A DNA stretch of 64,000 nucleotides from Gordonibacter massiliensis (ex Traore et al. 2017) (GTDB taxonomy: Bacteria; Actinomycetota; Coriobacteriia; Coriobacteriales; Eggerthellaceae), in contig LT827128.1 of NCBI GenBank assembly GCA_900170005.1, forward strand, positions 496,001 through 560,000, in the 5' to 3' direction. The notes below the pieces were generated by a model. It did no database searches. It was not told the origin of the DNA and worked only from the letters and a program-made list of their open reading frames with translations. Within the stretch, counting starts at the first letter, position 1, and each line of letters begins with the position of its first letter. The position numbers and the translations under genes were made by a program. This document shows positions 1 to 64,000 of the stretch, one piece after another.

Positions 1-2
1 TC

Positions 3-251
3 GACTGGTGCGCCCGCTGCGATTCGGGCACGGTCGACGCGCTGTGCCTCGCCCTGCACGAGTGCCAGGGCCTGCACGAAACCGTCCTTCTGGAGGACAC
101 GTTCGCCCATCTCATGCACGCCCGTCCGGACCTGGGCAGGAGCTTGCGCGCCTGCAGCCCCGGCGAATTGCACTTGAAGGCCATGTACATGCCCGTCGTC
201 GCCAACAACGTGGTGTACATCGACCTCACCCGAGAAGACAACGTCGCCTAA
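3..251 (+). CDS. C-terminal end of an unknown protein (partial)
   Basis: An open frame enters from the left edge and ends at TAA 249-251, giving the last 82 residues of a protein. The visible part begins DWCARCDSGTVDAL and ends TREDNVA. It has two closely spaced cysteines (CARC) near the window edge and two more further in, so a metal or thiol role is conceivable but not shown. I do not recognise the family. It lies 45 bp upstream of the acetyl-CoA synthetase gene on the same strand, so the two could be co-transcribed. Confidence 0.55.
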   Translation, partial: DWCARCDSGTVDALCLALHECQGLHETVLLEDTFAHLMHARPDLGRSLRACSPGELHLKAMYMPVVANNVVYIDLTREDNVA

Positions 252-296
252 GCGCGCATCCACGATCCTCCCCAAGACGAGTAGAAGGGACCCACC

Positions 297-2288
297 ATGG
301 AGCACAACACCCGTGCTGCCTTCATCAGGCAGATGCTCAAAGACGAGCGAACGATCGAGCCTTCCCCCGAGTTCAGCTACAAGGCCCTGGTGAAGAGCCG
401 CCAGGATTACGACGAGCTTTACCGCCGCTCCATCGACGAGCCCGAGGCGTTCTGGGGCCAGATGGCCCGCGAGACGCTCGACTGGTACCGTCCGTGGGAC
501 GCGGTGGAGGAGTACGACTTCGACTCCGACAAGCCGTTCGTCCGCTACTTCCGCGGCGCCGAGCTCAACGCGTCCTACAACTGCCTCGATAGGCACCTCG
601 ACGGCCCGCGCCGCAACAAGGCCGCCCTCATCTGGCAGGGCGAGCCCTCCGAGGAAGTGGAGGTCTACACGTACCAGCGCCTGCACCGCGAGGTGAGCAA
701 GGCCGCGAACGTGCTGAAGGGCCTGGGCGTGAAGAAGGGCGACCGCGTGGTGCTCTACCTTCCCATGATCCCCCAGCTGGCCATCGCCATGCTGGCGTGC
801 GCCCGCATCGGGGCCATCCACTGCGTCGTGTTCAGCGGGCTGTCGGCCGAGGCGCTGAAGGACCGCATCGTCGACTCGGGCGCCAGCGTGGTGGTCACGG
901 CCAACTACGGCTACCGTTCGGGCAAGATCCTGCAGCTCAAGGGCATCTGCGACAAGGCCCTCGAAGGATGCCCGCAGGTGAAGAGCTGCATCGTGGTGCG
1001 CCGCATCGAGAAGCGCACCGTGATGGAGGCCGAGCGCGACCTGTGGTGGGACGACCTCATGGCGGGCGCGTCGCCGGTCTGCGAGCCGGAGCGCATGGAG
1101 TCCAACGACCCGCTGTTCGTGCTCTACACCAGCGGCAGCACGGCCAAGCCCAAGGGCATCGTGCACGGCACCGGGGGCTACCTGCTGTACGCCACGCTCA
1201 CCATGAAGTACGTGTTCGACCTCAAGGAAACCGACATCTACTGGTGCACGGCCGACGTCGGCTGGATCACGGGGCATTCGTACCTGGTGTACGGCCCGCT
1301 GGCCAACGGCGCCACGTCGCTCATGTTCGAGGGCGTGCCCAGCTACCCGAAGCACGACCGCTTCTGGGAGGTCGTGGAGAAGTTCGGCGTGAACATCCTC
1401 TACACCGCGCCCACCGCCGTCCGCGCCATGATGAAGGAGGGCGAGCGCTGGGTGAACGGCCACGACATCAGCAGCCTGCGCCTTCTGGGATCGGTGGGCG
1501 AGCCCATCACGTCGAAGGCGTGGATGTGGTACTACTCCGCCATCGGCCAGGGGCGCTGCCCCATCGCCGACACGTGGTGGCAGACGGAGACCGGCGGCGT
1601 GATGATCACGTCCCTGCCCGGCGCGGTCGACATGAAGCCGGGCTCGGCGGCCCTGCCGTTCTTCGGCGTGGCCCCGCAGGTCCTGCGTCCCGACGGCACC
1701 GAGGCGGCGCCGAACGAGGGCGGCACCCTGGTCGTCTCAAGGCCGTGGCCGGGCATGATGCTGGGCGTGTACCAGAACGAGGCCGCGTTCAAGGACGTGT
1801 ACTTCCCCGTGCCGGGCCGCTACCTCACCGGCGACGGCGCCTATCGCGACGAGGACGGCTACTTCTGGATCACGGGCCGCATCGACGACGTCATCAACGT
1901 GTCGGGGCACCGCATCGGCACCGCCGAGGTGGAAAGCGCGCTCGTGTCGTACCTGCAAGTTGCCGAGGCCGCGGTCGTTGGTTGCCCGCACCCGGTGAAA
2001 GGCGAGGGCATCTACGCCTACGTCACGGTGAAGGAGGGCACGGTCATCAACGACGATCTGCGCGCCAAGCTGGTCGGGCACGTGCGCGAGAGCATCGGGC
2101 CCATCGCCACGCCCGACGTCATCCACTTCACGGCCGCGCTGCCCAAGACCCGCAGCGGCAAGATCATGCGCCGCATCCTGCGCAAGATAGCCGCGCAGGA
2201 GACTGAGGATCTGTGCGACGTGTCCACGCTGTCCGAGCCCTCCGTGGTTCGCGACCTCATCCGCGAGACCAAGCGCCTGAGCGCCTAA
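297..2288 (+). CDS. acsA: acetyl-CoA synthetase (AMP-forming)
   Basis: A 663-residue enzyme that activates acetate to acetyl-CoA through acetyl-AMP in the cytoplasm. The length and motifs are those of the Acs family: the P-loop-like motif [11 protein letters not shown] at about residue 277, the adenylate-binding stretch containing [10 protein letters not shown], the hinge region [17 protein letters not shown], and the C-terminal SGKIMRR with the catalytic lysine at about K622, which is the residue controlled by acetylation in characterised Acs enzymes. The ATG at 297 is preceded by a GAAGGGA ribosome-binding site. Propionyl-CoA synthetase is a close relative and cannot be fully excluded, but the run [13 protein letters not shown] around residue 350 is Acs-like. 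It is followed by a convergent regulator gene. Confidence 0.93.
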
Positions 2289-2343
2289 CCTGCCATACCC
2301 TGCCGCCTACCCCACCCGGGCGGCCTACCTCCTCCTTGGCGTG

Positions 2344-2372
2344 CCGCCCGCGACCTTCTCCTTCGCGGGCGG
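2344..2372. terminator. hairpin between convergent acs and merR-type genes
   Basis: Ten-base arms CCGCCCGCGA (2344-2353) and TCGCGGGCGG (2363-2372) form a strong GC stem in the 122-bp gap between two convergent genes. A good U-tract is missing on either strand, so it may be a weak bidirectional terminator or an mRNA 3' stabiliser. Confidence 0.5.
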
Positions 2373-2410
2373 TTGCGCGTTTCCCGGATCGTCCAAGCCG
2401 GGAAGGGGCG

Positions 2411-3274
2411 TCAGAACGTCGGCGCGAACGCGTCGGCGGCGTCCTCGACGTTCACGAGCACCGATATGTGCAGCAGGTAGTCTTCCGCGGAGTCCGACAT
2501 GAGGTACGAGTTCATGTCCAGCTCGTACAGCGGCCCCTGCATCTCGAAGCCCTCCCGCTCCACGTAGTTTAGAAGCTTCTCGTAGGAGCGTTCCACCGTG
2601 CTCGTGCCCCCTTGATGCAGGATGACGGCGTAGTTGCCCTTCGGCTTGCGCTCGATGCGCCCCTCGAGGCGCTCGGGGTTCTTCGGCGGGGATATCCAGG
2701 TCACGAGCTTCGTGTAGTAGAACTCGGCGGGGTTGCGCGGGTCGGGGATGTCGATGATGCGCCCCAGGGGGAACGTGGCCATGCCGGCCGTGTTGCGGCA
2801 GAAGTCGGAATGCTCGCTCACGGCCTGGGCGTAGACCTGCTGCGTGCGCTCGCGGCGCACGTCGGTGGTGAGGAACCATATCTCGTCCCAGTACGAGAGC
2901 CGGGGCTGCTCCTTGGGGAACGTCACGGCGCGCTGGGTGATGTAGCGCATCTTCTCCATCATGCCGATGCGGGCGTCCAGGATGTCGCGCTGCAGCTCCA
3001 TGCGGTCGATGCTCGTTTGGATGCTGTCGAGGAACAGCTGGGTCGTGCGGCTGTCCAGGTACTCCTTGATCTCCTTCGTGGACATGCCCGTGTCCATGAA
3101 GAACCTGATGACGTCGAACAGGTACAGCTGCTTGAGCGAGTAGTAGCGGTAGCCGTTGCCTCTGACCTCTTTGGGTTTGAGCAGGCCTATCTTGTCGTAG
3201 TGCACCAAAAGCTCGCGGCTGACGTTGCACATCTGCGCGAACTCGCCGGTGGACAGGAGCAAGGGCTGTTGCAT
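2411..3274 (-). CDS. MerR-family regulator with large effector-binding domain
   Basis: A 287-residue protein. The N-terminus (residues 8-75) is a MerR winged helix: STGEFAQMCNVSRELLVHYD, then GLLKP and GNGYRYYSLKQL. A helix (about 80-115) provides the dimer coiled coil, and the remaining 170 residues resemble a GyrI/BmrR-type ligand-binding domain (GNYAVILHQGG, YEKLLNYVEREGF). It probably senses a small molecule and activates transcription. Start 3274 has an AAGGAGG ribosome-binding site just upstream on the minus strand. There is no obvious target gene beside it; acs is convergent. The family is clear, the ligand unknown. Confidence 0.85.
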   Translation of the reverse strand: MQQPLLLSTGEFAQMCNVSRELLVHYDKIGLLKPKEVRGNGYRYYSLKQLYLFDVIRFFMDTGMSTKEIKEYLDSRTTQLFLDSIQTSIDRMELQRDILDARIGMMEKMRYITQRAVTFPKEQPRLSYWDEIWFLTTDVRRERTQQVYAQAVSEHSDFCRNTAGMATFPLGRIIDIPDPRNPAEFYYTKLVTWISPPKNPERLEGRIERKPKGNYAVILHQGGTSTVERSYEKLLNYVEREGFEMQGPLYELDMNSYLMSDSAEDYLLHISVLVNVEDAADAFAPTF

Positions 3275-3478
3275 GGCAACCTCCTTATGCCGCAGGCACC
3301 GATCCGCCCGGTGCGGCGTCGACGTCGGGGGAGCGGTCGGGCGATTCGCCCGGGGCCGCGCGAAAAGGGGCGTCCGGGCTGGCTATGGATGCGATTCTAC
3401 CATGCGCCAAAAACGTTTCACCTGATGATTAGGGGAGCGTCGCGAATCGGCCCGCCAATGCCCGCGCCTGTCGGGCCG

Positions 3479-3826
3479 TTACCGCCCCGTTACCGCGCCG
3501 CGTTCGCCCAGATGCTCGATGCAGCGCTTGCCCCAGGCCTCGAACTGGGCGAGGACGGGGCGGAATTCCTCCCCCAAAGGGCTCAGGGCGTACTCCACCT
3601 TCGGAGGTACCTGCGGATACTCCGTGCGCACGATCACGCCGTACTCCTCGAGCGAGCGCAGCTGCTTCGCCAAGGTGGCGTGGGTCATCTCGGGGAGGCG
3701 CCGCTGCAACTCGTTGAACCGCACCGGGCCGTCTTCCAAGTGATGCAGGATGACGATGGACCACTTGCCTTGGAGCACTCGCTGTGCCGTCACGTAGGGG
3801 CATACGCCGAACAGATCCTGGGCCAT
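3479..3826 (-). CDS. HxlR-family transcriptional regulator
   Basis: A 115-residue single-domain winged-helix protein of the HxlR type: a conserved early cysteine (C9 in FGVCPYVTAQ), then GKWSIVILHHLEDGPVRFNELQRRLP, the recognition helix MTHATLAKQLRSLEEYGVI, and the wing VEYALSPLGEEF. HxlR proteins often sense redox or electrophilic stress through the early cysteine. It is transcribed divergently from the metallo-beta-lactamase-like gene at 4066, and a 31-bp dyad lies in the shared promoter region, so it most likely controls that gene and itself. Confidence 0.88.
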   Translation of the reverse strand: MAQDLFGVCPYVTAQRVLQGKWSIVILHHLEDGPVRFNELQRRLPEMTHATLAKQLRSLEEYGVIVRTEYPQVPPKVEYALSPLGEEFRPVLAQFEAWGKRCIEHLGERGAVTGR

Positions 3827-3948
3827 GGGGCCTCCTTCGCCTTTATCGCGCCGATTCGCCCGGCACGATGCCGTGCGGCTGTGCGCCGCCGCGTCCTTCC
3901 TCGGTTGCCATTCGTCCGCGTTCCGCCGTCGACATGGGCGGGGGCGCT

Positions 3949-3979
3949 ATCTTTTCGGATACCAGGTATTCGGAAAGAT
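3949..3979. promoter_or_regulatory. imperfect 15-bp dyad, probable HxlR operator
   Basis: Arms 3949-3963 (ATCTTTTCGGATACC) and 3965-3979 (GGTATTCGGAAAGAT) are inverted repeats with 13 of 15 positions complementary around a single central base. It lies between the divergent HxlR gene and the MBL-like gene, just upstream of a plausible promoter for the latter, which is where HxlR operators are normally found. Confidence 0.55.
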
Positions 3980-3984
3980 CGTAC

Positions 3985-4013
3985 TTGTTTGCCAGTATAC
4001 ACGATATTAAAGT
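3985..4013 (+). promoter_or_regulatory. candidate promoter for the MBL-like gene
   Basis: TTGTTT (3985-3990), a 17-bp spacer, and TAAAGT (4008-4013) in an unusually AT-rich stretch. Transcription would start near 4020, about 45 bases before the ATG at 4066. Confidence 0.4.
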
Positions 4014-4065
4014 TACCTACGTTAAAAAAATGAACCTAAAAGGGGTTCGAGAGAAAGGAACGATC

Positions 4066-4863
4066 ATGAGTGCAAACGGCTTCGAGACGGTGGCCCTCGG
4101 CAAGGGCGAGGTGCGCGTGTACGACTTCGGCGGCGCCAAGCTTCACGCCTATCAGACGAACGACCCCATCGACGACGAGGTCATCGTCGTGGAGAAGGAC
4201 GGCAAGGGCTTCGTCATCGAGTACCCGTGCTTCTTCGACAACATCGAGGAGCTCGAGGACTACGTGCGCGGGCTTGGCATCGAGGTGGAGGGCGTGGTGG
4301 CCGCCTACCATATGGCCGGTGCGAGCTTCCTGCCCGACGTGCCCGCCCTCATGACGCGCGAGGCCGAGGCCTACGGGCGCGCGGGCGGCGGCAAGGACCT
4401 CATCGACGGGTTCTCGGCGACGTTCGGGGACGCGTTCGACGCTTCTGCTCCCCAGGTCGTGAGGCATATCGAGGGAGATGTCTTGAGCCTGGCAGGCGTG
4501 GAGATGCGCGTCGTGCGCAACGACGAGGCGTTCGACCTGCTCGTACCGGAGCTGAACGCCGCGTACCTGCACATGCTCGGGCACGACTGCCACTCCATCG
4601 TGGCCGGGCCCGCGCATGCCGACGCGCAAATCGCCCAACTCGAGGGGCTTTTGGATGACGGAACGGAGCTTTTCCTGACCAGCCATTACGTGCCCGAAGG
4701 GCGTGACGACGCGCGGGCGAAGATCGCCTACCTGCGGGACGTGAAGCGCCTTGCCGCGGCAAGCTCGTCGGCCGACGCGTTCAAAAAGGCCGTGGCCGAG
4801 CGTTACCCCGCGTACACGGGCGGCAACTACCTCGACATGACGGCTGGCTTCTTCTTCGCGTAA
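4066..4863 (+). CDS. metallo-beta-lactamase-like protein lacking the usual metal motif
   Basis: A 265-residue protein that looks like an MBL-fold hydrolase: DDEVIVVEKDGKGFVIEYPCF resembles the first strands, EGVVAAYHMAGASF lies where the HxHxDH motif normally is, GHDCHSIV and LFLTSHYVPEG look like later strands with a histidine. The HxHxDH motif itself is not present, so metal binding and hydrolase activity are doubtful. The ATG at 4066 has a GAAAGGA site; an in-frame ATG at 4030 lacks one. Divergent from, and likely controlled by, the HxlR regulator. The function is unknown. Confidence 0.75.
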   Translation: MSANGFETVALGKGEVRVYDFGGAKLHAYQTNDPIDDEVIVVEKDGKGFVIEYPCFFDNIEELEDYVRGLGIEVEGVVAAYHMAGASFLPDVPALMTREAEAYGRAGGGKDLIDGFSATFGDAFDASAPQVVRHIEGDVLSLAGVEMRVVRNDEAFDLLVPELNAAYLHMLGHDCHSIVAGPAHADAQIAQLEGLLDDGTELFLTSHYVPEGRDDARAKIAYLRDVKRLAAASSSADAFKKAVAERYPAYTGGNYLDMTAGFFFA

Positions 4864-5055
4864 GCGCGCCGCCCGCCCTGCGGTCGCCGGTCGTCGGTGT
4901 GCGGGCGGGTCGCACGCAGCGCGATGCGGGCGACGGCTCGCTTCGCCGGGTGCCGCCTCTTTCCTGTTCTCGCATCCGGTATGCTCTCCGGGTTTGGGAG
5001 CGTTGTGCGGCTGGCGGGGAAGGCGCATACTCAGCATCGACGGAAAGGAGCGGTT

Positions 5056-5961
5056 ATGGGTTGCGGAAAACGGGAAGAGCCGCGCGGCGAGGCGAGCCGC
5101 GACGAGGACGTGGCGTATCTCGTGCGGTACCTGCTCGAAGAGCGGGGGATCGGCGATGAGCCGGTCGGGGACGGGCCGTTCGACGAGGCGTTCGCGCGGT
5201 TCCGGGCGCTCGTGAACACGCGCGAGCCCCGGCCTGCCGACGAGCGGTTTTTGGCCGTGCAGGATCGGTTGCTGCGCGGTCTCGTGGCGGACAAGGGCAT
5301 CGTGGACGCCGCCGGCCTCCCTCCTGCGAGCACCGACCCGCGCTTGAGCGTGTGGCGCGGCGACATCGTCGCGCTCGCCGCCGACGCTGTCGTGAACGCG
5401 GCGAACAGCGCGCTTCTGGGTTGCTGGGTGCCCGGCCACCACTGCATCGACAACGCCATCCACACGTTCGCCGGCGTGCAGCTGCGTCTGGAGTGCGCCC
5501 GCCTCATGCAGCGCCAGGGACACGAGGAGCCTGCCGGGCGGGCGAAGGTCACCGGCGCGTACAACCTGCCTGCCGGCTGCATCCTGCACACGGTGGGCCC
5601 CGTTGCGAACGGATCGCCCGGCGATCGCGACCGGCGCGAGCTGGCTTCGTGCTACGAGAGCTGCCTGGACGCCGCGGCAGCGCGAGGGTGCCGCACGGTC
5701 GCCTTCTGCTGCGTGTCCACCGGCGTGTTCGGGTTCCCGCAGGCCGAGGCGGCCTCCGTCGCCGTGGCGACGGTGCGGGCTTGGCTCGACCGCCACGAGG
5801 TCGGGCGGGGAAGCGCGGGCGCGTCGAGCTCGCCGCGCGGGGCGGGTGCGCCCGCAGGCGGTGCGGGCGTTGCCGCCGACTCGCCCGGCGGCCTCAAGGT
5901 CGTGTTCAACGTGTTCACCGACGAGGACGAGAGGATCTACCATGGTCTGCTCGACGCATGA
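5056..5961 (+). CDS. zinc-type macrodomain protein (ADP-ribosyl hydrolase)
   Basis: A 301-residue protein. Residues 1-90 form a helical N-terminal extension; the macrodomain follows from about residue 95. It has the ADP-ribose-binding NAANS at about 114 and the glycine-rich loop CVSTGVFGFP. Just after NAANS it carries C123, H128/H129 and C130 (LLGCWVPGHHCIDNAIH), the metal-binding signature of the zinc macrodomain class that is genetically linked to SirTM sirtuins. These remove ADP-ribose from proteins. Insertion of an Ala/Gly/Ser-rich loop near residue 255 is unusual. The ATG at 5056 has the strong site GGAAAGGAG. The next gene starts inside its last 20 bases, so the two are translationally coupled. 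Confidence 0.9.
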   Translation: MGCGKREEPRGEASRDEDVAYLVRYLLEERGIGDEPVGDGPFDEAFARFRALVNTREPRPADERFLAVQDRLLRGLVADKGIVDAAGLPPASTDPRLSVWRGDIVALAADAVVNAANSALLGCWVPGHHCIDNAIHTFAGVQLRLECARLMQRQGHEEPAGRAKVTGAYNLPAGCILHTVGPVANGSPGDRDRRELASCYESCLDAAAARGCRTVAFCCVSTGVFGFPQAEAASVAVATVRAWLDRHEVGRGSAGASSSPRGAGAPAGGAGVAADSPGGLKVVFNVFTDEDERIYHGLLDA

Positions 5962-6847
5962 CGGCGACGTGGGGCGCGCGGCCGCGCTGTTGCGCGACGC
6001 GCGGCGCGTGCTCGTCGGAGCCGGCGCGGGCCTGTCCGCGGCGGCAGGGCTCACCTACGGGGGCGAGCGGTTCGAACGGAATTTCGCCCCGTTCATCGAG
6101 AAGTACGGCATGACCGACATGTACTCGGCGGGCTTCTACCCTTTCCCGTCCGAGGAAGCGCGCTGGGGCTACTGGGCGCGCCACGTGTGGGTCAACCGCC
6201 ACGAGCCCGAGGCGCTGCCGCTGTACCGCGCGCTGCGTTCGTTCGCGAGGGAACGGGACTGCTTCGTCGTCACCACGAACGTGGACGCGCAGTTCGAGAA
6301 GGCGGGGTTTCCGGCCGACAGGCTGTTCGCCATGCAGGGCGACTACGGCCTGCTGCAGTGCGCGCGCGGATGCCACGACCGGCTCTACCCGAACCGCGAG
6401 CTCGTGGCGAGCATGCTCGCGCGCACCGAGGACTGCCTCGTGCCCGCCGAGCTCGTGCCGCGCTGTCCCGTGTGCGGCGGCCCCATGGCCGTGCACCTGC
6501 GCGTGGACGGCCGCTTCGTGGAGAACGCGGAGTGGCATGCGGCCCAAGACCGCTACCGCCGCTTCGTCGAGGGCATGGCCGACGAGCCCACCGTGCTGCT
6601 GGAACTGGGCGTGGGCTGGAACACGCCCGGCATCATCCGCCTTCCGTTCGAGGCCATGGCGCGGACGTTCGACGCGCCGCTCGTGCGCGTGAACCGCGAC
6701 GACGCGCGTATAGCGGACGGCGGCGTGCTCCGGGGCGTGGGCTTGGAAGGCGACATCGCCGAGTTGTGGCCCCGGCTGGCGGGAAGCGGCGCGACGGGCG
6801 GCGATGGGGCGGACGGCGACCGAGGGGACGGCTTTCATGGGAACTGA
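5942..6847 (+). CDS. class M sirtuin (SirTM), probable protein ADP-ribosyltransferase
   Basis: A 301-residue NAD-dependent sirtuin: GAGAGLSAAAGLTY (NAD loop), TTNVD in place of TQNID, a zinc ribbon with C140, C144, C175 and C178, and ELGVGWNTPG. The usual catalytic histidine is replaced by glutamine (Q132 in MQGDYG), a known mark of the SirTM class, whose characterised members ADP-ribosylate rather than deacylate. The C-terminus is Gly/Ala/Asp-rich. It overlaps the macrodomain gene by 20 bp and the following gene by 11 bp. In characterised operons the partner is a lipoylated GcvH-like protein with its ligase; neither is present here, so the target is unknown. Confidence 0.9.
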   Translation: MVCSTHDGDVGRAAALLRDARRVLVGAGAGLSAAAGLTYGGERFERNFAPFIEKYGMTDMYSAGFYPFPSEEARWGYWARHVWVNRHEPEALPLYRALRSFARERDCFVVTTNVDAQFEKAGFPADRLFAMQGDYGLLQCARGCHDRLYPNRELVASMLARTEDCLVPAELVPRCPVCGGPMAVHLRVDGRFVENAEWHAAQDRYRRFVEGMADEPTVLLELGVGWNTPGIIRLPFEAMARTFDAPLVRVNRDDARIADGGVLRGVGLEGDIAELWPRLAGSGATGGDGADGDRGDGFHGN

Positions 6848-7547
6848 CCAGGCGGGCGGGTCCGGGGCCGATTCCGCCGTGCCCTTGGATCGACTCGCGT
6901 GCGTCGATGATGGCGGCGCGTGGATCGACCCCTCCTTCTGCCTGCGTTTTCTGCGGGGCGTTCGCGACGTGGCCTTCGCCACCGTCGACGAGGACTGCCT
7001 ACCCGCCGTGCGCGTCATCGACGTGATGATGGTGGACGAGGACAGGCTGTACTTCGTGGCTGCGCGCGGCAAGGCGTTTTACGCGCAGGTCATGGCCACG
7101 CGCTATGTCGCCATCGTGGGGCAGTCCGCCGACTTCCGCACGTGTCGGCTGCGCGGCCCGGTGGAGCACCCGGACGATCCCGCTGAGCAGCGCCGTCTTG
7201 TCGACCGCGTGTTCGAGTTAAACCCCTCCATGGAGCAGCTCTATCCCGGCGAGGCGCGCTACGTGCTAGAGGCGTTCTACCTGGAGCGCGGGCAAGGCGA
7301 GTACTTCGATCTGGGCCGCCACCCGGTCTTCCGCGCGTCGTTTTCGCTCGGGGGCGAGGCGCCCGCGCGCGACGGCTTCGCGGTGACGGACGCCTGCACC
7401 GGCTGCGGCGCGTGCGTCGCAGCCTGTCCGCAGGGCTGCGTCGCGCTGCGGGAGGACGGACGCGCCCGCATCGCGCAGGAGAACTGCCTGCGCTGCGGCC
7501 TTTGCCGGGAAGCCTGCCCCGCAGGGGCCGTCATGCCGAGAGCGTGA
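6837..7547 (+). CDS. PNPOx-like flavin-binding domain fused to a 2x[4Fe-4S] ferredoxin
   Basis: A 236-residue protein. Residues 30-150 are a split-barrel flavin-binding domain of the pyridoxamine 5'-phosphate oxidase superfamily (LRGVRDVAFATVDEDCLPAV, DRLYFVAARGKAFYAQV). Residues 185-233 are a bacterial ferredoxin with CTGCGACVAACP from C187 and CLRCGLCREACP, enough for two [4Fe-4S] clusters. Such fusions are common in anaerobes and probably act as flavin reductases or electron carriers. Start 6837 was chosen over 6804 because GAGGGGA sits eight bases upstream. It overlaps the sirtuin gene, so it is part of that operon. Confidence 0.88.
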   Translation: MGTDQAGGSGADSAVPLDRLACVDDGGAWIDPSFCLRFLRGVRDVAFATVDEDCLPAVRVIDVMMVDEDRLYFVAARGKAFYAQVMATRYVAIVGQSADFRTCRLRGPVEHPDDPAEQRRLVDRVFELNPSMEQLYPGEARYVLEAFYLERGQGEYFDLGRHPVFRASFSLGGEAPARDGFAVTDACTGCGACVAACPQGCVALREDGRARIAQENCLRCGLCREACPAGAVMPRA

Positions 7548-7599
7548 GGAGGAAAGGTCGGGCCGAAAACCGCCGCAGGGTGCGATTGCGTCGGTTTAA

Positions 7600-7683
7600 C
7601 CGTAGGGCAAGGGCTCTGCCCTTGCCGCCGAGCTGCGGAAACGTTGCTTGTCAAGCGGCAAGGGCAGAGCCCTTGCCCTACGG
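7600..7683. repeat. intergenic palindromic repeat, family A copy 1
   Basis: Two perfect 28-bp inverted arms (7600-7627 and 7656-7683) surround a 28-base spacer. Each arm is itself a hairpin (GGCAAGGGC-TCT-GCCCTTGCC). The same structure appears at 23294-23377 and, damaged, at 63408-63487. It lies between the ferredoxin gene and the pentapeptide gene. Confidence 0.9.
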
Positions 7684-7798
7684 GGTCGATACATCGGCGT
7701 TTCCGGCGCGCCCTGTTCGCATGCCGTGCGAAACCCCTGCGCTCTGCCTCCCCGGCTTCGCTTTCGGGTAGAATGGCGGGGAGAAAAGGAGGCCGCCC

Positions 7799-8491
7799 AT
7801 GCAAGACCGCTCGCACGACCCGTTTCAACACGCTCGGCCCCAGCCTGCGAACCCGGCCGTTCCCGGCGAGCTGGCCGAGGTTGCGTCGCTGACGGCTTGG
7901 ATCGAGCGCGAGAACGATGGCGACCCTTTCGTGGCCCACGCGCACGTCGCGGGCGACGAGGCCGCGCGGGCCGACTTCGCGTTGCTGGAGTTGTCCGAGT
8001 CGCGCGTCGAGGGCTGCCGCTACACGGGCTGCGACTTCGCACGCGCCGCGTTCGCCGACGTGGCGTTTTCCGGTTGCGACTTCTCCAACAGCGACTTTTC
8101 CGAGGCGAACTTCACGCGCTGCACGTTCGCCTCGTGCAAGTTCACGGGAGCGAACTTCACCGAGGCCGTGCTGCGCCGCGTGGAGGCGCGCGACTCGACG
8201 CTGGCTTACGCGTCGCTCGCGAAGGCCAAGCTCGAAGACGTGTCCGTGCGAGCGACCGACTTCTCGCACGCCGACGTGTCCGAGGCGCGCCTCAAGCGCG
8301 CGGCCTTCGACGACGTGCGCTTCGTGGGCACGAGCTTCTTCCGCACGAGCCTTTCCGGCATCGACCTCACCGCCTGCCAGCTGGCCGACATCGTGCTGTC
8401 CGACGGCATGGGGGAGTTGCGCGGCTGCCGCATGGACCTCTACCAGGCCGCCGGCATCGCCCAGCGCCTCGGCGTGGTCATCGCCGATTAA
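7799..8491 (+). CDS. pentapeptide-repeat protein
   Basis: A 230-residue protein. From about residue 60 to 200 it shows five-residue periodicity with the A(D/N)(L/F)XX pattern: CDFARAAFADVAFSGCDFSN, SDFSEANFTRCTF, CKFTGANFTEAVL, TDFSHADVSEARL, SLSGIDLTACQLAD. This predicts a right-handed quadrilateral beta-helix. Some family members protect gyrase from quinolones by DNA mimicry; whether this one does is not shown by the sequence. ATG 7799 follows the site AAAAGGAGG. The gene is monocistronic, preceded by repeat A and convergent with the small membrane protein. Confidence 0.88.
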   Translation: MQDRSHDPFQHARPQPANPAVPGELAEVASLTAWIERENDGDPFVAHAHVAGDEAARADFALLELSESRVEGCRYTGCDFARAAFADVAFSGCDFSNSDFSEANFTRCTFASCKFTGANFTEAVLRRVEARDSTLAYASLAKAKLEDVSVRATDFSHADVSEARLKRAAFDDVRFVGTSFFRTSLSGIDLTACQLADIVLSDGMGELRGCRMDLYQAAGIAQRLGVVIAD

Positions 8492-8550
8492 CGCCGCGCA
8501 TCGACGCGACCGGCCCCGCCTGCCGCTCGGTCGGTTCTACGCGCCGCACG

Positions 8551-8715
8551 TCACACTTGCTTGCCGCGCGCCTCGATCTCGTCGTGCGCCTCGATGATGG
8601 CCTTCTTGACCGCGGCCTTCACCACTGCGTAAACGACGGCCGCGAAGATCGCGATGAAGAAGACGTACATGATAAGGATGAGTACCTCCGGAAAGCCCAT
8701 GCCCAAGATTTTCAC
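8551..8715 (-). CDS. small single-span membrane protein
   Basis: A 54-residue protein if translation begins at the GTG at 8715, which has GAAAGGCGG six bases upstream; the longer ATG at 8748 has no comparable site. One hydrophobic helix (VLILIMYVFFIAIFAAVVYA, about residues 11-30) is followed by an amphipathic Lys/Glu segment (KKAIIEAHDEIEARGKQV). No family is recognised. It is convergent with the pentapeptide gene. Confidence 0.65.
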   Translation of the reverse strand: MKILGMGFPEVLILIMYVFFIAIFAAVVYAVVKAAVKKAIIEAHDEIEARGKQV

Positions 8716-8874
8716 GATGGCCGCCTTTCTCTCGGATGGCCAGATCATACCATCTTTTCACCTAACGGAGGGCCGTCGCTCGCAACGTCGGGCGTATCTG
8801 GGCCCCCATAACCAGCACCTTGTTCCTTAGTCGGCGTTTTTCGCTTGGAGGCCATGGCCGCCGATCTCGACGAT

Positions 8875-9120
8875 CCGCTGTTAAACCGGCATCGACATGC
8901 ACCTGGCATTGTCATCCTGAGCGGAGGCGGCGCAAGCCGCCGGAGTCGAAGGATCCCGTACGGCGACAGCCTGAAGCGCCTCCGACTGGCACCGCGCGGT
9001 ATCCTTCGTCCCCGCTTCGCGTGCCCGAGAATTCGGCAGCCCGCTGAATTCCCGAATGCCCCGCTCGCTCAGGATGACAGCTCGTCGGCTTGCGGAATGT
9101 CAAGGGCGGTTTAGCAGCGG
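8875..9120. repeat. intergenic palindromic repeat, family B copy 1
   Basis: This 246-bp element begins CCGCTGTTAAACC and ends GGTTTAGCAGCGG. Inside it has GTCATCCTGAGCGGAGG near the left and CGCTCAGGATGACAG near the right, with GTCGAAGGATCCCGT in between. The whole sequence folds on itself. It fills most of the 443-bp gap between the small membrane protein and the Nudix gene; I see no gene there. The GTCATCCTGAG boxes are the type of site used by the IS110 element at 49.9 kb. Confidence 0.85.
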
Positions 9121-9158
9121 GCTCGATGATTTTCGTTCGATGCATTTGGCGGAGGGGG

Positions 9159-9635
9159 TCATTCGACCTCGCTCACCAGTTCCAAGTGCTCGGGCAGGTC
9201 GAATATCGCGGACTTGATGAACGAAGGGTAGAGGTATTCCCGCTCCAGCTGCTCGAAAGGCAGCCAGAAAAAGGCGTTCCGCCGTCCGTTCTCCTCGCAC
9301 GAGAACGTTTCGCCATGCGAGGCCAAAAGGGAGCCGGGCAAGCTCACCAAGAAGTAGAGGCACAGCTCGTGGAACCGCTCTCCGCTGGCATCTTCGGTGA
9401 AGAACGCCTGGCTGAGCCACAGCGGCCGCACGATGCGCGCCTCCGCCCGCATCTCTTCCCGCAGTTCGCGCAGCACGGCGTCCTCCGCCGTTTCGTGGAG
9501 CTCCACCTTGCCGCCGGGCAGGTAGAGGTAGGGACAGTGCCAATCGCGCATGACGAGCAGCCGCCCCTCGTCGACCGCAACCGCGCCCACCCGGTAATTG
9601 AACCGCCCCTCGCTCGTCGAATACGTCACATCCAT
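9159..9635 (-). CDS. Nudix hydrolase
   Basis: A 158-residue protein with a full Nudix box, GGKVELHETAEDAVLRELRE followed by EM, at about residues 41-62, giving the magnesium-binding glutamates. It would hydrolyse a nucleoside diphosphate linked to another moiety; the substrate cannot be told. The C-terminal half (FFWLPFEQLEREYLYPSFIK) is typical of the family members related to MutT/ADP-ribose enzymes. The start at 9635 is the first ATG with an upstream GAGG. It is followed downstream by repeat B copy 1. Confidence 0.85.
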   Translation of the reverse strand: MDVTYSTSEGRFNYRVGAVAVDEGRLLVMRDWHCPYLYLPGGKVELHETAEDAVLRELREEMRAEARIVRPLWLSQAFFTEDASGERFHELCLYFLVSLPGSLLASHGETFSCEENGRRNAFFWLPFEQLEREYLYPSFIKSAIFDLPEHLELVSEVE

Positions 9636-9714
9636 GGACTACCGCCTCTTCTCGTTTTCGGCCGAGGCTCGCGCTGGTTTGTCTCTTTTTGCTGGTTGCC
9701 CGCGAGTTCAAAGC

Positions 9715-9746
9715 GGCGCCCCGCTCGCTGGTGCGAACGGGGCGCC
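9715..9746 (-). terminator. hairpin downstream of ahcY
   Basis: Nine-base arms GGCGCCCCG (9715-9723) and CGGGGCGCC (9738-9746) lie 45 bp beyond the ahcY stop. On the minus strand only a short T run follows, so it is a moderate terminator candidate. Confidence 0.45.
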
Positions 9747-9789
9747 GGGGCATGCGGGCGTCGCGGGGTTTCCGCGTTCTCTGCGGTTC

Positions 9790-11055
9790 CTACGCCTGGC
9801 TGAAGTCCCAGGAGTTCATGTACTTGATCTGCTCCTCGGTGAGCGTGTCGATCTCGATGCCCAGCGTTTCCAGCTTCACGCGGGCCACGCCGTCGTCGAT
9901 CTCGGCCGGCACGTCGTACACCTTGTTCTCCAGCTCGCCGGCGTGGAGGTACAGGTACTCGGCGGCCAGCGCCTGGTTTGCGAAGCTCATGTCCATCACG
10001 GACGCGGGGTGTCCCTCGGCGCACGACAGGTTCACCAGGCGCCCCTGCGCCAGCACGATGACCGTGCGGCCGTCGGGGAGCGTGTACTCCTCCACCAGCG
10101 GCTTGAGCTCCTCTTTCTTCACGGCGTGCTCCTCAAGCCACACCAGGTTGATCTCGGAGTCGAAGTGGCCGGAGTTGCACACGATGGCGCCGTCCTTCAT
10201 GTTCTCGAAGGCGGGGGCGTCCACCACCTTGCAGTTGCCCGTCACCGTCACCCACACGTCGGCGAAGCGCGCGGCCTCGGCCGCGGGCATCACCTCGTAG
10301 CCCTCCATGTGCGCCTCGAGCGCCTTCAGGGGGTCCACCTCGCACACGATCACGCGCATGCCCATGCCCTTCGCGCGCAGGGCCAGGCCGCTGCCGCAGT
10401 AGCCGTAGCCCGAGATGACGATGGTGCGCCCGCACATGAGGCGGTTCGTGGCGCGGATGATGCCGTCGAGCGTGGACTGGCCGGTGCCGTAGTGGTTGTC
10501 GAAGCAGTGCTTCGTGTTGGCGTCGTTGATGTTGAACACGGGGTAGGCGAGCGTGCCCTCGGCGGCCATGGACATGAGGCGCACGACGCCCGTGGTGGTC
10601 TCCTCGGTGCCTCCCACCACGTGCTCCAGCTTGTCGGTGAACTTCGTGTGCAGCGCCGTGTCCAGATCGGCGCCGTCGTCCATGATGATCTGAGGGTTCG
10701 TGGCGATGACGGCTTCGATGTGCTTCTCGTACACGTCCATGTCCTCGCCGGCCACGGCGTGCACGTCGATGCCGAAGTCGCGCACGAGCGACGCGGCTGT
10801 GTCGTCCTGCGTGGACAGGGGGTTGGAAGCGCACAGCGTCACCTGCGCGCCCGAAGCGGTGAGGGCGCGCATGAGGTTCGCCGTCTCGGTGGTCACGTGC
10901 ATGCACGCGCCGATGCGCACGCCCTCGAGCGGGCGCTCGCGCTCGAAGCGCTCGCGGATGGACGCGAGCACGGGCATGTCGCGGTCGGCCCACATGATGC
11001 GCGCCAGTCCCTCGTCGGCCAGCGCGATGTCTTTGATGTCGTAGTTGTCGGGCAT
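9790..11055 (-). CDS. ahcY: adenosylhomocysteinase (S-adenosyl-L-homocysteine hydrolase)
   Basis: A 421-residue NAD-dependent enzyme that splits S-adenosylhomocysteine to adenosine and homocysteine, clearing the inhibitor made by methyltransferases. It has the substrate-region motifs MHVTTETANL, SNPLSTQDDTAA (with C in CASNPLST), the FNINDANTKHCFDN(H/Y) stretch, the NAD Rossmann loop GYGYCGSGLA, and CNSGHFDSEI near the C-terminus. Length is typical of the shorter bacterial form. The minus-strand ATG at 11055 is preceded by an AGGAGGC site. It is divergent from the glycosyltransferase gene. Confidence 0.95.
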   Translation of the reverse strand: MPDNYDIKDIALADEGLARIMWADRDMPVLASIRERFERERPLEGVRIGACMHVTTETANLMRALTASGAQVTLCASNPLSTQDDTAASLVRDFGIDVHAVAGEDMDVYEKHIEAVIATNPQIIMDDGADLDTALHTKFTDKLEHVVGGTEETTTGVVRLMSMAAEGTLAYPVFNINDANTKHCFDNHYGTGQSTLDGIIRATNRLMCGRTIVISGYGYCGSGLALRAKGMGMRVIVCEVDPLKALEAHMEGYEVMPAAEAARFADVWVTVTGNCKVVDAPAFENMKDGAIVCNSGHFDSEINLVWLEEHAVKKEELKPLVEEYTLPDGRTVIVLAQGRLVNLSCAEGHPASVMDMSFANQALAAEYLYLHAGELENKVYDVPAEIDDGVARVKLETLGIEIDTLTEEQIKYMNSWDFSQA

Positions 11056-11480
11056 GGTGCCTCCTGTGTATGATGCTCAAGCAAGGGAGAATCTCGTAAT
11101 CGCAAGCGTAGCACAGGCTCCAAGCGCCGCGGCACCCGCCGCCGTCCGTTTCATAAAAGCGACGGATGAAGGGCGTCTCGAGCGCATTCGGCGCACGTGT
11201 GAGCGACGGCGTTTGTGGAGTTCGTATGCACAACGTTTGTGAATCCTTGGCATTTCCCTCGCAAAAAACGGAAGAAACGGCAACGAAGAGACTCCCCGTT
11301 AGGACGAACGGCCGCGAAGTCGCTATAATCGTCCGAGCTTGCGAACTCGCATAACGGCACACGCATTTCAAACACACCACGCAGCGAAGGGGCGCCGAAG
11401 CCCTTTTGCCGGCGCGCATGCGAGCGAGCAGAGGACGGTCGACCGCAGAAGCGGGGCGGCCCGTAAAAGGAGCAAACGGA
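11056..11480. other. 425-bp divergent intergenic region without a gene
   Basis: No convincing ORF. It contains a consensus -10 box TATAAT at 11324-11329 for the glycosyltransferase gene, implying a leader of about 145 bases before its GTG; the matching -35 is weak. I looked for c-di-GMP and SAH riboswitch cores in the leaders on both sides and did not see one. Confidence 0.6.
11324..11329 (+). promoter_or_regulatory. TATAAT -10 box upstream of the glycosyltransferase
   Basis: A perfect TATAAT in the gap upstream of the GTG at 11481. The -35 region (TTAGGA at 11299-11304, 19-bp spacing) is poor, so the promoter may need an activator. Confidence 0.45.
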
Positions 11481-12806
11481 GTGCTAGACCAATTCTTCTC
11501 GCAGATATCGTTCATCGACATCTTCAATTTCTGCGTCTTTCTCACGTTCAGCATCTGCTACACCTATCAGCTTTACTATGTGTTCGTGGTGCTCACGCGC
11601 AAGCCGAAGAAGCTCGTCGCCAAGAAGAACCACCGCTTCGCCGCCGTCATCTCGGCCCGCAACGAGAGCGCCGTCATCGGCGACCTCATCCACTCCATCA
11701 AGGTGCAGAACTACCCCTCCGAGCTCATCGACGTGTTCGTCATCGCCGACAACTGCACGGACGACACGGCCGACGTCGCCCGCGAGGCCGGCGCCATCGT
11801 GTTCCCTCGCCGCAACGACAAGGAAGTGGGGAAGGGCTACGCGCTCGATTACGGCTTCCAGGTCATCCGCGAGCAGTACGCCGACCGCGGCTACGAGGCC
11901 TACTTCGTGTTCGACGCCGACAACGTGCTCGACGTGAACTACTTCCGCGAGATGAACGCCACGTTCGACAACGGCGCGAAGGCCTCCACCAGCTACCGCA
12001 ACTCCAAGAACTACGACTCGAACTGGATCTCCGCCGGCTACGCCGTGTGGTTCCTGCGCGAGGCGAAGTTCCTGTCCCAGGCGCGCCTCACGCTCAACAC
12101 GAGCTGCGTGGTGTCGGGCACGGGCTTCTTCATCGCCGCCGACATCATCGAGAAGCATGGCGGCTGGAAGTGGCACCTGCTCACCGAGGACATCGAGTTT
12201 TCCACGAACAGCATCCTGGAGGGCGTGCGCATCAGCTACACGCCCACGGCCATCCTTTACGACGAGCAGCCCACCACCTTCCGCGATTCGTGGAACCAGC
12301 GCTTCCGCTGGGCGAAGGGCTTCTACCAGGTGTTCTGGCACTACGGTGCCCGCTTGGCGAAGGGTGTCGTCGCCAACCCCAAGGGCGCGCGCTTCGCCTG
12401 CTACGACATGCTCATGACCATCGCGCCGGGCATGCTGCTCACCGTGGTTTCGGTGCTGTTCAACGCCATCATCATCGTGCTGGCCGCCACGGGCATGATG
12501 TCCACGGGCGTCATGATAGCTTCGTCGCTCTCGTCCATCTTCTTCTGCCTGTTCAACTACCTGGTGTTCATGTTCATGTTCGGCGTGCTCACCACGTTCG
12601 TGGAGTGGGACTCCATTCACGCCCCCACGGGCAAGAAGGTGCTCTACATGTTCACGTTCCCCTTCTTCATGCTCACCTACATCCCCATCGCGCTCGTCGC
12701 GCTGGTGAAGAAGTGCAAGTGGAAGCCCATCCAGCACAGCATCTCGGTGGACGTGGCCGAGTTCTCCGACGCCGCCGCGAACGCCAAGCGCGAGCGCACG
12801 ATGTAG
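11481..12806 (+). CDS. processive membrane glycosyltransferase (GT2, cellulose/hyaluronan-synthase-like)
   Basis: A 441-residue inner-membrane enzyme. An N-terminal helix (about 10-35) is followed by the GT2 catalytic domain: ISARNESAVIG, IADNCTDDTAD, the metal-binding FDADN, the acceptor aspartate in LLTEDIEFS, and the processivity motif QRFRW. Three to four transmembrane helices follow (MLLTVVSVLFNAIIIVL, SIFFCLFNYLVFMFMFGVL, MFTFPFFMLTYIPIALVALV). It should polymerise and possibly export a beta-linked glycan from UDP-sugars. Start is the GTG at 11481, with AAAAGGAG eight bases upstream. No partner genes are adjacent, and there is no PilZ domain, so the product is unknown. Confidence 0.88.
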   Translation: MLDQFFSQISFIDIFNFCVFLTFSICYTYQLYYVFVVLTRKPKKLVAKKNHRFAAVISARNESAVIGDLIHSIKVQNYPSELIDVFVIADNCTDDTADVAREAGAIVFPRRNDKEVGKGYALDYGFQVIREQYADRGYEAYFVFDADNVLDVNYFREMNATFDNGAKASTSYRNSKNYDSNWISAGYAVWFLREAKFLSQARLTLNTSCVVSGTGFFIAADIIEKHGGWKWHLLTEDIEFSTNSILEGVRISYTPTAILYDEQPTTFRDSWNQRFRWAKGFYQVFWHYGARLAKGVVANPKGARFACYDMLMTIAPGMLLTVVSVLFNAIIIVLAATGMMSTGVMIASSLSSIFFCLFNYLVFMFMFGVLTTFVEWDSIHAPTGKKVLYMFTFPFFMLTYIPIALVALVKKCKWKPIQHSISVDVAEFSDAAANAKRERTM

Positions 12807-12834
12807 CGCATCGGCTGAAAGCCGGAAACGTCGT

Positions 12835-12862
12835 ACGGCGGGCCTGCAGGCCCGCCGTTTTG
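12835..12862 (+). terminator. Rho-independent terminator after the glycosyltransferase
   Basis: The near-perfect palindrome ACGGCGGGCC-TGCA-GGCCCGCCGT is followed by TTTTGC, directly after the gene. Confidence 0.8.
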
Positions 12863-13025
12863 CGTTCGAGGAGGGCGCGCGATGGCGGAAGACGCGCAGG
12901 TCGCCGATCCCGGCGAAGCCGGAATACTCTCATCAGCGAAGGGAGGGACGGTGGAGGGGAAGGCGCTCGGTGCCGGCGCCTCGCAGGGTGCGGAGGCTGC
13001 CGCGTTCGGTCTGCTTCGGCTGAGG

Positions 13026-13292
13026 CTATCTGCTGTTCATGAGTTCTCTGTCGATGGCCTTGCGGAAGAAATCCGACTTGCTTTCGCCTCGTTGCTTCGC
13101 CGCGGCCTCAACGGCCCGGATGCGAGAGCGGGGGAGGCGGAAAGACACCGTCTCCATATCCTCGTCGTAGAGCTTCGGGCGCCCCATGGCAACCTCTCCG
13201 TGTCCACGCCAGGTGCCTTTTTCGTATTCTTCCGCCATCTTGTCGAGCATTTCGTCGGTCAAAACAGTGCCATCGTCCGCTCGGTATTCCAT
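13026..13292 (-). CDS. putative antitoxin (BrnA/ribbon-helix-helix-like)
   Basis: An 88-residue protein with a disordered acidic N-terminus (YRADDGTVLTDEMLDKMAEE) and a C-terminal ribbon-helix-helix pattern (METVSFRLPRSRIRAVEAAA, KQRGESKSDFFRKAIDREL). The upstream gene ends two bases before its start, and its ATG has AAAGGAG, so the pair is one operon. The toxin-first order and RHH domain resemble brnTA and related type II systems. It would bind the toxin and repress the shared promoter. Confidence 0.7.
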   Translation of the reverse strand: MEYRADDGTVLTDEMLDKMAEEYEKGTWRGHGEVAMGRPKLYDEDMETVSFRLPRSRIRAVEAAAKQRGESKSDFFRKAIDRELMNSR

Positions 13293-13294
13293 GC

Positions 13295-13567
13295 TCAGCT
13301 CCTTTCGATCCTCAGCTCTTTGAGCGTGTTTGCGGAAGGCGGCGTCATGGCGTGGTATATGAGCCAATTGCCGTCGGCGAGCCGGGTTGCCACCATCTCC
13401 ACGAGCCTCCCGTTGCCGTCGAAGCCGATGGCAACGTACTCGTTCGGGTTCTTCCGTGTTCTCTGCGTAGATGCGATAGCGTTCTTCCAAGCTGCGAGCA
13501 CGTCGGCGTTCGCAAGTTCCGGATGACGATCTCGAACGCGACGATGCACGGTGATGTTTGGATCCAT
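13295..13567 (-). CDS. putative toxin of a type II toxin-antitoxin pair
   Basis: A 90-residue basic protein: DPNITVHRRVRDRHPELANA, ADVLAAWKNAIASTQRTRKN, EYVAIGFDGNGRLVEMVATR, NWLIYHAMTPPSANTLKEL. The alternation of a helix with a four-stranded sheet (YVAIGFD, LVEMVAT, WLIYHA) suggests a small RelE/BrnT-like fold, but I cannot assign a named family. It starts at ATG 13567 with GTAGGAG seven bases upstream, has its own clear promoter and is followed by the antitoxin gene. Confidence 0.65.
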   Translation of the reverse strand: MDPNITVHRRVRDRHPELANADVLAAWKNAIASTQRTRKNPNEYVAIGFDGNGRLVEMVATRLADGNWLIYHAMTPPSANTLKELRIERS

Positions 13568-13595
13568 ATCGAGGCTCCTACTTTTGTATTGCATA

Positions 13596-13624
13596 AGTAT
13601 AATGATCGTTCGATTTTCGGTCAA
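13596..13624 (-). promoter_or_regulatory. promoter of the toxin-antitoxin operon
   Basis: Read on the minus strand: TTGACC (13624-13619), exactly 17 bp, TATACT (13601-13596), about 28 bases upstream of the toxin ATG. This is one of the best sigma-70-type promoters in the window. Confidence 0.75.
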
Positions 13625-13691
13625 GCTTGTCAAGCCGGTGTCGTCTACGAGTCGTTCATGAGGGCCGTTCTTTCTGCATCGCGGGCCGGTT

Positions 13692-14438
13692 CTACCACAC
13701 GCGGGCGAAGGTGAGGCACCACACGCGTGCGGCGCCGGCGCGGCGCAGGGCGTCGGTGGCGTCGAACAGCGTGGCGCCCGTGGTGCACACGTCGTCAACC
13801 AGCAGGATGCGCTCGGGTACGGTGGCTCCCGGCAGGGCCTCGAAGCGGCCGGCCGTGTTGTCCATGCGTGCCCGACGCGACAGCGAGCGCTGGTCGCGGG
13901 TGCGAGGACGGGCGAGCGGCGAGACGCACGGCAGGTCGAGCCGCTGCGCCACCCCGCGCGCCAGCAGCTCCGCATGGTCGAAGCCGCGATGCCTTCGCGC
14001 GGCGGACGAAGCCGGCACGAACGCCACGGCGTCCGGCTCCCAGGCGGGCGGCCGTGCCCGCGCCATGAGCCGCGCCATGGGCTCGGCCAGGCGGCGCTCT
14101 CCTTGGTCCTTGTACGTGCGCACGATGCGCGCGGCATCCGCCTCGAACGTGACGGTGCTCGCGCACCCGTCGAAGGGCACGATGTCCCGACCTGCGCGCG
14201 AGAGCGTCACCGGGTTGCACTCGCTGCACTGCACGCGACCGAATGGGGCCCCGCACCTCGGGCAGGCACGCCACCAGTCCAGATAGGGCAGGGCGCGCAG
14301 GCATGCGTCGCATAGCACCTCCCCGGGCTCGTCGCACACGGCGCAGCGGGTCGGCCACAGCGTTTCCGCCAGGGCCTCGGCCGCTCCGGCGGCGTACGCA
14401 TGCGCTCTGTCGACGAGGAATGACATGCCTTCGAGCAT
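13692..14438 (-). CDS. comF: ComF-family phosphoribosyltransferase-like protein
   Basis: A 248-residue protein. The N-terminal zinc ribbon has CAVCDEPGEVLCDACL and CPRCGAPFGRVQCSEC; the C-terminal phosphoribosyltransferase domain has FVPASSAARRHRGFDHAELL, RTRDQRSLSRRAR and the PRPP loop ILLVDDVCTTGATL. ComF proteins are needed for DNA uptake in competent bacteria and are widespread elsewhere. No other competence gene is visible here. Start 14438 is uncertain; an internal ATG at 14426 is an alternative. Confidence 0.9.
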   Translation of the reverse strand: MLEGMSFLVDRAHAYAAGAAEALAETLWPTRCAVCDEPGEVLCDACLRALPYLDWWRACPRCGAPFGRVQCSECNPVTLSRAGRDIVPFDGCASTVTFEADAARIVRTYKDQGERRLAEPMARLMARARPPAWEPDAVAFVPASSAARRHRGFDHAELLARGVAQRLDLPCVSPLARPRTRDQRSLSRRARMDNTAGRFEALPGATVPERILLVDDVCTTGATLFDATDALRRAGAARVWCLTFARVW

Positions 14439-14449
14439 AGCGCCGCAAC

Positions 14450-14592
14450 CTTGCCCGCCGACCGTATTTCAACCGTCGCCGTGTCGCCCGAACCTTGCAC
14501 GGATCTTGCAGGGCGACCGCGCGTATCTTGCCCGCCGGTCGCACGGACCTTGCACAGGCGCTGCGCGAACCTTGCATGACGGCGCTGACTCG
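14450..14592. repeat. degenerate 22-bp tandem array with CTTGC blocks
   Basis: CTTGC occurs at 14450, 14494, 14505, 14527, 14549 and 14571. All spacings are multiples of 11 bp (44, 11, 22, 22, 22). Units read like CTTGCACAGGCGCTGCGCGA with a degenerate GC-rich tail. It lies immediately upstream of comF. It could be a helically phased protein-binding array or simply a decayed tandem repeat. Confidence 0.6.
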
Positions 14593-14637
14593 GCAGCGGA
14601 TAGGTGGCGGTTTGATGCAGCGGCCGACCTCCGAAAA

Positions 14638-14818
14638 GCACGAAAATCACCGCTGTGAAGCGTTTCGAGGGGTTTGAACAGCTTCGAGGCATCCCAAACA
14701 GGTTTGTGCCATGCGCGAACGCGTCGACGCGTTTCTCTGATCAGGGGTTTTCCGAGGTGGCGATCGGTGCAGGTTGAAAACTGGCAAGAGCATCGCTTCA
14801 CAGCGGTGATTTTCGTGC
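14638..14818. repeat. 181-bp element bounded by perfect 25-bp inverted repeats
   Basis: Arms 14638-14662 and 14794-14818 are exact reverse complements (starting GCACGAAAATCACCGCTGTG). The 131-base interior has no ORF of note. The structure fits a MITE-like element or a large structured transcript. It sits directly before repeat B copy 2. Confidence 0.75.
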
Positions 14819-14836
14819 GTTTCAGGTCGAGTCCGG

Positions 14837-15174
14837 TGTTAAGCCAGCATTTACATGCACTTGGCCGGGTTGCCGTCCTGAGCATGCAACAGTCCGGTGG
14901 ACTGTTGCACTCCCGAGCACGCGGAGCGGGCGCAGGGAGGCGTCGTGAAGCGATGAGCGGCGCGAGCCGCCGGAGTCGAAAGATCCCCCGCGGCGTTAGC
15001 CGGGACGCCTTCGGCTGGCGTCAGCCGAAGCGCCTCCGTCCCCGCTTCGCGGGGCCTCCCTGCGCCCGCTCCGCGTACTCGGGGCCTCGTCTGTCCGGCG
15101 GGCTGTCGAATGCTCCGCTCGCTCAGGATGACAACTCGTCGGCCTGCGGAATGTCGATGCCGGTTTAACAGCGG
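14837..15174. repeat. intergenic palindromic repeat, family B copy 2 (long form)
   Basis: This begins GTGTTAAGCCAGCATTTAC and ends GATGCCGGTTTAACAGCGG, with CGCTCAGGATGACAACTCG near the right end. Compared with copies 1 and 3 it has extra internal palindromes (GCAACAGTCCGGTGGACTGTTGC at 14885-14907, CGCGGAGCGGGCG, and a GGCGTCAGCC block), and lengthens to 338 bp. Confidence 0.8.
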
Positions 15175-15203
15175 AAGCCCTGCCATTCCGCATCAAACCT
15201 TCC

Positions 15204-15334
15204 GGGGGGGGGGCTGCGGGGCACGCTTGCGGCTGCCTCTTATACACACCTGACGCTGCCGACGAACACCCTTGTGGAGATGCCGGTGTGGCCCGTACCA
15301 TTAAAAAAGGGGGGGCTGCGGGGCACGCTTGCGG
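15204..15334. other. assembly artefact: Nextera-type adapter, index, P5-like tail, poly-A and poly-G
   Basis: At 15233-15265 the sequence matches the 33-base Nextera transposase read-through adapter at 31 positions (it contains TCTTATACACA and CTGACGCTGCCGACGA). Eight bases (15266-15273) fall where an index would be, and 15274-15302 match the reversed P5 tail at about 21 of 29 positions, ending CCGTACCATT. Then follow six A (15303-15308) and seven G (15309-15315), as produced by two-colour chemistry past the fragment end. The 19-base string CTGCGGGGCACGCTTGCGG occurs both before (15214-15232) and after (15316-15334), so about 102 bp here is probably not in the organism. Confidence 0.9.
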
Positions 15335-15794
15335 GGCGGCCCGGCACGACGTCGATCGTTTTCCTGTGGGTGCGACCGCGCTCCGCTGCACGGGCGCCGC
15401 GCTCCTCCAATCTGCCATGCCTCGGTCTGGCAAGGGCGCGCGCGTTACCTTCGAACCTATTCGTGCGTTTATGCGGGCTGCGCTTCCGAGGGTTTTCCCT
15501 ATCTGGTAAACTGAACGGTGCTTCTTTCGAGTCTGTAGTTGCGGGGCGTTTGCCCCAAGTCCATGGCAGATGCGGTCGAAAGGATCCACGTAAGTCGCAC
15601 CGGCTCGACCGGTGGGCGATCATGGCGCATCCTAGAGGTAAGTCGCACCGCCCGGCTATTAACGCGGCATACGGCCGCGACGGGCGAGAGGGCACCCGGT
15701 GCAAGCTTGGGCCCCGGTGCGCGAGTGTGGGGGCAAAGACTAGGTCAGTCGAAAGGGGCGCTTTGAGAGAGAAACGGATGGAGGAACACCGGAT
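15335..15794. other. leader region upstream of the solute-binding protein gene
   Basis: No gene is seen. A candidate extended -10 (TGGTAAACT, ending 15512) lies about 280 bases before the ATG. A 13-bp direct repeat GTAAGTCGCACCG occurs at 15590-15602 and 15638-15650. I tested it by eye for tmRNA, RNase P, SRP, T-box and cobalamin cores and found none. Confidence 0.5.
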
Positions 15795-16778
15795 ATGAAG
15801 CGTATGAAGGCGCTCGCGTGCTGTGCGGCGGCGGCCTGTTTGGCGATGGTGCTGGCAGGGTGCTCGTCGCAGCAAAGTTACACCCCTCCCGAGAAGAGCC
15901 CGACCGTGTCGTCGCCGACCATCAGCAAGGCCGGCACGCTGCGCGTGGGAGTGAACGCGGGTTCTCCTCCGCTGGCCGGCTCGCCCTCCTCTTCGTCCAA
16001 GATCGTGGGCATCGACGTCGACGTGGCCGCCGCGCTCGCCGACGAGCTGGGCCTGAAGCTGGAGATCGTCGACGTGGGCACGGATCCCGAAGCCGCGCTC
16101 AAGGAGAGCAAGGTCGATATCGTCATGGGCGTCGGCTCCGAAACCGACGTGTCGTTCTGGAGATCCGCGGCGTACCTGCCCAAGGGCGTGGCGCTGTTCT
16201 CCACGACGTCGAACACGACGGTTCCCACGAAGGCGTCCGCTCCCAAGATTGCCGCCCAGGTGTCGTCCACGAGCTCTTGGCAGGTCACCAACGAGTTCGG
16301 CGAAGATGCGCTCGTGGCCGAGAACGACCTCAAGAGCGCGTTCTCCGACCTCGCTGCGGGCACCGTGCAGTACGTGGCGGCCGACGCAATCATCGGTATG
16401 TACGCCGCGCACGGCGGCGGGTACGACGCGCATATCGTGGCGCTCATGCAGCAGCCCGGCGGCTACTGCGTCGGAGTGCTCGACACGAACACCGAGCTGA
16501 AGCAGGCCGTGTCCGCCGCGGTCGAAACCCTCACGGGCGGCGGCATGGTGTCGGTCATCGAGATGAAGTGGCTCGGCGCGGCGCTCGACACGTCCGCGCT
16601 GCCGCTCACGGCCGGCGCCTCGTCCACGAAGTCCAACGGCACGGGCACCACGACCCAGCAGGGCAACGCGTCTGCGGCGAGCAGCGCAACCGACGGCGAC
16701 GAGCCGGTCGCCGACGAGGACGAGGGCGACCCCGCCAGCAACGCCGGCCAGAACGCCGTGCAACCGCAGGCCGCATAA
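15795..16778 (+). CDS. extracellular solute-binding lipoprotein (SBP family 3-like)
   Basis: A 327-residue lipoprotein: signal MKRMKALACCAAAACLAMVL with lipobox LAGC. The mature part starts with a Ser/Thr/Pro linker and then GTLRVGVNAGSPPLAG, IVGIDVDVAAALADELGLKL, and VDIVMGVGSETDV, the pattern of amino-acid-type periplasmic binding proteins. A Ser/Thr/Gly-rich and acidic low-complexity tail occupies the last 60 residues. No permease or ATPase gene lies beside it, so it may be an orphan receptor or serve a distant transporter. Upstream region holds a 13-bp direct repeat. Confidence 0.85.
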   Translation: MKRMKALACCAAAACLAMVLAGCSSQQSYTPPEKSPTVSSPTISKAGTLRVGVNAGSPPLAGSPSSSSKIVGIDVDVAAALADELGLKLEIVDVGTDPEAALKESKVDIVMGVGSETDVSFWRSAAYLPKGVALFSTTSNTTVPTKASAPKIAAQVSSTSSWQVTNEFGEDALVAENDLKSAFSDLAAGTVQYVAADAIIGMYAAHGGGYDAHIVALMQQPGGYCVGVLDTNTELKQAVSAAVETLTGGGMVSVIEMKWLGAALDTSALPLTAGASSTKSNGTGTTTQQGNASAASSATDGDEPVADEDEGDPASNAGQNAVQPQAA

Positions 16779-16825
16779 CGATTCCGGTCAAGCAGCGGCA
16801 GGCCGCCTCGGTCTGCCGGGATCCG

Positions 16826-16867
16826 CAAGCGCCCGTCGCCGAGCAAGGCGACGGGCGCTTGTTTGTT
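16826..16867 (+). terminator. Rho-independent terminator after the lipoprotein gene
   Basis: Perfect 15-bp arms (16826-16840 and 16847-16861, CAAGCGCCCGTCGCC and its complement), loop GAGCAA, followed by TTTGTT. Confidence 0.88.
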
Positions 16868-17102
16868 CAAGGGGCCGTTCTGTCCATTTCGACCGATGCT
16901 CCGCTTGCTTGCGCCCTGCGCGCGGCCCAAAAGGGAAGGGATGTTTTAAGAACTCGCCTTCCGCTCCCTTTGGATTGGCGCAGGGGACAGCAAAAAGGCC
17001 CCCTGCATTCGGAGTTGCCGAATCCCGCGATCGAGCGTGCTTTCGCACGCGAGGACAGACGGAAAAGCGGCAAGATCGAATACGAGGGGCCTTCGTAGCG
17101 TC

Positions 17103-17136
17103 GGTCGTTCCGCTGGCTAGCACCAGCGGAACGACC
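17103..17136 (-). terminator. 14-bp hairpin immediately after the SufB-like stop
   Basis: Arms GGTCGTTCCGCTGG (17103-17116) and its complement (17123-17136) touch the stop codon at 17137. No U-tract follows on the minus strand, so it may protect the mRNA 3' end rather than terminate. Confidence 0.55.
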
Positions 17137-18066
17137 TTAATTCAGGAAGTCCTCCAGGATCTCCTGCTCGGCCTCTTCCTCGCTCAGGCCCAGCGTCATG
17201 AGCTTGATGATCTGGTCGCCGGCGATCTTGCCGATGGCGGCCTCGTGCACCAGCATGGCGTCCTCGCTGGCGGCCTCGATGCCGGGGATGGCCGTGACCT
17301 TGGCTTTGCCCATGATGATGGCGTCGCACTGCACGTGCCCGCGGCAGGCTGCTTCGCCGATGACGAGCGGGTTGAAGATCTGCTTGGAGTTGTCCTGGGC
17401 CACCGAGCGCGAGATCACCTGCACGCTGGAGTCATCGCCCTTGAGCTCGATCTTCATGTTGGACGTGGCCACCTGGTCGTCGTGGGTCAGCAGCTTCTCG
17501 GTCAGCACGAGCTTCGCGTTCGCGCCCAGCTCGGCATTCGTGTCGCGCACGGTGGACGACACGCCGCGCAGCTGGGTGAGCTCCATCTCGCAGTTCGCGT
17601 TCTCTTCCATGATGACGTTCGTCACGGGGTTCAGGATGCGCTCGCCGGTGCCGGCGCCCTCGCCGTAGTGCTTCTCCACGTACTTCACGTGGGAGTTCTT
17701 GCCGCAGTAGAACGTGTGGATGCCGTCGTGCTCCGAGGCCTGGTGGCTCTCGTTGTGGATGCCGCAGCCGGCGATGATGGTCACGTCGCAGTCGTCCTCG
17801 ATGTAGAACGTGTTGTACACGACGTCCTTCAAACCCGCCTGCGTGACGATGACGGGGATGTACACCGTCTCGCCCTTCGTGCCGGCCTTGATGCGGATGT
17901 CGATGCCGGGGTTGTCCGTCTTCGTGGATATCTCGATGTTCGCCGAGGAGTGGCGCTCGACGAGCTGCCCGTCCTTGCGGATGTTGAAGGCGCCTTTCGG
18001 CATGCCGTGTATGTTGGCGATCTCGGCGAGCAGGCTCTCGTCGATGGGGGAAAGGTCAACGGCCAT
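17137..18066 (-). CDS. SufB/SufD-family Fe-S scaffold protein (minimal type)
   Basis: A 309-residue protein, shorter than classical SufB (about 480) or SufD (about 420). It keeps the beta-helix core of the family: YIPVIVTQAGLKDVVYNTFY, DDCDVTIIAGCGIHNESHQA, GEGAGTGERILNP, RSVAQDNSKQIFNPLVIGEA, CRGHVQCDAIIMG and a C-terminal helix after EDAMLVHEAAIGKIAGDQI. It pairs with SufC to build iron-sulfur clusters. It lies downstream of sufC with a 54-bp gap on the same strand. No SufS/SufU genes are beside it, as described for the minimal SmsCB-type systems. Confidence 0.88.
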   Translation of the reverse strand: MAVDLSPIDESLLAEIANIHGMPKGAFNIRKDGQLVERHSSANIEISTKTDNPGIDIRIKAGTKGETVYIPVIVTQAGLKDVVYNTFYIEDDCDVTIIAGCGIHNESHQASEHDGIHTFYCGKNSHVKYVEKHYGEGAGTGERILNPVTNVIMEENANCEMELTQLRGVSSTVRDTNAELGANAKLVLTEKLLTHDDQVATSNMKIELKGDDSSVQVISRSVAQDNSKQIFNPLVIGEAACRGHVQCDAIIMGKAKVTAIPGIEAASEDAMLVHEAAIGKIAGDQIIKLMTLGLSEEEAEQEILEDFLN

Positions 18067-18120
18067 GATGGCCTCCTTTACAGGTTCGTGCGGTCCGCGC
18101 CCGACGGCGCGCCGTCGGGG

Positions 18121-18897
18121 TTAGCAGGTCGTGGGGATCTCGGTGAGGTGCAGCTCGGGCGGCTCGGTGAACGTGCAGCCGGGGATGCCCTTCGCTACGA
18201 AGCCGAGCTTGGGCATGAGGTCGACGGGCTTGCCCGTCTCCACCACCTTGCCGTCGCGCAGAAGCACGATCTCGTCGGCCAGCTGGATGATGCGCTCCTG
18301 GTGCGAGATGATGACGATGGAGCGCCCGTCGCGCGCCTCGTGGATGTCGCGGAACGTCTCGGTCAGGCGGTCGAAGCTCCAGAGATCGATGCCGGCCTCG
18401 GGCTCGTCGTAGATGGCGAGCTTCGGGTCGCGCGCCAGGATGGTGGCGATCTCGATGCGCTTCACCTCGCCGCCGGACAGGTTCTTGTCCACCTCGCGGG
18501 TGAGGTAGTTCGCCGAGCACAGGCCCACGCGGGCCAGGTACTCGTTGCACGAGAGCATGGGCAGCTTCTTGCCGGCCGCGATGTCCAGCAGCTTCTTCAC
18601 CTTCATGCCCTTGAAACGGGCGGGCTGCTGGAAGCCGTAGCCGATGCCCTTCTTGGCGCGCTCGGATATGGACAGGTTCGTGATGTCCTCGCCGTCGAAC
18701 AGGATCTGGCCGCTCGTGGGCTGCTCGACGCCCATGATGAGCTTGGCGAGGGTGGATTTGCCGCCGCCGTTCGGGCCCGTGATGACCGTGAAGCGGTCGT
18801 CGGGGATCGTGAGCGTGAGGTCGTCGATGATGCGCTTCGTCTCCTGGGTGCCCTCTGACAGCGGCACTTCAAACGTGAGGTTCTTCAGTTCCAACAT
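18121..18897 (-). CDS. sufC: SufC-type ABC ATPase for Fe-S cluster assembly
   Basis: A 258-residue ATPase: Walker A GPNGGGKSTLAK, Q-loop region GFQQPARFKG, signature LSGGEVKRIEIATIL, Walker B LAIYDEPEAGIDLW, and H-loop IVIISHQERI. The LSGGE(V/K)KR signature and EPEAGIDLW are SufC-like. It acts in the cytosol with the SufB-like protein encoded next. Its upstream region is AT-rich (TTTAATTGATACTCTATT), probably its promoter. Confidence 0.9.
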   Translation of the reverse strand: MLELKNLTFEVPLSEGTQETKRIIDDLTLTIPDDRFTVITGPNGGGKSTLAKLIMGVEQPTSGQILFDGEDITNLSISERAKKGIGYGFQQPARFKGMKVKKLLDIAAGKKLPMLSCNEYLARVGLCSANYLTREVDKNLSGGEVKRIEIATILARDPKLAIYDEPEAGIDLWSFDRLTETFRDIHEARDGRSIVIISHQERIIQLADEIVLLRDGKVVETGKPVDLMPKLGFVAKGIPGCTFTEPPELHLTEIPTTC

Positions 18898-19169
18898 GGC
18901 AGGTGCTCTCCGTCTCTCCCTTTAATTGATACTCTATTACTACCATTTATGGCGCATGAGGTCAAGCGGCGACGGCCGCGAACCCCCTGAACGCGTGCCG
19001 CCTTCGGACCACCGGCTCGCTTGCGGCCGGTCGATCGCGAAGGTCGGGAAACCCCCTCATGCGCCGATTCGTTCCAACCGTTAATTCTAGCTCAATTGGC
19101 CGGTGCGGAAACCTGAATGTTCCTTTTGTTTGCAGAGAGGCGAGCGCCAAGCGATCAAAAGCGTACAAA

Positions 19170-19185
19170 TGTTTCACGTGAAACA
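19170..19185. other. parS chromosome-partition site
   Basis: TGTTTCACGTGAAACA, a perfect match to the 16-bp ParB (Spo0J) nucleation site, inside an 18-bp palindrome (19169-19186). ParB bound here spreads along DNA and loads SMC. Such sites cluster near the replication origin in most bacteria, which suggests this window lies in the origin-proximal part of the chromosome. Confidence 0.88.
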
Positions 19186-19385
19186 TCGTGCGAAACGAAC
19201 CGCTGCCGTGAACGGAAAAACGGCGCGGAAGGAACGAGCGAGAACGAACGAGAACGAACGTCGAGCATTGAGCAGCGAGCGATTGAATGGGGAATTTGAA
19301 AAACGAGTGCCGTAAAACGAACGCAGGGTGCGGATGCCGAAAAACGGGCGGCCAAACGCGTGACCGAAAAAAAGAGCGGCCGACT

Positions 19386-19587
19386 CTATGTCAAACCGCC
19401 ATTGACATTCCGCAAGTCGGCGTATTGTCATCCTGAGCGAGCGAAGCGAGTCGAAGGATCCCGTGCGGTGCCAACCGAAAGCGCTTGCTGCTGGCGCCGC
19501 GCGGGATCCTTCGACTCCGGCGGCTCGCGCCGCCTCCGCTCAGGATGACAGCCCGGCCGGGTGCATGTCGATGCTGGTTTAGCATAG
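19386..19587. repeat. intergenic palindromic repeat, family B copy 3
   Basis: A 202-bp element with outer ends CTATGTCAAACC and GGTTTAGCATAG, inner GTCATCCTGAGCGAGCG on the left and CTCCGCTCAGGATGACAG on the right, and paired GTCGAAGGATCCCG / GGGATCCTTCGAC boxes. This is the most regular intact copy and shows what repeat copy 4 looked like before the IS110 insertion. Confidence 0.88.
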
Positions 19588-19630
19588 AGGCGGCCGAAAG
19601 CGAGCAGCGAAAAACGAACGGTGAAAAACG

Positions 19631-19670
19631 AATGCGCTCCAGCGCGTTAGCGTGCTGGAGCGCATTTTCG
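19631..19670 (-). terminator. terminator of the M16 peptidase gene
   Basis: Perfect 13-bp arms AATGCGCTCCAGC (19631-19643) and its complement (19654-19666). On the minus strand the stem is followed by CGTTTTTC. Confidence 0.75.
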
Positions 19671-19690
19671 GTGCGGGCTGCGGGAGCGCG

Positions 19691-22600
19691 CTATTCGTTC
19701 AGCAGGTCCACCATGGCGAGGCCGGCTCGGGAAGCTTCGAGTATGTCCTTGCCGCCGAACGCGCACACGGCGCCGCGCGACACGGCGTCGGCCAGCGGAG
19801 CGCCCAACGCGCGCACGGCCTGCGGATCGGTGCCCACCATCTCCTCGCGGGTCTGTCGCCGCATCTCGGGCGTGCGGCTGCCGAAGAAGTCGCCGTCCTG
19901 GCGGCGCGCCAGCATGCGGGCCTTGAGCGGCGCGTCGAAGCCGGCCACCGTGCTCACCACGTACCCCTCCATGGCCTCGGGCTCCGGCTCGAACGACGCC
20001 AGCCAGGCGGCGGAGTCGGCGAAGCGCGCGAGCGTCTCGTCCAGGTGCGGGTCGCGGTAGGAGTAGAAGCGCAGGTTGCCCGTGCGCGTCGCGCCGAAGC
20101 CGGCACCGTAGGCGCCGCCCTTCACGCGCACCTCGTTCCAGAGGAAGTCGTAGGACAGGGCCCGCGCCGCCACCTGCCAGGCGCCCGTGTAGGGCGCGCC
20201 CGTGGCGCGCCGGTCGTAGCCCTGCGCCGCGTAGCACACGTCGGAGGGCACGACGAACGCCTCGTTGCGCACCACGGGCTCGGGCACGGCGAGCGGCCGT
20301 TCCGAGGAGCCCGCGCGGCCCGTGACGGCGCCGGCCTTCCAGAAGCGCTCGAAGTCCTCGTCGGCGCCCGTGAAGCTCACCGTGCAGCCGTCGTCCACGA
20401 ACAGGCGCTCGGCCAGCTCCGCCAGGCGCTCGGCCAGCTCGCCCGCGCGCTCGTCGTAGTGGGCGAGCAGGTCCTTCAGGAAGCGGTAGAAGTCGACGCC
20501 TCCCAGCTGCTCGCGCAGCACGCCGGCGGGCAGGTAGTACGACGTCGCGCGCGCCATGGCGGCCGCGTGCCCCGCCGCGGCGAAGCTCTGCTCCATGCTT
20601 ATGCGCCGCTGCTGCAGCACGTCTTTGATCTTGCCCGTATCCGAGAAGTCGGTTTCCAGCATGATTTCCAGCGGCAGCTCGCAGGTGGCTTCCACGTTCT
20701 CGGACAACGCGCTTGCGCTCGCAACGAACTTCGGCACCAGGTCGTGCGGGTCGTTCTCGCCCTCGTTGACCTCGGCGTAGAACGAGAGGTTGCCCAACCG
20801 CCCGTTCACCAGCGTGTCGATCTCGGCGGCCGTGTGCCGCGCGGTGCCCAGCTTGCCCAGCACGAGCCCCAGCACGCTCACGTACGGCAGCTCCTCGAAG
20901 CTCGCGCGGCTCAAATCGAAGTAACGGTAGGCGTACGCGATGCCGCGCGTGGCCACGCTGTGGCGCAGACAGGGCACGGGCGTGCCGTCCACCAGCCCGT
21001 AAGAGGGCTCTTCGGGGGCGTCGTCGATGTCGGCCACGGACAGGCGCGGCAGGGTGGCCAGGGCCTCGGGGGAGTCGGGCTCGGTCTGCAGGCGGCGCAG
21101 CTCGGCCTCCTCGTCGGCCACGCGCGCGAAGTCGCCCGGCCCCATGCCCGCCTCGGCGGCGCGCAGGCGCTCGGCCTCGTAGGCGTCCTCGCCGCCCTCC
21201 ACGGGGCGCACTTCGGCCAGCGCCCAGTGGTCGCTCTCCAGGAACACGTCGACCAGCAGGCGCTCGAAGTAGCCGCTGCCCAGCTCGCGGCGCAGGAAGG
21301 CGAAGTCGTCCTCGTAGCGCAGGTAGGTCGTGGCCATCTCGTCGTCGTAGAGCCAGCCGGACAGCGCCGTCATGGAAAGCGCCACCCCGTCGGGAATGCC
21401 GAACTCGCGTTCGCGCATGACGAACTCGGCGCGCGAGATCGACGCCTCCACCAGCGTGCGGTCCACGCCCTGCTCCGCCACGGCGCGCAGCGCGTCCTCG
21501 AAGGCGCTGCGGAACCGCTCGGCGGCCCCGGGCTTCGAGCCTCGCAGCTGCACGACCGCGAACGGCTGCAGCAGCGAGTCGGCCAGGAACGCCTGCACGT
21601 CGTCGGCGAGGTCGGCGTCGAGCAGCGCCCGCTTCACGGGCGCTTCGTTGCTGCCCATGAGCGCGTCCAGCAAAATGTCCACCGCCACGATGCGCGTGCG
21701 CTCGGCGACGTCGCCTATGACGTAGCCCAAGCCCGCGCAGGCGTTCTCGGGAGCCGTGTCCATGACCTTCACCACGTCGGGGTTCGTCACGGGAGCCTGG
21801 GCTTCCAGCGCGTGGGGCTCGAGCGGCGGCTTTCCGGCCTTCGTGCGCTCCGCGTCGCGGGCCGCCTCCTCGTCCGACACGGGGGAGAGGTACTCCTCGT
21901 CCAAAAACGCCAGCATGCGGTCGAGATCCAAATCGCCGTAGAGCGTGATATAGCTGTTGTCCAGGCGGTAGTGGCGCGCGTGCTCGTCGAGGAACTGCTC
22001 GTAGGTGAGGTCGGGAATGGCGCGCGGCGTGCCGCCCGACTCGAAGCGGTAGGCCGTGTCGGGGAACAGCGCCGCTTGCAGCTCGTCGTAGAGCACGGAG
22101 TTCGGGTCGGACAGCGCGCCTTTCATCTCGTTGTACACCACGCCGTTGAGCACGAGTTCGGCGGAGCCGTCCTGCGCCTCGGTGCTCGCCACCATCTCGC
22201 CCGCCACGGAATCGCCCTCGTCGGCCTCCGTGTCGGAGGCCAGCTCGTAGTGCCAGCCCTCCTGCTCGAAGATGGCGGGCTTGCGGTAGATGGCCGGGTG
22301 CAGCACGGCATCCAGGTACACGTCCATGAGGTTGAGCAGGTCTTGCTCGTTGGTGCTGGCCACCGGGTACATGGTCTTGTCGGGGAACGTCATGGCGTTC
22401 AGGAACGTCTGCATGGAGCTCTTCAGCAAATCGACGAACGGCTCCTTCACGGGGAACTTGTCCGACCCGCACAGCACCGAGTGCTCCAGGATGTGGAACA
22501 CGCCCGTGTCGTCGGCCGGCGGGGTTTTGAACGCGATGGAGAACGCCTTGTTGGCGTCGTCGTTCGCCAGGTAGAGCAGCCTCGCGCCGCTTTTCCGGTG

Positions 22601-22693
22601 CGCGAGCGTGTACGCCGTGCCGTCGATCTCGGGCAGGTCTTCGCGCGCGAGCACGGTGAACCCGTGCAGTTGGTCGTCGATTTCGAGTTCCAT
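19691..22693 (-). CDS. M16C-family zinc metallopeptidase (presequence-protease-like)
   Basis: A 1000-residue protein with the inverted zinc motif HILEH (H67, E70, H71) in GVFHILEHSVLCGSDKFPVK. Its length and four-domain organisation match M16C peptidases (PreP/falcilysin type), which enclose and degrade unstructured peptides. The ATG at 22693 was chosen because GAAAGG lies nine bases upstream and the protein starts where family members do; an ATG further upstream adds a basic, Arg-rich extension with no site. No signal peptide is visible, so it is probably cytosolic. It stands alone. Confidence 0.9.
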   Translation of the reverse strand: MELEIDDQLHGFTVLAREDLPEIDGTAYTLAHRKSGARLLYLANDDANKAFSIAFKTPPADDTGVFHILEHSVLCGSDKFPVKEPFVDLLKSSMQTFLNAMTFPDKTMYPVASTNEQDLLNLMDVYLDAVLHPAIYRKPAIFEQEGWHYELASDTEADEGDSVAGEMVASTEAQDGSAELVLNGVVYNEMKGALSDPNSVLYDELQAALFPDTAYRFESGGTPRAIPDLTYEQFLDEHARHYRLDNSYITLYGDLDLDRMLAFLDEEYLSPVSDEEAARDAERTKAGKPPLEPHALEAQAPVTNPDVVKVMDTAPENACAGLGYVIGDVAERTRIVAVDILLDALMGSNEAPVKRALLDADLADDVQAFLADSLLQPFAVVQLRGSKPGAAERFRSAFEDALRAVAEQGVDRTLVEASISRAEFVMREREFGIPDGVALSMTALSGWLYDDEMATTYLRYEDDFAFLRRELGSGYFERLLVDVFLESDHWALAEVRPVEGGEDAYEAERLRAAEAGMGPGDFARVADEEAELRRLQTEPDSPEALATLPRLSVADIDDAPEEPSYGLVDGTPVPCLRHSVATRGIAYAYRYFDLSRASFEELPYVSVLGLVLGKLGTARHTAAEIDTLVNGRLGNLSFYAEVNEGENDPHDLVPKFVASASALSENVEATCELPLEIMLETDFSDTGKIKDVLQQRRISMEQSFAAAGHAAAMARATSYYLPAGVLREQLGGVDFYRFLKDLLAHYDERAGELAERLAELAERLFVDDGCTVSFTGADEDFERFWKAGAVTGRAGSSERPLAVPEPVVRNEAFVVPSDVCYAAQGYDRRATGAPYTGAWQVAARALSYDFLWNEVRVKGGAYGAGFGATRTGNLRFYSYRDPHLDETLARFADSAAWLASFEPEPEAMEGYVVSTVAGFDAPLKARMLARRQDGDFFGSRTPEMRRQTREEMVGTDPQAVRALGAPLADAVSRGAVCAFGGKDILEASRAGLAMVDLLNE

Positions 22694-22793
22694 GGGAGGT
22701 CGCCTTTCGTGAGAGGTGCGCCTAAGAGTTTCCCTCATTGTCGCACAACCCCCGACCGGCCGCTTGCCGGCGTCCGGGCCGTTCACCGCATCA

Positions 22794-23117
22794 TCAGATT
22801 ACCGTTGCCCGCCCGAAGGAGCGCCCCTCTTCTTCGTCTCTCGCGTCGGCCCGCGCCTTGTCGAGCCGGCGGTTCCTGAAGTACACGAGCCAGTTCGCCG
22901 CCAGGCACGCCATGTTGACGAAGTACACGGCGAGCACCCAATTGGCCTGCCCCGACGCGAACTTCGCCGCGATGCCGGCCACGTAGCCGGCCGTGATGAG
23001 CGCGATGAACTGCCAGCTCGTTCCCACGGCCGTGGCCGCCTTGTAGTTCTTGAACGCGTTGAGCGGCCACGACAGTCCGAAACAGACCAGCATCGCCGCC
23101 TCGAGTATTTCAGCCAT
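22794..23117 (-). CDS. small multi-span membrane protein (PQ-loop/SemiSWEET-like)
   Basis: A 107-residue protein with three hydrophobic helices: about residues 4-22 (LEAAMLVCFGLSWPLNAFKN), 32-52 and 60-84. The turn SWPLNAFKNYKAATAVGTS resembles the first helix and loop of PQ-loop/SemiSWEET proteins, but the PQ itself is absent. The C-terminus is charged (RNRRLDKARADARDEEE). Start at 23117 follows AAAGG. It is divergent from the LysR gene and probably its target. Confidence 0.65.
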   Translation of the reverse strand: MAEILEAAMLVCFGLSWPLNAFKNYKAATAVGTSWQFIALITAGYVAGIAAKFASGQANWVLAVYFVNMACLAANWLVYFRNRRLDKARADARDEEEGRSFGRATVI

Positions 23118-23205
23118 GCTGAAACGACCTTTCTTCTTCTCGATGTCATCTTCGATGATATGATTCAGAAACGATGCAATCAAATATATGTTTCAGACAA
23201 AACCA

Positions 23206-23221
23206 ATATCAATTATGATAT
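23206..23221. promoter_or_regulatory. LysR-type dyad
   Basis: ATATCA-ATTA-TGATAT, a perfect 6-bp dyad with the T-N11-A spacing typical of LysR boxes, in the AT-rich divergent region. A related half-site (ATGATATGATT) lies near 23155. Confidence 0.5.
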
Positions 23222-23293
23222 GAATAGCGAAAACGGCGGTAGCGATGGCCGCATCGAACGTGCCCTGCGGAAAGCATGCCGCCGGAGCGTTTT

Positions 23294-23377
23294 CCGTAGG
23301 GCGAGGGCTCTGCCCTTGCCGCTCGGCAAAGTGTGTTTTCGCAGGTTGTCGGCAAGGGCAGAGCCCTTGCCCTGCAG
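23294..23377. repeat. intergenic palindromic repeat, family A copy 2
   Basis: Arms at 23294-23321 and 23350-23377 with a 28-base spacer, the same arm and spacer lengths as copy 1. The arms differ from copy 1 by a few bases (GGGCGAGGGC instead of GGGCAAGGGC on the left; CCTGCAGG instead of CCTACGG on the right). Confidence 0.85.
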
Positions 23378-23450
23378 GACGGTGGTCGAAGGCGCGCTTT
23401 TCGGCGACGATCGACGGCTACGGCTCCAACGGCGGAAGGGACGGTGCGGC

Positions 23451-24338
23451 ATGGATCTGGTGCAATTGAGGTACTTTCTCGACGTGGCCGAGACCGAGCA
23501 CGTCACCAAGAGCGCGCAGCGCCTCCATGTCGCGCAGCCGGCGCTCTCGCGCTCGCTGCACCGTTTGGAGGACGAGCTGGGTTCCCCGTTGCTCGAGCAC
23601 GTGGGGCGGAACATCCGCCTCACCCCGGGCGGGCGCTTGCTCAGAGACCGCGTGGCTCCGCTCGTGCGCGCTCTCGACGGCGTGGCGGCCGAGCTTGCCG
23701 CCCTTGACGAGGAGGGGGAGCGCACGGTTCGCATCAGCCTGATGTCCGCCTCGAGCATTGCCATCGACGCCGTCACGGCCTATCGTGCGGCGCATCCCGG
23801 AACCCTGTTCAAGATAGGGCAGGGCGATCGGGGCTTCGAGGCCGACGTGCTGGTGGACACCGTTCCGGCCACGGCCTCGGCCGATGCGGCGCTGGGCGGC
23901 GGCAAGGCGGCCGTGTCCTTGGTGGAGGGCATCCTCGCGGCCGTTCCCGCGGACTTCCCCTTCGCCGGGCCGGAACTGTCGCTGCGCGATCTGGAAGGCT
24001 GCGAGTTCGTGTGCCTGGCCGGGTCGCGCCGCTTCCGCGGCATCTGCGACGATCTGTGCGCGCGCCACGGGTTCAAGCCCTCCGTGGCGTTCGAAAGCGA
24101 CAACCCCTCGGTCGTGCAGCGCATGATCGGCCTCGGCCAGGGCGTGGGCTTCTGGCCGGAGATCAGCTGGGGCTCGCCCGACCGATCGAGCGTCCGTCTC
24201 GTCCGCCTCGCCGAGCCCGACTTCCAACGCCGCATCGTCGTGGGCACCCCGTCCCGCACCCGAGCCAGCGCCGAGTCGCTCAAGTTCCTCGACTACCTAG
24301 CCGCCCACCTCCGCGCCGCCGGCTTCCGAACGAACTGA
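23451..24338 (+). CDS. LysR-family transcriptional regulator
   Basis: A 295-residue regulator. The N-terminal HTH is MDLVQLRYFLDVAETEHVTK, SAQRLHVAQPALSRSLHRLE; an effector-binding domain follows from about residue 90. ATG 23451 lies after GGAAGGG and at the expected LysR start. It is divergent from the small membrane protein, with a LysR-type dyad between them. The ligand is not known. The gene ends before a large nested hairpin that separates it from the convergent peptide transporter. Confidence 0.9.
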   Translation: MDLVQLRYFLDVAETEHVTKSAQRLHVAQPALSRSLHRLEDELGSPLLEHVGRNIRLTPGGRLLRDRVAPLVRALDGVAAELAALDEEGERTVRISLMSASSIAIDAVTAYRAAHPGTLFKIGQGDRGFEADVLVDTVPATASADAALGGGKAAVSLVEGILAAVPADFPFAGPELSLRDLEGCEFVCLAGSRRFRGICDDLCARHGFKPSVAFESDNPSVVQRMIGLGQGVGFWPEISWGSPDRSSVRLVRLAEPDFQRRIVVGTPSRTRASAESLKFLDYLAAHLRAAGFRTN

Positions 24339-24434
24339 GGCGCCGGGCGCCAGTTCCCAAGACGCCCCAACCAACCAAAACCCCGCAGGTTGATTCCCTC
24401 TTCTCCCTGACCCGCTCGTCCACCTCAAAAGCAA

Positions 24435-24552
24435 GGGGCCGTGCCTCGGATGCATCCACCAAGCGAGTTCCGCACGAGCCGAGGGCCCCAGCGGGGCCCT
24501 CGTGCGAGCTCAGGACTGCCCGAGCGACTGGATGCATCCGAGGCACGGCCCC
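24435..24552. repeat. 118-bp nested perfect hairpin between convergent genes
   Basis: Outer arms 24435-24458 and 24529-24552 are exact 24-bp reverse complements (GGGGCCGTGCCTCGGATGCA...). Inside is a second stem: CGCACGAG and GAGGGCCCC on the left pair with GGGGCCCTC and GTGCGAG on the right (24471-24507). It may act as a bidirectional terminator for the LysR gene and the dpp operon, or be a mobile palindromic element. Confidence 0.7.
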
Positions 24553-24579
24553 GGAACAGGTTGAACAACGCAGGTCGCG

Positions 24580-25643
24580 TTACGCCACGACCGCCGTCCC
24601 CGGCCCGCCTTCGTCGTACCGATGGCAAGCGCACTGATGGTTCGGCTTCACCTCGACGAGCGGCGGCATGACCTCGTCGCAGCCCTCGACCTTCGCGAAG
24701 CAGCGTCCCGCGAAGCGGCAGCCCGGCGGCGGGTCGATGGGGGAGGGCACGTCGCCTTCCAGGATGATACGGTCCTTCTTGGTGGCGGGGTCGACCGAGG
24801 GAATGGCCGACAGCAGCGCCTGGGTGTACGGCGACAGCGGGTCGGCGTACAGCGCCTTCTTCGGCGCTATCTCCATCATCTTGCCCAGGTACATGACGCC
24901 CACGCGGTCGGACACGTGCTTCACCACGTTCAGGCCGTGGGCGATGAACAGGTACGTGAGGCCGAACTGCTCCTTGAGCTCGTCCAGCAGGTTCAGCACC
25001 TGCGCCTGGATGGACACGTCCAGCGCCGACACGGGCTCGTCGCACACAATGAGCTTCGGGTTCACGGCCAGGGCGCGCGCGATGCCCACGCGCTGGCGCT
25101 GGCCGCCCGAGAACTCGTGGGGGTAGCGGTTGCGCATGTAGTTCGCCAGGCCCACGCACTCCAGAAGCTCGTTCACGCGATCCTCGACGTTGTCCTTCGG
25201 CAGGATGTTGTTCGTGAGGATGGGCTCGGCGATGATGTCGCCGATGCGCATGCGCGGGTTGAGCGACGCGTAGGGGTCCTGGAAGATCAGCTGGATGTCC
25301 TTGCAGTAGGCCTTGCGCTCGGCGGGCTTCATGGCCGTGAGGTCGTGGCCGTCGAAGATGATCTTGCCGGACGTGGGGCGCAGCAGGTTCACCAGCATCT
25401 TGCCCACGGTGGTCTTGCCGCAGCCCGACTCGCCCACGAGGCCGAACGCCTCGCCGCGGCGGATCTGGAAGCTCACGTCGTCCACGGCCTGCACGTGCGA
25501 GGTGGCCTTGCCGAAGAAGTTCGTCTCGGCGGCGAAGCGCTTCGTGAGATGTTGGACGTCCAGCAGGATATCCTGCTGGGGCGCGGACGTGCCGTCCGCG
25601 CCCGCCTGCGCCTGGGCGCCGGCGGCTTGCTCGTTGTGCTCGC

Positions 25644-25647
<4 letters not shown>
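24580..25647 (-). CDS. dppF: peptide ABC transporter ATP-binding protein (DppF/OppF)
   Basis: A 355-residue ATPase: Walker [15 protein letters not shown], signature [15 protein letters not shown], Walker [13 protein letters not shown], and the C-terminal oligopeptide-transporter region [20 protein letters not shown]. It powers peptide uptake with the DppD ATPase. Its ATG overlaps the dppD stop by 4 bp, and it is the last gene of the five-gene minus-strand operon. The final residues read GPGTAVVA. Confidence 0.92.
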
Positions 25648-26762
<1,115 letters not shown>

Positions 26763-26766
26763 GCGA

Positions 26767-27696
26767 TCACCTCTTCCTTGCTTTGGGGTCGAGGCCGTCG
26801 CGGATGCCGTCGCCCAGCAGGTTGAACGCCAGCACGGTCAGCGTGATGGCCATGCCGGGGAAGATCATGAGCCAAGGAGCGCGGAACAGCTCGTTGCGTC
26901 CGCGGCCCAGCATGTCGCCCCACTCGGCCGCCGGAGGCTGCACGCCCAGGCCTAGGAAGCCGAGCGCCGCCGCGTCCAGGATGGCGGTGGAGATGCCCAG
27001 CGTGGCGCGCACGATGATGGAGGGCAGCACGTTCGGCAGCACATGGCGGAAGATGATGGCGGCGTTGGAGTCGCCCACCACGCGCGCCGCGGCCACGTAG
27101 TCGTTCTCCTTGATGGCCAGTATCTCCGAGCGCACGATACGCGCGTACTCGGGAATGGACACCAGGCCGATGGCCACGACCGCCTTCTCGATGCCGGGCC
27201 CGAGGGCCGCCATGATGGCGATGGCCAACAGGATGGAGGGGATGGCCAGCATCATGTCCATGACGCGCATGATGACCGTGTCCGTCTTGCCTCCGCGGTA
27301 GCCGGCGATGGAGCCCAGCAGCACGCCGATGGTGAGCGAGATGGCCACGGCGGCCAGGCCCACGGTGAGCGTGATCTGCGTGCCCACGAGCACGCGGCTG
27401 AAGATGTCGCGGCCTTGGATGTCGGTGCCGAACCAGTGCGCGGCGCTCGGGCCCATCAAAGACTCGCTCAGGTTCTGCGCGTAGGGGTCGTAGGGCAGCA
27501 CGCCCGGCACGAACTTCGTCACCAACGCGATGATGACGAGCAGCAGGATGAAAATGCCGCTGATGAGCGAAGCCTTGTTCGATACGATGCCGGCGAACAC
27601 GTCTTTCCAGATGCTCTCGCGCTTCTCCTTGACCGGCTGCGCGGCCAGCGCCGCGCCTGCGGCGGGCTCGGTGGCGAGCTTCTTGTCCTTGCTCAT
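26767..27696 (-). CDS. dppC: peptide ABC transporter permease (DppC/OppC)
   Basis: A 309-residue permease with about six membrane helices: an N-terminal one ([19 protein letters not shown]) with a cytosolic lead, then the BPD_transp_1 core. The EAA loop [20 protein letters not shown], with AARVVGD, contacts the ATPases. ATG 27696 was chosen over the GTG at 27705 because AGAGGGG lies eight bases upstream. The preceding gene ends within six bases, so the two are coupled. Confidence 0.9.
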
Positions 27697-27701
27697 CGAT
27701 A

Positions 27702-28721
27702 TCACCCCTCTTCCTTCGCGCCGTACTTGATGCGGGGGTCAAGGTAGGCGTACACGATATCGACGACCAGGTTCATGATGACGAAGATGACGGCCACCAA
27801 AAGCACGATGCCCTGAACTACGGGGAAGTCGCTCTTCAGCACGCAGTCGACGGCGAACTTGCCGATGCCCGGCCAGGCGAACACCGTCTCGGTGAGCAGC
27901 GCGCCGCCGAGCAGGCTGCCGAACTGCAGGCCGATGACCGTCGATACGGGCAGCATGGCGTTGCGCAGCGCGTGCTTGATGTTCACGGTGCCCTTCTTCA
28001 GGCCCTTGGCGCGCGCCGTGCGGATGTAGTCGGCGTTGAGCGTCTCGAGCATGCTCGAGCGCGTCATGCGTGTGATGATGGCCATGGAGTACAGCGACAG
28101 CGCCAGCGTGGGCAGGATCAGATGGATGAGCACGTCGCCCAAGGCCGTCCAATCGGCGCGCATGATGGTGTCCAGTATGAAGAACCCGGTTCCTCCGGTT
28201 GGCTGGAGCAGGGGTGTCACGCGCCCGCTCGACGGCAGCACGTGCAGGATGCCGGCGAACAGCAAGATGAGCAGGATGCCCGACCAGAAGATGGGCATCG
28301 ACACGCCCACCAAGGCTATGAGCATGCTCACGTTGTCGGCGAGCTTGTTCTTCTTCACCGCCGCCAGCACGCCCAGCGTCACGCCCAGAAGGGACGCCAC
28401 GATGATGGCGCAGATGGCGAGCTCGGCCGTGGCGGGGAAGCGCGCGGCGATCTCGGCCGTGACCGGCTGGTGGGTGTAGTAGGACATGCCGAGGTCGCCC
28501 TGCACGGCGCCCACGATGAAGTTGATGTACTGCATCCAGATGGGGCTGTCCAACCCGTTGTCCGCGCGCCACGTCGCCATCGCCTCGGGGGTTGCGTGCT
28601 CGCCCAGAACCACCGGAGCCGGGTCCGGGGCCAACACGCGCGTGATGAGGAAGATGATGATCGTAACACCCAGCAAAACGGGAATCACCATAAGGATTCG
28701 TTTGAGGATGTATTTGAGCAT
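27702..28721 (-). CDS. dppB: peptide ABC transporter permease (DppB/OppB)
   Basis: A 339-residue permease beginning MLKYILKRILMVIPVLLGVT, the standard DppB N-terminus, with a large extracytoplasmic loop and five further helices. The EAA loop is SSMLETLNADYIRTARAKGL. Start at 28721 has AAAGG seven bases upstream; a longer in-frame extension has no site. It is separated from the binding-protein gene by 237 bp with two hairpins, which probably lowers its expression relative to that gene. Confidence 0.92.
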   Translation of the reverse strand: MLKYILKRILMVIPVLLGVTIIIFLITRVLAPDPAPVVLGEHATPEAMATWRADNGLDSPIWMQYINFIVGAVQGDLGMSYYTHQPVTAEIAARFPATAELAICAIIVASLLGVTLGVLAAVKKNKLADNVSMLIALVGVSMPIFWSGILLILLFAGILHVLPSSGRVTPLLQPTGGTGFFILDTIMRADWTALGDVLIHLILPTLALSLYSMAIITRMTRSSMLETLNADYIRTARAKGLKKGTVNIKHALRNAMLPVSTVIGLQFGSLLGGALLTETVFAWPGIGKFAVDCVLKSDFPVVQGIVLLVAVIFVIMNLVVDIVYAYLDPRIKYGAKEEG

Positions 28722-28869
28722 AGAGCACCTTTCTTGCCTGCCCTGCGCCGCTATCCGAACGGACACAGGAACGAAGCCGGAGACCCGTGGCCCCCGGCTT
28801 CGAGCACGCCAACTCGTCTTTGACGTGCAGATCATCGGATCGATACGACCGGATGACAGTGTAGCGCAA

Positions 28870-28911
28870 GTGCGGCCCGTGCGCGACGAGAATACGACGC
28901 ACGGGCCGCAC
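28870..28911. terminator. 14-bp hairpin in the dppA-dppB gap
   Basis: Arms GTGCGGCCCGTGCG (28870-28883) and its complement (28898-28911). Together with the stronger terminator just downstream of dppA, it probably limits read-through into the permease genes. Confidence 0.6.
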
Positions 28912-28919
28912 AGGGGAAA

Positions 28920-28954
28920 TAAAAAACCCGGCGCCCTCTCGGACGCCGGGAAAA
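28920..28954 (-). terminator. attenuating terminator after dppA
   Basis: CCCGGCG (28927-28933) and CGCCGGG (28944-28950) form a stem 10 bases after the dppA stop; on the minus strand it is followed by TTTTTTATT. Its location inside the operon suggests partial termination so that the binding protein is made in excess. Confidence 0.8.
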
Positions 28955-28958
28955 GCCT

Positions 28959-30590
28959 TTACGCTTCCTTCGAGACGCCCTTGAAGAACGCGACTCCCGT
29001 GGGATGGTAGTAGAAGTCCTTGACCTTCGGGCTGTAGCCCAGCAGGTTCTTGGAGTGGGAGATAAGCACCCACGGCTGCTTCTCGGCAACCATTTCCTCG
29101 CACTTCAGGTAGATGGCGTCACGCTCGTCGCCATCCGGCGTGGCCAGGCCCTCGGCGATGAGCGCCTTGTACTCGTCGTCCTGCCAGTGCGCCACGTTCA
29201 TGGACCAGTTCGTGTCGGCGAGCAGGTTCATGAAGTTGTCCGGGTCGCCGTTGTCGCCCGTCCAGCCGTAGAAGCAGATGTCGTACGGGTCGGTCTGCAC
29301 CTTGGTCTTGTAGGTGGTCCAGTCGTACTCGGTGATGCTCACGTCCACGCCGACCTCGGCCAGGTAGCCCTGGATCATGCGGGCCAGGTCGCTGCCGCCC
29401 TTCTGGTTGTAGGGGCGGGCGGTGGTGTAGGTGATGCACTGCAGCGACGTGATGCCCTTGTCGGCCAGCGCTTTCTTGGCGGCCTCGGGATCGTAGGCCG
29501 TCTGCTTGACGTCCTTGTCGTAGGGGGCCATCCACAGGGGCATGACCGAGTTCGCCACGGTGGCGTAGTCGCCGTAGATGGACTTCACCATCTCCTCGAC
29601 GTTGATGGCCTGGGCGACGGCCTTGCGAACCTCCTGGTCGGTGCACTTGCCGGTCTCGGTGTTGAACGCCATGTAGTTGATGGTCATGCCGTCCTCGGAG
29701 AACAGCTCGAAGCCGCCGTCGACGATCTGGTCGACCGCGGAGGGGTCGACGCTCGAGATGATGTCGCACTCGCCGTTGATGAGCGACGTGATGCGGGTGT
29801 TGCCCTCGGTGATGATCTTGAAGATGAGGTTCTTCGTCTTGGGAGCGTCGCCCCAGTAGTCCTCGTTCGCCACGAGCGTGATGGAGGCGCCCTTCGTCCA
29901 GTTGACGAACTTGTAGGGGCCGGTGCCCACGGGATCGGTGATGGCCTGGCCGTCGGTGGCCTTCTCGATGGCACTCGGCGCCACGATGGGGGAGGCCAGG
30001 GCCATGGCCAGGTTCTTCACGAACGGGGCGGAAGCCGCGCGCATCGTGATCTTCACGGTGTAGTCGTCAACGGCCTCGACCTTCTCGACGCCGTTGCCCG
30101 CCTCTTCCTCGCCGAACACGAACGACGCGTAGGGCATGTCGGAGTTGCGGTTGGGCTCGAGCTGGCGCTCGATGGACTTCTTCACGGCCTCGGCGTTGAA
30201 GTCGGTGCCGTCGTGGAACTTGATGCCCTCGTTCAGCTTGATCGTGTAGACCAGGCCGTCGTCAGAGATCTCGGGCAGGTCCTTGGCCAGGCAGGGCGAC
30301 ACCTTCGCGTCGGTCTTGCCGTACTGGTACAGGCCCTCGTACATGTTGCAGGACACCACGGCGGACTCGCCGTCGTCGAAGTACGCCGGGTCGACCGCGC
30401 GCGGGTCGGCCGTCAGGCTGTACGTGATGGTGTCGGACGCGCCGCCGGCCGCCGGGGCGTCTCCGCCTTCCTTCTTGGCGTCGTCGCCACCGCCGCCGCA
30501 GCCTGCCATGCTGACGAGGCCGAAGCCTGCCGCAGACACGCCGAGCAGCTCCATGAACTGACGCCTGCTGAACGAACTCTTGCTTTCCAT
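28959..30590 (-). CDS. dppA: peptide-binding lipoprotein (SBP family 5, DppA/OppA)
   Basis: A 543-residue solute-binding lipoprotein. The N-terminus has a twin-arginine-like motif (SRRQF, residues 8-12), a hydrophobic core and lipobox MAGC with C31, so it is probably a Tat-exported lipoprotein. Mature domain motifs include YSLTADPRAVDPAYF, GIKFHDGTDFNAEAVKKSIE, DPVGTGPYKFVNWTKG, and YDICFYGWTGDNGDPDNFMN. It is the first gene of the dppABCDF operon on the minus strand. Substrates are probably oligopeptides. Confidence 0.92.
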   Translation of the reverse strand: MESKSSFSRRQFMELLGVSAAGFGLVSMAGCGGGGDDAKKEGGDAPAAGGASDTITYSLTADPRAVDPAYFDDGESAVVSCNMYEGLYQYGKTDAKVSPCLAKDLPEISDDGLVYTIKLNEGIKFHDGTDFNAEAVKKSIERQLEPNRNSDMPYASFVFGEEEAGNGVEKVEAVDDYTVKITMRAASAPFVKNLAMALASPIVAPSAIEKATDGQAITDPVGTGPYKFVNWTKGASITLVANEDYWGDAPKTKNLIFKIITEGNTRITSLINGECDIISSVDPSAVDQIVDGGFELFSEDGMTINYMAFNTETGKCTDQEVRKAVAQAINVEEMVKSIYGDYATVANSVMPLWMAPYDKDVKQTAYDPEAAKKALADKGITSLQCITYTTARPYNQKGGSDLARMIQGYLAEVGVDVSITEYDWTTYKTKVQTDPYDICFYGWTGDNGDPDNFMNLLADTNWSMNVAHWQDDEYKALIAEGLATPDGDERDAIYLKCEEMVAEKQPWVLISHSKNLLGYSPKVKDFYYHPTGVAFFKGVSKEA

Positions 30591-31138
30591 AAAGGATGTC
30601 TCCTTCCCTCAAACCCCGTTTCCCAACGGGGCCCTCCTTCGAGTCTTCGACTCGCTACGCCCGGCCGCGCCTTCGGGCGGCCGTCGCGTATCCGTATACT
30701 TTAGTACAACAGAGCGTGGTACAGCAGGTAATTTACCGCATAGAAACGTTTTTTGTCCGTTTGCGGCGCAAAAAACCGACCAAAGGCGCGCCCGGAAGCG
30801 CTGGAGGCGGCCTCCGGGCGCCGAGCAAGGGGAGGCGGGGCGTTTGCGCCGACGCGCGACGTGGGCTTTCTATGCCGTGAGCTGGCTTCGAGCATCGAAG
30901 TGCGCGGGCGTTCGGCTCGGCGGCGCCCGTCGCGCGGGGAAGCGCTTCGGTTGGCTGGCGGCCGGGACGGCCGAGGGCGGCGGATGGGGCGCGCCGCGCG
31001 TTCGGACGGGCTTCCTCGCGCGGAACCTGCGGCACGGAAGCGTGTCGGTCTGCGTCAAGCGCGATTCGCCCCCTTTTCCCGCCCGGCGCCGACCGTTATA
31101 CTGACGGTGGATCGACAAACCCCGTCGAAAGGGCCCTC
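30591..31138. other. 548-bp divergent intergenic region upstream of dppA
   Basis: The dppA leader (30597-30690) contains three small hairpins: CCCCGTTTCCCAACGGGG, CGAGTCTTCGACTCG and GGCCGCGCCTTCGGGCGGCC. AT-rich boxes near 30695-30745 probably hold the promoter. From 30787 to about 31095 the sequence is GC-rich without a convincing gene, although one hairpin (about 30786-30822, GCCCGGA/TCCGGGC) is clear. Confidence 0.55.
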
Positions 31139-31228
31139 ATGCTCGCCACCGCCAACGCCGCAGCCTTCGCCGACCTCGTGTTCTGCGCGTTGCTCGTGGG
31201 CGCATGGTGGTGGAACAAGAAGCATTGA
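31139..31228 (+). CDS. 29-residue single-span membrane peptide
   Basis: MLATANAAAFADLVFCALLV followed by GAWWWNKKH. It begins at an ATG with AAAGGG five to six bases upstream and TTATACT (about 31097-31103) a little further up as a possible -10. A hydrophobic helix ends in WWWNKKH, the aromatic and positive belt typical of small membrane proteins. It lies 115 bp upstream of the FetA-like gene. It is too short for certainty. Confidence 0.5.
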   Translation: MLATANAAAFADLVFCALLVGAWWWNKKH

Positions 31229-31343
31229 CCCGAGCCCGGCCCCTTCATCTTCCCTGCGTCTCGCGCAAGCCTCCGGCAGAGGCGTTTTCCTGTGCCGCGG
31301 GCCGCGCCCGGACGGCTGCGGCCAACGGTGATATCATGGGCGC

Positions 31344-32126
31344 ATGGCGTTGTTTTCGGTCGAACATCTCTCGGTATCCTACGCGCGCGACGGCCATGTC
31401 GTGCCGCTTCTGCGCGACGTGCGCTTCGAGCTCGCGGCCGGTGCCGTCTACGACCTGGTGGGGCCGTCGGGGGCGGGCAAGTCGACGCTGCTGCGCGCGT
31501 GCGCGCTCATGATGGAGCGCGCGTCGGGCGAGCTGTACCTGGACGGCGCGCCCTCGTCTTCGTTCACGCCGTCGGAATGGAGGCGCCGGGTGTGCCTCGT
31601 GCCGCAGCGGGCCTCGCTCGTGGCGGGCACGGTGCGCGACAACCTGCGCCTGCCGTGGACGCTCAAGGTGAACGCGGGCGAGCGTCCGCCCGCCGACGAA
31701 GCGTTCGCGCGCCTGCTCGCGCTGGCCGAGCTGGCCGACGTCGAGCTCGGCCGCGACGTCTCGCAGCTCTCCGGCGGGCAGGCGGCCCGCGTCGCGCTTC
31801 TGCGCGCCTTCGCCACGCGGCCCGCGGTCATGCTGCTCGACGAGGTGGACGCCGCGCTCGACGACGAGTCGGCCTGCGCCATCGGCCGCCTGACGAGGGC
31901 GCTCGTCGACGAGCGCACCACGTGCCTGCGCATCCGCCATCGCGCCGCCGACGGCTTCGCGTCGGGCTCCTTCGTGCTGCGCGACGGGCGGCTTTCCTAC
32001 GCCGACAACCCGGGCGTTTCGGGCGACGCGGGCTGCGCGCGGGGCTTCGACCCGGCGGACTACGCCGCTTTGAGGGATCTCGAGGCCGAGAGGCCGCGGG
32101 CGGTGGGAGAGGGGGCGCGGCCGTGA
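31344..32126 (+). CDS. fetA: ABC transporter ATP-binding protein (FetA/YbbL-like)
   Basis: A 260-residue ATPase: Walker A GPSGAGKSTLLRA, signature LSGGQAARVALLRAF, Walker B VMLLDEVDAALDDES. The ATPase partner of an UPF0014 permease encoded next; in E. coli this pair (FetAB) exports iron and protects from peroxide. The H-loop region reads LRIRHRAADG, with the expected histidine. It ends in a short acidic tail. The next gene starts at the GTGA overlapping its stop. Confidence 0.85.
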   Translation: MALFSVEHLSVSYARDGHVVPLLRDVRFELAAGAVYDLVGPSGAGKSTLLRACALMMERASGELYLDGAPSSSFTPSEWRRRVCLVPQRASLVAGTVRDNLRLPWTLKVNAGERPPADEAFARLLALAELADVELGRDVSQLSGGQAARVALLRAFATRPAVMLLDEVDAALDDESACAIGRLTRALVDERTTCLRIRHRAADGFASGSFVLRDGRLSYADNPGVSGDAGCARGFDPADYAALRDLEAERPRAVGEGARP

Positions 32127-32917
32127 GCGACGGCGTCGTGGGCATCGGCTACGTGGAGCTGTTCGCGGCCAGCGCGCTCATGCTGGTGGCGGGCCTCGTG
32201 TCGTGGAAGCTGGAGCTGGGGCAGACGCGGCGCATCGCCGTGTCGTCGGTGCGCTGCTTCGTGCAGCTTCTGGCCGCGGGCTTTCTGCTCACGTACCTGT
32301 TCGAGTACCAAACGTGGTGGCTCGTGGGGCTCGTGCTGGCGGCCATGGTGGTGGCCGCCACCCAGATCGCCACGTCGCGCGTCAAGAACCGCATCCCGGG
32401 GCTCGCCCTCTCCGTGTTCTTGTCGCTGCTGGTGTCGTCCACGGCCATCGGCTTCATCGTGGTGGAGGGCGTCATCCACGCCGATCCGTGGTACAACGCT
32501 CGGCAGGTGATCCCCATCGTGGGCATGATCATGGGCAACGCCATGTCGTCGGTGGCCGTGGCTGTCGACCGGCTCTTCTCCGACCTGGACGCGCGCGCCG
32601 ACGAGATGTTCTCGCTCGTGGCGCTGGGCGCGATGCCGGGGGAGGCCGCCGCGCCGTCGCTCAAGGCCGCCATCGGGGCGGGCATGACGCCGGTGCTGGC
32701 GAACATGTCGGCCGCGGGCATCGTGACGTTCCCCGGCATGATGACCGGCCAGCTGCTGGCGGGCGCCGATCCCGTGGCCGCCGCGAAGTACCAGATCGTG
32801 GTCATGCTCATGCTGTCCGCGGCGAACACCGTGGCCATCGTCATGGCAAGCTACCTCACGTACCGCAAGCGCTTCGCCCCCGATGGATATTATTTGGACA
32901 AGGGCCTGCGCGGATAG
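32123..32917 (+). CDS. fetB: UPF0014-family permease (FetB/YbbM-like)
   Basis: A 264-residue inner-membrane protein with about seven helices and family signatures LELGQTRRIAVSSVRCFVQL, IPIVGMIMGNAMSSVAVA, and FPGMMTGQLLAGADPVAAAK. It starts at GTG 32123, which overlaps the fetA stop by 4 bp. It forms the membrane part of a putative iron exporter. Confidence 0.9.
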   Translation: MSDGVVGIGYVELFAASALMLVAGLVSWKLELGQTRRIAVSSVRCFVQLLAAGFLLTYLFEYQTWWLVGLVLAAMVVAATQIATSRVKNRIPGLALSVFLSLLVSSTAIGFIVVEGVIHADPWYNARQVIPIVGMIMGNAMSSVAVAVDRLFSDLDARADEMFSLVALGAMPGEAAAPSLKAAIGAGMTPVLANMSAAGIVTFPGMMTGQLLAGADPVAAAKYQIVVMLMLSAANTVAIVMASYLTYRKRFAPDGYYLDKGLRG

Positions 32918-32957
32918 ACCGTACCTTATAATCGGCAGGACATGAAAGGACTGCACC

Positions 32958-33311
32958 GTGGCTGACGAGAAGGCGTTTTCCCATATCACCGTTTCGGACG
33001 ATGACGAGGACGATCTCGTCATCGAAGCCGGAGTCCGAACGGCTTCGGAGCCGTCGGCTTCCGAGCCTCCGGAGGCCGTGGTCGAGGCGGAAGCGGCCGA
33101 GCAGGACGAACCGCCTGCGGAAGACCCCGCGCCCGAACCGGAACCCGAGGCCGACGCGGGCGACGACGAGGCGGAGCCCGACGATTATCGCGAGCAGCGG
33201 CTCGACGACCTGGCCGACACGTCCATGCCCGTGGTGCAGAAGGTCATCCTGGCGGTTGCTCTGGCGCTCATCGTCGTGGCCGTCGTGTACTACTTCGTCT
33301 TCATGCGCTAA
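32958..33311 (+). CDS. acidic C-tail-anchored membrane protein
   Basis: A 117-residue protein. Residues 10-90 are very rich in Glu, Asp, Pro and Ala (for example PAEDPAPEPEPEADAGDDEA) and are probably disordered. One hydrophobic helix at the C-terminus (VILAVALALIVVAVVYYFVF) anchors it with its acidic part in the cytoplasm. No family is recognised. It is 34 bp upstream of a second anchored protein and probably in the same operon. Confidence 0.75.
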   Translation: MADEKAFSHITVSDDDEDDLVIEAGVRTASEPSASEPPEAVVEAEAAEQDEPPAEDPAPEPEPEADAGDDEAEPDDYREQRLDDLADTSMPVVQKVILAVALALIVVAVVYYFVFMR

Positions 33312-33345
33312 CGCGCGCTCGTCTTTCTGGTAGGAAGGTTAACCG

Positions 33346-34548
33346 ATGCCCAAACACGCTGCAAACGAACCATCCGGCACCCCCTCGAACCCCGCCGACC
33401 GCGCTTTCGACGCCGAAACGCCCGCGCCGGTCGACGACCGCGACGAGCGCATCGGCCTGACCGAGGCGTTCACGCCCGTGAGCGTCGACCCCGTCGCGGG
33501 CGAGCCCGAGGCTCCCGCCGACGGCCGCGACAACGCCATCGGGCTCACCCAGGCGTTCGCGCCGGTGGGCGGCGCCCCCGCCGCTGCCGGAGGCCCGGCC
33601 CATGCCGGCGGCTTCAGCTACAAGGGCGACACGGACGACGAGTACCCCGACGCCTTCGACAGCCTGGAGCCGCGCGACGCGCCTCCGCTGCTGTTCGACG
33701 AGGAGCCGCCTTTGGAGCCCGAGCAGCCGAAGGGCCGCCACGGCAAGAAGGACAAGCCGGACGTTCCGCCCCATATGCGCAAGTCGCGCCGCATGCGGCG
33801 CGTGCTCATCGTGGTCATCGTGCTTTTGGTGGTGCTCATAGCCACGCTGGGCTACCTCACGTTCCGCCTGGTCAACGAGAGCCAGACGCTGGCTGCCCAG
33901 CAAACGCAGCAGCAGCAGGACGCGCAGGAGGTCACCGCCATCCAGCAGGAGGAGACGAAGGACGCCACCACCGAGACGGCGAAGAAGACCGAGGCCCCCA
34001 ACCTGGCCTCCGTGCTCGGCCTCGCCCAGGACGAGGCCGTGGCCGCGCTCAAGCACGGCGCCGAGGTGACCAGCTCCAAGGACGTGAACGAGGAGGGCAA
34101 CCCCGTCAAGAAGAACGTGACGGTGGCGCTCACCGACGAGCCGGCCGACACGCGCACGGGCACCCCCACGGTGTACCTTGGCCTGAACGAGGAGGGCAAG
34201 GTCGTGCAGGCGGGCTACTCGGCTTCCACGGCCGCGCTCGGCTACGGGTCGCTCAGCTTCGCCGACGCGGTGAAGAACGAGCACGTGGTGGAGAAGACGC
34301 TGCAGGAGGCCGGCATCCCCGTGGCCGAGGGGGCGGCGACGCTGCCCGAGGACAAGACCGTGTACTCCACCTACGACACCGACGGCACGACGCTCGTGAA
34401 GGAGAATTGCTCGTTCTCCGGCACGGTGGACCTGAACGGCGCCGCCCACGAATGGTCGGCCGTGCTGTCCTACAACTACACCACGGCCAACATGTCGGGC
34501 AACCTGGCCGACACCGTCCGCATCATCTACGTGTACATCAACGCTTAG
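33346..34548 (+). CDS. single-span membrane protein with disordered N-terminus and repeated IGLT motif
   Basis: A 400-residue protein. The cytoplasmic 145 residues are Pro/Ala/Asp-rich and include a duplicated motif, RIGLTEAFTPV and AIGLTQAFAPV, about 30 residues apart. After a basic cluster (MRKSRRMRR) comes one membrane helix (about 150-175), a Gln-rich coiled coil (QQTQQQQDAQEV), and an extracytoplasmic domain with VLGLAQDEAVAALKHG and repeated YNYTT-type strands. No family is recognised. The repeated motif in the cytoplasmic part could bind a partner. Confidence 0.75.
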   Translation: MPKHAANEPSGTPSNPADRAFDAETPAPVDDRDERIGLTEAFTPVSVDPVAGEPEAPADGRDNAIGLTQAFAPVGGAPAAAGGPAHAGGFSYKGDTDDEYPDAFDSLEPRDAPPLLFDEEPPLEPEQPKGRHGKKDKPDVPPHMRKSRRMRRVLIVVIVLLVVLIATLGYLTFRLVNESQTLAAQQTQQQQDAQEVTAIQQEETKDATTETAKKTEAPNLASVLGLAQDEAVAALKHGAEVTSSKDVNEEGNPVKKNVTVALTDEPADTRTGTPTVYLGLNEEGKVVQAGYSASTAALGYGSLSFADAVKNEHVVEKTLQEAGIPVAEGAATLPEDKTVYSTYDTDGTTLVKENCSFSGTVDLNGAAHEWSAVLSYNYTTANMSGNLADTVRIIYVYINA

Positions 34549-34578
34549 GGTTCCGGCGGCTTGCCGGCCGCCGGAACC
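34547..34578 (+). terminator. hairpin after the anchored protein
   Basis: GGTTCCGGCGGC and GCCGCCGGAACC (arms within 34549-34578) form a strong stem immediately after the stop. No U-run follows. Confidence 0.6.
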
Positions 34579-34592
34579 TGCCGACGCCACGG

Positions 34593-34620
34593 CCGCCCTC
34601 GCTGACTTACTACGCCAACC
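34593..34620. repeat. short intergenic repeat, family C copy 1
   Basis: A 28-bp sequence (CCGCCCTCGCTGACTTACTA...) matching 38608-38635 at 27 of 28 positions. Both copies lie in the gap just after a gene and are followed by an unrelated gene. Confidence 0.65.
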
Positions 34621-34734
34621 GGGGCGGTTGTTTTCGCGCTGGCGCGCGAAGCGCGGGTCGCTTCGCTCCCGCCCGACAACATGGGCGCCCGTTTTCGCGC
34701 CTTCCGGCGCGAAGCGTCGACGTCCTTGCGCTCC

Positions 34735-35556
34735 CTACGCCTCGTGCGGGCGGAAACCGAAGTACCGTTCGCAGGCGTCGGCGAAGGCGGCTTCGTCGGG
34801 CAGCGCGGTGCGGACCTTCTCGCCATTCTCGCGGACGGTGAGCGTGTCGTCCCAGATGCCGTAGTAGCCCGTCGCGGTGCGCAGGTTGGCGATGCGGTGC
34901 TCGTAGAACTCAACGCCCGGTTGCGAGCAGGCCAGGTTGAGCGCGGCGAAGTCCTTGTCGGTCACGGTGGCCAGGCACAACTCCAGCTCGGTCTGCGTGC
35001 GGGACGGCCCCTCGATGCCGTAGAGGTCCTTCTTCGCCCCGGTCACGCGGTCGACGGCCCACCAGTAATCGTCGATGCGGCGAGCGGTGAACGACTCGCC
35101 GTGGATGATCTGCTCCCGTCCGTCGACCAGAGAGAGCGAGGCCGAGGGCAGCGGACCGCCGAAACCCACGTCAACGAGCACCTCTTCGCCGTCGAGGTTC
35201 ACGAGCACGGCGCGGTGGTTGATGGGGTCCTTCACCTTGGCGCCGCACACGGCGCGACACAAACACGGGCGAACCTCGTAACCCAGGCTGGCGAGCAGCG
35301 CTTCGAACAGGGCGTTCAGCTCGAAGCAGTAGCCTCCGCGGTGCTGGGTGACCAGCTTGTCGAACACGTGGTCGAGCGCGAGGTCGGGCGGTTCGGTGCA
35401 ACGGTACATGTCGATGGTCTCGAACGGAATGGAGCATTGGTGCGCGTAGACGAGGTCGTCGAGCGCTTCCCGCGTGGGCTGCTCGGGCCAGCCGAGCCCG
35501 ATGCGTTCGAGGTAGGCGCGCGCGTCTCGCGCGCCGAGGGCGAATTCGTTTCCCAT
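34735..35556 (-). CDS. arylamine N-acetyltransferase
   Basis: A 273-residue enzyme with the NAT catalytic triad in its normal context: C77 in RGGYCFELN, H114 in NHRAVLV, D129 in VDVGFGGP. It transfers acetyl from acetyl-CoA to arylamines or hydrazines; gut actinobacterial NATs can acetylate drugs such as 5-aminosalicylate or isoniazid, but the substrate is not visible in the sequence. The ATG at 35556 has AGGGG six bases upstream. The longer frame upstream has no site. It stands alone, convergent with the anchored protein. Confidence 0.92.
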   Translation of the reverse strand: MGNEFALGARDARAYLERIGLGWPEQPTREALDDLVYAHQCSIPFETIDMYRCTEPPDLALDHVFDKLVTQHRGGYCFELNALFEALLASLGYEVRPCLCRAVCGAKVKDPINHRAVLVNLDGEEVLVDVGFGGPLPSASLSLVDGREQIIHGESFTARRIDDYWWAVDRVTGAKKDLYGIEGPSRTQTELELCLATVTDKDFAALNLACSQPGVEFYEHRIANLRTATGYYGIWDDTLTVRENGEKVRTALPDEAAFADACERYFGFRPHEA

Positions 35557-35723
35557 AGATATCCCCTGTTCTATCCACGGCGCCCGGGCTTCCCCTGTGC
35601 CCGCAGCGTCACGCTGCCCATGATAGCGCAAACACCGCGGGAAAGAGAGCCCGTCTTCGCGCGTCTGTCGCAGGAGCGCGAGGAGGGCGGGCGTCTCACC
35701 CGCGCCCCTCGCGGGCTTTCGTC

Positions 35724-35762
35724 GCATCGTTCGGCTTCGTCATTGACCAAGCCGAACGATGC
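35724..35762. promoter_or_regulatory. 14-bp inverted repeat overlapping the dhaL promoter
   Basis: Arms GCATCGTTCGGCTT (35724-35737) and AAGCCGAACGATGC (35749-35762) are exact complements. The right arm lies in the spacer between the -35 and -10 boxes, so a protein bound to the dyad would block or remodel the promoter. Confidence 0.6.
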
Positions 35763-35771
35763 GGGTAGAGT
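35743..35771 (+). promoter_or_regulatory. promoter of the dhaLK operon
   Basis: TTGACC (35743-35748), a 17-bp spacer, TAGAGT (35766-35771), 37 bases before the dhaL ATG. Confidence 0.65.
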
Positions 35772-35807
35772 TGAACGCAGGCGATTACCGACGGGAAAGG
35801 GGTTCCC

Positions 35808-36440
35808 ATGATCGACCGCGAAACGTTCGGGCGCATGCTCTCGGCCAGCGCCCGGCTCATGCTGGACAACGCCGACGCCTTGAGCGACATCGACTCGAAG
35901 TTCGGCGACGGCGACCACGGCATCACCATCACCAAGATCGCGAAGCTCGTGAACGAACGCGTCGACGCGTGGGAAGGCGAATCCATCAAGGACTTCCTCG
36001 ACGACCTCGGCATGGCCGCCATGGCCGTGCGCGGAGGGTCCGCCGGCCCGCTCTACGGCACGATGATAAGCGGCCTGGGCGCCGATCTGGGCGACGACGA
36101 GAACGAGCTTTCCGCCGATTCCGCGCGACGCATGTTCGCGGGCTGTCTGGTCGAGATGCAGGACATCACGAACGCGCAGGTGGGCGACAAGACCATGATG
36201 GACGCGCTCGTACCCGCCGTAGCCGCCGCGCAGGCCGTCGAGGCGTCGCCGGGCGGCGCCGAGGCCGTGTTCGCGGCGGCGGCCGAGGCGGCCGCGAACG
36301 GCGCGAGGGCGTCCGAGGGCTTCGCCTCGAAGTTCGGCCGCGCGCGCAGCTACGGCGACGCCACCATCGGCACGCCCGACGCGGGGGCCGTGTCCACCTC
36401 GCTGTTCTTCCGCGGGCTCGCGGAGGGCTGCTCGGCCTGA
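35808..36440 (+). CDS. dhaL: dihydroxyacetone kinase, ADP-binding subunit DhaL
   Basis: A 210-residue protein with the nucleotide and magnesium motif FGDGDHGITITKI (D34, D36, H37) and AVRGGSAGPLYGTM plus the C-terminal GRARSYGDATIGTPDAGAVS. It phosphorylates dihydroxyacetone held by DhaK. The PTS-dependent type keeps ADP bound and is rephosphorylated by DhaM; no dhaM lies in this operon. It starts after AAAGGGG and is followed by dhaK, the reverse of the usual order. Confidence 0.92.
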   Translation: MIDRETFGRMLSASARLMLDNADALSDIDSKFGDGDHGITITKIAKLVNERVDAWEGESIKDFLDDLGMAAMAVRGGSAGPLYGTMISGLGADLGDDENELSADSARRMFAGCLVEMQDITNAQVGDKTMMDALVPAVAAAQAVEASPGGAEAVFAAAAEAAANGARASEGFASKFGRARSYGDATIGTPDAGAVSTSLFFRGLAEGCSA

Positions 36441-36489
36441 TTCTCGAGGCGGGCCTTTTCCCCGCTTGCGGATGTTGCACGTTGAATGG

Positions 36490-36527
36490 AGGGGCGATCT
36501 TCCGATCGCCCGCTCCGGCGAAGCCGG
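36490..36527. repeat. palindromic repeat, family D (partial) between dhaL and dhaK
   Basis: GGGCGATC-TTCC-GATCGCCC followed by CTCCGGC-GAA-GCCGGAG. The same two hairpins occur inverted at 41470-41525. It fills the gap between dhaL and dhaK and may separate their expression. Confidence 0.65.
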
Positions 36528-36550
36528 AGAACGAGACGAAGGAGCGCACC

Positions 36551-37549
36551 ATGCAGATGAAGAAGTTCATCAACGACCCCGAGAACCTCACCGCCGAGCT
36601 GTTGGAGGGCCTGGCCCTGGCCAACCCCGACATCATCGAGCTGGGCGAGGACAACATGGTGATCAACAAGAAGCTGGCCGAGGCGGACCGCGTGACCATC
36701 GTGACGCAGGGCGGCAGCGGCCACGAGCCGGCCATCGAGGGCTTCGTGGGCGAGGGCATGGTGGACATCGACGTGGTGGGCGACATCTTCGCCGCGCCCG
36801 GACCGCAGGCCTGCGTCGACGCCATCAAGCTGGCCGACAAGGGCAAGGGCGTGCTCTACATCGTGCTCAACCACGCCGGCGACATGCTCACGGGCAACAT
36901 GACCATGAAGCAGTGCAAGAAGCAGGGCCTCAACGTGGCGCGCGTGGTCACGCAGGAGGACGTGTCGAACGCCACGCGCGAGAACGCCGACGACCGCCGT
37001 GGCCTGGTGGGCTGCATTCCCACGTACAAGATTGCCGGCGCCGCGGCCGCCGAGGGCAGGAGCCTGGAGGAGGTCGCCGCCGTCGCGCAGCGCTTCGCCG
37101 ACAACATGGCCACCCTGGCCGTGGCCGTGCGCGGCGCCACGCACCCGCAGACGGGCACGCTTCTGGCCGAGCTCGGCGACGACGAGATGGAAATCGGCAT
37201 GGGGCAGCACGGCGAGGAGGGCGGCGGCCGCCAGCCCATGAAGCCCGCCGACGAGACGGCCGCCATCATGGTGAACGCGCTGGTGAAGGATATCGGCATC
37301 GCTCCGGGCGAGAAGGTCATGCTCATCATCAACGGCTCGGGCGCCACCACGCTCATGGAGCAGCTCATCGTGTACCGCGCCGCGGTCAAGGAGCTGGCGA
37401 AGCAGGATATCGAGGTGGTGGCGAACTTCGTGGGCGAGATGCTCACCGTGCAGGAGCAGGCCGGCTTCCAGATGTTCATGGCGCGCATGGACGACGAGCT
37501 GCTGCGCCTGTGGAACGCGCCCTGCACCACGCCGTACCTGAAGAAGTAA
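36551..37549 (+). CDS. dhaK: dihydroxyacetone kinase, substrate-binding subunit DhaK
   Basis: A 332-residue protein. It has TQGGSGHEPAIEGFVGEGMV at the N-terminus and GMGQHGEEGGG, whose histidine (about H220) is the residue that binds dihydroxyacetone covalently in the family. ATG 36551 follows GAAGGAG. With DhaL it converts dihydroxyacetone to dihydroxyacetone phosphate. It is followed by an aldolase gene that could use or produce that compound. Confidence 0.93.
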   Translation: MQMKKFINDPENLTAELLEGLALANPDIIELGEDNMVINKKLAEADRVTIVTQGGSGHEPAIEGFVGEGMVDIDVVGDIFAAPGPQACVDAIKLADKGKGVLYIVLNHAGDMLTGNMTMKQCKKQGLNVARVVTQEDVSNATRENADDRRGLVGCIPTYKIAGAAAAEGRSLEEVAAVAQRFADNMATLAVAVRGATHPQTGTLLAELGDDEMEIGMGQHGEEGGGRQPMKPADETAAIMVNALVKDIGIAPGEKVMLIINGSGATTLMEQLIVYRAAVKELAKQDIEVVANFVGEMLTVQEQAGFQMFMARMDDELLRLWNAPCTTPYLKK

Positions 37550-37634
37550 CCCGCCCCCCGTCGCGCGGCGCGAGCGATCGCCGCATCGCCGCCGCGCGAC
37601 GGGGCGGCCTCTCTCGACCCGAAAGGAGCCTCCC

Positions 37635-38486
37635 TTGCTGGTTTCCCTGAGATCCGTCCTCGCCTGGGCCGAGGAGCGCGGACGGGCGGCAGCCGCCTTC
37701 GACACGCCGAACCTGGAGCTTCTGCTGGCGGCCATCGGCGCGGCCGAGGCGCGCGACGAGCCCGTCGTCATCCAGCACGCCCAGCTGCACGAGGAGGAGA
37801 CGTCCATCGACGTGATCGGGCCCATCATGGTCATGCGCGCCGAGGCGGCGCGCGTTCCCGTGTGCGTGATGCTCGACCACGGCGAGGACATGGACTACGT
37901 GCGCCGCGCACTCGACCTGGGGTTCTCGGCCGTCATGATCGACGGCTCGCAGCTTCCCTACGAGGAGAACGTGGCGCTGACGCTGGGCGCCGTGGAGCTG
38001 GCGCACGAGTACGGCGCCGACGTGGAGGCGGAGATCGGCTTCACGACGGGCCACGAAGGGTTGGAGAATGCCGACGACGATCGGGACAACGTCTACACCG
38101 ACCCCGACGAGGCGGCGCGCTTCGTGGCCGACACGGGTGTCGACGCGCTCGCGGCGTCCGTGGGCACGGTGCACGGCTTCTACCAAGCCGAGCCCAAGCT
38201 CGACTTCAAGCTGATCGAGGAGTTGCGCGCGCGGTGCGGCGTGCCGCTCGTCATGCACGGCGGCAGCGGCCTCACGCGCGAGGACACGCGCGCGGCCATC
38301 CGCGCCGGCATCCGCAAGATCAACTACTTCAGCTACATGAGCAATGCGGGCGTGCGCGCCGTCGAGGCGCTCATCGGTGATGCGCACCCGAAGTACTTCC
38401 ACGCCCTGGCCAACGCCGCGACCGCCGCCATGCAAGCCGACGCGGAAGCCGCCATGGACATGTTCTCTATGGTTCCGTCGGCCTGA
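37635..38486 (+). CDS. class II fructose-bisphosphate-aldolase-family enzyme
   Basis: A 283-residue zinc aldolase: MLDHGEDMDYVRRALDLGFS (D81, H82), AVMIDGSQLPYEENV, VEAEIGFTTGHE, SVGTVHGFYQAEPKLDF and VMHGGSGLTRED. The family cleaves or condenses ketose phosphates through a dihydroxyacetone phosphate enolate; the sequence differs enough from FbaA/GatY that the sugar is uncertain. It starts at TTG 37635, with AAGGAG six bases upstream, an unusual start codon. It probably supplies or consumes the DHA(P) handled by dhaLK. Confidence 0.85.
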   Translation: MLVSLRSVLAWAEERGRAAAAFDTPNLELLLAAIGAAEARDEPVVIQHAQLHEEETSIDVIGPIMVMRAEAARVPVCVMLDHGEDMDYVRRALDLGFSAVMIDGSQLPYEENVALTLGAVELAHEYGADVEAEIGFTTGHEGLENADDDRDNVYTDPDEAARFVADTGVDALAASVGTVHGFYQAEPKLDFKLIEELRARCGVPLVMHGGSGLTREDTRAAIRAGIRKINYFSYMSNAGVRAVEALIGDAHPKYFHALANAATAAMQADAEAAMDMFSMVPSA

Positions 38487-38607
38487 CGGCCGACGGAACG
38501 GGTCGACGCTGCGGTCGGGCGTGGCACCCGATCTTCGCGCGATCCCGCAAGCTCGCGTACCGAAGTACGCTTCGCTTGCGCGATCCCGCGAATCTCGGGC
38601 ACCACGC

Positions 38608-38635
38608 CCGCCCTCGCTGACTGACTACGCCAACC
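38608..38635. repeat. short intergenic repeat, family C copy 2
   Basis: A 28-bp match to 34593-34620 with one difference. It ends 20 bp before the next ATG, so it may affect the leader of the glyoxalase-like gene. Confidence 0.65.
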
Positions 38636-38655
38636 TGGAGACGAAAGGATCCGCT

Positions 38656-38979
38656 ATGACCGCAACCTATATGCACATCGGCATCCCCATCACGGAGAAG
38701 AAGCCGAACATGACCTACAACGAGGCCATGAAGTTCTGGGTGTCGAACGTCGACGACTACGACTACAAGGTCGAGTACCTCAAGTTCGAGGAGGGCACGC
38801 CCTTCCCCGAGGAGCTGCATCGCCGCTGGCACGTGGCCTACGCGGTGGACGACCTCGACGGTTACGCCGGCGACGCCGACCGCATCATCTGCGGCCCCAT
38901 GGACGCGGGCCCCGGCGTGCGCCTGGCCTTCGTGGAGAAGGATGGCGCCGTCATAGAGCTGTACGAGGACAAGAACTAG
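38656..38979 (+). CDS. small glyoxalase/VOC-like protein
   Basis: A 107-residue protein: MTATYMHIGIPITEKKPNMT, FWVSNVDDYDYKVEYLKFEE, HVAYAVDDLDGYAGDA, and LAFVEKDGAVIELYE. The order of strands and the histidine and glutamate near the ends (HIGIP, HVAYAVDD, IELYE) are those of a single VOC module. It probably acts on a small metabolite of the dhaLK-aldolase pathway. ATG 38656 follows GAAAGGA. Confidence 0.72.
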   Translation: MTATYMHIGIPITEKKPNMTYNEAMKFWVSNVDDYDYKVEYLKFEEGTPFPEELHRRWHVAYAVDDLDGYAGDADRIICGPMDAGPGVRLAFVEKDGAVIELYEDKN

Positions 38980-38982
38980 GGA

Positions 38983-39019
38983 TCGTGCGGGGTGCGCGTT
39001 CGCCGTGCGCCCCGCACGA
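38983..39019. terminator. bidirectional terminator hairpin between convergent genes
   Basis: TCGTGCGGGG (38983-38992) pairs with CCCCGCACGA (39010-39019) in the 44-bp gap between the VOC gene and the YbaN-like gene. Confidence 0.7.
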
Positions 39020-39023
39020 GGGG

Positions 39024-39437
39024 CTAATCCGCTTCTTTAGCGTCTCGGGCCGCGCGCACGTTTTCCAGCGAGATGGTGGGTATGCGCACGCACATGAGGT
39101 AGATCAGGAACAGGGCCACGCAGCCCAAGATGATCCAGACGAGGGGCTTCTGGACGATGAGGGCGCTCGCCCCCATGAGCACGAACGACACGGTGAGGAT
39201 GCGCACCTTCGTCGCCGCGGGGATGCCGCCCGCCTCCTTGAACGCGGCCACATAGGTGCGGTACACCTTCGTGGAGACGATCCACGCATGGCAACGAGGC
39301 GAGGATTTCGCGAACAGGAACGTGGCCAGCAGGATCAGCGGGGTGGTGGGCAGCACCGGCACGAACACGCCCACGCATCCCAGGATGCAGGCGGTCCAGG
39401 CTCCGGCAAGCATGAGCATGCGGGTCAGGCGCTTCAT
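39024..39437 (-). CDS. DUF454/YbaN-family inner-membrane protein
   Basis: A 137-residue protein with four hydrophobic stretches. The family signature GCVGVFVPVLPTTPLILLAT, FLFAKSSPRCHAWIVSTKVY is clear. Two helices near the C-terminus (ILTVSFVLMGASALIVQ and VWIILGCVALFLIYLMCV) follow. The function is not known; members often neighbour porphyrin or heme genes. The ATG at 39437 has GGAAGGA upstream, and the longer frame is not supported. Confidence 0.82.
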   Translation of the reverse strand: MKRLTRMLMLAGAWTACILGCVGVFVPVLPTTPLILLATFLFAKSSPRCHAWIVSTKVYRTYVAAFKEAGGIPAATKVRILTVSFVLMGASALIVQKPLVWIILGCVALFLIYLMCVRIPTISLENVRAARDAKEAD

Positions 39438-39706
39438 GGGTGTCCTTCCGTCGCGAAAGGCGGGCTCCGACGCAGGGCCGAAGCGGGGGCATCTGATGCC
39501 GCGAGTATACCAAACCGCGTGGAGCCCGCGACCCGCGATGGGAGAAGCGGCGGGTTTCTCCCGCGAGCCGAAGGGCGCCGCCTTCCGGCGCGGGTCGAGC
39601 CGGGCGGGATCGTGGGAAGGCTTGGAGAGGGTTGGGGGGGCGAAGAACCCCGAGAGCGGATTCGAAAAGGGTGTCGAAAAATGTTTCGAAAAAGGCGCGA
39701 AAACGA

Positions 39707-39734
39707 TTGCGCCGAAAACCAGCTGTGTTAGAAT
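39707..39734 (+). promoter_or_regulatory. promoter of infC-rpmI-rplT
   Basis: TTGCGC (39707-39712), 16 bp, then the extended -10 TGTTAGAAT (TAGAAT at 39729-39734). The leader would be about 175 bases. Confidence 0.65.
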
Positions 39735-39847
39735 AAGCAAGTTGTTTACTCAAGCGAGGGGAAACCCCTCCACCTGATTCGGCGCTTCGGCTGCTGATGG
39801 GTCGCCCGAATACGGGGCCGTACGCGGCCCGGTCATCTGAACGCGGA

Positions 39848-39876
39848 CCCGTCGCCTGCCAAGGCGGCGGGTTTTT
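39848..39876 (+). promoter_or_regulatory. leader terminator (attenuator) before infC
   Basis: CCCGTCGCC-TGCCAA-GGCGGCGGG followed by TTTTT, 42 bases before the infC start codon. A Rho-independent terminator inside the leader of infC-rpmI-rplT is known in Gram-positive bacteria, where r-protein L20 controls read-through. Confidence 0.75.
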
Positions 39877-39917
39877 CATTGAAGCGCGCAAGCGCGAAAG
39901 ATTGGGAGGTGAGCGCG

Positions 39918-40502
39918 ATAGCTGCTCAAGAGCCTCGGCTCAACGAAGAAATTACCGTCCGCGAATGCCGTTTGATCGGCTTCGACGGCGAGCAGATGGG
40001 CATTTACGTGACGTCGGAGGCCCAGCGGGTCGCCGACAACCAAGGCCTCGATCTCGTGGAGATCGCGCCGAACGCCGAACCGCCCGTGTGCCGCATCATG
40101 GACTACGGCAAGTTCAAGTACGACCAGGCCATCAAGGCCAAGCAGGCCCGCAAGAACCAGAGCAAGGTCGAGACGAAGGAAATGAAGTTCCGGCCGAAGA
40201 TCGACGTGGGCGACTACACGACGAAGAAGAAGCATGTCATGCGCTTCCTCGACGGCGGCAACAAAGTGAAGATCACCATCATGTTCCGCGGCCGCGAAAT
40301 GGCGCACCCGGAACTGGGCCTGACCATCCTCGAGCGTTTGGCCGACGACTTGAAGGACAGCGCGGTCATCGAGAACCAGCCCAAGATGGAAGGCCGTAAC
40401 ATGCACATGCTCATCGCCCCCCTGCCTTCGGCGGTGGCGGCGAAGAAGAAAAAGGAAAACGAGAAGAAGGAAGCTGAAGGGAAGGACGAGAGCAATGCCT
40501 AA
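39918..40502 (+). CDS. infC: translation initiation factor IF-3 with an AUA start codon
   Basis: A 194-residue IF-3: [20 protein letters not shown] (N-domain), the linker [20 protein letters not shown], then [20 protein letters not shown] and the C-domain. IF-3 discriminates against bad start codons on the 30S subunit. I place the start at ATA 39918, eight bases after the strong site GGGAGG (39904-39909); GTG 39909 overlaps that site, so it cannot use it. IF-3 genes often have AUU/AUA starts and are autoregulated this way. The tail is Lys/Glu-rich. It overlaps rpmI by 8 bp. Confidence 0.88.
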
Positions 40503-40692
40503 GATGAAGACCCATCGCGGCACCGCGAAGCGTTTCCGCGTCACCGGTTCCGGCAAGATCATGCGCTCCAAGGCGTTCAAGAGCCACATCATGACGAAGA
40601 AGAGCCAGAAGCGCAAGCGCAATTTCCGCCACGAGACCGAAGTGGCCAAGGCCGACCAGAAGGTCATCGCCCGTAACCTCGGGCTTCGCTAA
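40495..40692 (+). CDS. rpmI: 50S ribosomal protein L35
   Basis: A 65-residue basic protein: [40 protein letters not shown]. Its ATG overlaps the end of infC by 8 bp, and rplT follows 20 bp later, the conserved infC-rpmI-rplT order. Confidence 0.96.
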
Positions 40693-40712
40693 TCGATAAG
40701 GAGTGATCAGAT

Positions 40713-41066
40713 ATGCCTCGTGTCAAGCGTGCGGTCAACGCCCATAAGAAGCGTCGCACCGTCCTCAACCGCGCCAAGGGCTACTACGGCGCGAAGTCCC
40801 GCTCCTATCGTGCCGCGAAGGAGCAGGTGCAGCATTCGCTGCAGTACATGTACCGTGACCGCCGCAACAAGAAGCGCGAGATCCGCCGCCTGTGGATCAC
40901 CCGCATCAACGCGGCCGCCCGCATCAACGGCCTGAGCTACTCCGTGCTGATGAACGGCCTGAAGAAGGCCGGCGTGCAGCTGGACCGCAAGGTGCTCTCC
41001 GACATGGCCGTCAACGACCCCGCGGCGTTCAGCGCCGTGGTGGAAGTGGCGAAGAAGGCCCTGTAG
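40713..41066 (+). CDS. rplT: 50S ribosomal protein L20
   Basis: A 117-residue protein starting [20 protein letters not shown] and containing [20 protein letters not shown], standard for L20. L20 is an early assembly protein and the repressor of its own operon. ATG 40713 has AAGGAG. The gene is followed by a Rho-independent terminator. Confidence 0.96.
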
Positions 41067-41098
41067 GCTGACTGCCGAGTTTTTCTTGCTGGATTGGA

Positions 41099-41127
41099 AG
41101 CCCTGCGAAATTTCGCGGGGCTTTTTT
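41099..41127 (+). terminator. Rho-independent terminator after rplT
   Basis: AAGCCCTGCGAAA-TTTCGCGGGGCTT followed by TTTT. Confidence 0.9.
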
Positions 41128-41140
41128 CTTCCTGCGGGGC

Positions 41141-41213
41141 GGGCCGAGGGGGCCGTGCAGTACTCCTCACACACTTCGCGAAAGTTCGTCGCACTGCACG
41201 GCCCCCTCGGCCC
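41141..41213. repeat. 21-bp perfect inverted repeat with 31-base spacer
   Basis: Arms 41141-41161 and 41193-41213 are exact reverse complements (GGGCCGAGGGGGCCGTGCAG...). The architecture (arms above 20 bp, spacer near 30 bases) resembles family A, but the sequence is different. Confidence 0.75.
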
Positions 41214-41345
41214 TGGGCGCGAGTTGAAGACAACGCGGGGATGGGCTTCTTGCAGGTGAGGCGAAGGCCCTGCGGAGGGGGGCAGGGCCTTCGTTCGATG
41301 GGGTGAGGGTGTGTCGTTGGGGCGTTTGCCGGTGCGCGAGAAGGT

Positions 41346-41384
41346 CAATGTCCCAAAAGGTGCTAGGCACCTTTTGGGACATTG
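41346..41384. repeat. 18-bp perfect palindrome with 3-base loop
   Basis: CAATGTCCCAAAAGGTGC (41346-41363), TAG, and its reverse complement (41367-41384). A second related hairpin, GTCCTGAAA/TTTCAGGAC with a GGGGACAGGCAC loop, is at 41544-41574. Both are AT-richer than their surroundings. They could be terminators for the minus-strand gene at 41585 or a repeat family. Confidence 0.7.
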
Positions 41385-41417
41385 AGGGTGTTCGGCGAGG
41401 GTGCTCTCGCGTTGTTC

Positions 41418-41525
41418 CCGTAGGGGCGCTCTCCAGAGCGCCCGCTCGCGCGGAGCGCGAGAACGCGGGCTCCGATTGGTTTTCCGGCTTCGCCGGAACG
41501 GGCGATCGGGAGATCGCCCCTACGG
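41418..41525. repeat. palindromic repeat, family D (long copy)
   Basis: Outer ends CCGTAGGGGCG (41418-41428) and CGCCCCTACGG (41515-41525); internal hairpins GGGCGCTCTCCAGAGCGCCC, TCCGGCTTCGCCGGA and GGGCGATCGGGAGATCGCCC. The right half is the inverse of the repeat between dhaL and dhaK. Confidence 0.75.
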
Positions 41526-41584
41526 AAGTCTTGCAATGCCCGTGTCCTGAAAGGGGACAGGCACTTTTCAGGACATTCGGTGCC

Positions 41585-42538
41585 TTAGCCATAGTAGAAC
41601 GTTAGGTAGTCGAGGGGGCAGCGGGTGAAGCCATAGAGAAGTTGGTCCTTTTCGCCTATGTTCATGAACAGGTGGGTGCCGTCGCTGAGTGCCACGTCTA
41701 CGACGTAGTAGGTGAGCGGTTCCTGATCGAGGGGGCCGCCGCCTCCGCTGGTGACGATGCTGCCCGATTCGGCTGTCGCGCCGTTGCCGAGGTCCCGTTC
41801 GTTGGCTATTTCCACGGCTTGCGCGATATGGGGGTAGTCGGCGGTGGAAGCGATGCTTTCACGCACGTACGTCCGCTTGTCCTCGCGAACCAACTCCGTC
41901 TCTTCCTCGCTCATGAGGGGCTTGCCGTAGTTTTCCCCGTATTCTTCAAGCACCTTTTTGTGTTGTTCGATAAGTTCCTGTTCGGTGCCGAAATGCATGG
42001 TGCCACCGTCGGCGACCTGATCGTCCCAGGCATCGAATGCTTGCGTCCAACCGAGCGAGTCGAAGGGGGAGAGGTCGGAGGTGCGGTCGATGCCGGTGTT
42101 TGCTTCCACGGTCGCCGACACGGTACCGCCATCGACTTCCAGAAGCACGTTCCAGTTCAAGCCATGGATAAGGTCGACGTCGGGTATGGTGGTAGTGTTG
42201 CTGTCGTACAACACGGCCTGGGCGCGTCCGGTGGCCGCATGGCCGTAGAAGCGCTCGGCTATATCGGCCGCCACAGCGACGGCGTACTGGGCCGATACCG
42301 CGTCTTCGGGCAGGTCGATGCCGCGGGTGTCCACTTTCACGGTCAGACCCTCCGGGGCGGTCACCTCGTCGGTGAGGGTCAGGTCGGCGGTGGGCAGGGC
42401 CTCGTCGTGGACGGTGTCGGCCTCGGCTCCTTCGGCATGGGCCAGAAACGAGCCGAGGCCGGCGACGCAGATGGCTATGAGGGCCGCGGCTACGCCGATG
42501 ACGATGAACGATTCGCCTTTCGCTATCTTCGATCTCAT
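41585..42538 (-). CDS. membrane-anchored extracytoplasmic protein of unknown function
   Basis: A 317-residue protein. One N-terminal helix (residues 9-35, FIVIGVAAALIAICVAGLGS) acts as a signal or anchor; the rest is soluble and extracytoplasmic, acidic, with LPEDAVSAQYAVAVAADIAE, YGHAATGRAQAVLYDS and TYYVVDVALSDGTHLFMNIG. A repeated beta-strand pattern at the end suggests a small PepSY- or NTF2-like module, but I cannot assign a family. Start 42538 has AAGGAG seven bases upstream. It lies 92 bp after the sensor kinase and may be co-transcribed, hence part of that envelope signalling unit. Confidence 0.7.
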   Translation of the reverse strand: MRSKIAKGESFIVIGVAAALIAICVAGLGSFLAHAEGAEADTVHDEALPTADLTLTDEVTAPEGLTVKVDTRGIDLPEDAVSAQYAVAVAADIAERFYGHAATGRAQAVLYDSNTTTIPDVDLIHGLNWNVLLEVDGGTVSATVEANTGIDRTSDLSPFDSLGWTQAFDAWDDQVADGGTMHFGTEQELIEQHKKVLEEYGENYGKPLMSEEETELVREDKRTYVRESIASTADYPHIAQAVEIANERDLGNGATAESGSIVTSGGGGPLDQEPLTYYVVDVALSDGTHLFMNIGEKDQLLYGFTRCPLDYLTFYYG

Positions 42539-42630
42539 GGTGCGCTCCTTGTCTTTCGGGTCGAGGCGCCGTGCGCGCTTCGGTGCTTCGAAGTATCGCG
42601 GGCGGCGGTCACGGCGCGGGCACCGAGTTG

Positions 42631-44037
42631 TCACGAACCGGTAAAAAGTACGGTGGCCGCAGTTCCCCGTCCCGGCTCCGAGGCGAAGGAGAGCTCGGCG
42701 GCATGGACCCGGGCTATCTCATAGCTTAGCGCCACGCCGAGGCCCGCACCGCCCGCCTCGCGGCTGCGCGCCTTGTCGGGACGGTAGAACGGCTCTCCCA
42801 GGCGCGCGAGCTCGTCGGGGGCGAGCCCGCGTCCGTCGTCGGTCACCCGCACGACGACCGATGTTCCGCGCGCCTCGATCGCCACGTCCACGCGCCCGCC
42901 CGGCTCGCAGGCCCGCACGGCGTTCTCCACGAGGTTCGTGAACAGGCTCTCGAGTAGGATCGCGTCGCCCGGCACGCTGACCGGGGAAAAGGGCTCCACG
43001 CTCACCTTCACGCCTCGCTGCCCGGCAAGGGGCCGCACGGATCCGGCCACCTGGTCGACAACCCCTCCCAGCTCGACGGGCTCGAACTCCACGTCGTCGT
43101 GCTCGAGGGAGGAGAGCTGCAGGATGCGCTGCGCGATGCCCTGCAAGCGCTCGCTCTGCTCCATCATGTAGCGCAGGGCCGACTCGCGCTCGTCGTCCGT
43201 CGCCTCGGCGATGCGCAGGTACTCGGCGTACCCTCTGATGGCCGTGAGGGGGGTGCGTATCTCGTGCGAGAGGTTCGCCGCCATGCGGGCGTTCTGCTCG
43301 GCCACGCGGCGTATCTCGACGATGTCGCGCTCGGCGGCGTCGGCCATGGCGTTGAGGCTCGCCGCCAACATGCCCACCTCGTCGTCGCTGCGCTTCTCGG
43401 CGCGCACGGCGTAGTTGCCGGCGGCGAACTCGTCGGCGACTCCCGCCAAGCTCTCGAGCGGCTTCGCCAAGCGCCGGAGAACGAGGAAGAGGCCCGCCGC
43501 CAGCACGACGGACACGATGGTGCTGCTGACCACGAGCGTCGTGCGCATGCGCGCCCAGGTGGCGTGCAGCTGCTCCATCGAGCGGCCGCAAACGAGGGTG
43601 TAGTCGTCCAGCCCGCCCGGCAAAGCGGATGCGACCAGCAGGTAGGGCGCGTTGTCGAGCGTGCGCAGAGACCAGCTTTGCCGGCCCGCTTCGGCTGCGA
43701 GCGCGACGTCGCCCCCTTCGCCGACGGGCAGATTGGAGAAGAGCTCCTCGCCGTTTTGCGAAACCGCCAGCAGGATGCCGTTTTGCGCGTAGTAGGTGCC
43801 GTACGAGCGGGCAAGCGACGCTTTCTGCAAGCGCGTGTTGCCGCCTTCGACGGCGGCCAGGTCCTGGGCGAGCGCCTGCGCGACGAAGCTCTGCTCGCCG
43901 CGCGCCTTCTCCACCTCGCTGGCCATGGTCTGCTGCTGGTTCTGCCAGCCGATGAACGCCACGCCCCCGTAGAGCGCCGCCAGGAACAGGGCCAGGGTGA
44001 GCAGGTAGGCCTTCTGCCAGAAGCGCAGCGACCTCAT
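42631..44037 (-). CDS. sensor histidine kinase (two-component system)
   Basis: A 468-residue kinase: TM1 (about 8-30), an extracytoplasmic sensor segment (about 31-160), TM2 (about 165-187), HAMP (RRLAKPLESLAGVADEFAAG), the phospho-acceptor box NLSHEIRTPLTAIRGYAEYL with H258, and the ATPase domain with LFTNLVENAVRAC and VTDDGRGLAPDE and SGxG-type loop AGGAGLGVALSYEI. It overlaps the response regulator gene by 4 bp (ATGA). The signal is unknown. Confidence 0.92.
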   Translation of the reverse strand: MRSLRFWQKAYLLTLALFLAALYGGVAFIGWQNQQQTMASEVEKARGEQSFVAQALAQDLAAVEGGNTRLQKASLARSYGTYYAQNGILLAVSQNGEELFSNLPVGEGGDVALAAEAGRQSWSLRTLDNAPYLLVASALPGGLDDYTLVCGRSMEQLHATWARMRTTLVVSSTIVSVVLAAGLFLVLRRLAKPLESLAGVADEFAAGNYAVRAEKRSDDEVGMLAASLNAMADAAERDIVEIRRVAEQNARMAANLSHEIRTPLTAIRGYAEYLRIAEATDDERESALRYMMEQSERLQGIAQRILQLSSLEHDDVEFEPVELGGVVDQVAGSVRPLAGQRGVKVSVEPFSPVSVPGDAILLESLFTNLVENAVRACEPGGRVDVAIEARGTSVVVRVTDDGRGLAPDELARLGEPFYRPDKARSREAGGAGLGVALSYEIARVHAAELSFASEPGRGTAATVLFTGS

Positions 44038-44696
44038 GCGCGCCGCCTCGTGCTCAGGCGGTAGCCCACCTTGTACACCGTTTGGATGACGTCCTCCCAG
44101 CCCAGCTTCTTGCGCAGGCGCAGCACGTGCATGTCCACGGTGCGGCTCTCGCCCTCGAAGTCGTAGCCCCACACCAGCCGCAGCAGCTGCTCGCGCGACA
44201 GGGCGAGGTTGCGGTTCACCACGAGCGTTTCCAGAAGGTCGAACTCCTTGGGTGCGAGCGCCACCTCCACGCCGTCTTTGAACGCCTGGCGCGTGGCCAG
44301 ATCCACGCGCACGCCTTGGTGCTCGAACGTGCGCTGGTGCTGGTCGGTGCGTCGCAGCACCGCTTCCACGCGGGCCAGCAGCTCCAGTATCTCGAACGGT
44401 TTGACCACGTAGTCGTCGGCTCCCATGCCCAGCCCGTCTAGGCGGCTTGCCAGGTCGTCTTTCGCGGTCACGAATATCACGGGGACGTTCGCGTCCATGC
44501 GCCGCTTCACCTCGAAGCCCGTCGGCCCCGGCATCATGACGTCCAGGAGCGCAAGGTCGAAGCGCTCTTGGCGGGCGAGCCGCAGGGCCTCGTCGCCGTC
44601 GAAGCACGGCACGGCCTCGTGGCCCACGAGCGCCAGGTTGCGGCAGACGAGGTCGTTGATGGGGCGTTCGTCCTCGGCAACGAGTATGCGCGCCAC
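44034..44696 (-). CDS. OmpR-family response regulator
   Basis: A 220-residue regulator. The receiver has ED at 8-9 (VAEDE), D52 in LALLDVMMPGPTGF, VTAKDDL and the lysine in VVKPFE. The DNA-binding domain has the winged helix with LALSREQLLRLVWGY and SRTVDMHVLRLRKKLGWEDV. It is the first gene of the operon with the kinase. Direct repeats of TTCGTGA with 11-bp spacing lie upstream, typical OmpR-type sites, so it probably regulates itself. Confidence 0.93.
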   Translation of the reverse strand: MARILVAEDERPINDLVCRNLALVGHEAVPCFDGDEALRLARQERFDLALLDVMMPGPTGFEVKRRMDANVPVIFVTAKDDLASRLDGLGMGADDYVVKPFEILELLARVEAVLRRTDQHQRTFEHQGVRVDLATRQAFKDGVEVALAPKEFDLLETLVVNRNLALSREQLLRLVWGYDFEGESRTVDMHVLRLRKKLGWEDVIQTVYKVGYRLSTRRRA

Positions 44697-44731
44697 GGTC
44701 GGCCCTCCTTTCCGCTGTTGTGCGTCGGGGC

Positions 44732-44757
44732 ATATTGTCTCACGAACGTGTCACGAA
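44732..44757 (-). promoter_or_regulatory. candidate promoter and OmpR-type direct repeats
   Basis: On the minus strand TTCGTGA occurs at 44757-44751 and 44746-44740, 11 bp apart, immediately upstream of CAATAT (44737-44732), a possible -10. OmpR-type regulators bind 10-11 bp-phased direct repeats. Confidence 0.45.
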
Positions 44758-44976
44758 GTTGTATCGAGGGAGGGGCCCGTTTCGCGGGCGCGGCGAACGA
44801 AGATCCTGCGGGGCGGGGCTTTTGTTCGGATGGAGAAGAAGCGCGCGTTGGGCGAAATCCCTCAAGGGGGCGGTCCCCCTTGGGGGGCGCGAGGGGTTTG
44901 CGGATCGCCGGCGGGCACCGGGTTCCGGACGGTTTCGCCTCCGACGGGCGAAGCGGGGGCGAGTGCGAGACGCGGG

Positions 44977-45004
44977 CGAAAAAAAGGCCGCCAGCGGCGG
45001 CCTT
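44977..45004 (-). terminator. Rho-independent terminator after the NifX-like gene
   Basis: AAGGCCGCC-AGC-GGCGGCCTT (44984-45004); on the minus strand the stem is followed by a run of T. Confidence 0.88.
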
Positions 45005-45012
45005 GCGAGGCT

Positions 45013-45390
45013 CTAGGCCTCGGCGAGATCGTGGTCGAGGTCGTCGTCGTGCTCCCAGTCGCCCAGATGGCACAGCTCGTCGACGCCGGTGAGCGTGCGG
45101 GTGAGGTAGGCTTGCGCCACCTCGCGCGCGCTGCCGTGCGCGCTGGCTATCACCTCGATGCCCGCGTGGCAGAACACGTTCGCCACGTCGTAGTCGATGG
45201 CGTCCACGATGATGGTGTCCACGCCCATCTCGGAGAACAACGTGACGAGCTTGGCCGTCGACATGCCGGGGTTGGGCATGTTCTGGCATTCCACGATGAC
45301 GCCCCGGTCGACCGTGTAACACATGTAGCTCGAGCATTGACTGAAACGGGGCGCGACCCCCAAGCCTTCGCTCGCCACTGCGATCCTCAT
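45013..45390 (-). CDS. NifB/NifX-like (dinitrogenase iron-molybdenum cofactor domain) protein
   Basis: A 125-residue protein with the NifX-like fold: MRIAVASEGLGVAPRFSQCS, NPGMSTAKLVTLFSEMGVDT, IIVDAIDYDVANVFCHAGIE. The C-terminus is very acidic (DWEHDDDLDHDLAEA) and could bind metal. These proteins bind or carry metal-sulfur clusters and are common in anaerobes without nitrogenase. Start 45390 has AAAGGG five bases upstream. It is divergent from the large flavoprotein. Confidence 0.8.
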   Translation of the reverse strand: MRIAVASEGLGVAPRFSQCSSYMCYTVDRGVIVECQNMPNPGMSTAKLVTLFSEMGVDTIIVDAIDYDVANVFCHAGIEVIASAHGSAREVAQAYLTRTLTGVDELCHLGDWEHDDDLDHDLAEA

Positions 45391-45490
45391 GAGCACCCTT
45401 TCGCTGAATCCGTCTGCCATACGATAACGTGTTCGGGCGATTTTGCATCCGCTCTTTCGCCCAACGGGGAAAAATAGTAAGCTGAACGAC

Positions 45491-48400
45491 ATGGATACCT
45501 TGAACGCACCTCTTTGCGACGTCGTCGTCATCGGCGCGGGCGTCGCCGGCGCGGCTTGCGCGCGCGAGCTTTCCCGTTATCGGCTGGACGTCGTCGTGCT
45601 CGAGGCGGGCAACGACGTGGCGTGCGGAGCAACCCGCGCCAACTCCGGCATCGTGCACGCCGGATACGACCCCGCGCCCGGCACGCTCAAAGCGCGCTAC
45701 AACGTGGAGGGTTCGCGCCGGTACGCGCGGTGGGCCGACGAGCTGGGGTTCGCGTACCGGCGCAACGGCTCGCTCGTGCTGGCGTTTTCCGACGAGGAGC
45801 TGGCGAGCGTGCGGGCGCTCGTGGTCCGTGGCGCCGAGAACGGCGTGGAGGGGGTGCGCGAGCTGGGCGCGGCCGAGGTGCGCGCGCTGGAGCCGCAGGT
45901 CGATGCGGGCGTGAGGGGAGCGCTGCTCGCCGATACCGGCGCCATCTGCGACCCGTACGAGGTGGCGTTCGCCTGTATCGAGCAGGCGGTCGTCCACGGC
46001 GCGCGGCTGCGCTTCAACGAGCGCGTCAGCTCCGTGGCGCGGGTGCCGCGGGACGGCGATCGCGCCACGTCGGGCGCGCGCTATCTGGTGACCTCCGCAT
46101 CGGGCGCGCGCTGGGCCGCCCGGGCCGTGGTGAACGCGGCCGGGGTGCACGCCGACGAGATCAACAACCAAGTGAGCGAGCGGCGTTTGCGCATCGTTCC
46201 GCGCCGCGGGGAGTACTGCCTGTACGACACCGACCTTGGCCGCACGTTCTCGCACACGATGTTCCAGGCGCCGTCGCGGGCGGGCAAGGGCGTGCTGGTG
46301 ACGCCCACCGTGCACGGAAACCTGCTGGTGGGGCCCAACGCCGTGGAGCAGGGGAGCAAGGACGACGTGTCCACGAGCGCCGAGGGCCTCGCGTTCGTGC
46401 TCCAAGAGGCCCGGCGTACCTGGCCCGGCGCCGGCACGCGCGGCGTGATCGCGAACTTCGCGGGCCTGCGCGCCTCCGGGGCGGACGGCGACTTCGTCAT
46501 CGGCCAGCCCGACGACGCGCCCGGCTTCTTCAACGTGGCCTGCTTCGACTCGCCCGGCCTCACGTCGGCGCCCGCCGTGGCCGCAGACGTCGCCCGCGAC
46601 GTGGCGGCGCTGCTGGACGCGCCCGAGCGCGCGGGCTTCGATCCCCGCCGGCGTCGCGCCGTGCCGTTCTCGGAGATGGGCGAAGAGGAGCGGGCGCGGG
46701 CCATCGCGGCCGATCCGCGCGCGGGCCGCGTGGTGTGCCGCTGCTGCGAGGTGACGGAGGCCGAGATCGCGAAGGCGCTGCACGGCCCGGTGCCCGTGCT
46801 GTCGCTCGACGCGCTGAAATGGCGCACGCGCGCCACGATGGGCCGGTGCCACGGCGGGTTCTGCTCGCCGGAGATCGCGAAGATCGTCGCGCGCGAGACG
46901 GGCACGCCGCCCGACGTTTTGGACAAGCGTCTGCCGGGGTCGTACCTGGTCGCCACCGCACGGGAGGACTACGCGGAGCTGGCGCGGCTCGAGGAGGAGC
47001 GCGCCGGGCAGGAGGCCGATTCCGGCCGCCTATCCGCCTGCTGCGGAACGGGGGCTTTGGGGAGCGCTCCCACGGGGGCCGCGAGCGAGGGGGCTGTTGC
47101 GGGCTCGATGGATCCGGGCGCCGGGGCGGGAGCGACGCGGCCGGGCGCTGCCGCGGATTCGGCGGCTGCGGACGCCGCTTGCGCGCGGCGGGCGGCGGCG
47201 TCTGCGGATTCTTCGGACGTCCTCTACGACGTGGTCGTGGTGGGAGGCGGCGCGGCGGGCATGGCGGCTGCCCGCGCGGCTGCGGACGGCGGCGCTTCCT
47301 GGGTGCTGCTGGTCGATCGCGAGGCGAAGCTCGGCGGCATTCTGAAGCAGTGCGTGCACAACGGCTTCGGCCTGCACCGCTTCGGCAAAGAGCTCACCGG
47401 GCCCGAGTACGCGGCGCGCGAGGCCGCCTCGCTCGGGGGGTGCGCGTCCGGGGTCGGCGGTGCGGGAACCGGACGCGTGGAGGTGCTGCGCGGCGCCTCG
47501 GTGCTGTCGGTGGACGCCGCGCGCGCCGGCGAGGGCGAGCTTGCGGTGCACGCGGTGAGCGGCGCGGGCGCCCACGTGCTGCGGGCCCGCGCCGTCGTGC
47601 TGGCCACCGGCTCGCGCGAGCGGGGCGCGGGCGCGCTCAACATGGCCGGCAGCCGGCCGTCGGGCGTGTTCTCGGCCGGCAGCGCCCAGAACTTCATGAA
47701 CCTGCAGGGGTGCCTGCCGGGCCGGCGCGCCGTCATCCTGGGATCGGGCGACATCGGCCTCATCATGGCGCGCCGCCTGGCGTCGCAGGGCGCCGAGGTG
47801 GAGGGCGTCTACGAGCTCATGCCGCACCCGTCGGGCCTGCGCCGCAACATCGTGCAGTGCCTGGACGATTTCGGCATCCCGCTGCACCTGAGCCGCACGG
47901 TCACGCGTTTGGAGGGGGAGGGGCGCTTGGAGGCCGTGCACGTCTCGGACGTCGATCCCGTCACGCTCGCGCCCGTGCCGGGCACCGAGCGGCGCGTGCC
48001 GTGCGACACGCTGCTTTTGTCGGTGGGCCTCATCCCCGAGAACGAGGTGGCCAAGACGGCGGGCGCGGAGCTCGACGCGACGACGGGCGGCGCGCGCGTG
48101 GACAACCGCCTGGCCACGAGCGTGCCCGGGCTGTTCGCCTGCGGAAACGCACTGCACGTGCACGATTTGGTGGACCACGCGTCGGCGGAGGGCGAGGTTG
48201 CCGGCGCGGCGGCGGCCGCCTACGCGCGCCGCGTCGCGCGCGGGGCCGGCGCGGCCGGCGGCACGGGCGAGGGGGATGCCGACGGCTTGCGGGAGGCGAG
48301 GGCCGCACGGCTTGCGCCGGAAGCGCAGGATGCCGGCTCGCGGGCTGTGGGGGAGGATCGGACGGCGTACGGCGCGGCGGATCCTGCGGGGCGCCTTTCG

Positions 48401-48778
48401 CCTTCTTCCGCCGCTTCCGTTCCGGTGCTTCCCGACGAGGGCGTGCGCTACGTGGTGCCCCAGCGCATCGACCGGGCGACGGGCGCGGACGAGCGCCTCA
48501 CGCTGTCGCTGCGCGTGTCGCGTGCCCTGCGCGAGCCGCGCTTCTACGTGGAGGGCGTCGCCGCGGACGGCTCGACGCGCACGGTGAAGAAGGCCAAGAC
48601 CATGGTGGCGGTGCCGGCCGAGATGGTGCAGATCAAGCTTACGGGCGCCGACGTGGCGGGGCTCTCCTCGCTGCACGTGCGCGTCGAGGGCCGCGCCGAG
48701 GACGTCGTCGACGCGGCGGCGCCCGTCCGCTCGGCGGCTGAGAGCCGCGCGCACGTGGCGGGAGGGGGAGCCGAATAA
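45491..48778 (+). CDS. fused anaerobic glycerol-3-phosphate dehydrogenase-like protein: DAO flavoprotein + BFD iron-sulfur domain + second FAD/NAD oxidoreductase
   Basis: A 1095-residue fusion. Residues 10-390: DAO-type FAD domain ([40 protein letters not shown]) as in GlpA-like proteins. Residues about 415-480: BFD-like [2Fe-2S] domain ([11 protein letters not shown], then GRCHGGFC). A low-complexity Ala/Gly linker follows to about 575. Residues 580-920: a second nucleotide-dependent oxidoreductase ([55 protein letters not shown]). The last 110 residues match the small C-terminal domain of these enzymes. In many anaerobes the two halves are separate genes. It probably oxidises glycerol-3-phosphate or a similar polyol phosphate. 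The start lacks a good ribosome-binding site. Confidence 0.85.
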
Positions 48779-49149
48779 TGCAACTGGCCACCGAGATAGC
48801 CACGTTCACCTGCATCTGCTGCCCGCTTGGCTGCCAGCTGGAAGTGGCCTTGGACGAGCAGGGCGGCGTGGCCGAGGTGACGGGCAACACGTGCAAGCGC
48901 GGGGCCGATTACGCGGCGCGCGAGGCCACGGCGCCCGAGCGCATGGTGACGGCCGTGCTGCCTGTTAAGGGCTGCTTGGAGCCGGTGAGCGTGAAGACGT
49001 CCGCTCCCGTGCCGAAGGACCGTGTGGCCGACGTGCTGGCCGCATGCGCTGCCGCGCGCCTCGCGCTGCCGGTCGCGGCGGGCGACGTCGTCGTCGCCGA
49101 CGTGTGCGGAACCGGCGTGGCCGTGGTGGCCACGAAAAGCGTACCATAG
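48778..49149 (+). CDS. DUF1667 protein (iron-sulfur partner of the flavoprotein)
   Basis: A 123-residue protein beginning with CICCPLGCQLEVALDEQGGV and containing NTCKRGADYA, the motif of DUF1667. This family is encoded with GlpA-like and GlpB-like flavoproteins in many anaerobes and may carry an iron-sulfur cluster through its cysteines. Its ATG overlaps the flavoprotein stop by one base, so the two are translationally coupled. Confidence 0.88.
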   Translation: MQLATEIATFTCICCPLGCQLEVALDEQGGVAEVTGNTCKRGADYAAREATAPERMVTAVLPVKGCLEPVSVKTSAPVPKDRVADVLAACAAARLALPVAAGDVVVADVCGTGVAVVATKSVP

Positions 49150-49176
49150 CGTTCACGAATCGAGCGAAGGGGCAAG

Positions 49177-49437
49177 GTGGCCGCCATGGCGGACGATGAA
49201 CTGAAAGAGCGCGAGGAAGGGCGCGGCGCGCGCGTGGCGGGAACGGCCATCGTCGCCGTGGGCGTGGTCGCGCTCATATTCGTCGCGGCCGCCTCGGCGT
49301 TCATCCTGCTGGGAGAGCTGCTGCAGGGAGCATGGCTGCTGGCCGGCAGCGCTCTGGTGGTGCTGGTGGGAGCGGTGTGGCTGGCCAACCGCCTTGTGCG
49401 CGTCGCCGCCAACCAGAACAAGGACCCTATGGGATAG
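49177..49437 (+). CDS. small two-span membrane protein
   Basis: An 86-residue protein, with a charged N-terminus (DDELKEREEGRGARVAG), helix 1 (about 22-46, TAIVAVGVVALIFVAAASAF) and helix 2 (about 50-70, WLLAGSALVVLVGAVWLANR), then a basic end. It starts at GTG 49177 (AAGGGG upstream) or at ATG 49186. No family is recognised. It is 27 bp beyond the DUF1667 gene. Confidence 0.6.
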   Translation: MAAMADDELKEREEGRGARVAGTAIVAVGVVALIFVAAASAFILLGELLQGAWLLAGSALVVLVGAVWLANRLVRVAANQNKDPMG

Positions 49438-49613
49438 GGTCGCTTTCACCGGACGGTCGATAGCGTGCGAAACCGCGACCGTTCGGGTACCCATCCGTTT
49501 GCCGGCGGCTTTTTGCCCCGGGTCGTGCCACGCGTCTACGCGCGGACGAGGTGGGGGAGGGAGCGGCTCGGCCTTTGGCCCACGCGCTGAATGCGACAGT
49601 GAGGCGAGTTTCT

Positions 49614-49772
49614 GAGCAAAAGTCAGCCGAGGGCACCGCTTTTCAGGCATTGGGGCCTATTCGGAATCGTTTTTGGTTTGCGGCGTCGAATAGGGGAAAT
49701 CGTTATCAGGGGAAACAGGGCCTCGACCTTCGGCTGCTGAAGCTGAGCGGTGCCCTCGGCCCGATTTTGCTC
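49614..49772. repeat. 159-bp element bounded by 27-bp imperfect inverted repeats
   Basis: Left arm 49614-49640 (GAGCAAAA, four bases, GCCGAGGGCACCGCT) and right arm 49746-49772 (AGCGGTGCCCTCGGC, four bases, TTTTGCTC) match at 23 of 27 positions. The interior has no clear ORF. As at 14638-14818, the element lies immediately before a family B repeat. Confidence 0.7.
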
Positions 49773-49787
49773 GAAAAGCAAGGCACT

Positions 49788-49945
49788 CTAGGTTAAACCA
49801 CCGTTGATATTGCGCAAGCCAGCGCATTGTCATCCTGAGCGAGCAGAGCGAGTCGAAGGATCCCGTGCGGCGACAGCTGGAGGCGCTTCAGGCTGGCGCC
49901 GCACGGGATCCTTCGACTCCGGCGGCTCGCGCCGCCTCCGCTCAG
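49788..49945. repeat. repeat family B copy 4, left part (split by IS110)
   Basis: It begins CTAGGTTAAACC and runs to CTCCGCTCAG; the continuation (GATGACAACC...GGTTTAACATAG) lies at 51286-51328 beyond the IS. Compared with copy 3 (CTCCGCTCAGGATGACAG) the insertion is between the AG and GATGAC. Confidence 0.88.
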
Positions 49946-49973
49946 ACGCTCCTATGTTGTCAAGAGGGCTTTC

Positions 49974-51026
49974 TCACGCCATCCCCGGGGCCTCCATGTC
50001 CCGCACGATGGCATGGTAGGCTTCGCGGGCGATGTAGCGCTTGAGGCAGCGTATCGCCTCCCTCTTCGTCTTGCCCTCGGACATCCTGCGCGCGACGTAG
50101 GCGCGGGTCCTCTCGTCGTGGGCCATGCGGGTGATGGCCATGGTGTAGAGCGCCGAGTTGGCCCGCCTGTCCCCGCCCCGGCTGAGCCGGTGGCGGCTGG
50201 TCCTGCCGCTCGAGGCGGGGACGGGGCTCGCCCCGCACAGCATGGAGAACGACGCCTCCGAGCGCAGGCGGGAGACGTTCGCGCCCGCCGCGAGCAGGAG
50301 CCTCGCGGCGACGTGCGGGCCGGCGCCGACGAGCGCCCGCACCGAGGGGACGAGCTTCTCCGTGAGCGCGTCGATCCTCGCCTCCAGGTCCCCGGCCTCC
50401 TTCTCCAGCGCGAGCGCCCGGCGCGCGAGCGAGCGGAGGGCTGCGCGCAGGGACGCCTCGGGCGTCGCGCCCGCGCCCGGGCGCATGGAGGCGCAGGCGC
50501 GGGCGAGCTCGGAGGACCCCATGCCCCGAAGCGGCGCGCGCATGCCCTCGGGCAGGGAGACGACCCGGGCCTGCAGCGCGTTCAGCGCCGCCGTCCTCGC
50601 CTTCACGGCGCCCTCGTAGGCTGCCTCCAGCGCGCCCAGGGCCTCGGCCTCGAGGCCCCGCGACTTGGCCGGCGCGCAGCGGGCCCCCGCGAGCGCCGCG
50701 CGCGCCGCCTGGACGGCGTCGAACCCGTCGTCCTTGCCGCGGCGGCGCCGCTCGGAGCGGTCGGGCGAGACGACCTCGAGGACGGGAACGCCTGCGAGCG
50801 CGAGCGCGCGGGCGAGCCCCGCCCCGTAGCCTCCCGTCCCCTCGACGCCAACGGCCGAGACCTCCCCGAACCCGCGCATCCACGCGAGCATCGAGGCGTA
50901 GCCCCCGGCGTCGGCGGGGAACGGCCGCGCGCCGAGCAGCGCGCCCGCGGCGTCCAGAACCGCTGCCGCGTGGGCGTCCTTGTGCGTGTCGACGCCCCCT
51001 GTGACAACCCTGCATCCGTCTGCCAT
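49974..51026 (-). CDS. IS110-family DEDD transposase/recombinase
   Basis: A 350-residue bridge-RNA-type recombinase. The RuvC-like DEDD N-domain has GGVDTHKDAHAAAVLDAAG (D), GVEGTGGYGAGLARAL (E), and the final Asp pair in RGKDDGFDAVQAARA. The C-terminal Tnp_20 domain has AGPHVAARLLLAAGANVSRL, SFSMLCGASPVPASSGRTSR, where the serine in ASSGRTS matches the family's catalytic serine, and RANSALYTMAITRMAHDERT. It catalyses recombination between a circular IS and a target, guided by an RNA from the element's left end. The start at 51026 follows GGAGG. Confidence 0.93.
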   Translation of the reverse strand: MADGCRVVTGGVDTHKDAHAAAVLDAAGALLGARPFPADAGGYASMLAWMRGFGEVSAVGVEGTGGYGAGLARALALAGVPVLEVVSPDRSERRRRGKDDGFDAVQAARAALAGARCAPAKSRGLEAEALGALEAAYEGAVKARTAALNALQARVVSLPEGMRAPLRGMGSSELARACASMRPGAGATPEASLRAALRSLARRALALEKEAGDLEARIDALTEKLVPSVRALVGAGPHVAARLLLAAGANVSRLRSEASFSMLCGASPVPASSGRTSRHRLSRGGDRRANSALYTMAITRMAHDERTRAYVARRMSEGKTKREAIRCLKRYIAREAYHAIVRDMEAPGMA

Positions 51027-51069
51027 AATGGATTCCTCCCGAAAGGGTTGCGCGGGAAGGCTTCCGGGC

Positions 51070-51240
51070 GAGACGATCCTATGGCATGTCGGGCGCCCCC
51101 CGACGGGCTCCTATCAAGTCATCCCCGAAGGCCCCCGCGCGGTTTTCACGGCGAAGCCCCGCCTGCCGGCGACGAGCCTGAGCGAAGGCACCGAGGGCCT
51201 GGATGACAACGGGTCGGCCGGCAGGGCGGGGCTTCTCTTC
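51070..51240 (-). ncRNA. predicted IS110 bridge RNA
   Basis: Transcribed from high to low coordinates, 5' of the transposase. First loop: GUUGUCAUCC (51210-51201) and CCUUCGCUCAG (51188-51178); the first matches the target's left side 10/10 and the second its right side 10/11. The loop is closed by a stem (51153-51170 with 51217-51235, 18 bp with one bulge) and has an inner AGGC/GCCU hairpin. Second loop: AUAGGAGC (51114-51107) matches the element's transposase-distal end (49955-49948) 8/8, and CCAUAG (51084-51079) pairs with the other end (51285-51280) 6/6, around a GUCGGG/CCCGAC hairpin. Boundaries are approximate. Confidence 0.75.
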
Positions 51241-51285
51241 CAATGACGCTCCTCATCATCGGAAAGCGCATCTATTGTCCCATAG

Positions 51286-51328
51286 GATGACAACCTGGCG
51301 GGTGCATGTCAATGCTGGTTTAACATAG
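51286..51328. repeat. repeat family B copy 4, right part
   Basis: GATGACAACCTGGCGGGTGC to GGTTTAACATAG, the right remainder of the repeat interrupted by the IS. Confidence 0.85.
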
Positions 51329-51400
51329 AGGCAAAGCGGCGATTGCATTCGTCCATGCGACGATTTCATGAACGACGAGTGGGGCGGCTCTGACCGAAGG

Positions 51401-51432
51401 ACCCCTCCGCACAGGCTTCGTGCGGAGGGGTT
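51401..51432 (-). terminator. terminator after the DEAD-box helicase gene
   Basis: ACCCCTCCGCAC and GTGCGGAGGGGT form a 12-bp stem (51401-51412 with 51420-51431) downstream of the helicase stop at 51459. Confidence 0.75.
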
Positions 51433-51458
51433 GCGCGTGCACCCGCGTGCCGGTCGCT

Positions 51459-53024
51459 TTACCGCTGCTTGCCGCGGCGTTTGGCCACGTCGGCGCGGTG
51501 GGCGCGGCCGGGGCGCAGGTCCGCGCCGCCGCGCGCGGGTTTGGACGCGGACGGTGCCTTCGACGCCTGCTGCTTCGGCTGCGCCGGCCGGCCCGCCGCG
51601 TTCGCGGCGCCCTTGCCGGCGGGCTTCTTCGGACCCTTCTGCGCGGGGCGCTGGCGGGTTGGGCTCGCGCCCGCCACGCCGGCCGGCTTCTTCGCCGCGC
51701 GCTTCTTGGCGCCGCCCTTCGCACCCGCGCCGCCCTGTCCGCGCGCGCCTGCGGCCTGCGCGTCCTCGGCCGTCGCTTCGCGGGCGCGCTCCTTGCGGCG
51801 CTCGCGCTTCGCCAGCTCGCGCGCCGCTTGGGCGATCTCGGGGTCGGTGCGCGCCGCCTTGCGCGTGGCGTGCGCGGCGGACTCGGCCAACGCCGCCTCC
51901 TCGTCGAACGTGGTTATCTCCATCTCGGGGATCTCGCGCTTGATGAGCTTCTGGATGTCGCGCAGCGCGTCTTCCGTCTCGGGGCTCACGAACGAGATGG
52001 CCCAGCCCTCCTCGCCGGCGCGACCCGTGCGGCCGATGCGGTGCACGTAGTCCTCGGGCACGGTGGGCAGGTCGTAGTTGATGACGTGGTCGACGCTCTC
52101 CACGTCGATGCCGCGCGCCAGCACGTCGGTGGCCACGAGCACGTCGGTGGCGCCGTTCATGAAGTTGTCGAGCGCGCGGCGGCGCTGGTTCTGGCTGCGG
52201 TCGGAGTGGATGGCCTCGGCCGTGTAGCCCGCCTTCTTCAGGCGGCGGCACGTGGCGTCGGCGCGGCTGCGGGTGCGCGTGAACACGATGACGCGCTCGT
52301 GGCCCTTCTCGGCGAGGACCGCTTTCAGCAGCGCCGGCTTGAGCGTCTGCGGCGCGCGCACGACGAACTGTTCCACCGTGTCGGCCGTCTCGCCCTTGTG
52401 CGCGATCTCGACCATGGCCGGGTCGTGCAAAAGCTTGCCCACGCTGCCCATGATGGAGCGGTCGATGGTGGCCGAGAACAGAAGCGTCTGCCGCGAGGCG
52501 GGCGTCGCGCCGATGATCTTCTTCATGGAGGGCAGAAAGCCCATGTCCAGCATGCGGTCGGCCTCGTCCAGCACGAGCACCTCCACGTCGCCCAAGCGCG
52601 CCGCGCCCTGCTCCATGAGGTCCACCAGACGGCCCGGCGTGGCGATGAGCACGTCGACGCCGTGCTTGAGCTTCTGGATCTGCGGCTCGTAGGAAAGCCC
52701 GCCCACCACGGTGGCTATGCGGTGGTGCGTGGACACGGCCACGGCGGCGCACACCTCGCCGATCTGCTGCGCCAGCTCGCGCGTGGGCGTGACCACCAGC
52801 ATGAGCGGCCCCTGCCCGCCCTTGGCGTGGCCGAGGCCGTCCAGCGCGGGCAGCGAGAACGCAGCTGTCTTGCCCGTGCCGGTCTTGGCGGCCGCGATGA
52901 GGTCGCGGCCTTCCAGCACCAATGGGATGGCCTGCTCCTGCACGGGGGTGGGGGATTCGTAGCCCAGACGGGCCACGGCTTCGAGCGTTTCCGGGGAAAG
53001 GCCCAGTTCGTTGAATTCGGTCAT
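51459..53024 (-). CDS. DEAD-box RNA helicase with basic Ala/Lys-rich tail
   Basis: A 521-residue helicase: Q motif GYESPTPVQEQAIP, Walker A AAKTGTGKT, PTRELA, TPGRL, DEAD in LVLDEADRM, SAT, then GVDVESVDHVINYD (ARGID), HRIGRTGRAG. The last 150 residues are Ala/Lys/Pro/Arg-rich (EATAEDAQAAGARGQGGAGA, then KKRAAKKPAGVAG), an RNA-binding tail. It probably unwinds structured RNA in ribosome assembly or at low temperature. Start 53024 was chosen by homology (MTEFNELGLSPETLEA); AAAGGA lies 15 bases upstream. The gene downstream (glycosyltransferase) is on the same strand, 53 bp away. Confidence 0.9.
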   Translation of the reverse strand: MTEFNELGLSPETLEAVARLGYESPTPVQEQAIPLVLEGRDLIAAAKTGTGKTAAFSLPALDGLGHAKGGQGPLMLVVTPTRELAQQIGEVCAAVAVSTHHRIATVVGGLSYEPQIQKLKHGVDVLIATPGRLVDLMEQGAARLGDVEVLVLDEADRMLDMGFLPSMKKIIGATPASRQTLLFSATIDRSIMGSVGKLLHDPAMVEIAHKGETADTVEQFVVRAPQTLKPALLKAVLAEKGHERVIVFTRTRSRADATCRRLKKAGYTAEAIHSDRSQNQRRRALDNFMNGATDVLVATDVLARGIDVESVDHVINYDLPTVPEDYVHRIGRTGRAGEEGWAISFVSPETEDALRDIQKLIKREIPEMEITTFDEEAALAESAAHATRKAARTDPEIAQAARELAKRERRKERAREATAEDAQAAGARGQGGAGAKGGAKKRAAKKPAGVAGASPTRQRPAQKGPKKPAGKGAANAAGRPAQPKQQASKAPSASKPARGGADLRPGRAHRADVAKRRGKQR

Positions 53025-53077
53025 GGGTATCGCTTGCGTTCCTTTCGATTGGTCGGCGCGCGGCGCGGTGCCGCGCG

Positions 53078-54598
53078 CTAGCGCGCGTGCGCGGGCTTCC
53101 CGCCCCAGTAGAAGCCGAAAAAGTGCCTCTTGCGCAGCGGGTCGTCGGGTTTCTTGGGGTGGGCGGCCAGCTCCAGCGCGGCCCGTGCGACGTCGCGCGC
53201 GGCGGACTCGTGGCGCAGGAACCGTCCGTTGACGAGCATGGAGCGGATGCTCTCGGGGTTCTTCTCGATGTGGCGCAGGGCGTCCAGAAGCTCGCGCGAC
53301 GTGGTTACGTGCATGGCCGCGCCCACGGCGGTGAGCATGAGCACGTTCACCTTCTCCTGGCCGTAGGCGCGGCCGAGCAAGATCATGGGCACCTGCGCGC
53401 ACAGGCACTCGGTGACCACGAGACCGCCGGACTTGCAGATCACGAGGTCGCTCGCCGCCATGAGCGCCGCCATGCCCTCCACGTAGTCGAGCACGGTGAC
53501 GTTCGCAAGGCCCAGCTCGCCGCATTCGTGCCGCAGGTGGCGCGCGTAGTCGGCGTCGCTGCCCGCCACGAGCACGAAGTGCATGTCGGAGAGCGCGTGC
53601 ACGTAGGGCAGCAGCTTGTCGAGCGCCTCGCGGAAGTGCACGTAGGGGCGGGGGAGCTGCGCGCCGGCCAACGCCAGCACCACGGTCTTGTCGAGCGGCA
53701 GGCCCAGGCGCTCGCGCGTGGCGCGCTGGTCGTAGGTGCGGCGGAAGTCCTCGCGCGTGGGGATGCCCGTGATGAGGATGCGCTCGTCGCCCACCTTGCG
53801 CGGGCGCAGCGTCTCGGCCATGGACTCGTTCGCCACGCAGAACAGGTCGGCGCCCCTGTGCGGCCACAGGCCCTCGGTCTCGTAGTCGGTGGGTACGCAG
53901 ACGATGGGGAACTCCACGCCCGAGAGCATGCGCGCGCCCACGGCCACGTTCGCCGCCGTGATGTGCGTGCACACCACGGCCAGCGGGCGCACCTCGCGCA
54001 CGTGGTCGGTGAACGAGGGGTACATGACGCGCGACCACACGGTGCCGCCGCCCCACAGAAGGCGGCCGGTGAGCGTGAAGCGCCAGGTGAGGTCGTAGAT
54101 GGGACGCGTGGCGCCCGTGAAGAGCGACGCGGCGTGGTCGCCGTCGAACACGATGCGCCCCCATTCCAGGATGTCGACGACCTCGACCTCCAGGTCCTCG
54201 GGGACGAGCGGGTCCTGGTCGGCGCCGTCGGGGGCTTCCCGCCGCCGCGCCGCCGCCTCGTCGCGCAGCAGCTCGAGGGCCTGGGCCACGGCCATGGCGG
54301 CGCTGCGGTGCCCCGAGCCCACCGAGGCGTGCATGACGATGACGCGCGGCTTGGCCGGCTCCGGCACGGGCGCGGGTTCGGGGTCCGCCACGGCGAGGCT
54401 GACGGGTTCTTCGCCGCACGCGTCGCCGCCCGCGGGGGCGGCTTGGAGATCCTCGCCGGTTCCGGCGCGCGCTTCGACGCCGTCCGAAGAAGCGGGTGCG
54501 GTTCTGCCGGAAGGCGCGGCGGGCGCGTCGGCGGCGTCGAGGTTCTTGTATGCGGGTTGCGGCGCTGCCGCCTCGTCGATGTCCATACCCTCCATCAT
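53078..54598 (-). CDS. MGDG-synthase-family glycosyltransferase (diacylglycerol or similar acceptor)
   Basis: A 506-residue protein. Residues 1-80 are a Pro/Ala/Asp-rich, probably disordered extension; residues 85-265 are the MGDG-synthase N-domain (VIVMHASVGSGHRSAAMAVA, VVCTHITAANVAVGA, FPIVCVPTDYETEGLW); residues 270-480 the glycosyltransferase-28-like C-domain (ILITGIPTREDF, VTVLDYVEGMAALMAASDLV, ICKSGGLVVTECLCAQVPMI). It transfers a hexose from a UDP-sugar to a lipid acceptor at the inner face of the membrane. The acceptor is not known. Confidence 0.85.
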   Translation of the reverse strand: MMEGMDIDEAAAPQPAYKNLDAADAPAAPSGRTAPASSDGVEARAGTGEDLQAAPAGGDACGEEPVSLAVADPEPAPVPEPAKPRVIVMHASVGSGHRSAAMAVAQALELLRDEAAARRREAPDGADQDPLVPEDLEVEVVDILEWGRIVFDGDHAASLFTGATRPIYDLTWRFTLTGRLLWGGGTVWSRVMYPSFTDHVREVRPLAVVCTHITAANVAVGARMLSGVEFPIVCVPTDYETEGLWPHRGADLFCVANESMAETLRPRKVGDERILITGIPTREDFRRTYDQRATRERLGLPLDKTVVLALAGAQLPRPYVHFREALDKLLPYVHALSDMHFVLVAGSDADYARHLRHECGELGLANVTVLDYVEGMAALMAASDLVICKSGGLVVTECLCAQVPMILLGRAYGQEKVNVLMLTAVGAAMHVTTSRELLDALRHIEKNPESIRSMLVNGRFLRHESAARDVARAALELAAHPKKPDDPLRKRHFFGFYWGGKPAHAR

Positions 54599-54787
54599 AC
54601 CGCAACGTCCCCGCTTGCGGGCGGTTTCGCCGCCAAGCGCCCCTCGGCTTCACGGAACGAGTGGAACCTGCGGGTCTCGCTGGGCGCTTGCCTGGGCATC
54701 GGAACACGCGAAGGCGGAACCGCGAACAGCGCTGGTTCTATTCGCGTAGCTTTGGGAATGCTTCCGCACAGTGCGGTCGATACGAAA

Positions 54788-54820
54788 ATACCCGGCTCCC
54801 TTGCGGGTGGCCGGGTATCG
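54788..54820 (-). terminator. terminator of the tRNA-Glu gene
   Basis: ATACCCGGC (54788-54796) and GCCGGGTAT (54810-54818) form a stem; on the minus strand it is followed by TTTTCG. It lies a few bases beyond the tRNA 3' end. Confidence 0.8.
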
Positions 54821-54825
54821 AGTTT

Positions 54826-54900
54826 TGGTGCCCCCAACGAGAATCGAACTCGTGTCTCAGCCTTGAAAGGGCCGCGTCCTGACCTCTAGACTATGGGGAC
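54826..54900 (-). tRNA. tRNA-Glu (anticodon TTC)
   Basis: A 75-base minus-strand cloverleaf with encoded CCA. The acceptor stem GTCCCCA pairs with TGGGGGC (one G-U), D arm GTCTAGAGGTCAGGAC, anticodon arm CGGCC-CTTTCAA-GGCTG giving anticodon TTC, T arm ACGAG-TTCGATT-CTCGT, discriminator A. It has its own promoter and terminator. Confidence 0.95.
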
Positions 54901-54935
54901 GATGCGCGTTTCCGCTTGCGGAGAACAGCCTGAAC

Positions 54936-54964
54936 ATTATTGCAAAGCAAGCGCGCCATTGCAA
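54936..54964 (-). promoter_or_regulatory. promoter of tRNA-Glu
   Basis: On the minus strand TTGCAA (54964-54959), 17 bp, AATAAT (54941-54936); transcription would begin about 29 bases before the tRNA. Confidence 0.6.
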
Positions 54965-55361
54965 GAGCGAATTTTCCACGCCCCCGCTGCGCTCTGCGTC
55001 GCCCTCGTCCGTCCCTTGCTGTTGTTCTCGCACCGCTTTCGCCTCGCACGCTGTCTGCATTCGTCAAAAACTCTGCGCGTTGTGGGCTTGTAAGGCGAAA
55101 CGTGCATCCTGGAACCCAATATCCTGGAACCCGATCCGCATCGCTTCGCTCATGGGCGCTCGTATGCCGGTCGCTTCGGACGACCGGCAAGAGCGCCACG
55201 CCGAAAACCAGTGGACAAAATCGGGACCTGTGGTCGATTTCATGTGCGTAAGGAGTGGGGTATTGGGGCAAAAAGCCTGGTGGCGGGAAGTGGTCCGCAT
55301 ATTTTCCGTGGCTGAATCAACCACAGCTATGATTTTTGTCCATGACTATAATAGTTATAAT
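54965..55361. other. 397-bp gene-free stretch
   Basis: No gene is convincing. There is a short duplication (ATCCTGGAACCC at about 55108 and 55123), then an AT-rich segment near 55325-55370 (CATGACTATAATAGTTATAA). It may be decayed mobile DNA. Confidence 0.45.
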
Positions 55362-55565
55362 TTAAAACTTGCTTGCGAAAAGCCCGCCGACCTCGCATCC
55401 GATGGCGTTGCAGAGGGCCTCGAGGGTGGTAATCCTGTAGTTGCGGTATTCTCCCCGTTCGACCGCCTCCAAGGTGGGCAGGTCGAAGGGCGTTCTATTC
55501 GATAGGTCTTGCAGGGTCAGTCCGCGCGCTTCAAGTGCTGGGCCGAGCCTTAGTTCCAATCCCAT
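55362..55565 (-). CDS. XRE-family (Cro/C1-type) small regulator
   Basis: A 67-residue HTH protein: LGPALEARGLTLQDLSNRTP, FDLPTLEAVERGEYRNYRIT, TLEALCNAIGCEVGGLFASK. The ATG at 55565 has AGGAG six bases upstream; the longer frame from 55583 is not favoured. It is divergent from a second XRE protein, with a perfect palindrome between them, so the two may cross-regulate. Confidence 0.78.
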   Translation of the reverse strand: MGLELRLGPALEARGLTLQDLSNRTPFDLPTLEAVERGEYRNYRITTLEALCNAIGCEVGGLFASKF

Positions 55566-55627
55566 GTTTTCTCCTGGCGACAACGGCGCGTCCTTTCGGG
55601 TCGATCACCTTGCGGCCTCAGTATCTT

Positions 55628-55651
55628 GAAGTCATCCTATGGGATGACTTC
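55628..55651. promoter_or_regulatory. perfect 10-bp palindrome, operator for the divergent XRE pair
   Basis: GAAGTCATCC (55628-55637), TATG, GGATGACTTC (55642-55651) between the two XRE genes, overlapping a CATAAT -10-like box. Interestingly the 14-base part GTCATCCTATGGGA is identical to the left junction of the IS110 element read on the minus strand. Confidence 0.65.
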
Positions 55652-55680
55652 ATAATGATTCTAACGCATATGCTCTGAAA

Positions 55681-55896
55681 ATGGGAATCAATGAGAGAAA
55701 AATGCTTGGCAGGAAAATTCGGGAGCACCGCGAGAAGCGGGGCTTCACTCAGGAGGATCTGGCCTCCGCCATCGGCAACGGCAGCAAGCAGTACATCTCC
55801 TCCATCGAGAACGGCTCGAAAAACGTCACCATCGACGTGCTGTGCCGTATCGCCGAAGCGCTCGACGCAAAGGTCCGCGACTTCATCGCCTTCTGA
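55681..55896 (+). CDS. XRE-family (Cro/C1-type) small regulator
   Basis: A 71-residue HTH protein: MLGRKIREHREKRGFTQEDL, ASAIGNGSKQYISSIENGSK, NVTIDVLCRIAEALDAKVRD. ATG 55681 is about 30 bases beyond the palindrome. The spacing and the lack of a strong ribosome-binding site suggest low expression. It is convergent with the transporter gene. Confidence 0.82.
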   Translation: MGINERKMLGRKIREHREKRGFTQEDLASAIGNGSKQYISSIENGSKNVTIDVLCRIAEALDAKVRDFIAF

Positions 55897-55935
55897 TTCC
55901 GCTGTTCATCATGCACGCGAACGGGCGCGTTGCCC

Positions 55936-56859
55936 TTATCCGCTCTTCGCGGCTTCTTTGGCGGGCAGCAGGTTCGGCAGCTGCGACACCACCACGCCTG
56001 CGAGGATGACGACGATGCCGACCGCTTGGAACGCGTCGACCGCCTCGCCGAGGACGATCACCGATATGACGATGCCGCAGGGGAGCTCGGCCGAGGCCAT
56101 GATGGTGGAGATGCCCGGCGGCAGATGCGGCGTGCCGATGCCGAAAGCGATGACGGGGATGAACAGCGCGAACATGCCCAGGACGATGCCGTACTTCCAA
56201 ATGCCGGCTTGGAGCGCGCCGCTTGCGAGGTAGTCGGGGCAGACGACGAGCCCCAGCAGGCAGGCGCCCACGCAGACGAACAGGCCGCGCTCGATGGAGG
56301 GCAGATCGCAGCCGATGCGGCTCGACAGGTACATGAACGCCGCCGTGCTCACCGCCGACAGCGCCCCGCACGCGACGCCCAGCGGATCGAGGCCGGAGAG
56401 GTCCTCCGACAGAAGGCCGCTGGCCAGCACGGTGCCGCCCAGGATGACGGCCACGGCGGCCAGCTCGGCGGCGTGCGGGCGCCTTCGGGTGGTGGCCACC
56501 TGCACCACCACGCCGATCCAGGTGAACTGGAACAACAGCGTGATGGCCACCGCAACGGGAAGCTTCGTGAGGGCGAAGTTGTACAGCACGCAGGTCGTGC
56601 ACGTGGTCAGGCCCAGGCCCAAGAGCGCGGCGATGCGCTTGGGGGAGAGCGGGACGGGGCGCTTTCCCACGAGGGCCAGCACCAGCAGGGCGACGGCGAA
56701 GATGAGGGTTCCGAAGAGCCCTTGGCTCAATACGGTCTGCCGCCAGGTGAAGCCGTCGGCGTAGGCCAGCTTCAGAGCCGTTGCCATGACGCCGTAGCTG
56801 GCTCCGCCCACGAAAACGAAGGCCGCGTATTTCAAGGTGTTCTTTTGCATGGCCGTCAT
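55936..56859 (-). CDS. DMT-superfamily (EamA) transporter
   Basis: A 307-residue membrane protein with ten hydrophobic segments in two EamA repeats: KYAAFVFVGGASYGVMATAL and FGTLIFAVALLVLALVGKRP in the first, LPVAVAITLLFQFTWIGVVV, TAAFMYLSSRIGCDLPSIER in between, and SAELPCGIVISVIVLGEAVD near the end. These move metabolites or amino acids; the substrate cannot be told. It is convergent with the XRE gene and divergent from addB. Confidence 0.85.
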   Translation of the reverse strand: MTAMQKNTLKYAAFVFVGGASYGVMATALKLAYADGFTWRQTVLSQGLFGTLIFAVALLVLALVGKRPVPLSPKRIAALLGLGLTTCTTCVLYNFALTKLPVAVAITLLFQFTWIGVVVQVATTRRRPHAAELAAVAVILGGTVLASGLLSEDLSGLDPLGVACGALSAVSTAAFMYLSSRIGCDLPSIERGLFVCVGACLLGLVVCPDYLASGALQAGIWKYGIVLGMFALFIPVIAFGIGTPHLPPGISTIMASAELPCGIVISVIVLGEAVDAFQAVGIVVILAGVVVSQLPNLLPAKEAAKSG

Positions 56860-56888
56860 TCTAGCGCATCGCGTGCGTCGCGCACGGG

Positions 56889-56894
56889 TACAAT
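56889..56894 (+). promoter_or_regulatory. -10 box of addB indicating a leaderless transcript
   Basis: TACAAT lies seven bases before the addB ATG at 56901. Transcription from a normal -10 spacing would start on or near that A, and no ribosome-binding site is present. The -35 region is poor. Confidence 0.45.
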
Positions 56895-56900
56895 AGCCGC

Positions 56901-59807
56901 ATGCCCTATCGAATGGAAACAGCCGACAACGCCGACGCGGCCCTGCGCGCCGCTTCGAGCATCGCGGCGGAGCTCGCGCGCGAAGGCGCCGTGCCCGTGG
57001 TGCTGGTGCCTGCGCCCGCCGCCGCAGCGCGCGTGCGGCGCGCCCTCGCGCGCTCTTCGGCCGCGCTCGGCGTGCGCGTGGAGACGTTCTCAGCGTGGGT
57101 GGCGGATCGCTGGGAGCTGTTCGGCGACGGGCGGCGCATCGTGGAGCCCGCCGAGCGGACGCTGCTCGTGCGGCGCGCCCTTGAAGCCGCCGGCGAAGGC
57201 GGCCTGCACGCCACGCCCGGCACGGTCGACCTGGTGGCCGCCCTCGCGCGCGACGCCCTTCCGCAGCTCGTCCGCGCGTGCGACGAGCGGGAGACCGACT
57301 TGAGCGCGGGGGAGCGCGCGACGCTCGCCGCGCTCGCCCGCTACGCCGAAGAGCTGCGTGCGTGCGGACGCTGCGAGCTGTCCGAGGCGGCCGAGGCGCT
57401 GTCGCGAGCGCTTCCCGCGCCGCCGCCCTTGGTGGCGCTCGGCTTCGACGAGCTCGGCTGCGCCGAGGAGCACCTGCTCCAGGCGCTTTCCGAGCGTGCG
57501 CCCGTGGTGCGCGTCGACGACGGGTGCCGCGCTCCGGACGGCGACCCGGCGCGCGCCCTTGAGCTGCAAGCCCTCCTGAATCGGTTGTTCAAGCCCGCCG
57601 ACGGCAACGCCCTCGCGCCGACGGGCGCCGTGCGCTTCCTGCTGCCGGCGGGACGCTACGCCGCGCCCGCGCTCGTGGCGCGCGCGGCGGCCGACGCGGC
57701 CCTTGCCGAGCGGGCGGCCGCCGACGCGCAGGGACGGGATCCGCTGCCGGTGTGCGTGACCTGCCGCGAACCGGCGTCGGCGTTCGAGGATGCGGCCGAC
57801 TGCCTGGCGCGGCGCGGCGTTTCCTCGGCCGTCGCGGCGCGCGCGACGTTCGCGCAGACCGGGTTCGGCCGCGCGTTCCTGGCGCTGGTCGGGTTCGCCT
57901 GCGGCGGGGAGTGGCGGGTGTCCCAGGCCTCCGACTTCGCACTCAGCCCGTTCTCGGGCGTGCCGCAGCGCACGGCCTACGCCCTCGACGCCGCCTGGCG
58001 CGGCGACCGCACGGTCGACCGCGCGCGCATCGCATCCGACCTGCGCGCCGCGAGCGAGGTCGCCTCCGACGCGCTCGTCGCGCTCGGCGGCGGCGACGTG
58101 GACGGGGCGCTCGACGCGCTCGAGGGCCACCTGCTCCGACGGGCGGATCTCGGCGCGGCGTATCGCGCGGAGCAGCTTGCCGCGTGCGCCTGCGCCCGTT
58201 GCTTCGCGGCCGCCTGCGCGCGCGCGGCCACGCCCCTCGTCGAAGCGCTGCCGCTGCTCGAGCGCGCCTCGGTGACGGCGGGGGCGCGGGAGGACGCCTG
58301 CGTGCCCGGCGCCGCCGGCGCGGCCGGCCGCGAGCCCGCCGTGCTGTTCATGGGCTTGGACGACGCGGCGGAGCGGCCGCCGTGCTCGTGCGCCGTCCTG
58401 TTCGCGTGCGACCTCGTGGCCACCGCGTACCCGGTGCGCCCCGTGGAGAACGGCGGCACGCTGCTCATGGAGAAGCTGGGCCTGTGCGCGCCCGCCGACG
58501 CGCTCGCCGCCTCGCGGCGCCGCTTCTTCCGCGCGCTTTCGAGCGCGCGCGACGCGGTGGTGTGCGAGCGCCCGCTCAACACGGTGGACGCCGACGACGC
58601 CTATCCGGCCGTCGCGTTCGAGGAGCTGCTCGACTGCTATCGGGCCGATCCCACACGCACCGACGACCTGGACCGGGCCACGGGCCTGCCCGCCGCGCTC
58701 GCGCCCTTCGCCGAGACCGCCGGCGAGGACGCCCTGCACGAGAACCTCGCGCCGGGATGCGACCCCTCCGACGCCGTGGCGTGGGACGTGCCCGCGAGCG
58801 GGGAGGTGTCGCCTGCGGCCCGCAGTCTCGTCGTGCTGCCGGGTGCGGGTGCCGCGAACGCAGCGGGCGCCGCGCTGCCCGCCCTGTCGCCTTCGGCCAT
58901 CGAGAGCTACCTCGAGTGCCCGTGCAAGTGGTTCTCGCTCAGGCGCCTGCGCCTGTCCGAGCCCGACGCGGGCTTCGGCCCGCTGGAGATGGGCAGTTTC
59001 TCGCACGGCGTGCTCAAGAGCTTCTACGAGCACTTCATCGAGGCCGGGCATGCGAAGGTGGCGCCGGAAAACCTGCCCGACGCGCAAGAGCTTCTGCGCG
59101 AGACGTTCGCCCGCCATCTGGCGTTCCAGCCCGAGCTCAAGCGCAACCGCAACCCGCTCGTGCCCCGCACGGCCTTCGAGCGGGCCGAGACGCACGACCT
59201 CGAGCGCAGGCTCGCGGCCTACCTTGAGCGCGAAAGCGCGCTGTTGCCCGGATTCGCGCCCGCGCGCTTCGAGCTCGACTTCGGCGGCGCGGAGCCGTTC
59301 GAGTACGCGGGTTGCGCGTTGCGCGGCAGCGTGGACCGCGTCGACGTGAACGAGCGCGGGCAAGCCGTCGTCATCGACTACAAGGGGTCGCTCTCGCCCG
59401 ACTACGCGCTGTCCTCGGCGTCGCCCGCACCGTCGGCGGGCGGCGTCGTGCTGCCGCACAAGGTACAGACGCTCGTGTACGCCCAGGCGGTCCGCCGTCT
59501 GCTGGGCCTGGAGGTCGTGGGCGCGCTCTACGTGTCCTACGGGCGCGACGGGCGCGTGGCCGGGGCCTTCGACCGCACCGTCGTGGGCGAGGGGGACGTT
59601 CCTGGCATCGACGCGGATGCCTGCGGCGTGCCGGGGCCGGCCTGCGAGGAGCTCGGGGCCGCGTCGTTCGCCGAGCTGGTGGACCGCGTGGAAGAGGGCA
59701 TCGCCGCCGCGGCGCGCAGCATGGGAGCAGGGCTCGTGGCCCCCGATCCGCGCGGTGGGGATCCGTGCGGATTCTGCCCGGTCCTCGCGTGCGAAAGGAG
59801 GCGCTAG
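56901..59807 (+). CDS. addB: AddB/RexB-type ATP-dependent nuclease subunit with iron-sulfur cysteines
   Basis: A 968-residue protein. The N-terminal part (1-100) is a degenerate UvrD-like helicase (VVLVPAPAAAARVRRALARS), the middle is variable, and residues 670-960 form the RecB-type nuclease: GSVDRVDVNERG, VVIDYKGSL (D826, K828), VQTLVYAQAVRRL. Cysteines C673/C675 (ECPCKW) and C956, C959, C964 (CGFCPVLAC) match the iron-sulfur cluster of AddB. It repairs double-strand breaks with AddA. It is followed by addA after only 3 bp. Possible leaderless start. Confidence 0.88.
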   Translation: MPYRMETADNADAALRAASSIAAELAREGAVPVVLVPAPAAAARVRRALARSSAALGVRVETFSAWVADRWELFGDGRRIVEPAERTLLVRRALEAAGEGGLHATPGTVDLVAALARDALPQLVRACDERETDLSAGERATLAALARYAEELRACGRCELSEAAEALSRALPAPPPLVALGFDELGCAEEHLLQALSERAPVVRVDDGCRAPDGDPARALELQALLNRLFKPADGNALAPTGAVRFLLPAGRYAAPALVARAAADAALAERAAADAQGRDPLPVCVTCREPASAFEDAADCLARRGVSSAVAARATFAQTGFGRAFLALVGFACGGEWRVSQASDFALSPFSGVPQRTAYALDAAWRGDRTVDRARIASDLRAASEVASDALVALGGGDVDGALDALEGHLLRRADLGAAYRAEQLAACACARCFAAACARAATPLVEALPLLERASVTAGAREDACVPGAAGAAGREPAVLFMGLDDAAERPPCSCAVLFACDLVATAYPVRPVENGGTLLMEKLGLCAPADALAASRRRFFRALSSARDAVVCERPLNTVDADDAYPAVAFEELLDCYRADPTRTDDLDRATGLPAALAPFAETAGEDALHENLAPGCDPSDAVAWDVPASGEVSPAARSLVVLPGAGAANAAGAALPALSPSAIESYLECPCKWFSLRRLRLSEPDAGFGPLEMGSFSHGVLKSFYEHFIEAGHAKVAPENLPDAQELLRETFARHLAFQPELKRNRNPLVPRTAFERAETHDLERRLAAYLERESALLPGFAPARFELDFGGAEPFEYAGCALRGSVDRVDVNERGQAVVIDYKGSLSPDYALSSASPAPSAGGVVLPHKVQTLVYAQAVRRLLGLEVVGALYVSYGRDGRVAGAFDRTVVGEGDVPGIDADACGVPGPACEELGAASFAELVDRVEEGIAAAARSMGAGLVAPDPRGGDPCGFCPVLACERRR

Positions 59808-59810
59808 CCG

Positions 59811-62800
59811 GTGAACCTCGAAACCTGCACGCCGGGCCAGCGCGCCAGCGTCGAGCGCGTGGACGGGCCGCTGCTCGTGTCGGCCGGCGCCGGCTCGGGC
59901 AAGACGTTCACGCTCACGCAGCGCATCGCCTACGCGCTTCTGCCTGAGAGCGGCCCGGCCGCCGGCGGCGTCGACGAGGTGCTGGCCATCACGTTCACGG
60001 AGAAGGCCGCCGCCGAGATCAAGGCGCGCGTCAAGCGCACGCTGCGCGCCGAGGGCATGGCCGAGGAGGCCCTGAAGGTGGACGCCGCCTGGATATCCAC
60101 CATCCACGGCATGTGCGCGCGCATCCTGCGCACCCATGCCTTGGAGCTGGGGCTGGACCCGGCGTTCGGCATCGTGGGCGACGCGGAGCGGGCCGACCTC
60201 GTGGCCGAGAGCATCGACGAGGCCCTGGGCGCCGACAACGACATCATCGAGCGCGGCTCGTACGCGGCGCTGTTCGACGAGTTCCCCGCGCGCTCGGCGC
60301 TGCCCACGGCTCCCTCGGTGGCTTCGATGCTGCAGACGCTGCTCGACAAGGCCGTGGGCCTGCGCGGCGGTTTGGACGCCGTCGACCTGGGGCCCGAGCC
60401 GCCGCGCCCCGCCGCGCTCGCCCGCGAGCTGCTGGTGGCCTACGAGGACGTGGCGGCCGCGCTCGAGCAGGGCGGCACGAGCGCGGCCGCCGAGCGGGCG
60501 CGCGGCCAGGCGGCCGAGGCCGTAGACGCGCTCTCGGCGTTTCTGGCGGAAGGCGCGGACGCCGGCCCGCGCGACCTCGCGGCCGTGGTGGACGCGTGCG
60601 CGTTTTTGCCGAAGACGTTCGGCGGCGCCGAGGTGAAGGAGCGGGTCGCGGCCTACCAGGACGTGCACGCCCACGTGTGCCGCAGCGTCGCCTTGGCGCT
60701 GGCCTGGCCGCGCGCTCACGAGCTGCTGGCGCTCGCGCGCGAGGTGGCGCGACGTTACGAGGACAAGAAGCGCGCCGCATGCAAGCTCGACAACGACGAT
60801 TTGCTGGTGAAGACGCTCGCCGCCTTCGAGGAGCATCCGTGCGTGGCGCGCCGTTACGCCGACCGCTTCAAGCTGGTCATGGTGGACGAGTTCCAGGACA
60901 CGAGCCAGCTGCAGATCGACCTTATCGCGCATCTCGCCGGGCCCGGCCTCGGCCGCCTGTGCACCGTGGGCGACGCCCAGCAGTCCATCTACCGCTTCCG
61001 CGGGGCCGACGTGAACGTGTACGAGGCGCACAAGCGCACCATGCGCTCCGAAGAGGTAGGCGCCCTCTACGTGGAGCTGACGAAGAACTTCCGCAGCCAC
61101 GCCGACGTTCTGTCGTTCGTCGACCGCGTGTTCGAGCAGCCCCATGTGTTCGGCGACGACTTCATGTCGCTCGCCCCCTGCGACGGGCGGAGGTCGACGT
61201 ATCGCGGCGACGGACCGCGCATCGACCTCGTGCTGGCCATGCGCCCCTCCGGGCGCGGCACCGGCGTGGGCGTCGACGACGCGAAGGCCGCCTGCGCCCG
61301 CGCCGTCGCCCGCCGCTTCGCCGCGCTGCGCGCGAGCGGCCACGCCCCGGGCGACATGGTGGTGCTGCTGGGCAAGATGTCGCGGGCCGAGACGTACGCC
61401 CAGGCGCTGCGCGACGAGGGCTTCGAGTGCGCCGTGACGGGAGGGTCGCTGTTCGCCGCCGCGCCCGAGGTGCGCGTGGTGGCGCGGTTCGCGGAGGCGC
61501 TGGCGAACCCGGCCAACACAGCGGCGCTGTTCGAGGTGCTCACGAGCGATATGGTGCGCCTCTCGGCCGACGACCTGCTGGAACTGGCCACCGAACGGGA
61601 CGCCGAGACGGGCGAGCTGCGCCGCCGCGACCTGGACAAGGGCTTCGCCCGCCTGGCGGAGCGGGAGGGCGGGCTTCCCCCGCGCCTGTCGCACGCCGTG
61701 GGCCTGATCGCGCGCGCCCAGCGCGACGCGCGCACGCGCCCGCTTTCCCGCGTGGTGCAAGACGCCGTGGTCCGCTCGGGTTGGATGGCGCGGCTCGAGG
61801 ACGGGGGAGCGGCGGGGCTCGCGTGCGCCGCCAACGTGCTCAAGGCCGTGCGCCTCATCGAGCAGCTGGAGGGCGAGCGGCACCTGGGCTTGGCCAGCGC
61901 GGCGCGCGCATTCGCCGACGAGCTCGCGGCGGGGATGAAGGAGGCGCCCGGCGCGCTTTCGGGCAGCGGGGGCGACGTCGTGAAGATCATGACGATACAC
62001 GCGTCGAAGGGCCTCGAGTTCCCCATCGTCGCCCTGGCCGATTTCGCGGGGCCCGCCGCGCCGCAGGGCAGGCTCGTGGTGGAGACGTGCGGAGCGGCCG
62101 CGCGCGCGTCGTTGCTCGCCGGGGGCTCGCTGGACGGGTTCCCGAACGTCGCGAAGCGCGCCGTAGGCGGTTTCGCGGACGAGGAGGACGCCGACCTCGC
62201 CGCCGCGCGTCGCGTGCTGGAGGGGGGCGCCCCCGTCTGCGACGGGCGGGGCGTCCCGGCGTGCACCCAGGACGCCTACCGCGCCGCGCTGCGCGACCGG
62301 GCGGCGGCCGAGGAGTTGGCCGAGGCGCGCCGCAAGCTCTACGTGGGCCTTACGCGGGCGAGCGAGGCGCTGGTGGTGTGCATGGACGCGAAGGCACCCG
62401 CGGCGGGCAAGCCGCCCTCGTACCCCGCGCTCGTGGACGACGTGCGCGGCGCGCTCTGCGGCGCGGCCGACTTCCCGGAGGGCACGGCGGAGTTCGAGTA
62501 CGGCGGCAGCGCGCCGGCGCGGTTCGAGCGCATCGTCGTGCAAGCGGCGCCCGCGACCGACGGGGCGCCCGCGCCCTCCACCGCGCCCGCGTCCTTCGTC
62601 GTGCCCCGCATGGCCGGCGTCGACCCCGTGCCGCGCCGCCCGTGGAACCCGCTGCGCGAGCACGTGTTCTCCTACACGTCCATCGCGCCCGCGCACGACG
62701 CCGCGAAGGCCGCCGGCGCCGCGACGCCTTCCGACGCCGCGGGCCTCGACGACGACGGCGCGCCCTTCGACGACGCCGGGAGGGGCGCCCGTCCTTCCGC

Positions 62801-63371
62801 TGATGCGGACAAGGCCACCAGCCTGGGCAGCGCGTTCCACCGCGCCGCCCAGTTCGAGGCGGAGACGGACGCCGCGCCGGACGCCGCGCGCCTTGCGGCG
62901 ATAGCGGACTCCCTCGCGCTCTCGCCGGCGCAGCGCACGCGCCTCGCGGCCGCCTGCGAGCGCTGGTTCGCCAGCGCAACGTTGGCCGAGACGCTCGCTT
63001 GGGAGCTGCGGCGCGCCGAGGTCCCCTTCGCCGTGGAGGTGGGCGGCGAGCTCATGGAGGGCGAGATCGACCTCTTGTGCACGCACGGCGCCGACCCGCG
63101 CGGGAGGGCGCTCGTCGTGGACTACAAGACCGGCGGCGCGGACGACGAGGATCTCGGGCACGTGCGCGAGAAGCACGCGCTGCAGGCCCGTTGCTACGCC
63201 TACGCGTTGCTGTCGCAGGGCTTCGACGAGGTGGAGCTGCGCTTCGTGCGCGTCGAGCGCGCGCAGGAGGGCGGCAGCGAGCCCCAGGTCGCCGTCTATC
63301 GGTTTTCCGCCGCGGATGCGCCCGTTCTGTGCGAGCTCATCGCTCGGGCGCGTGTCGCCTCTCTGGCTTAA
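59811..63371 (+). CDS. addA: AddA-type ATP-dependent helicase-nuclease
   Basis: A 1186-residue UvrD-family helicase with C-terminal nuclease. Walker A GAGSGKT (26-32), TFTEKAAAEIKARVKR, FQDTSQLQIDL, GDAQQSIYRFRGADV, motif VI region YVGLTRASEAL, and C-terminal nuclease motif VVDYKTGG at about 1103. It unwinds and resects broken DNA ends with AddB until it meets a Chi-like sequence. Starts at GTG 59811 with GAAAGGAGG nine bases upstream. It is the last gene of the pair. Confidence 0.9.
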   Translation: MNLETCTPGQRASVERVDGPLLVSAGAGSGKTFTLTQRIAYALLPESGPAAGGVDEVLAITFTEKAAAEIKARVKRTLRAEGMAEEALKVDAAWISTIHGMCARILRTHALELGLDPAFGIVGDAERADLVAESIDEALGADNDIIERGSYAALFDEFPARSALPTAPSVASMLQTLLDKAVGLRGGLDAVDLGPEPPRPAALARELLVAYEDVAAALEQGGTSAAAERARGQAAEAVDALSAFLAEGADAGPRDLAAVVDACAFLPKTFGGAEVKERVAAYQDVHAHVCRSVALALAWPRAHELLALAREVARRYEDKKRAACKLDNDDLLVKTLAAFEEHPCVARRYADRFKLVMVDEFQDTSQLQIDLIAHLAGPGLGRLCTVGDAQQSIYRFRGADVNVYEAHKRTMRSEEVGALYVELTKNFRSHADVLSFVDRVFEQPHVFGDDFMSLAPCDGRRSTYRGDGPRIDLVLAMRPSGRGTGVGVDDAKAACARAVARRFAALRASGHAPGDMVVLLGKMSRAETYAQALRDEGFECAVTGGSLFAAAPEVRVVARFAEALANPANTAALFEVLTSDMVRLSADDLLELATERDAETGELRRRDLDKGFARLAEREGGLPPRLSHAVGLIARAQRDARTRPLSRVVQDAVVRSGWMARLEDGGAAGLACAANVLKAVRLIEQLEGERHLGLASAARAFADELAAGMKEAPGALSGSGGDVVKIMTIHASKGLEFPIVALADFAGPAAPQGRLVVETCGAAARASLLAGGSLDGFPNVAKRAVGGFADEEDADLAAARRVLEGGAPVCDGRGVPACTQDAYRAALRDRAAAEELAEARRKLYVGLTRASEALVVCMDAKAPAAGKPPSYPALVDDVRGALCGAADFPEGTAEFEYGGSAPARFERIVVQAAPATDGAPAPSTAPASFVVPRMAGVDPVPRRPWNPLREHVFSYTSIAPAHDAAKAAGAATPSDAAGLDDDGAPFDDAGRGARPSADADKATSLGSAFHRAAQFEAETDAAPDAARLAAIADSLALSPAQRTRLAAACERWFASATLAETLAWELRRAEVPFAVEVGGELMEGEIDLLCTHGADPRGRALVVDYKTGGADDEDLGHVREKHALQARCYAYALLSQGFDEVELRFVRVERAQEGGSEPQVAVYRFSAADAPVLCELIARARVASLA

Positions 63372-63407
63372 AGGGGGCTGCATCAAAAGCGCCGCTTCGC
63401 TCGTCGT

Positions 63408-63487
63408 GTGGGGCAAGGGCTCTGCCTGCCGACCGACGGGCAACGTTTCCTCGGGTGGACGGCAAGGGCAGAGCCCTTGCCCTACGG
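63408..63487. repeat. intergenic palindromic repeat, family A copy 3 (damaged)
   Basis: The right arm (63460-63487) matches copy 1 exactly. The left arm is short by about two bases (GGGCTCTGCCTGCC instead of GGGCTCTGCCCTTGCC), so it is decaying. Confidence 0.8.
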
Positions 63488-63922
63488 AACGGTCATCGCC
63501 AACGAGCATTTCGGGAGCTTTTGATACAGCCCCGAACGCGCCGACCCTGCGTGCGCGTGGCCCCGATCGCGCGCCGCCTTCCGGACCTCGGGCATGCGCT
63601 TGGAGCGGCCGGCCTTCCGCCGTCCGACGAGGCCTTCGCTGCCGGTCCCCGGTTCACTGCCCTCTATCGACCGCCGAAAGCGCTTCGAACCCCGAAACGT
63701 AACGTATGCATTACGTTCAAAACCGACATGCAGGCCGATGGACGGGTCGCGTCAAACTTTTCATTATGCGGGGGTTCGCGCGATTATTCATGTCTGCAAA
63801 TTCCGCATCTGAACGGGTAATATGCGATCCGCAAGGAGGGGCGGCATGGTGCGAGGCGGCGCACCGGCCCATAGCGGGCTTCGGCCATCCGCCCCGGCCG
63901 TTTTCCGGTTGCGCGCGGCGCC
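63488..63922. other. 435-bp gene-free stretch
   Basis: A palindrome CGTAACGTATGCATTACG lies near 63698-63715, and an AT-richer stretch follows. A 26-codon ORF at 63846 has a good ribosome-binding site but no plausible composition. I see no gene. Confidence 0.5.
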
Positions 63923-64000
63923 CTAGCGCCTCCCGTGCTCCCGGTACGCCTCGGTCACCTGCAGCTCGTACTGCTTGCGGGTGCCCTTCACCACGGTGTC
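63923..64000 (-). CDS. C-terminal end of a minus-strand protein (partial)
   Basis: An open minus-strand frame runs off the right edge and ends at TAG (63923-63925), giving DTVVKGTRKQYELQVTEAYR followed by EHGRR. Codon usage matches the neighbours. Too short to assign. Confidence 0.45.
   Translation of the reverse strand, partial: DTVVKGTRKQYELQVTEAYREHGRR

Follow-up and report, generated by a model that had tools for sequence, protein, structure and literature searches.

The window analysed here is a stretch of 64,000 nucleotides, positions 496001-560000 of one contig of 3,948,172 bases (contig C1 of genome G000, genus Gordonibacter). Around 15 kb, it contains a raiA RNA (RF03072; 15522-15757, + strand), which scored 147.5 bits against a gathering score of 101.3 and lies upstream of the gene for a family 3 solute-binding protein (SBP_bac_3, 15795-16778). 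The nearest matches of this protein were found in Gordonibacter sp. 28C (91%) and G. pamelaeae (77%), and these relatives place the source in or next to the genus Gordonibacter. A dispersed native repeat lies within 14900-15184 and holds an imperfect inverted repeat of 41 bases (14912-14952 and 15043-15083, 90% complementary). A query of 1201 bases, 14900-16100, gave 91 matches in its own genome, the listed ones falling nearly all in query positions 1-285, and the repeat also has many matches in G003 and fewer in G001, both from the same genus.

Between the dispersed repeat and the raiA RNA, the + strand carries a series of elements in the order of an Illumina Nextera or Nextera XT adapter on the i5 side. 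The series begins at a G10 run (15204-15213), where the genomic sequence that is repeated later starts, followed by the first, genomic copy of a 26-base direct repeat (15207-15232), the Nextera transposase end and Read 1 primer in reverse-complement sense (15233-15265), an 8-base i5 index slot (15266-15273), the reverse complement of P5 (15274-15302), six As read in the sequence beyond the adapter end (15303-15308), and the second copy of the direct repeat, which starts with G7 (15309-15334). The 33-base Nextera i5 read-through sequence, given as a trimming adapter in a passage of PMC6460022 and with its first 19 bases in a passage of PMC11046850, is identical to 15233-15265 at 31 of 33 positions. 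Allowing ≤3 mismatches, it matched the window once and 100 dinucleotide shuffles not at all, and the runner-up 33-mer on either strand of the window reached 20/33. The slot between the Read 1 primer and P5 is exactly 8 bases long. The P5 part, 21/29, is the top 29-mer of the window on both strands (runner-up, 19/29), and by itself this is modest evidence, though the part is placed exactly as the adapter design predicts. The original prediction of a Nextera transposase adapter followed by an index-sized gap and a P5-like tail is thus recovered element by element.

The two copies of the direct repeat, G7 followed by CTGCGGGGCACGCTTGCGG, are 100% identical over 26 bases, with 76 bases between them and a start-to-start distance of 102. 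Two flanking copies had been noted before; they are present and identical, but their length had been understated. The earlier estimate of about 102 excess base pairs agrees with the spacing of the repeat. In the + strand text of the window, the G10 run and the A6G7 run (15303-15315) were the sole matches to the patterns G8+, C8+, A6G5+, C5T6+, A8+, and T8+. Poly-A and poly-G had been described after P5; the A6 is there, but the G7 (15309-15315) belongs to the direct repeat. The accompanying suggestion of a two-colour instrument was reasonable because G is unlabelled in two-colour systems, as stated in a passage of PMC11140927. However, since the Gs sit within repeated genomic sequence, a poly-G tail is unnecessary, and a two-colour origin is possible but not supported for the Gs of the window copy; the genome's own G run accounts for the G7, and a further copy described below (copy 3) has an A/C-rich tail.

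In pattern searches of the contig, the adapter starts at three places, on the + strand only: 511233 (the window copy), 480005, and 1874138. For the index slots, we compared kit sequences given in parts of PMC7589761, PMC9702565, and PMC4712552; Table A2 of PMC7589761 gives S507 as AAGGAGTA and shows P5 with the index after it, and a passage of PMC4712552 also gives index 507 as AAGGAGTA. Copy 2 (480005-480067; L006:1006-1068) breaks off after a match of 62 of 63 bases to the adapter, and its slot, TACTCCTT, is the exact reverse complement of S507 (8/8). The window copy is error-rich in its slot and P5, whereas copy 2 is nearly perfect until it breaks off. Copy 3 (1874138-1874203; L004:1500-1565) matches at 91% over 66 bases, and its slot, TACACCTC, fits S507 at 6/8. 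In the window copy, the slot ACACCCTT fits the reverse complement of S507 at 4/8, the best among the 11 indices tested, with three others at 3/8. Since S507 outscored every other index tested in each of the three copies, a single library is the probable source of all of them. No direct repeat of ≥10 bases brackets the adapter at copies 2 and 3. A search of the same genome with the i7-side adapter gave nothing significant, the best hit (E 0.121) being the shared transposase end of copy 2. Copy 2 is placed after a 203-aa ORF (L006:343-954), and a 322-aa ORF (L006:1045-2013) has its listed start within the adapter.

At copy 3, the relatives G004 and G002 provide a direct comparison. Homology of the locus to both genomes stops at position 1494 of L004 and restarts at 1643, and the adapter occupies the intervening part from ~1498, with its P5 end at ~1565; the site thus measures 148 bases in G000 vs 23 bases in each of these two of the four relatives. 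The 77 bases past P5 are A/C-rich rather than G-rich (A 28, C 26, G 14, T 9). In G001, the left alignment runs to the same point and resumes 275 bases further on, and G003 showed scattered matches only in the one comparison that covered it. The gene at this site belongs to the NrfD family (E 1.8e-27), residues 41-299 of its frame aligning to profile positions 45-309 with 40 residues ahead. A single open frame spans the site in G004 and G002, its N-terminal part being MLGPLIVCYLFLGGTGAGACLVLA. In G000, the frame is listed at L004:548-1474 on the - strand, and its GTG start corresponds to residue 22 counted from the ATG of the G004/G002 frame. Copy 3 therefore cuts the start of the NrfD-family gene in G000.

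In none of the four other genomes of the genus did a 70-base similarity search find the adapter, which favours an artefact. No empty site for the window copy was seen in these four, where the downstream match starts only at 15448-15461. Gordonibacter sp. 28C (L028) has 72 bases vs 868 in the window (14580-15447), and the eight loci compared, probably from six genomes, have no convincing match to 15178-15460 (best E 0.010). The relatives lack most of the ~870 bases around the window copy, and we count the missing empty site against an artefact. The flanks of copy 2 gave only short, weak matches outside G000, in two of the four other genomes of the genus (best E 1.9e-5).

Beyond the genus, the search with the 70-base adapter matched 23 of the 396 genomes of the class, G000 included, at E ≤ 0.001. 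This count is a lower bound, because two candidates per genome were scored and the window's own copy was not on the list; conversely, matches at E up to 0.001 can include chance matches of ~20 bases, so the weakest may be due to chance. Among the 34 matches listed outside G000, nine are ≤80 bases from the start of a contig, each of them on the - strand, so that the synthetic end points outward; three others, each on the + strand, end ≤5 bases from a contig end (G056:C31, G056:C35, and G252:C85). This outward orientation is that of contig-end adapter contamination of draft genomes. In contrast, the window copy is sealed inside a single 3.95-Mb contig, and trimming of contig ends would therefore not remove it. 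The other 22 of the 34 listed matches, about two thirds, are interior or not verifiably at a contig end, and these count against an artefact. With a 27-mer and ≤2 mismatches, six of the 396 genomes of a phylum sample that overlaps the class set were matched, G000 included. Exact copies of the 27-mer are present in unrelated genomes of the phylum, and the reversed 27-mer, used as a control, was found in none of the genomes listed from this sample.

In other genomes, where the primer is followed by 8 bases, these slots are identical to kit indices at L092 (S517, which we take to be the name of this index), L097 (S502), L139 (S503), and L140 and L145 (S508), and agree at 7/8 at L093 and L099 (S517) and at L147 (S508). 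Two places are off the kit list, one seen as both L091 and L146 (5/8) and the other as L142 (4/8), and they count against an artefact. In a native repeat, no slot would match a manufacturer's list. At L095 (G043:C9, around locus position 1393), in another member of the family, the transposase end is followed directly by its inverted copy, like a mate-pair junction adapter.

From these sequence comparisons, we consider it nearly certain (probability ~0.99) that the adapter stretch is an assembly artefact of ~102 excess bases, made of synthetic Nextera read-through and not of DNA of the organism. The order and spacing of the adapter elements, the duplication of the flanking 26 bases, the two further copies, which S507 also fits best, and the surplus at copy 3 relative to two relatives all argue for this, as does the same structure with other kit indices elsewhere; the original prediction of adapter read-through built into the assembly is borne out by them. 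For the kind of read, the join at a G run, and the assembly step behind it, we infer the following course. A short fragment of a Nextera library would have been read through, the read leaving its genomic insert at ...CTTGCGG (15232) and passing from there into the transposase end with the Read 1 primer, then the i5 index, then P5, and finally A calls. The untrimmed tail may have been kept on a contig end or on a gap-filling read and then joined to the next piece by a short G-run overlap, the break plausibly falling at the G10 run (15204-15213). Such an overlap would explain why the second 26-base copy, where the assembly would resume, starts with G7. In the outcome, two copies of 26 genomic bases would enclose 76 non-genomic bases, an excess of 102.

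The direct repeats that flank the stretch could also suggest a real mobile insertion, in which a whole or fragmentary Tn5-like element would have duplicated 26 bases of its target site; the first 19 bases of the adapter resemble a Tn5-type transposon end. Tn5 has two inverted ends and leaves target duplications of 9 bases, whereas the window copy has a repeat of 26 bases and one transposon end only, with no inverted repeat bracketing the stretch in the repeat analysis of the window. What follows the transposon end is the kit's own order of primer, index slot, and P5, the slot varies by genome along the kit list, and the lack of a bracketing repeat at copies 2 and 3 also speaks against insertion, which we regard as very improbable and in practice refuted.

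We give the same very low probability to the idea that adapter-ligated molecules were truly in the sequenced DNA and had recombined into the chromosome, for example during strain construction. The presence of the sequence is compatible with it, and nothing beyond that favours it; the adapter occurs at three places in one contig with tails that are error-rich and variously truncated, which fits read ends and not cloned DNA, and A/C-rich noise runs for 77 bases after copy 3. Least probable of all is that a native intergenic repeat, rich in GC, resembles the adapter by chance. The stretch does adjoin the native dispersed repeat, but the absence of any match in the 100 shuffles and the 20/33 of the next-best 33-mer refute it, and exact 27-mer copies in unrelated genomes of the phylum, beside the empty reversed control in the genomes listed, point the same way.

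As an assembly artefact, the adapter stretch is an ordinary one, with low interest beyond curation. It holds no biology but a practical warning, in that at least three untrimmed adapter tails remain in a genome that represents its species and consists of a single contig of 3.95 Mb, and repeat, ORF, or promoter analyses at 15.2-15.3 kb would be run on a synthetic oligonucleotide. Three ORFs from the list of those of 80 aa or longer cross 15233-15308 and should be ignored: 14996-15589 (-), 15240-16763 (-), and 15274-15798 (+). The earlier advice to discard any annotation at 15.2-15.3 kb is right for 15233-15308, but the raiA RNA and the dispersed repeat nearby are real and should be kept. The index slot offers a simple test of artefact vs native repeat, since its sequence agrees with the manufacturer's list and differs between libraries. 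We put at about even odds that species-representative genomes, those in a single contig included, carry adapter remnants inside long contigs often enough for false gene breaks and false proteins to result.

The contig as a whole offered a few observations in their own right. It has 34 runs of ten or more Gs; all 13 of those between 1.36 and 2.22 Mb are on the - strand, and 17 of the 21 elsewhere are on the + strand. A supposed rule that G runs of this genome are followed by CTT was rejected: the five runs examined are followed by CT, but G9CTT occurs only four times in G000. Among 20 sampled stretches of 15 kb, GC skew is negative in six of the seven that fall at 1.25-2.45 Mb, and 12 of the remaining 13 have a positive skew. 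The two arms of the contig look unequal, and either a real asymmetry or a misjoin could be behind this. The same 20 stretches contain one N, in L158. Their G+C content is 0.487 at 1650000-1665000 (L157), 0.512 at 3250000-3265000 (L165), and 0.610-0.696 in the other 18, and the two low-G+C stretches are possible foreign islands.
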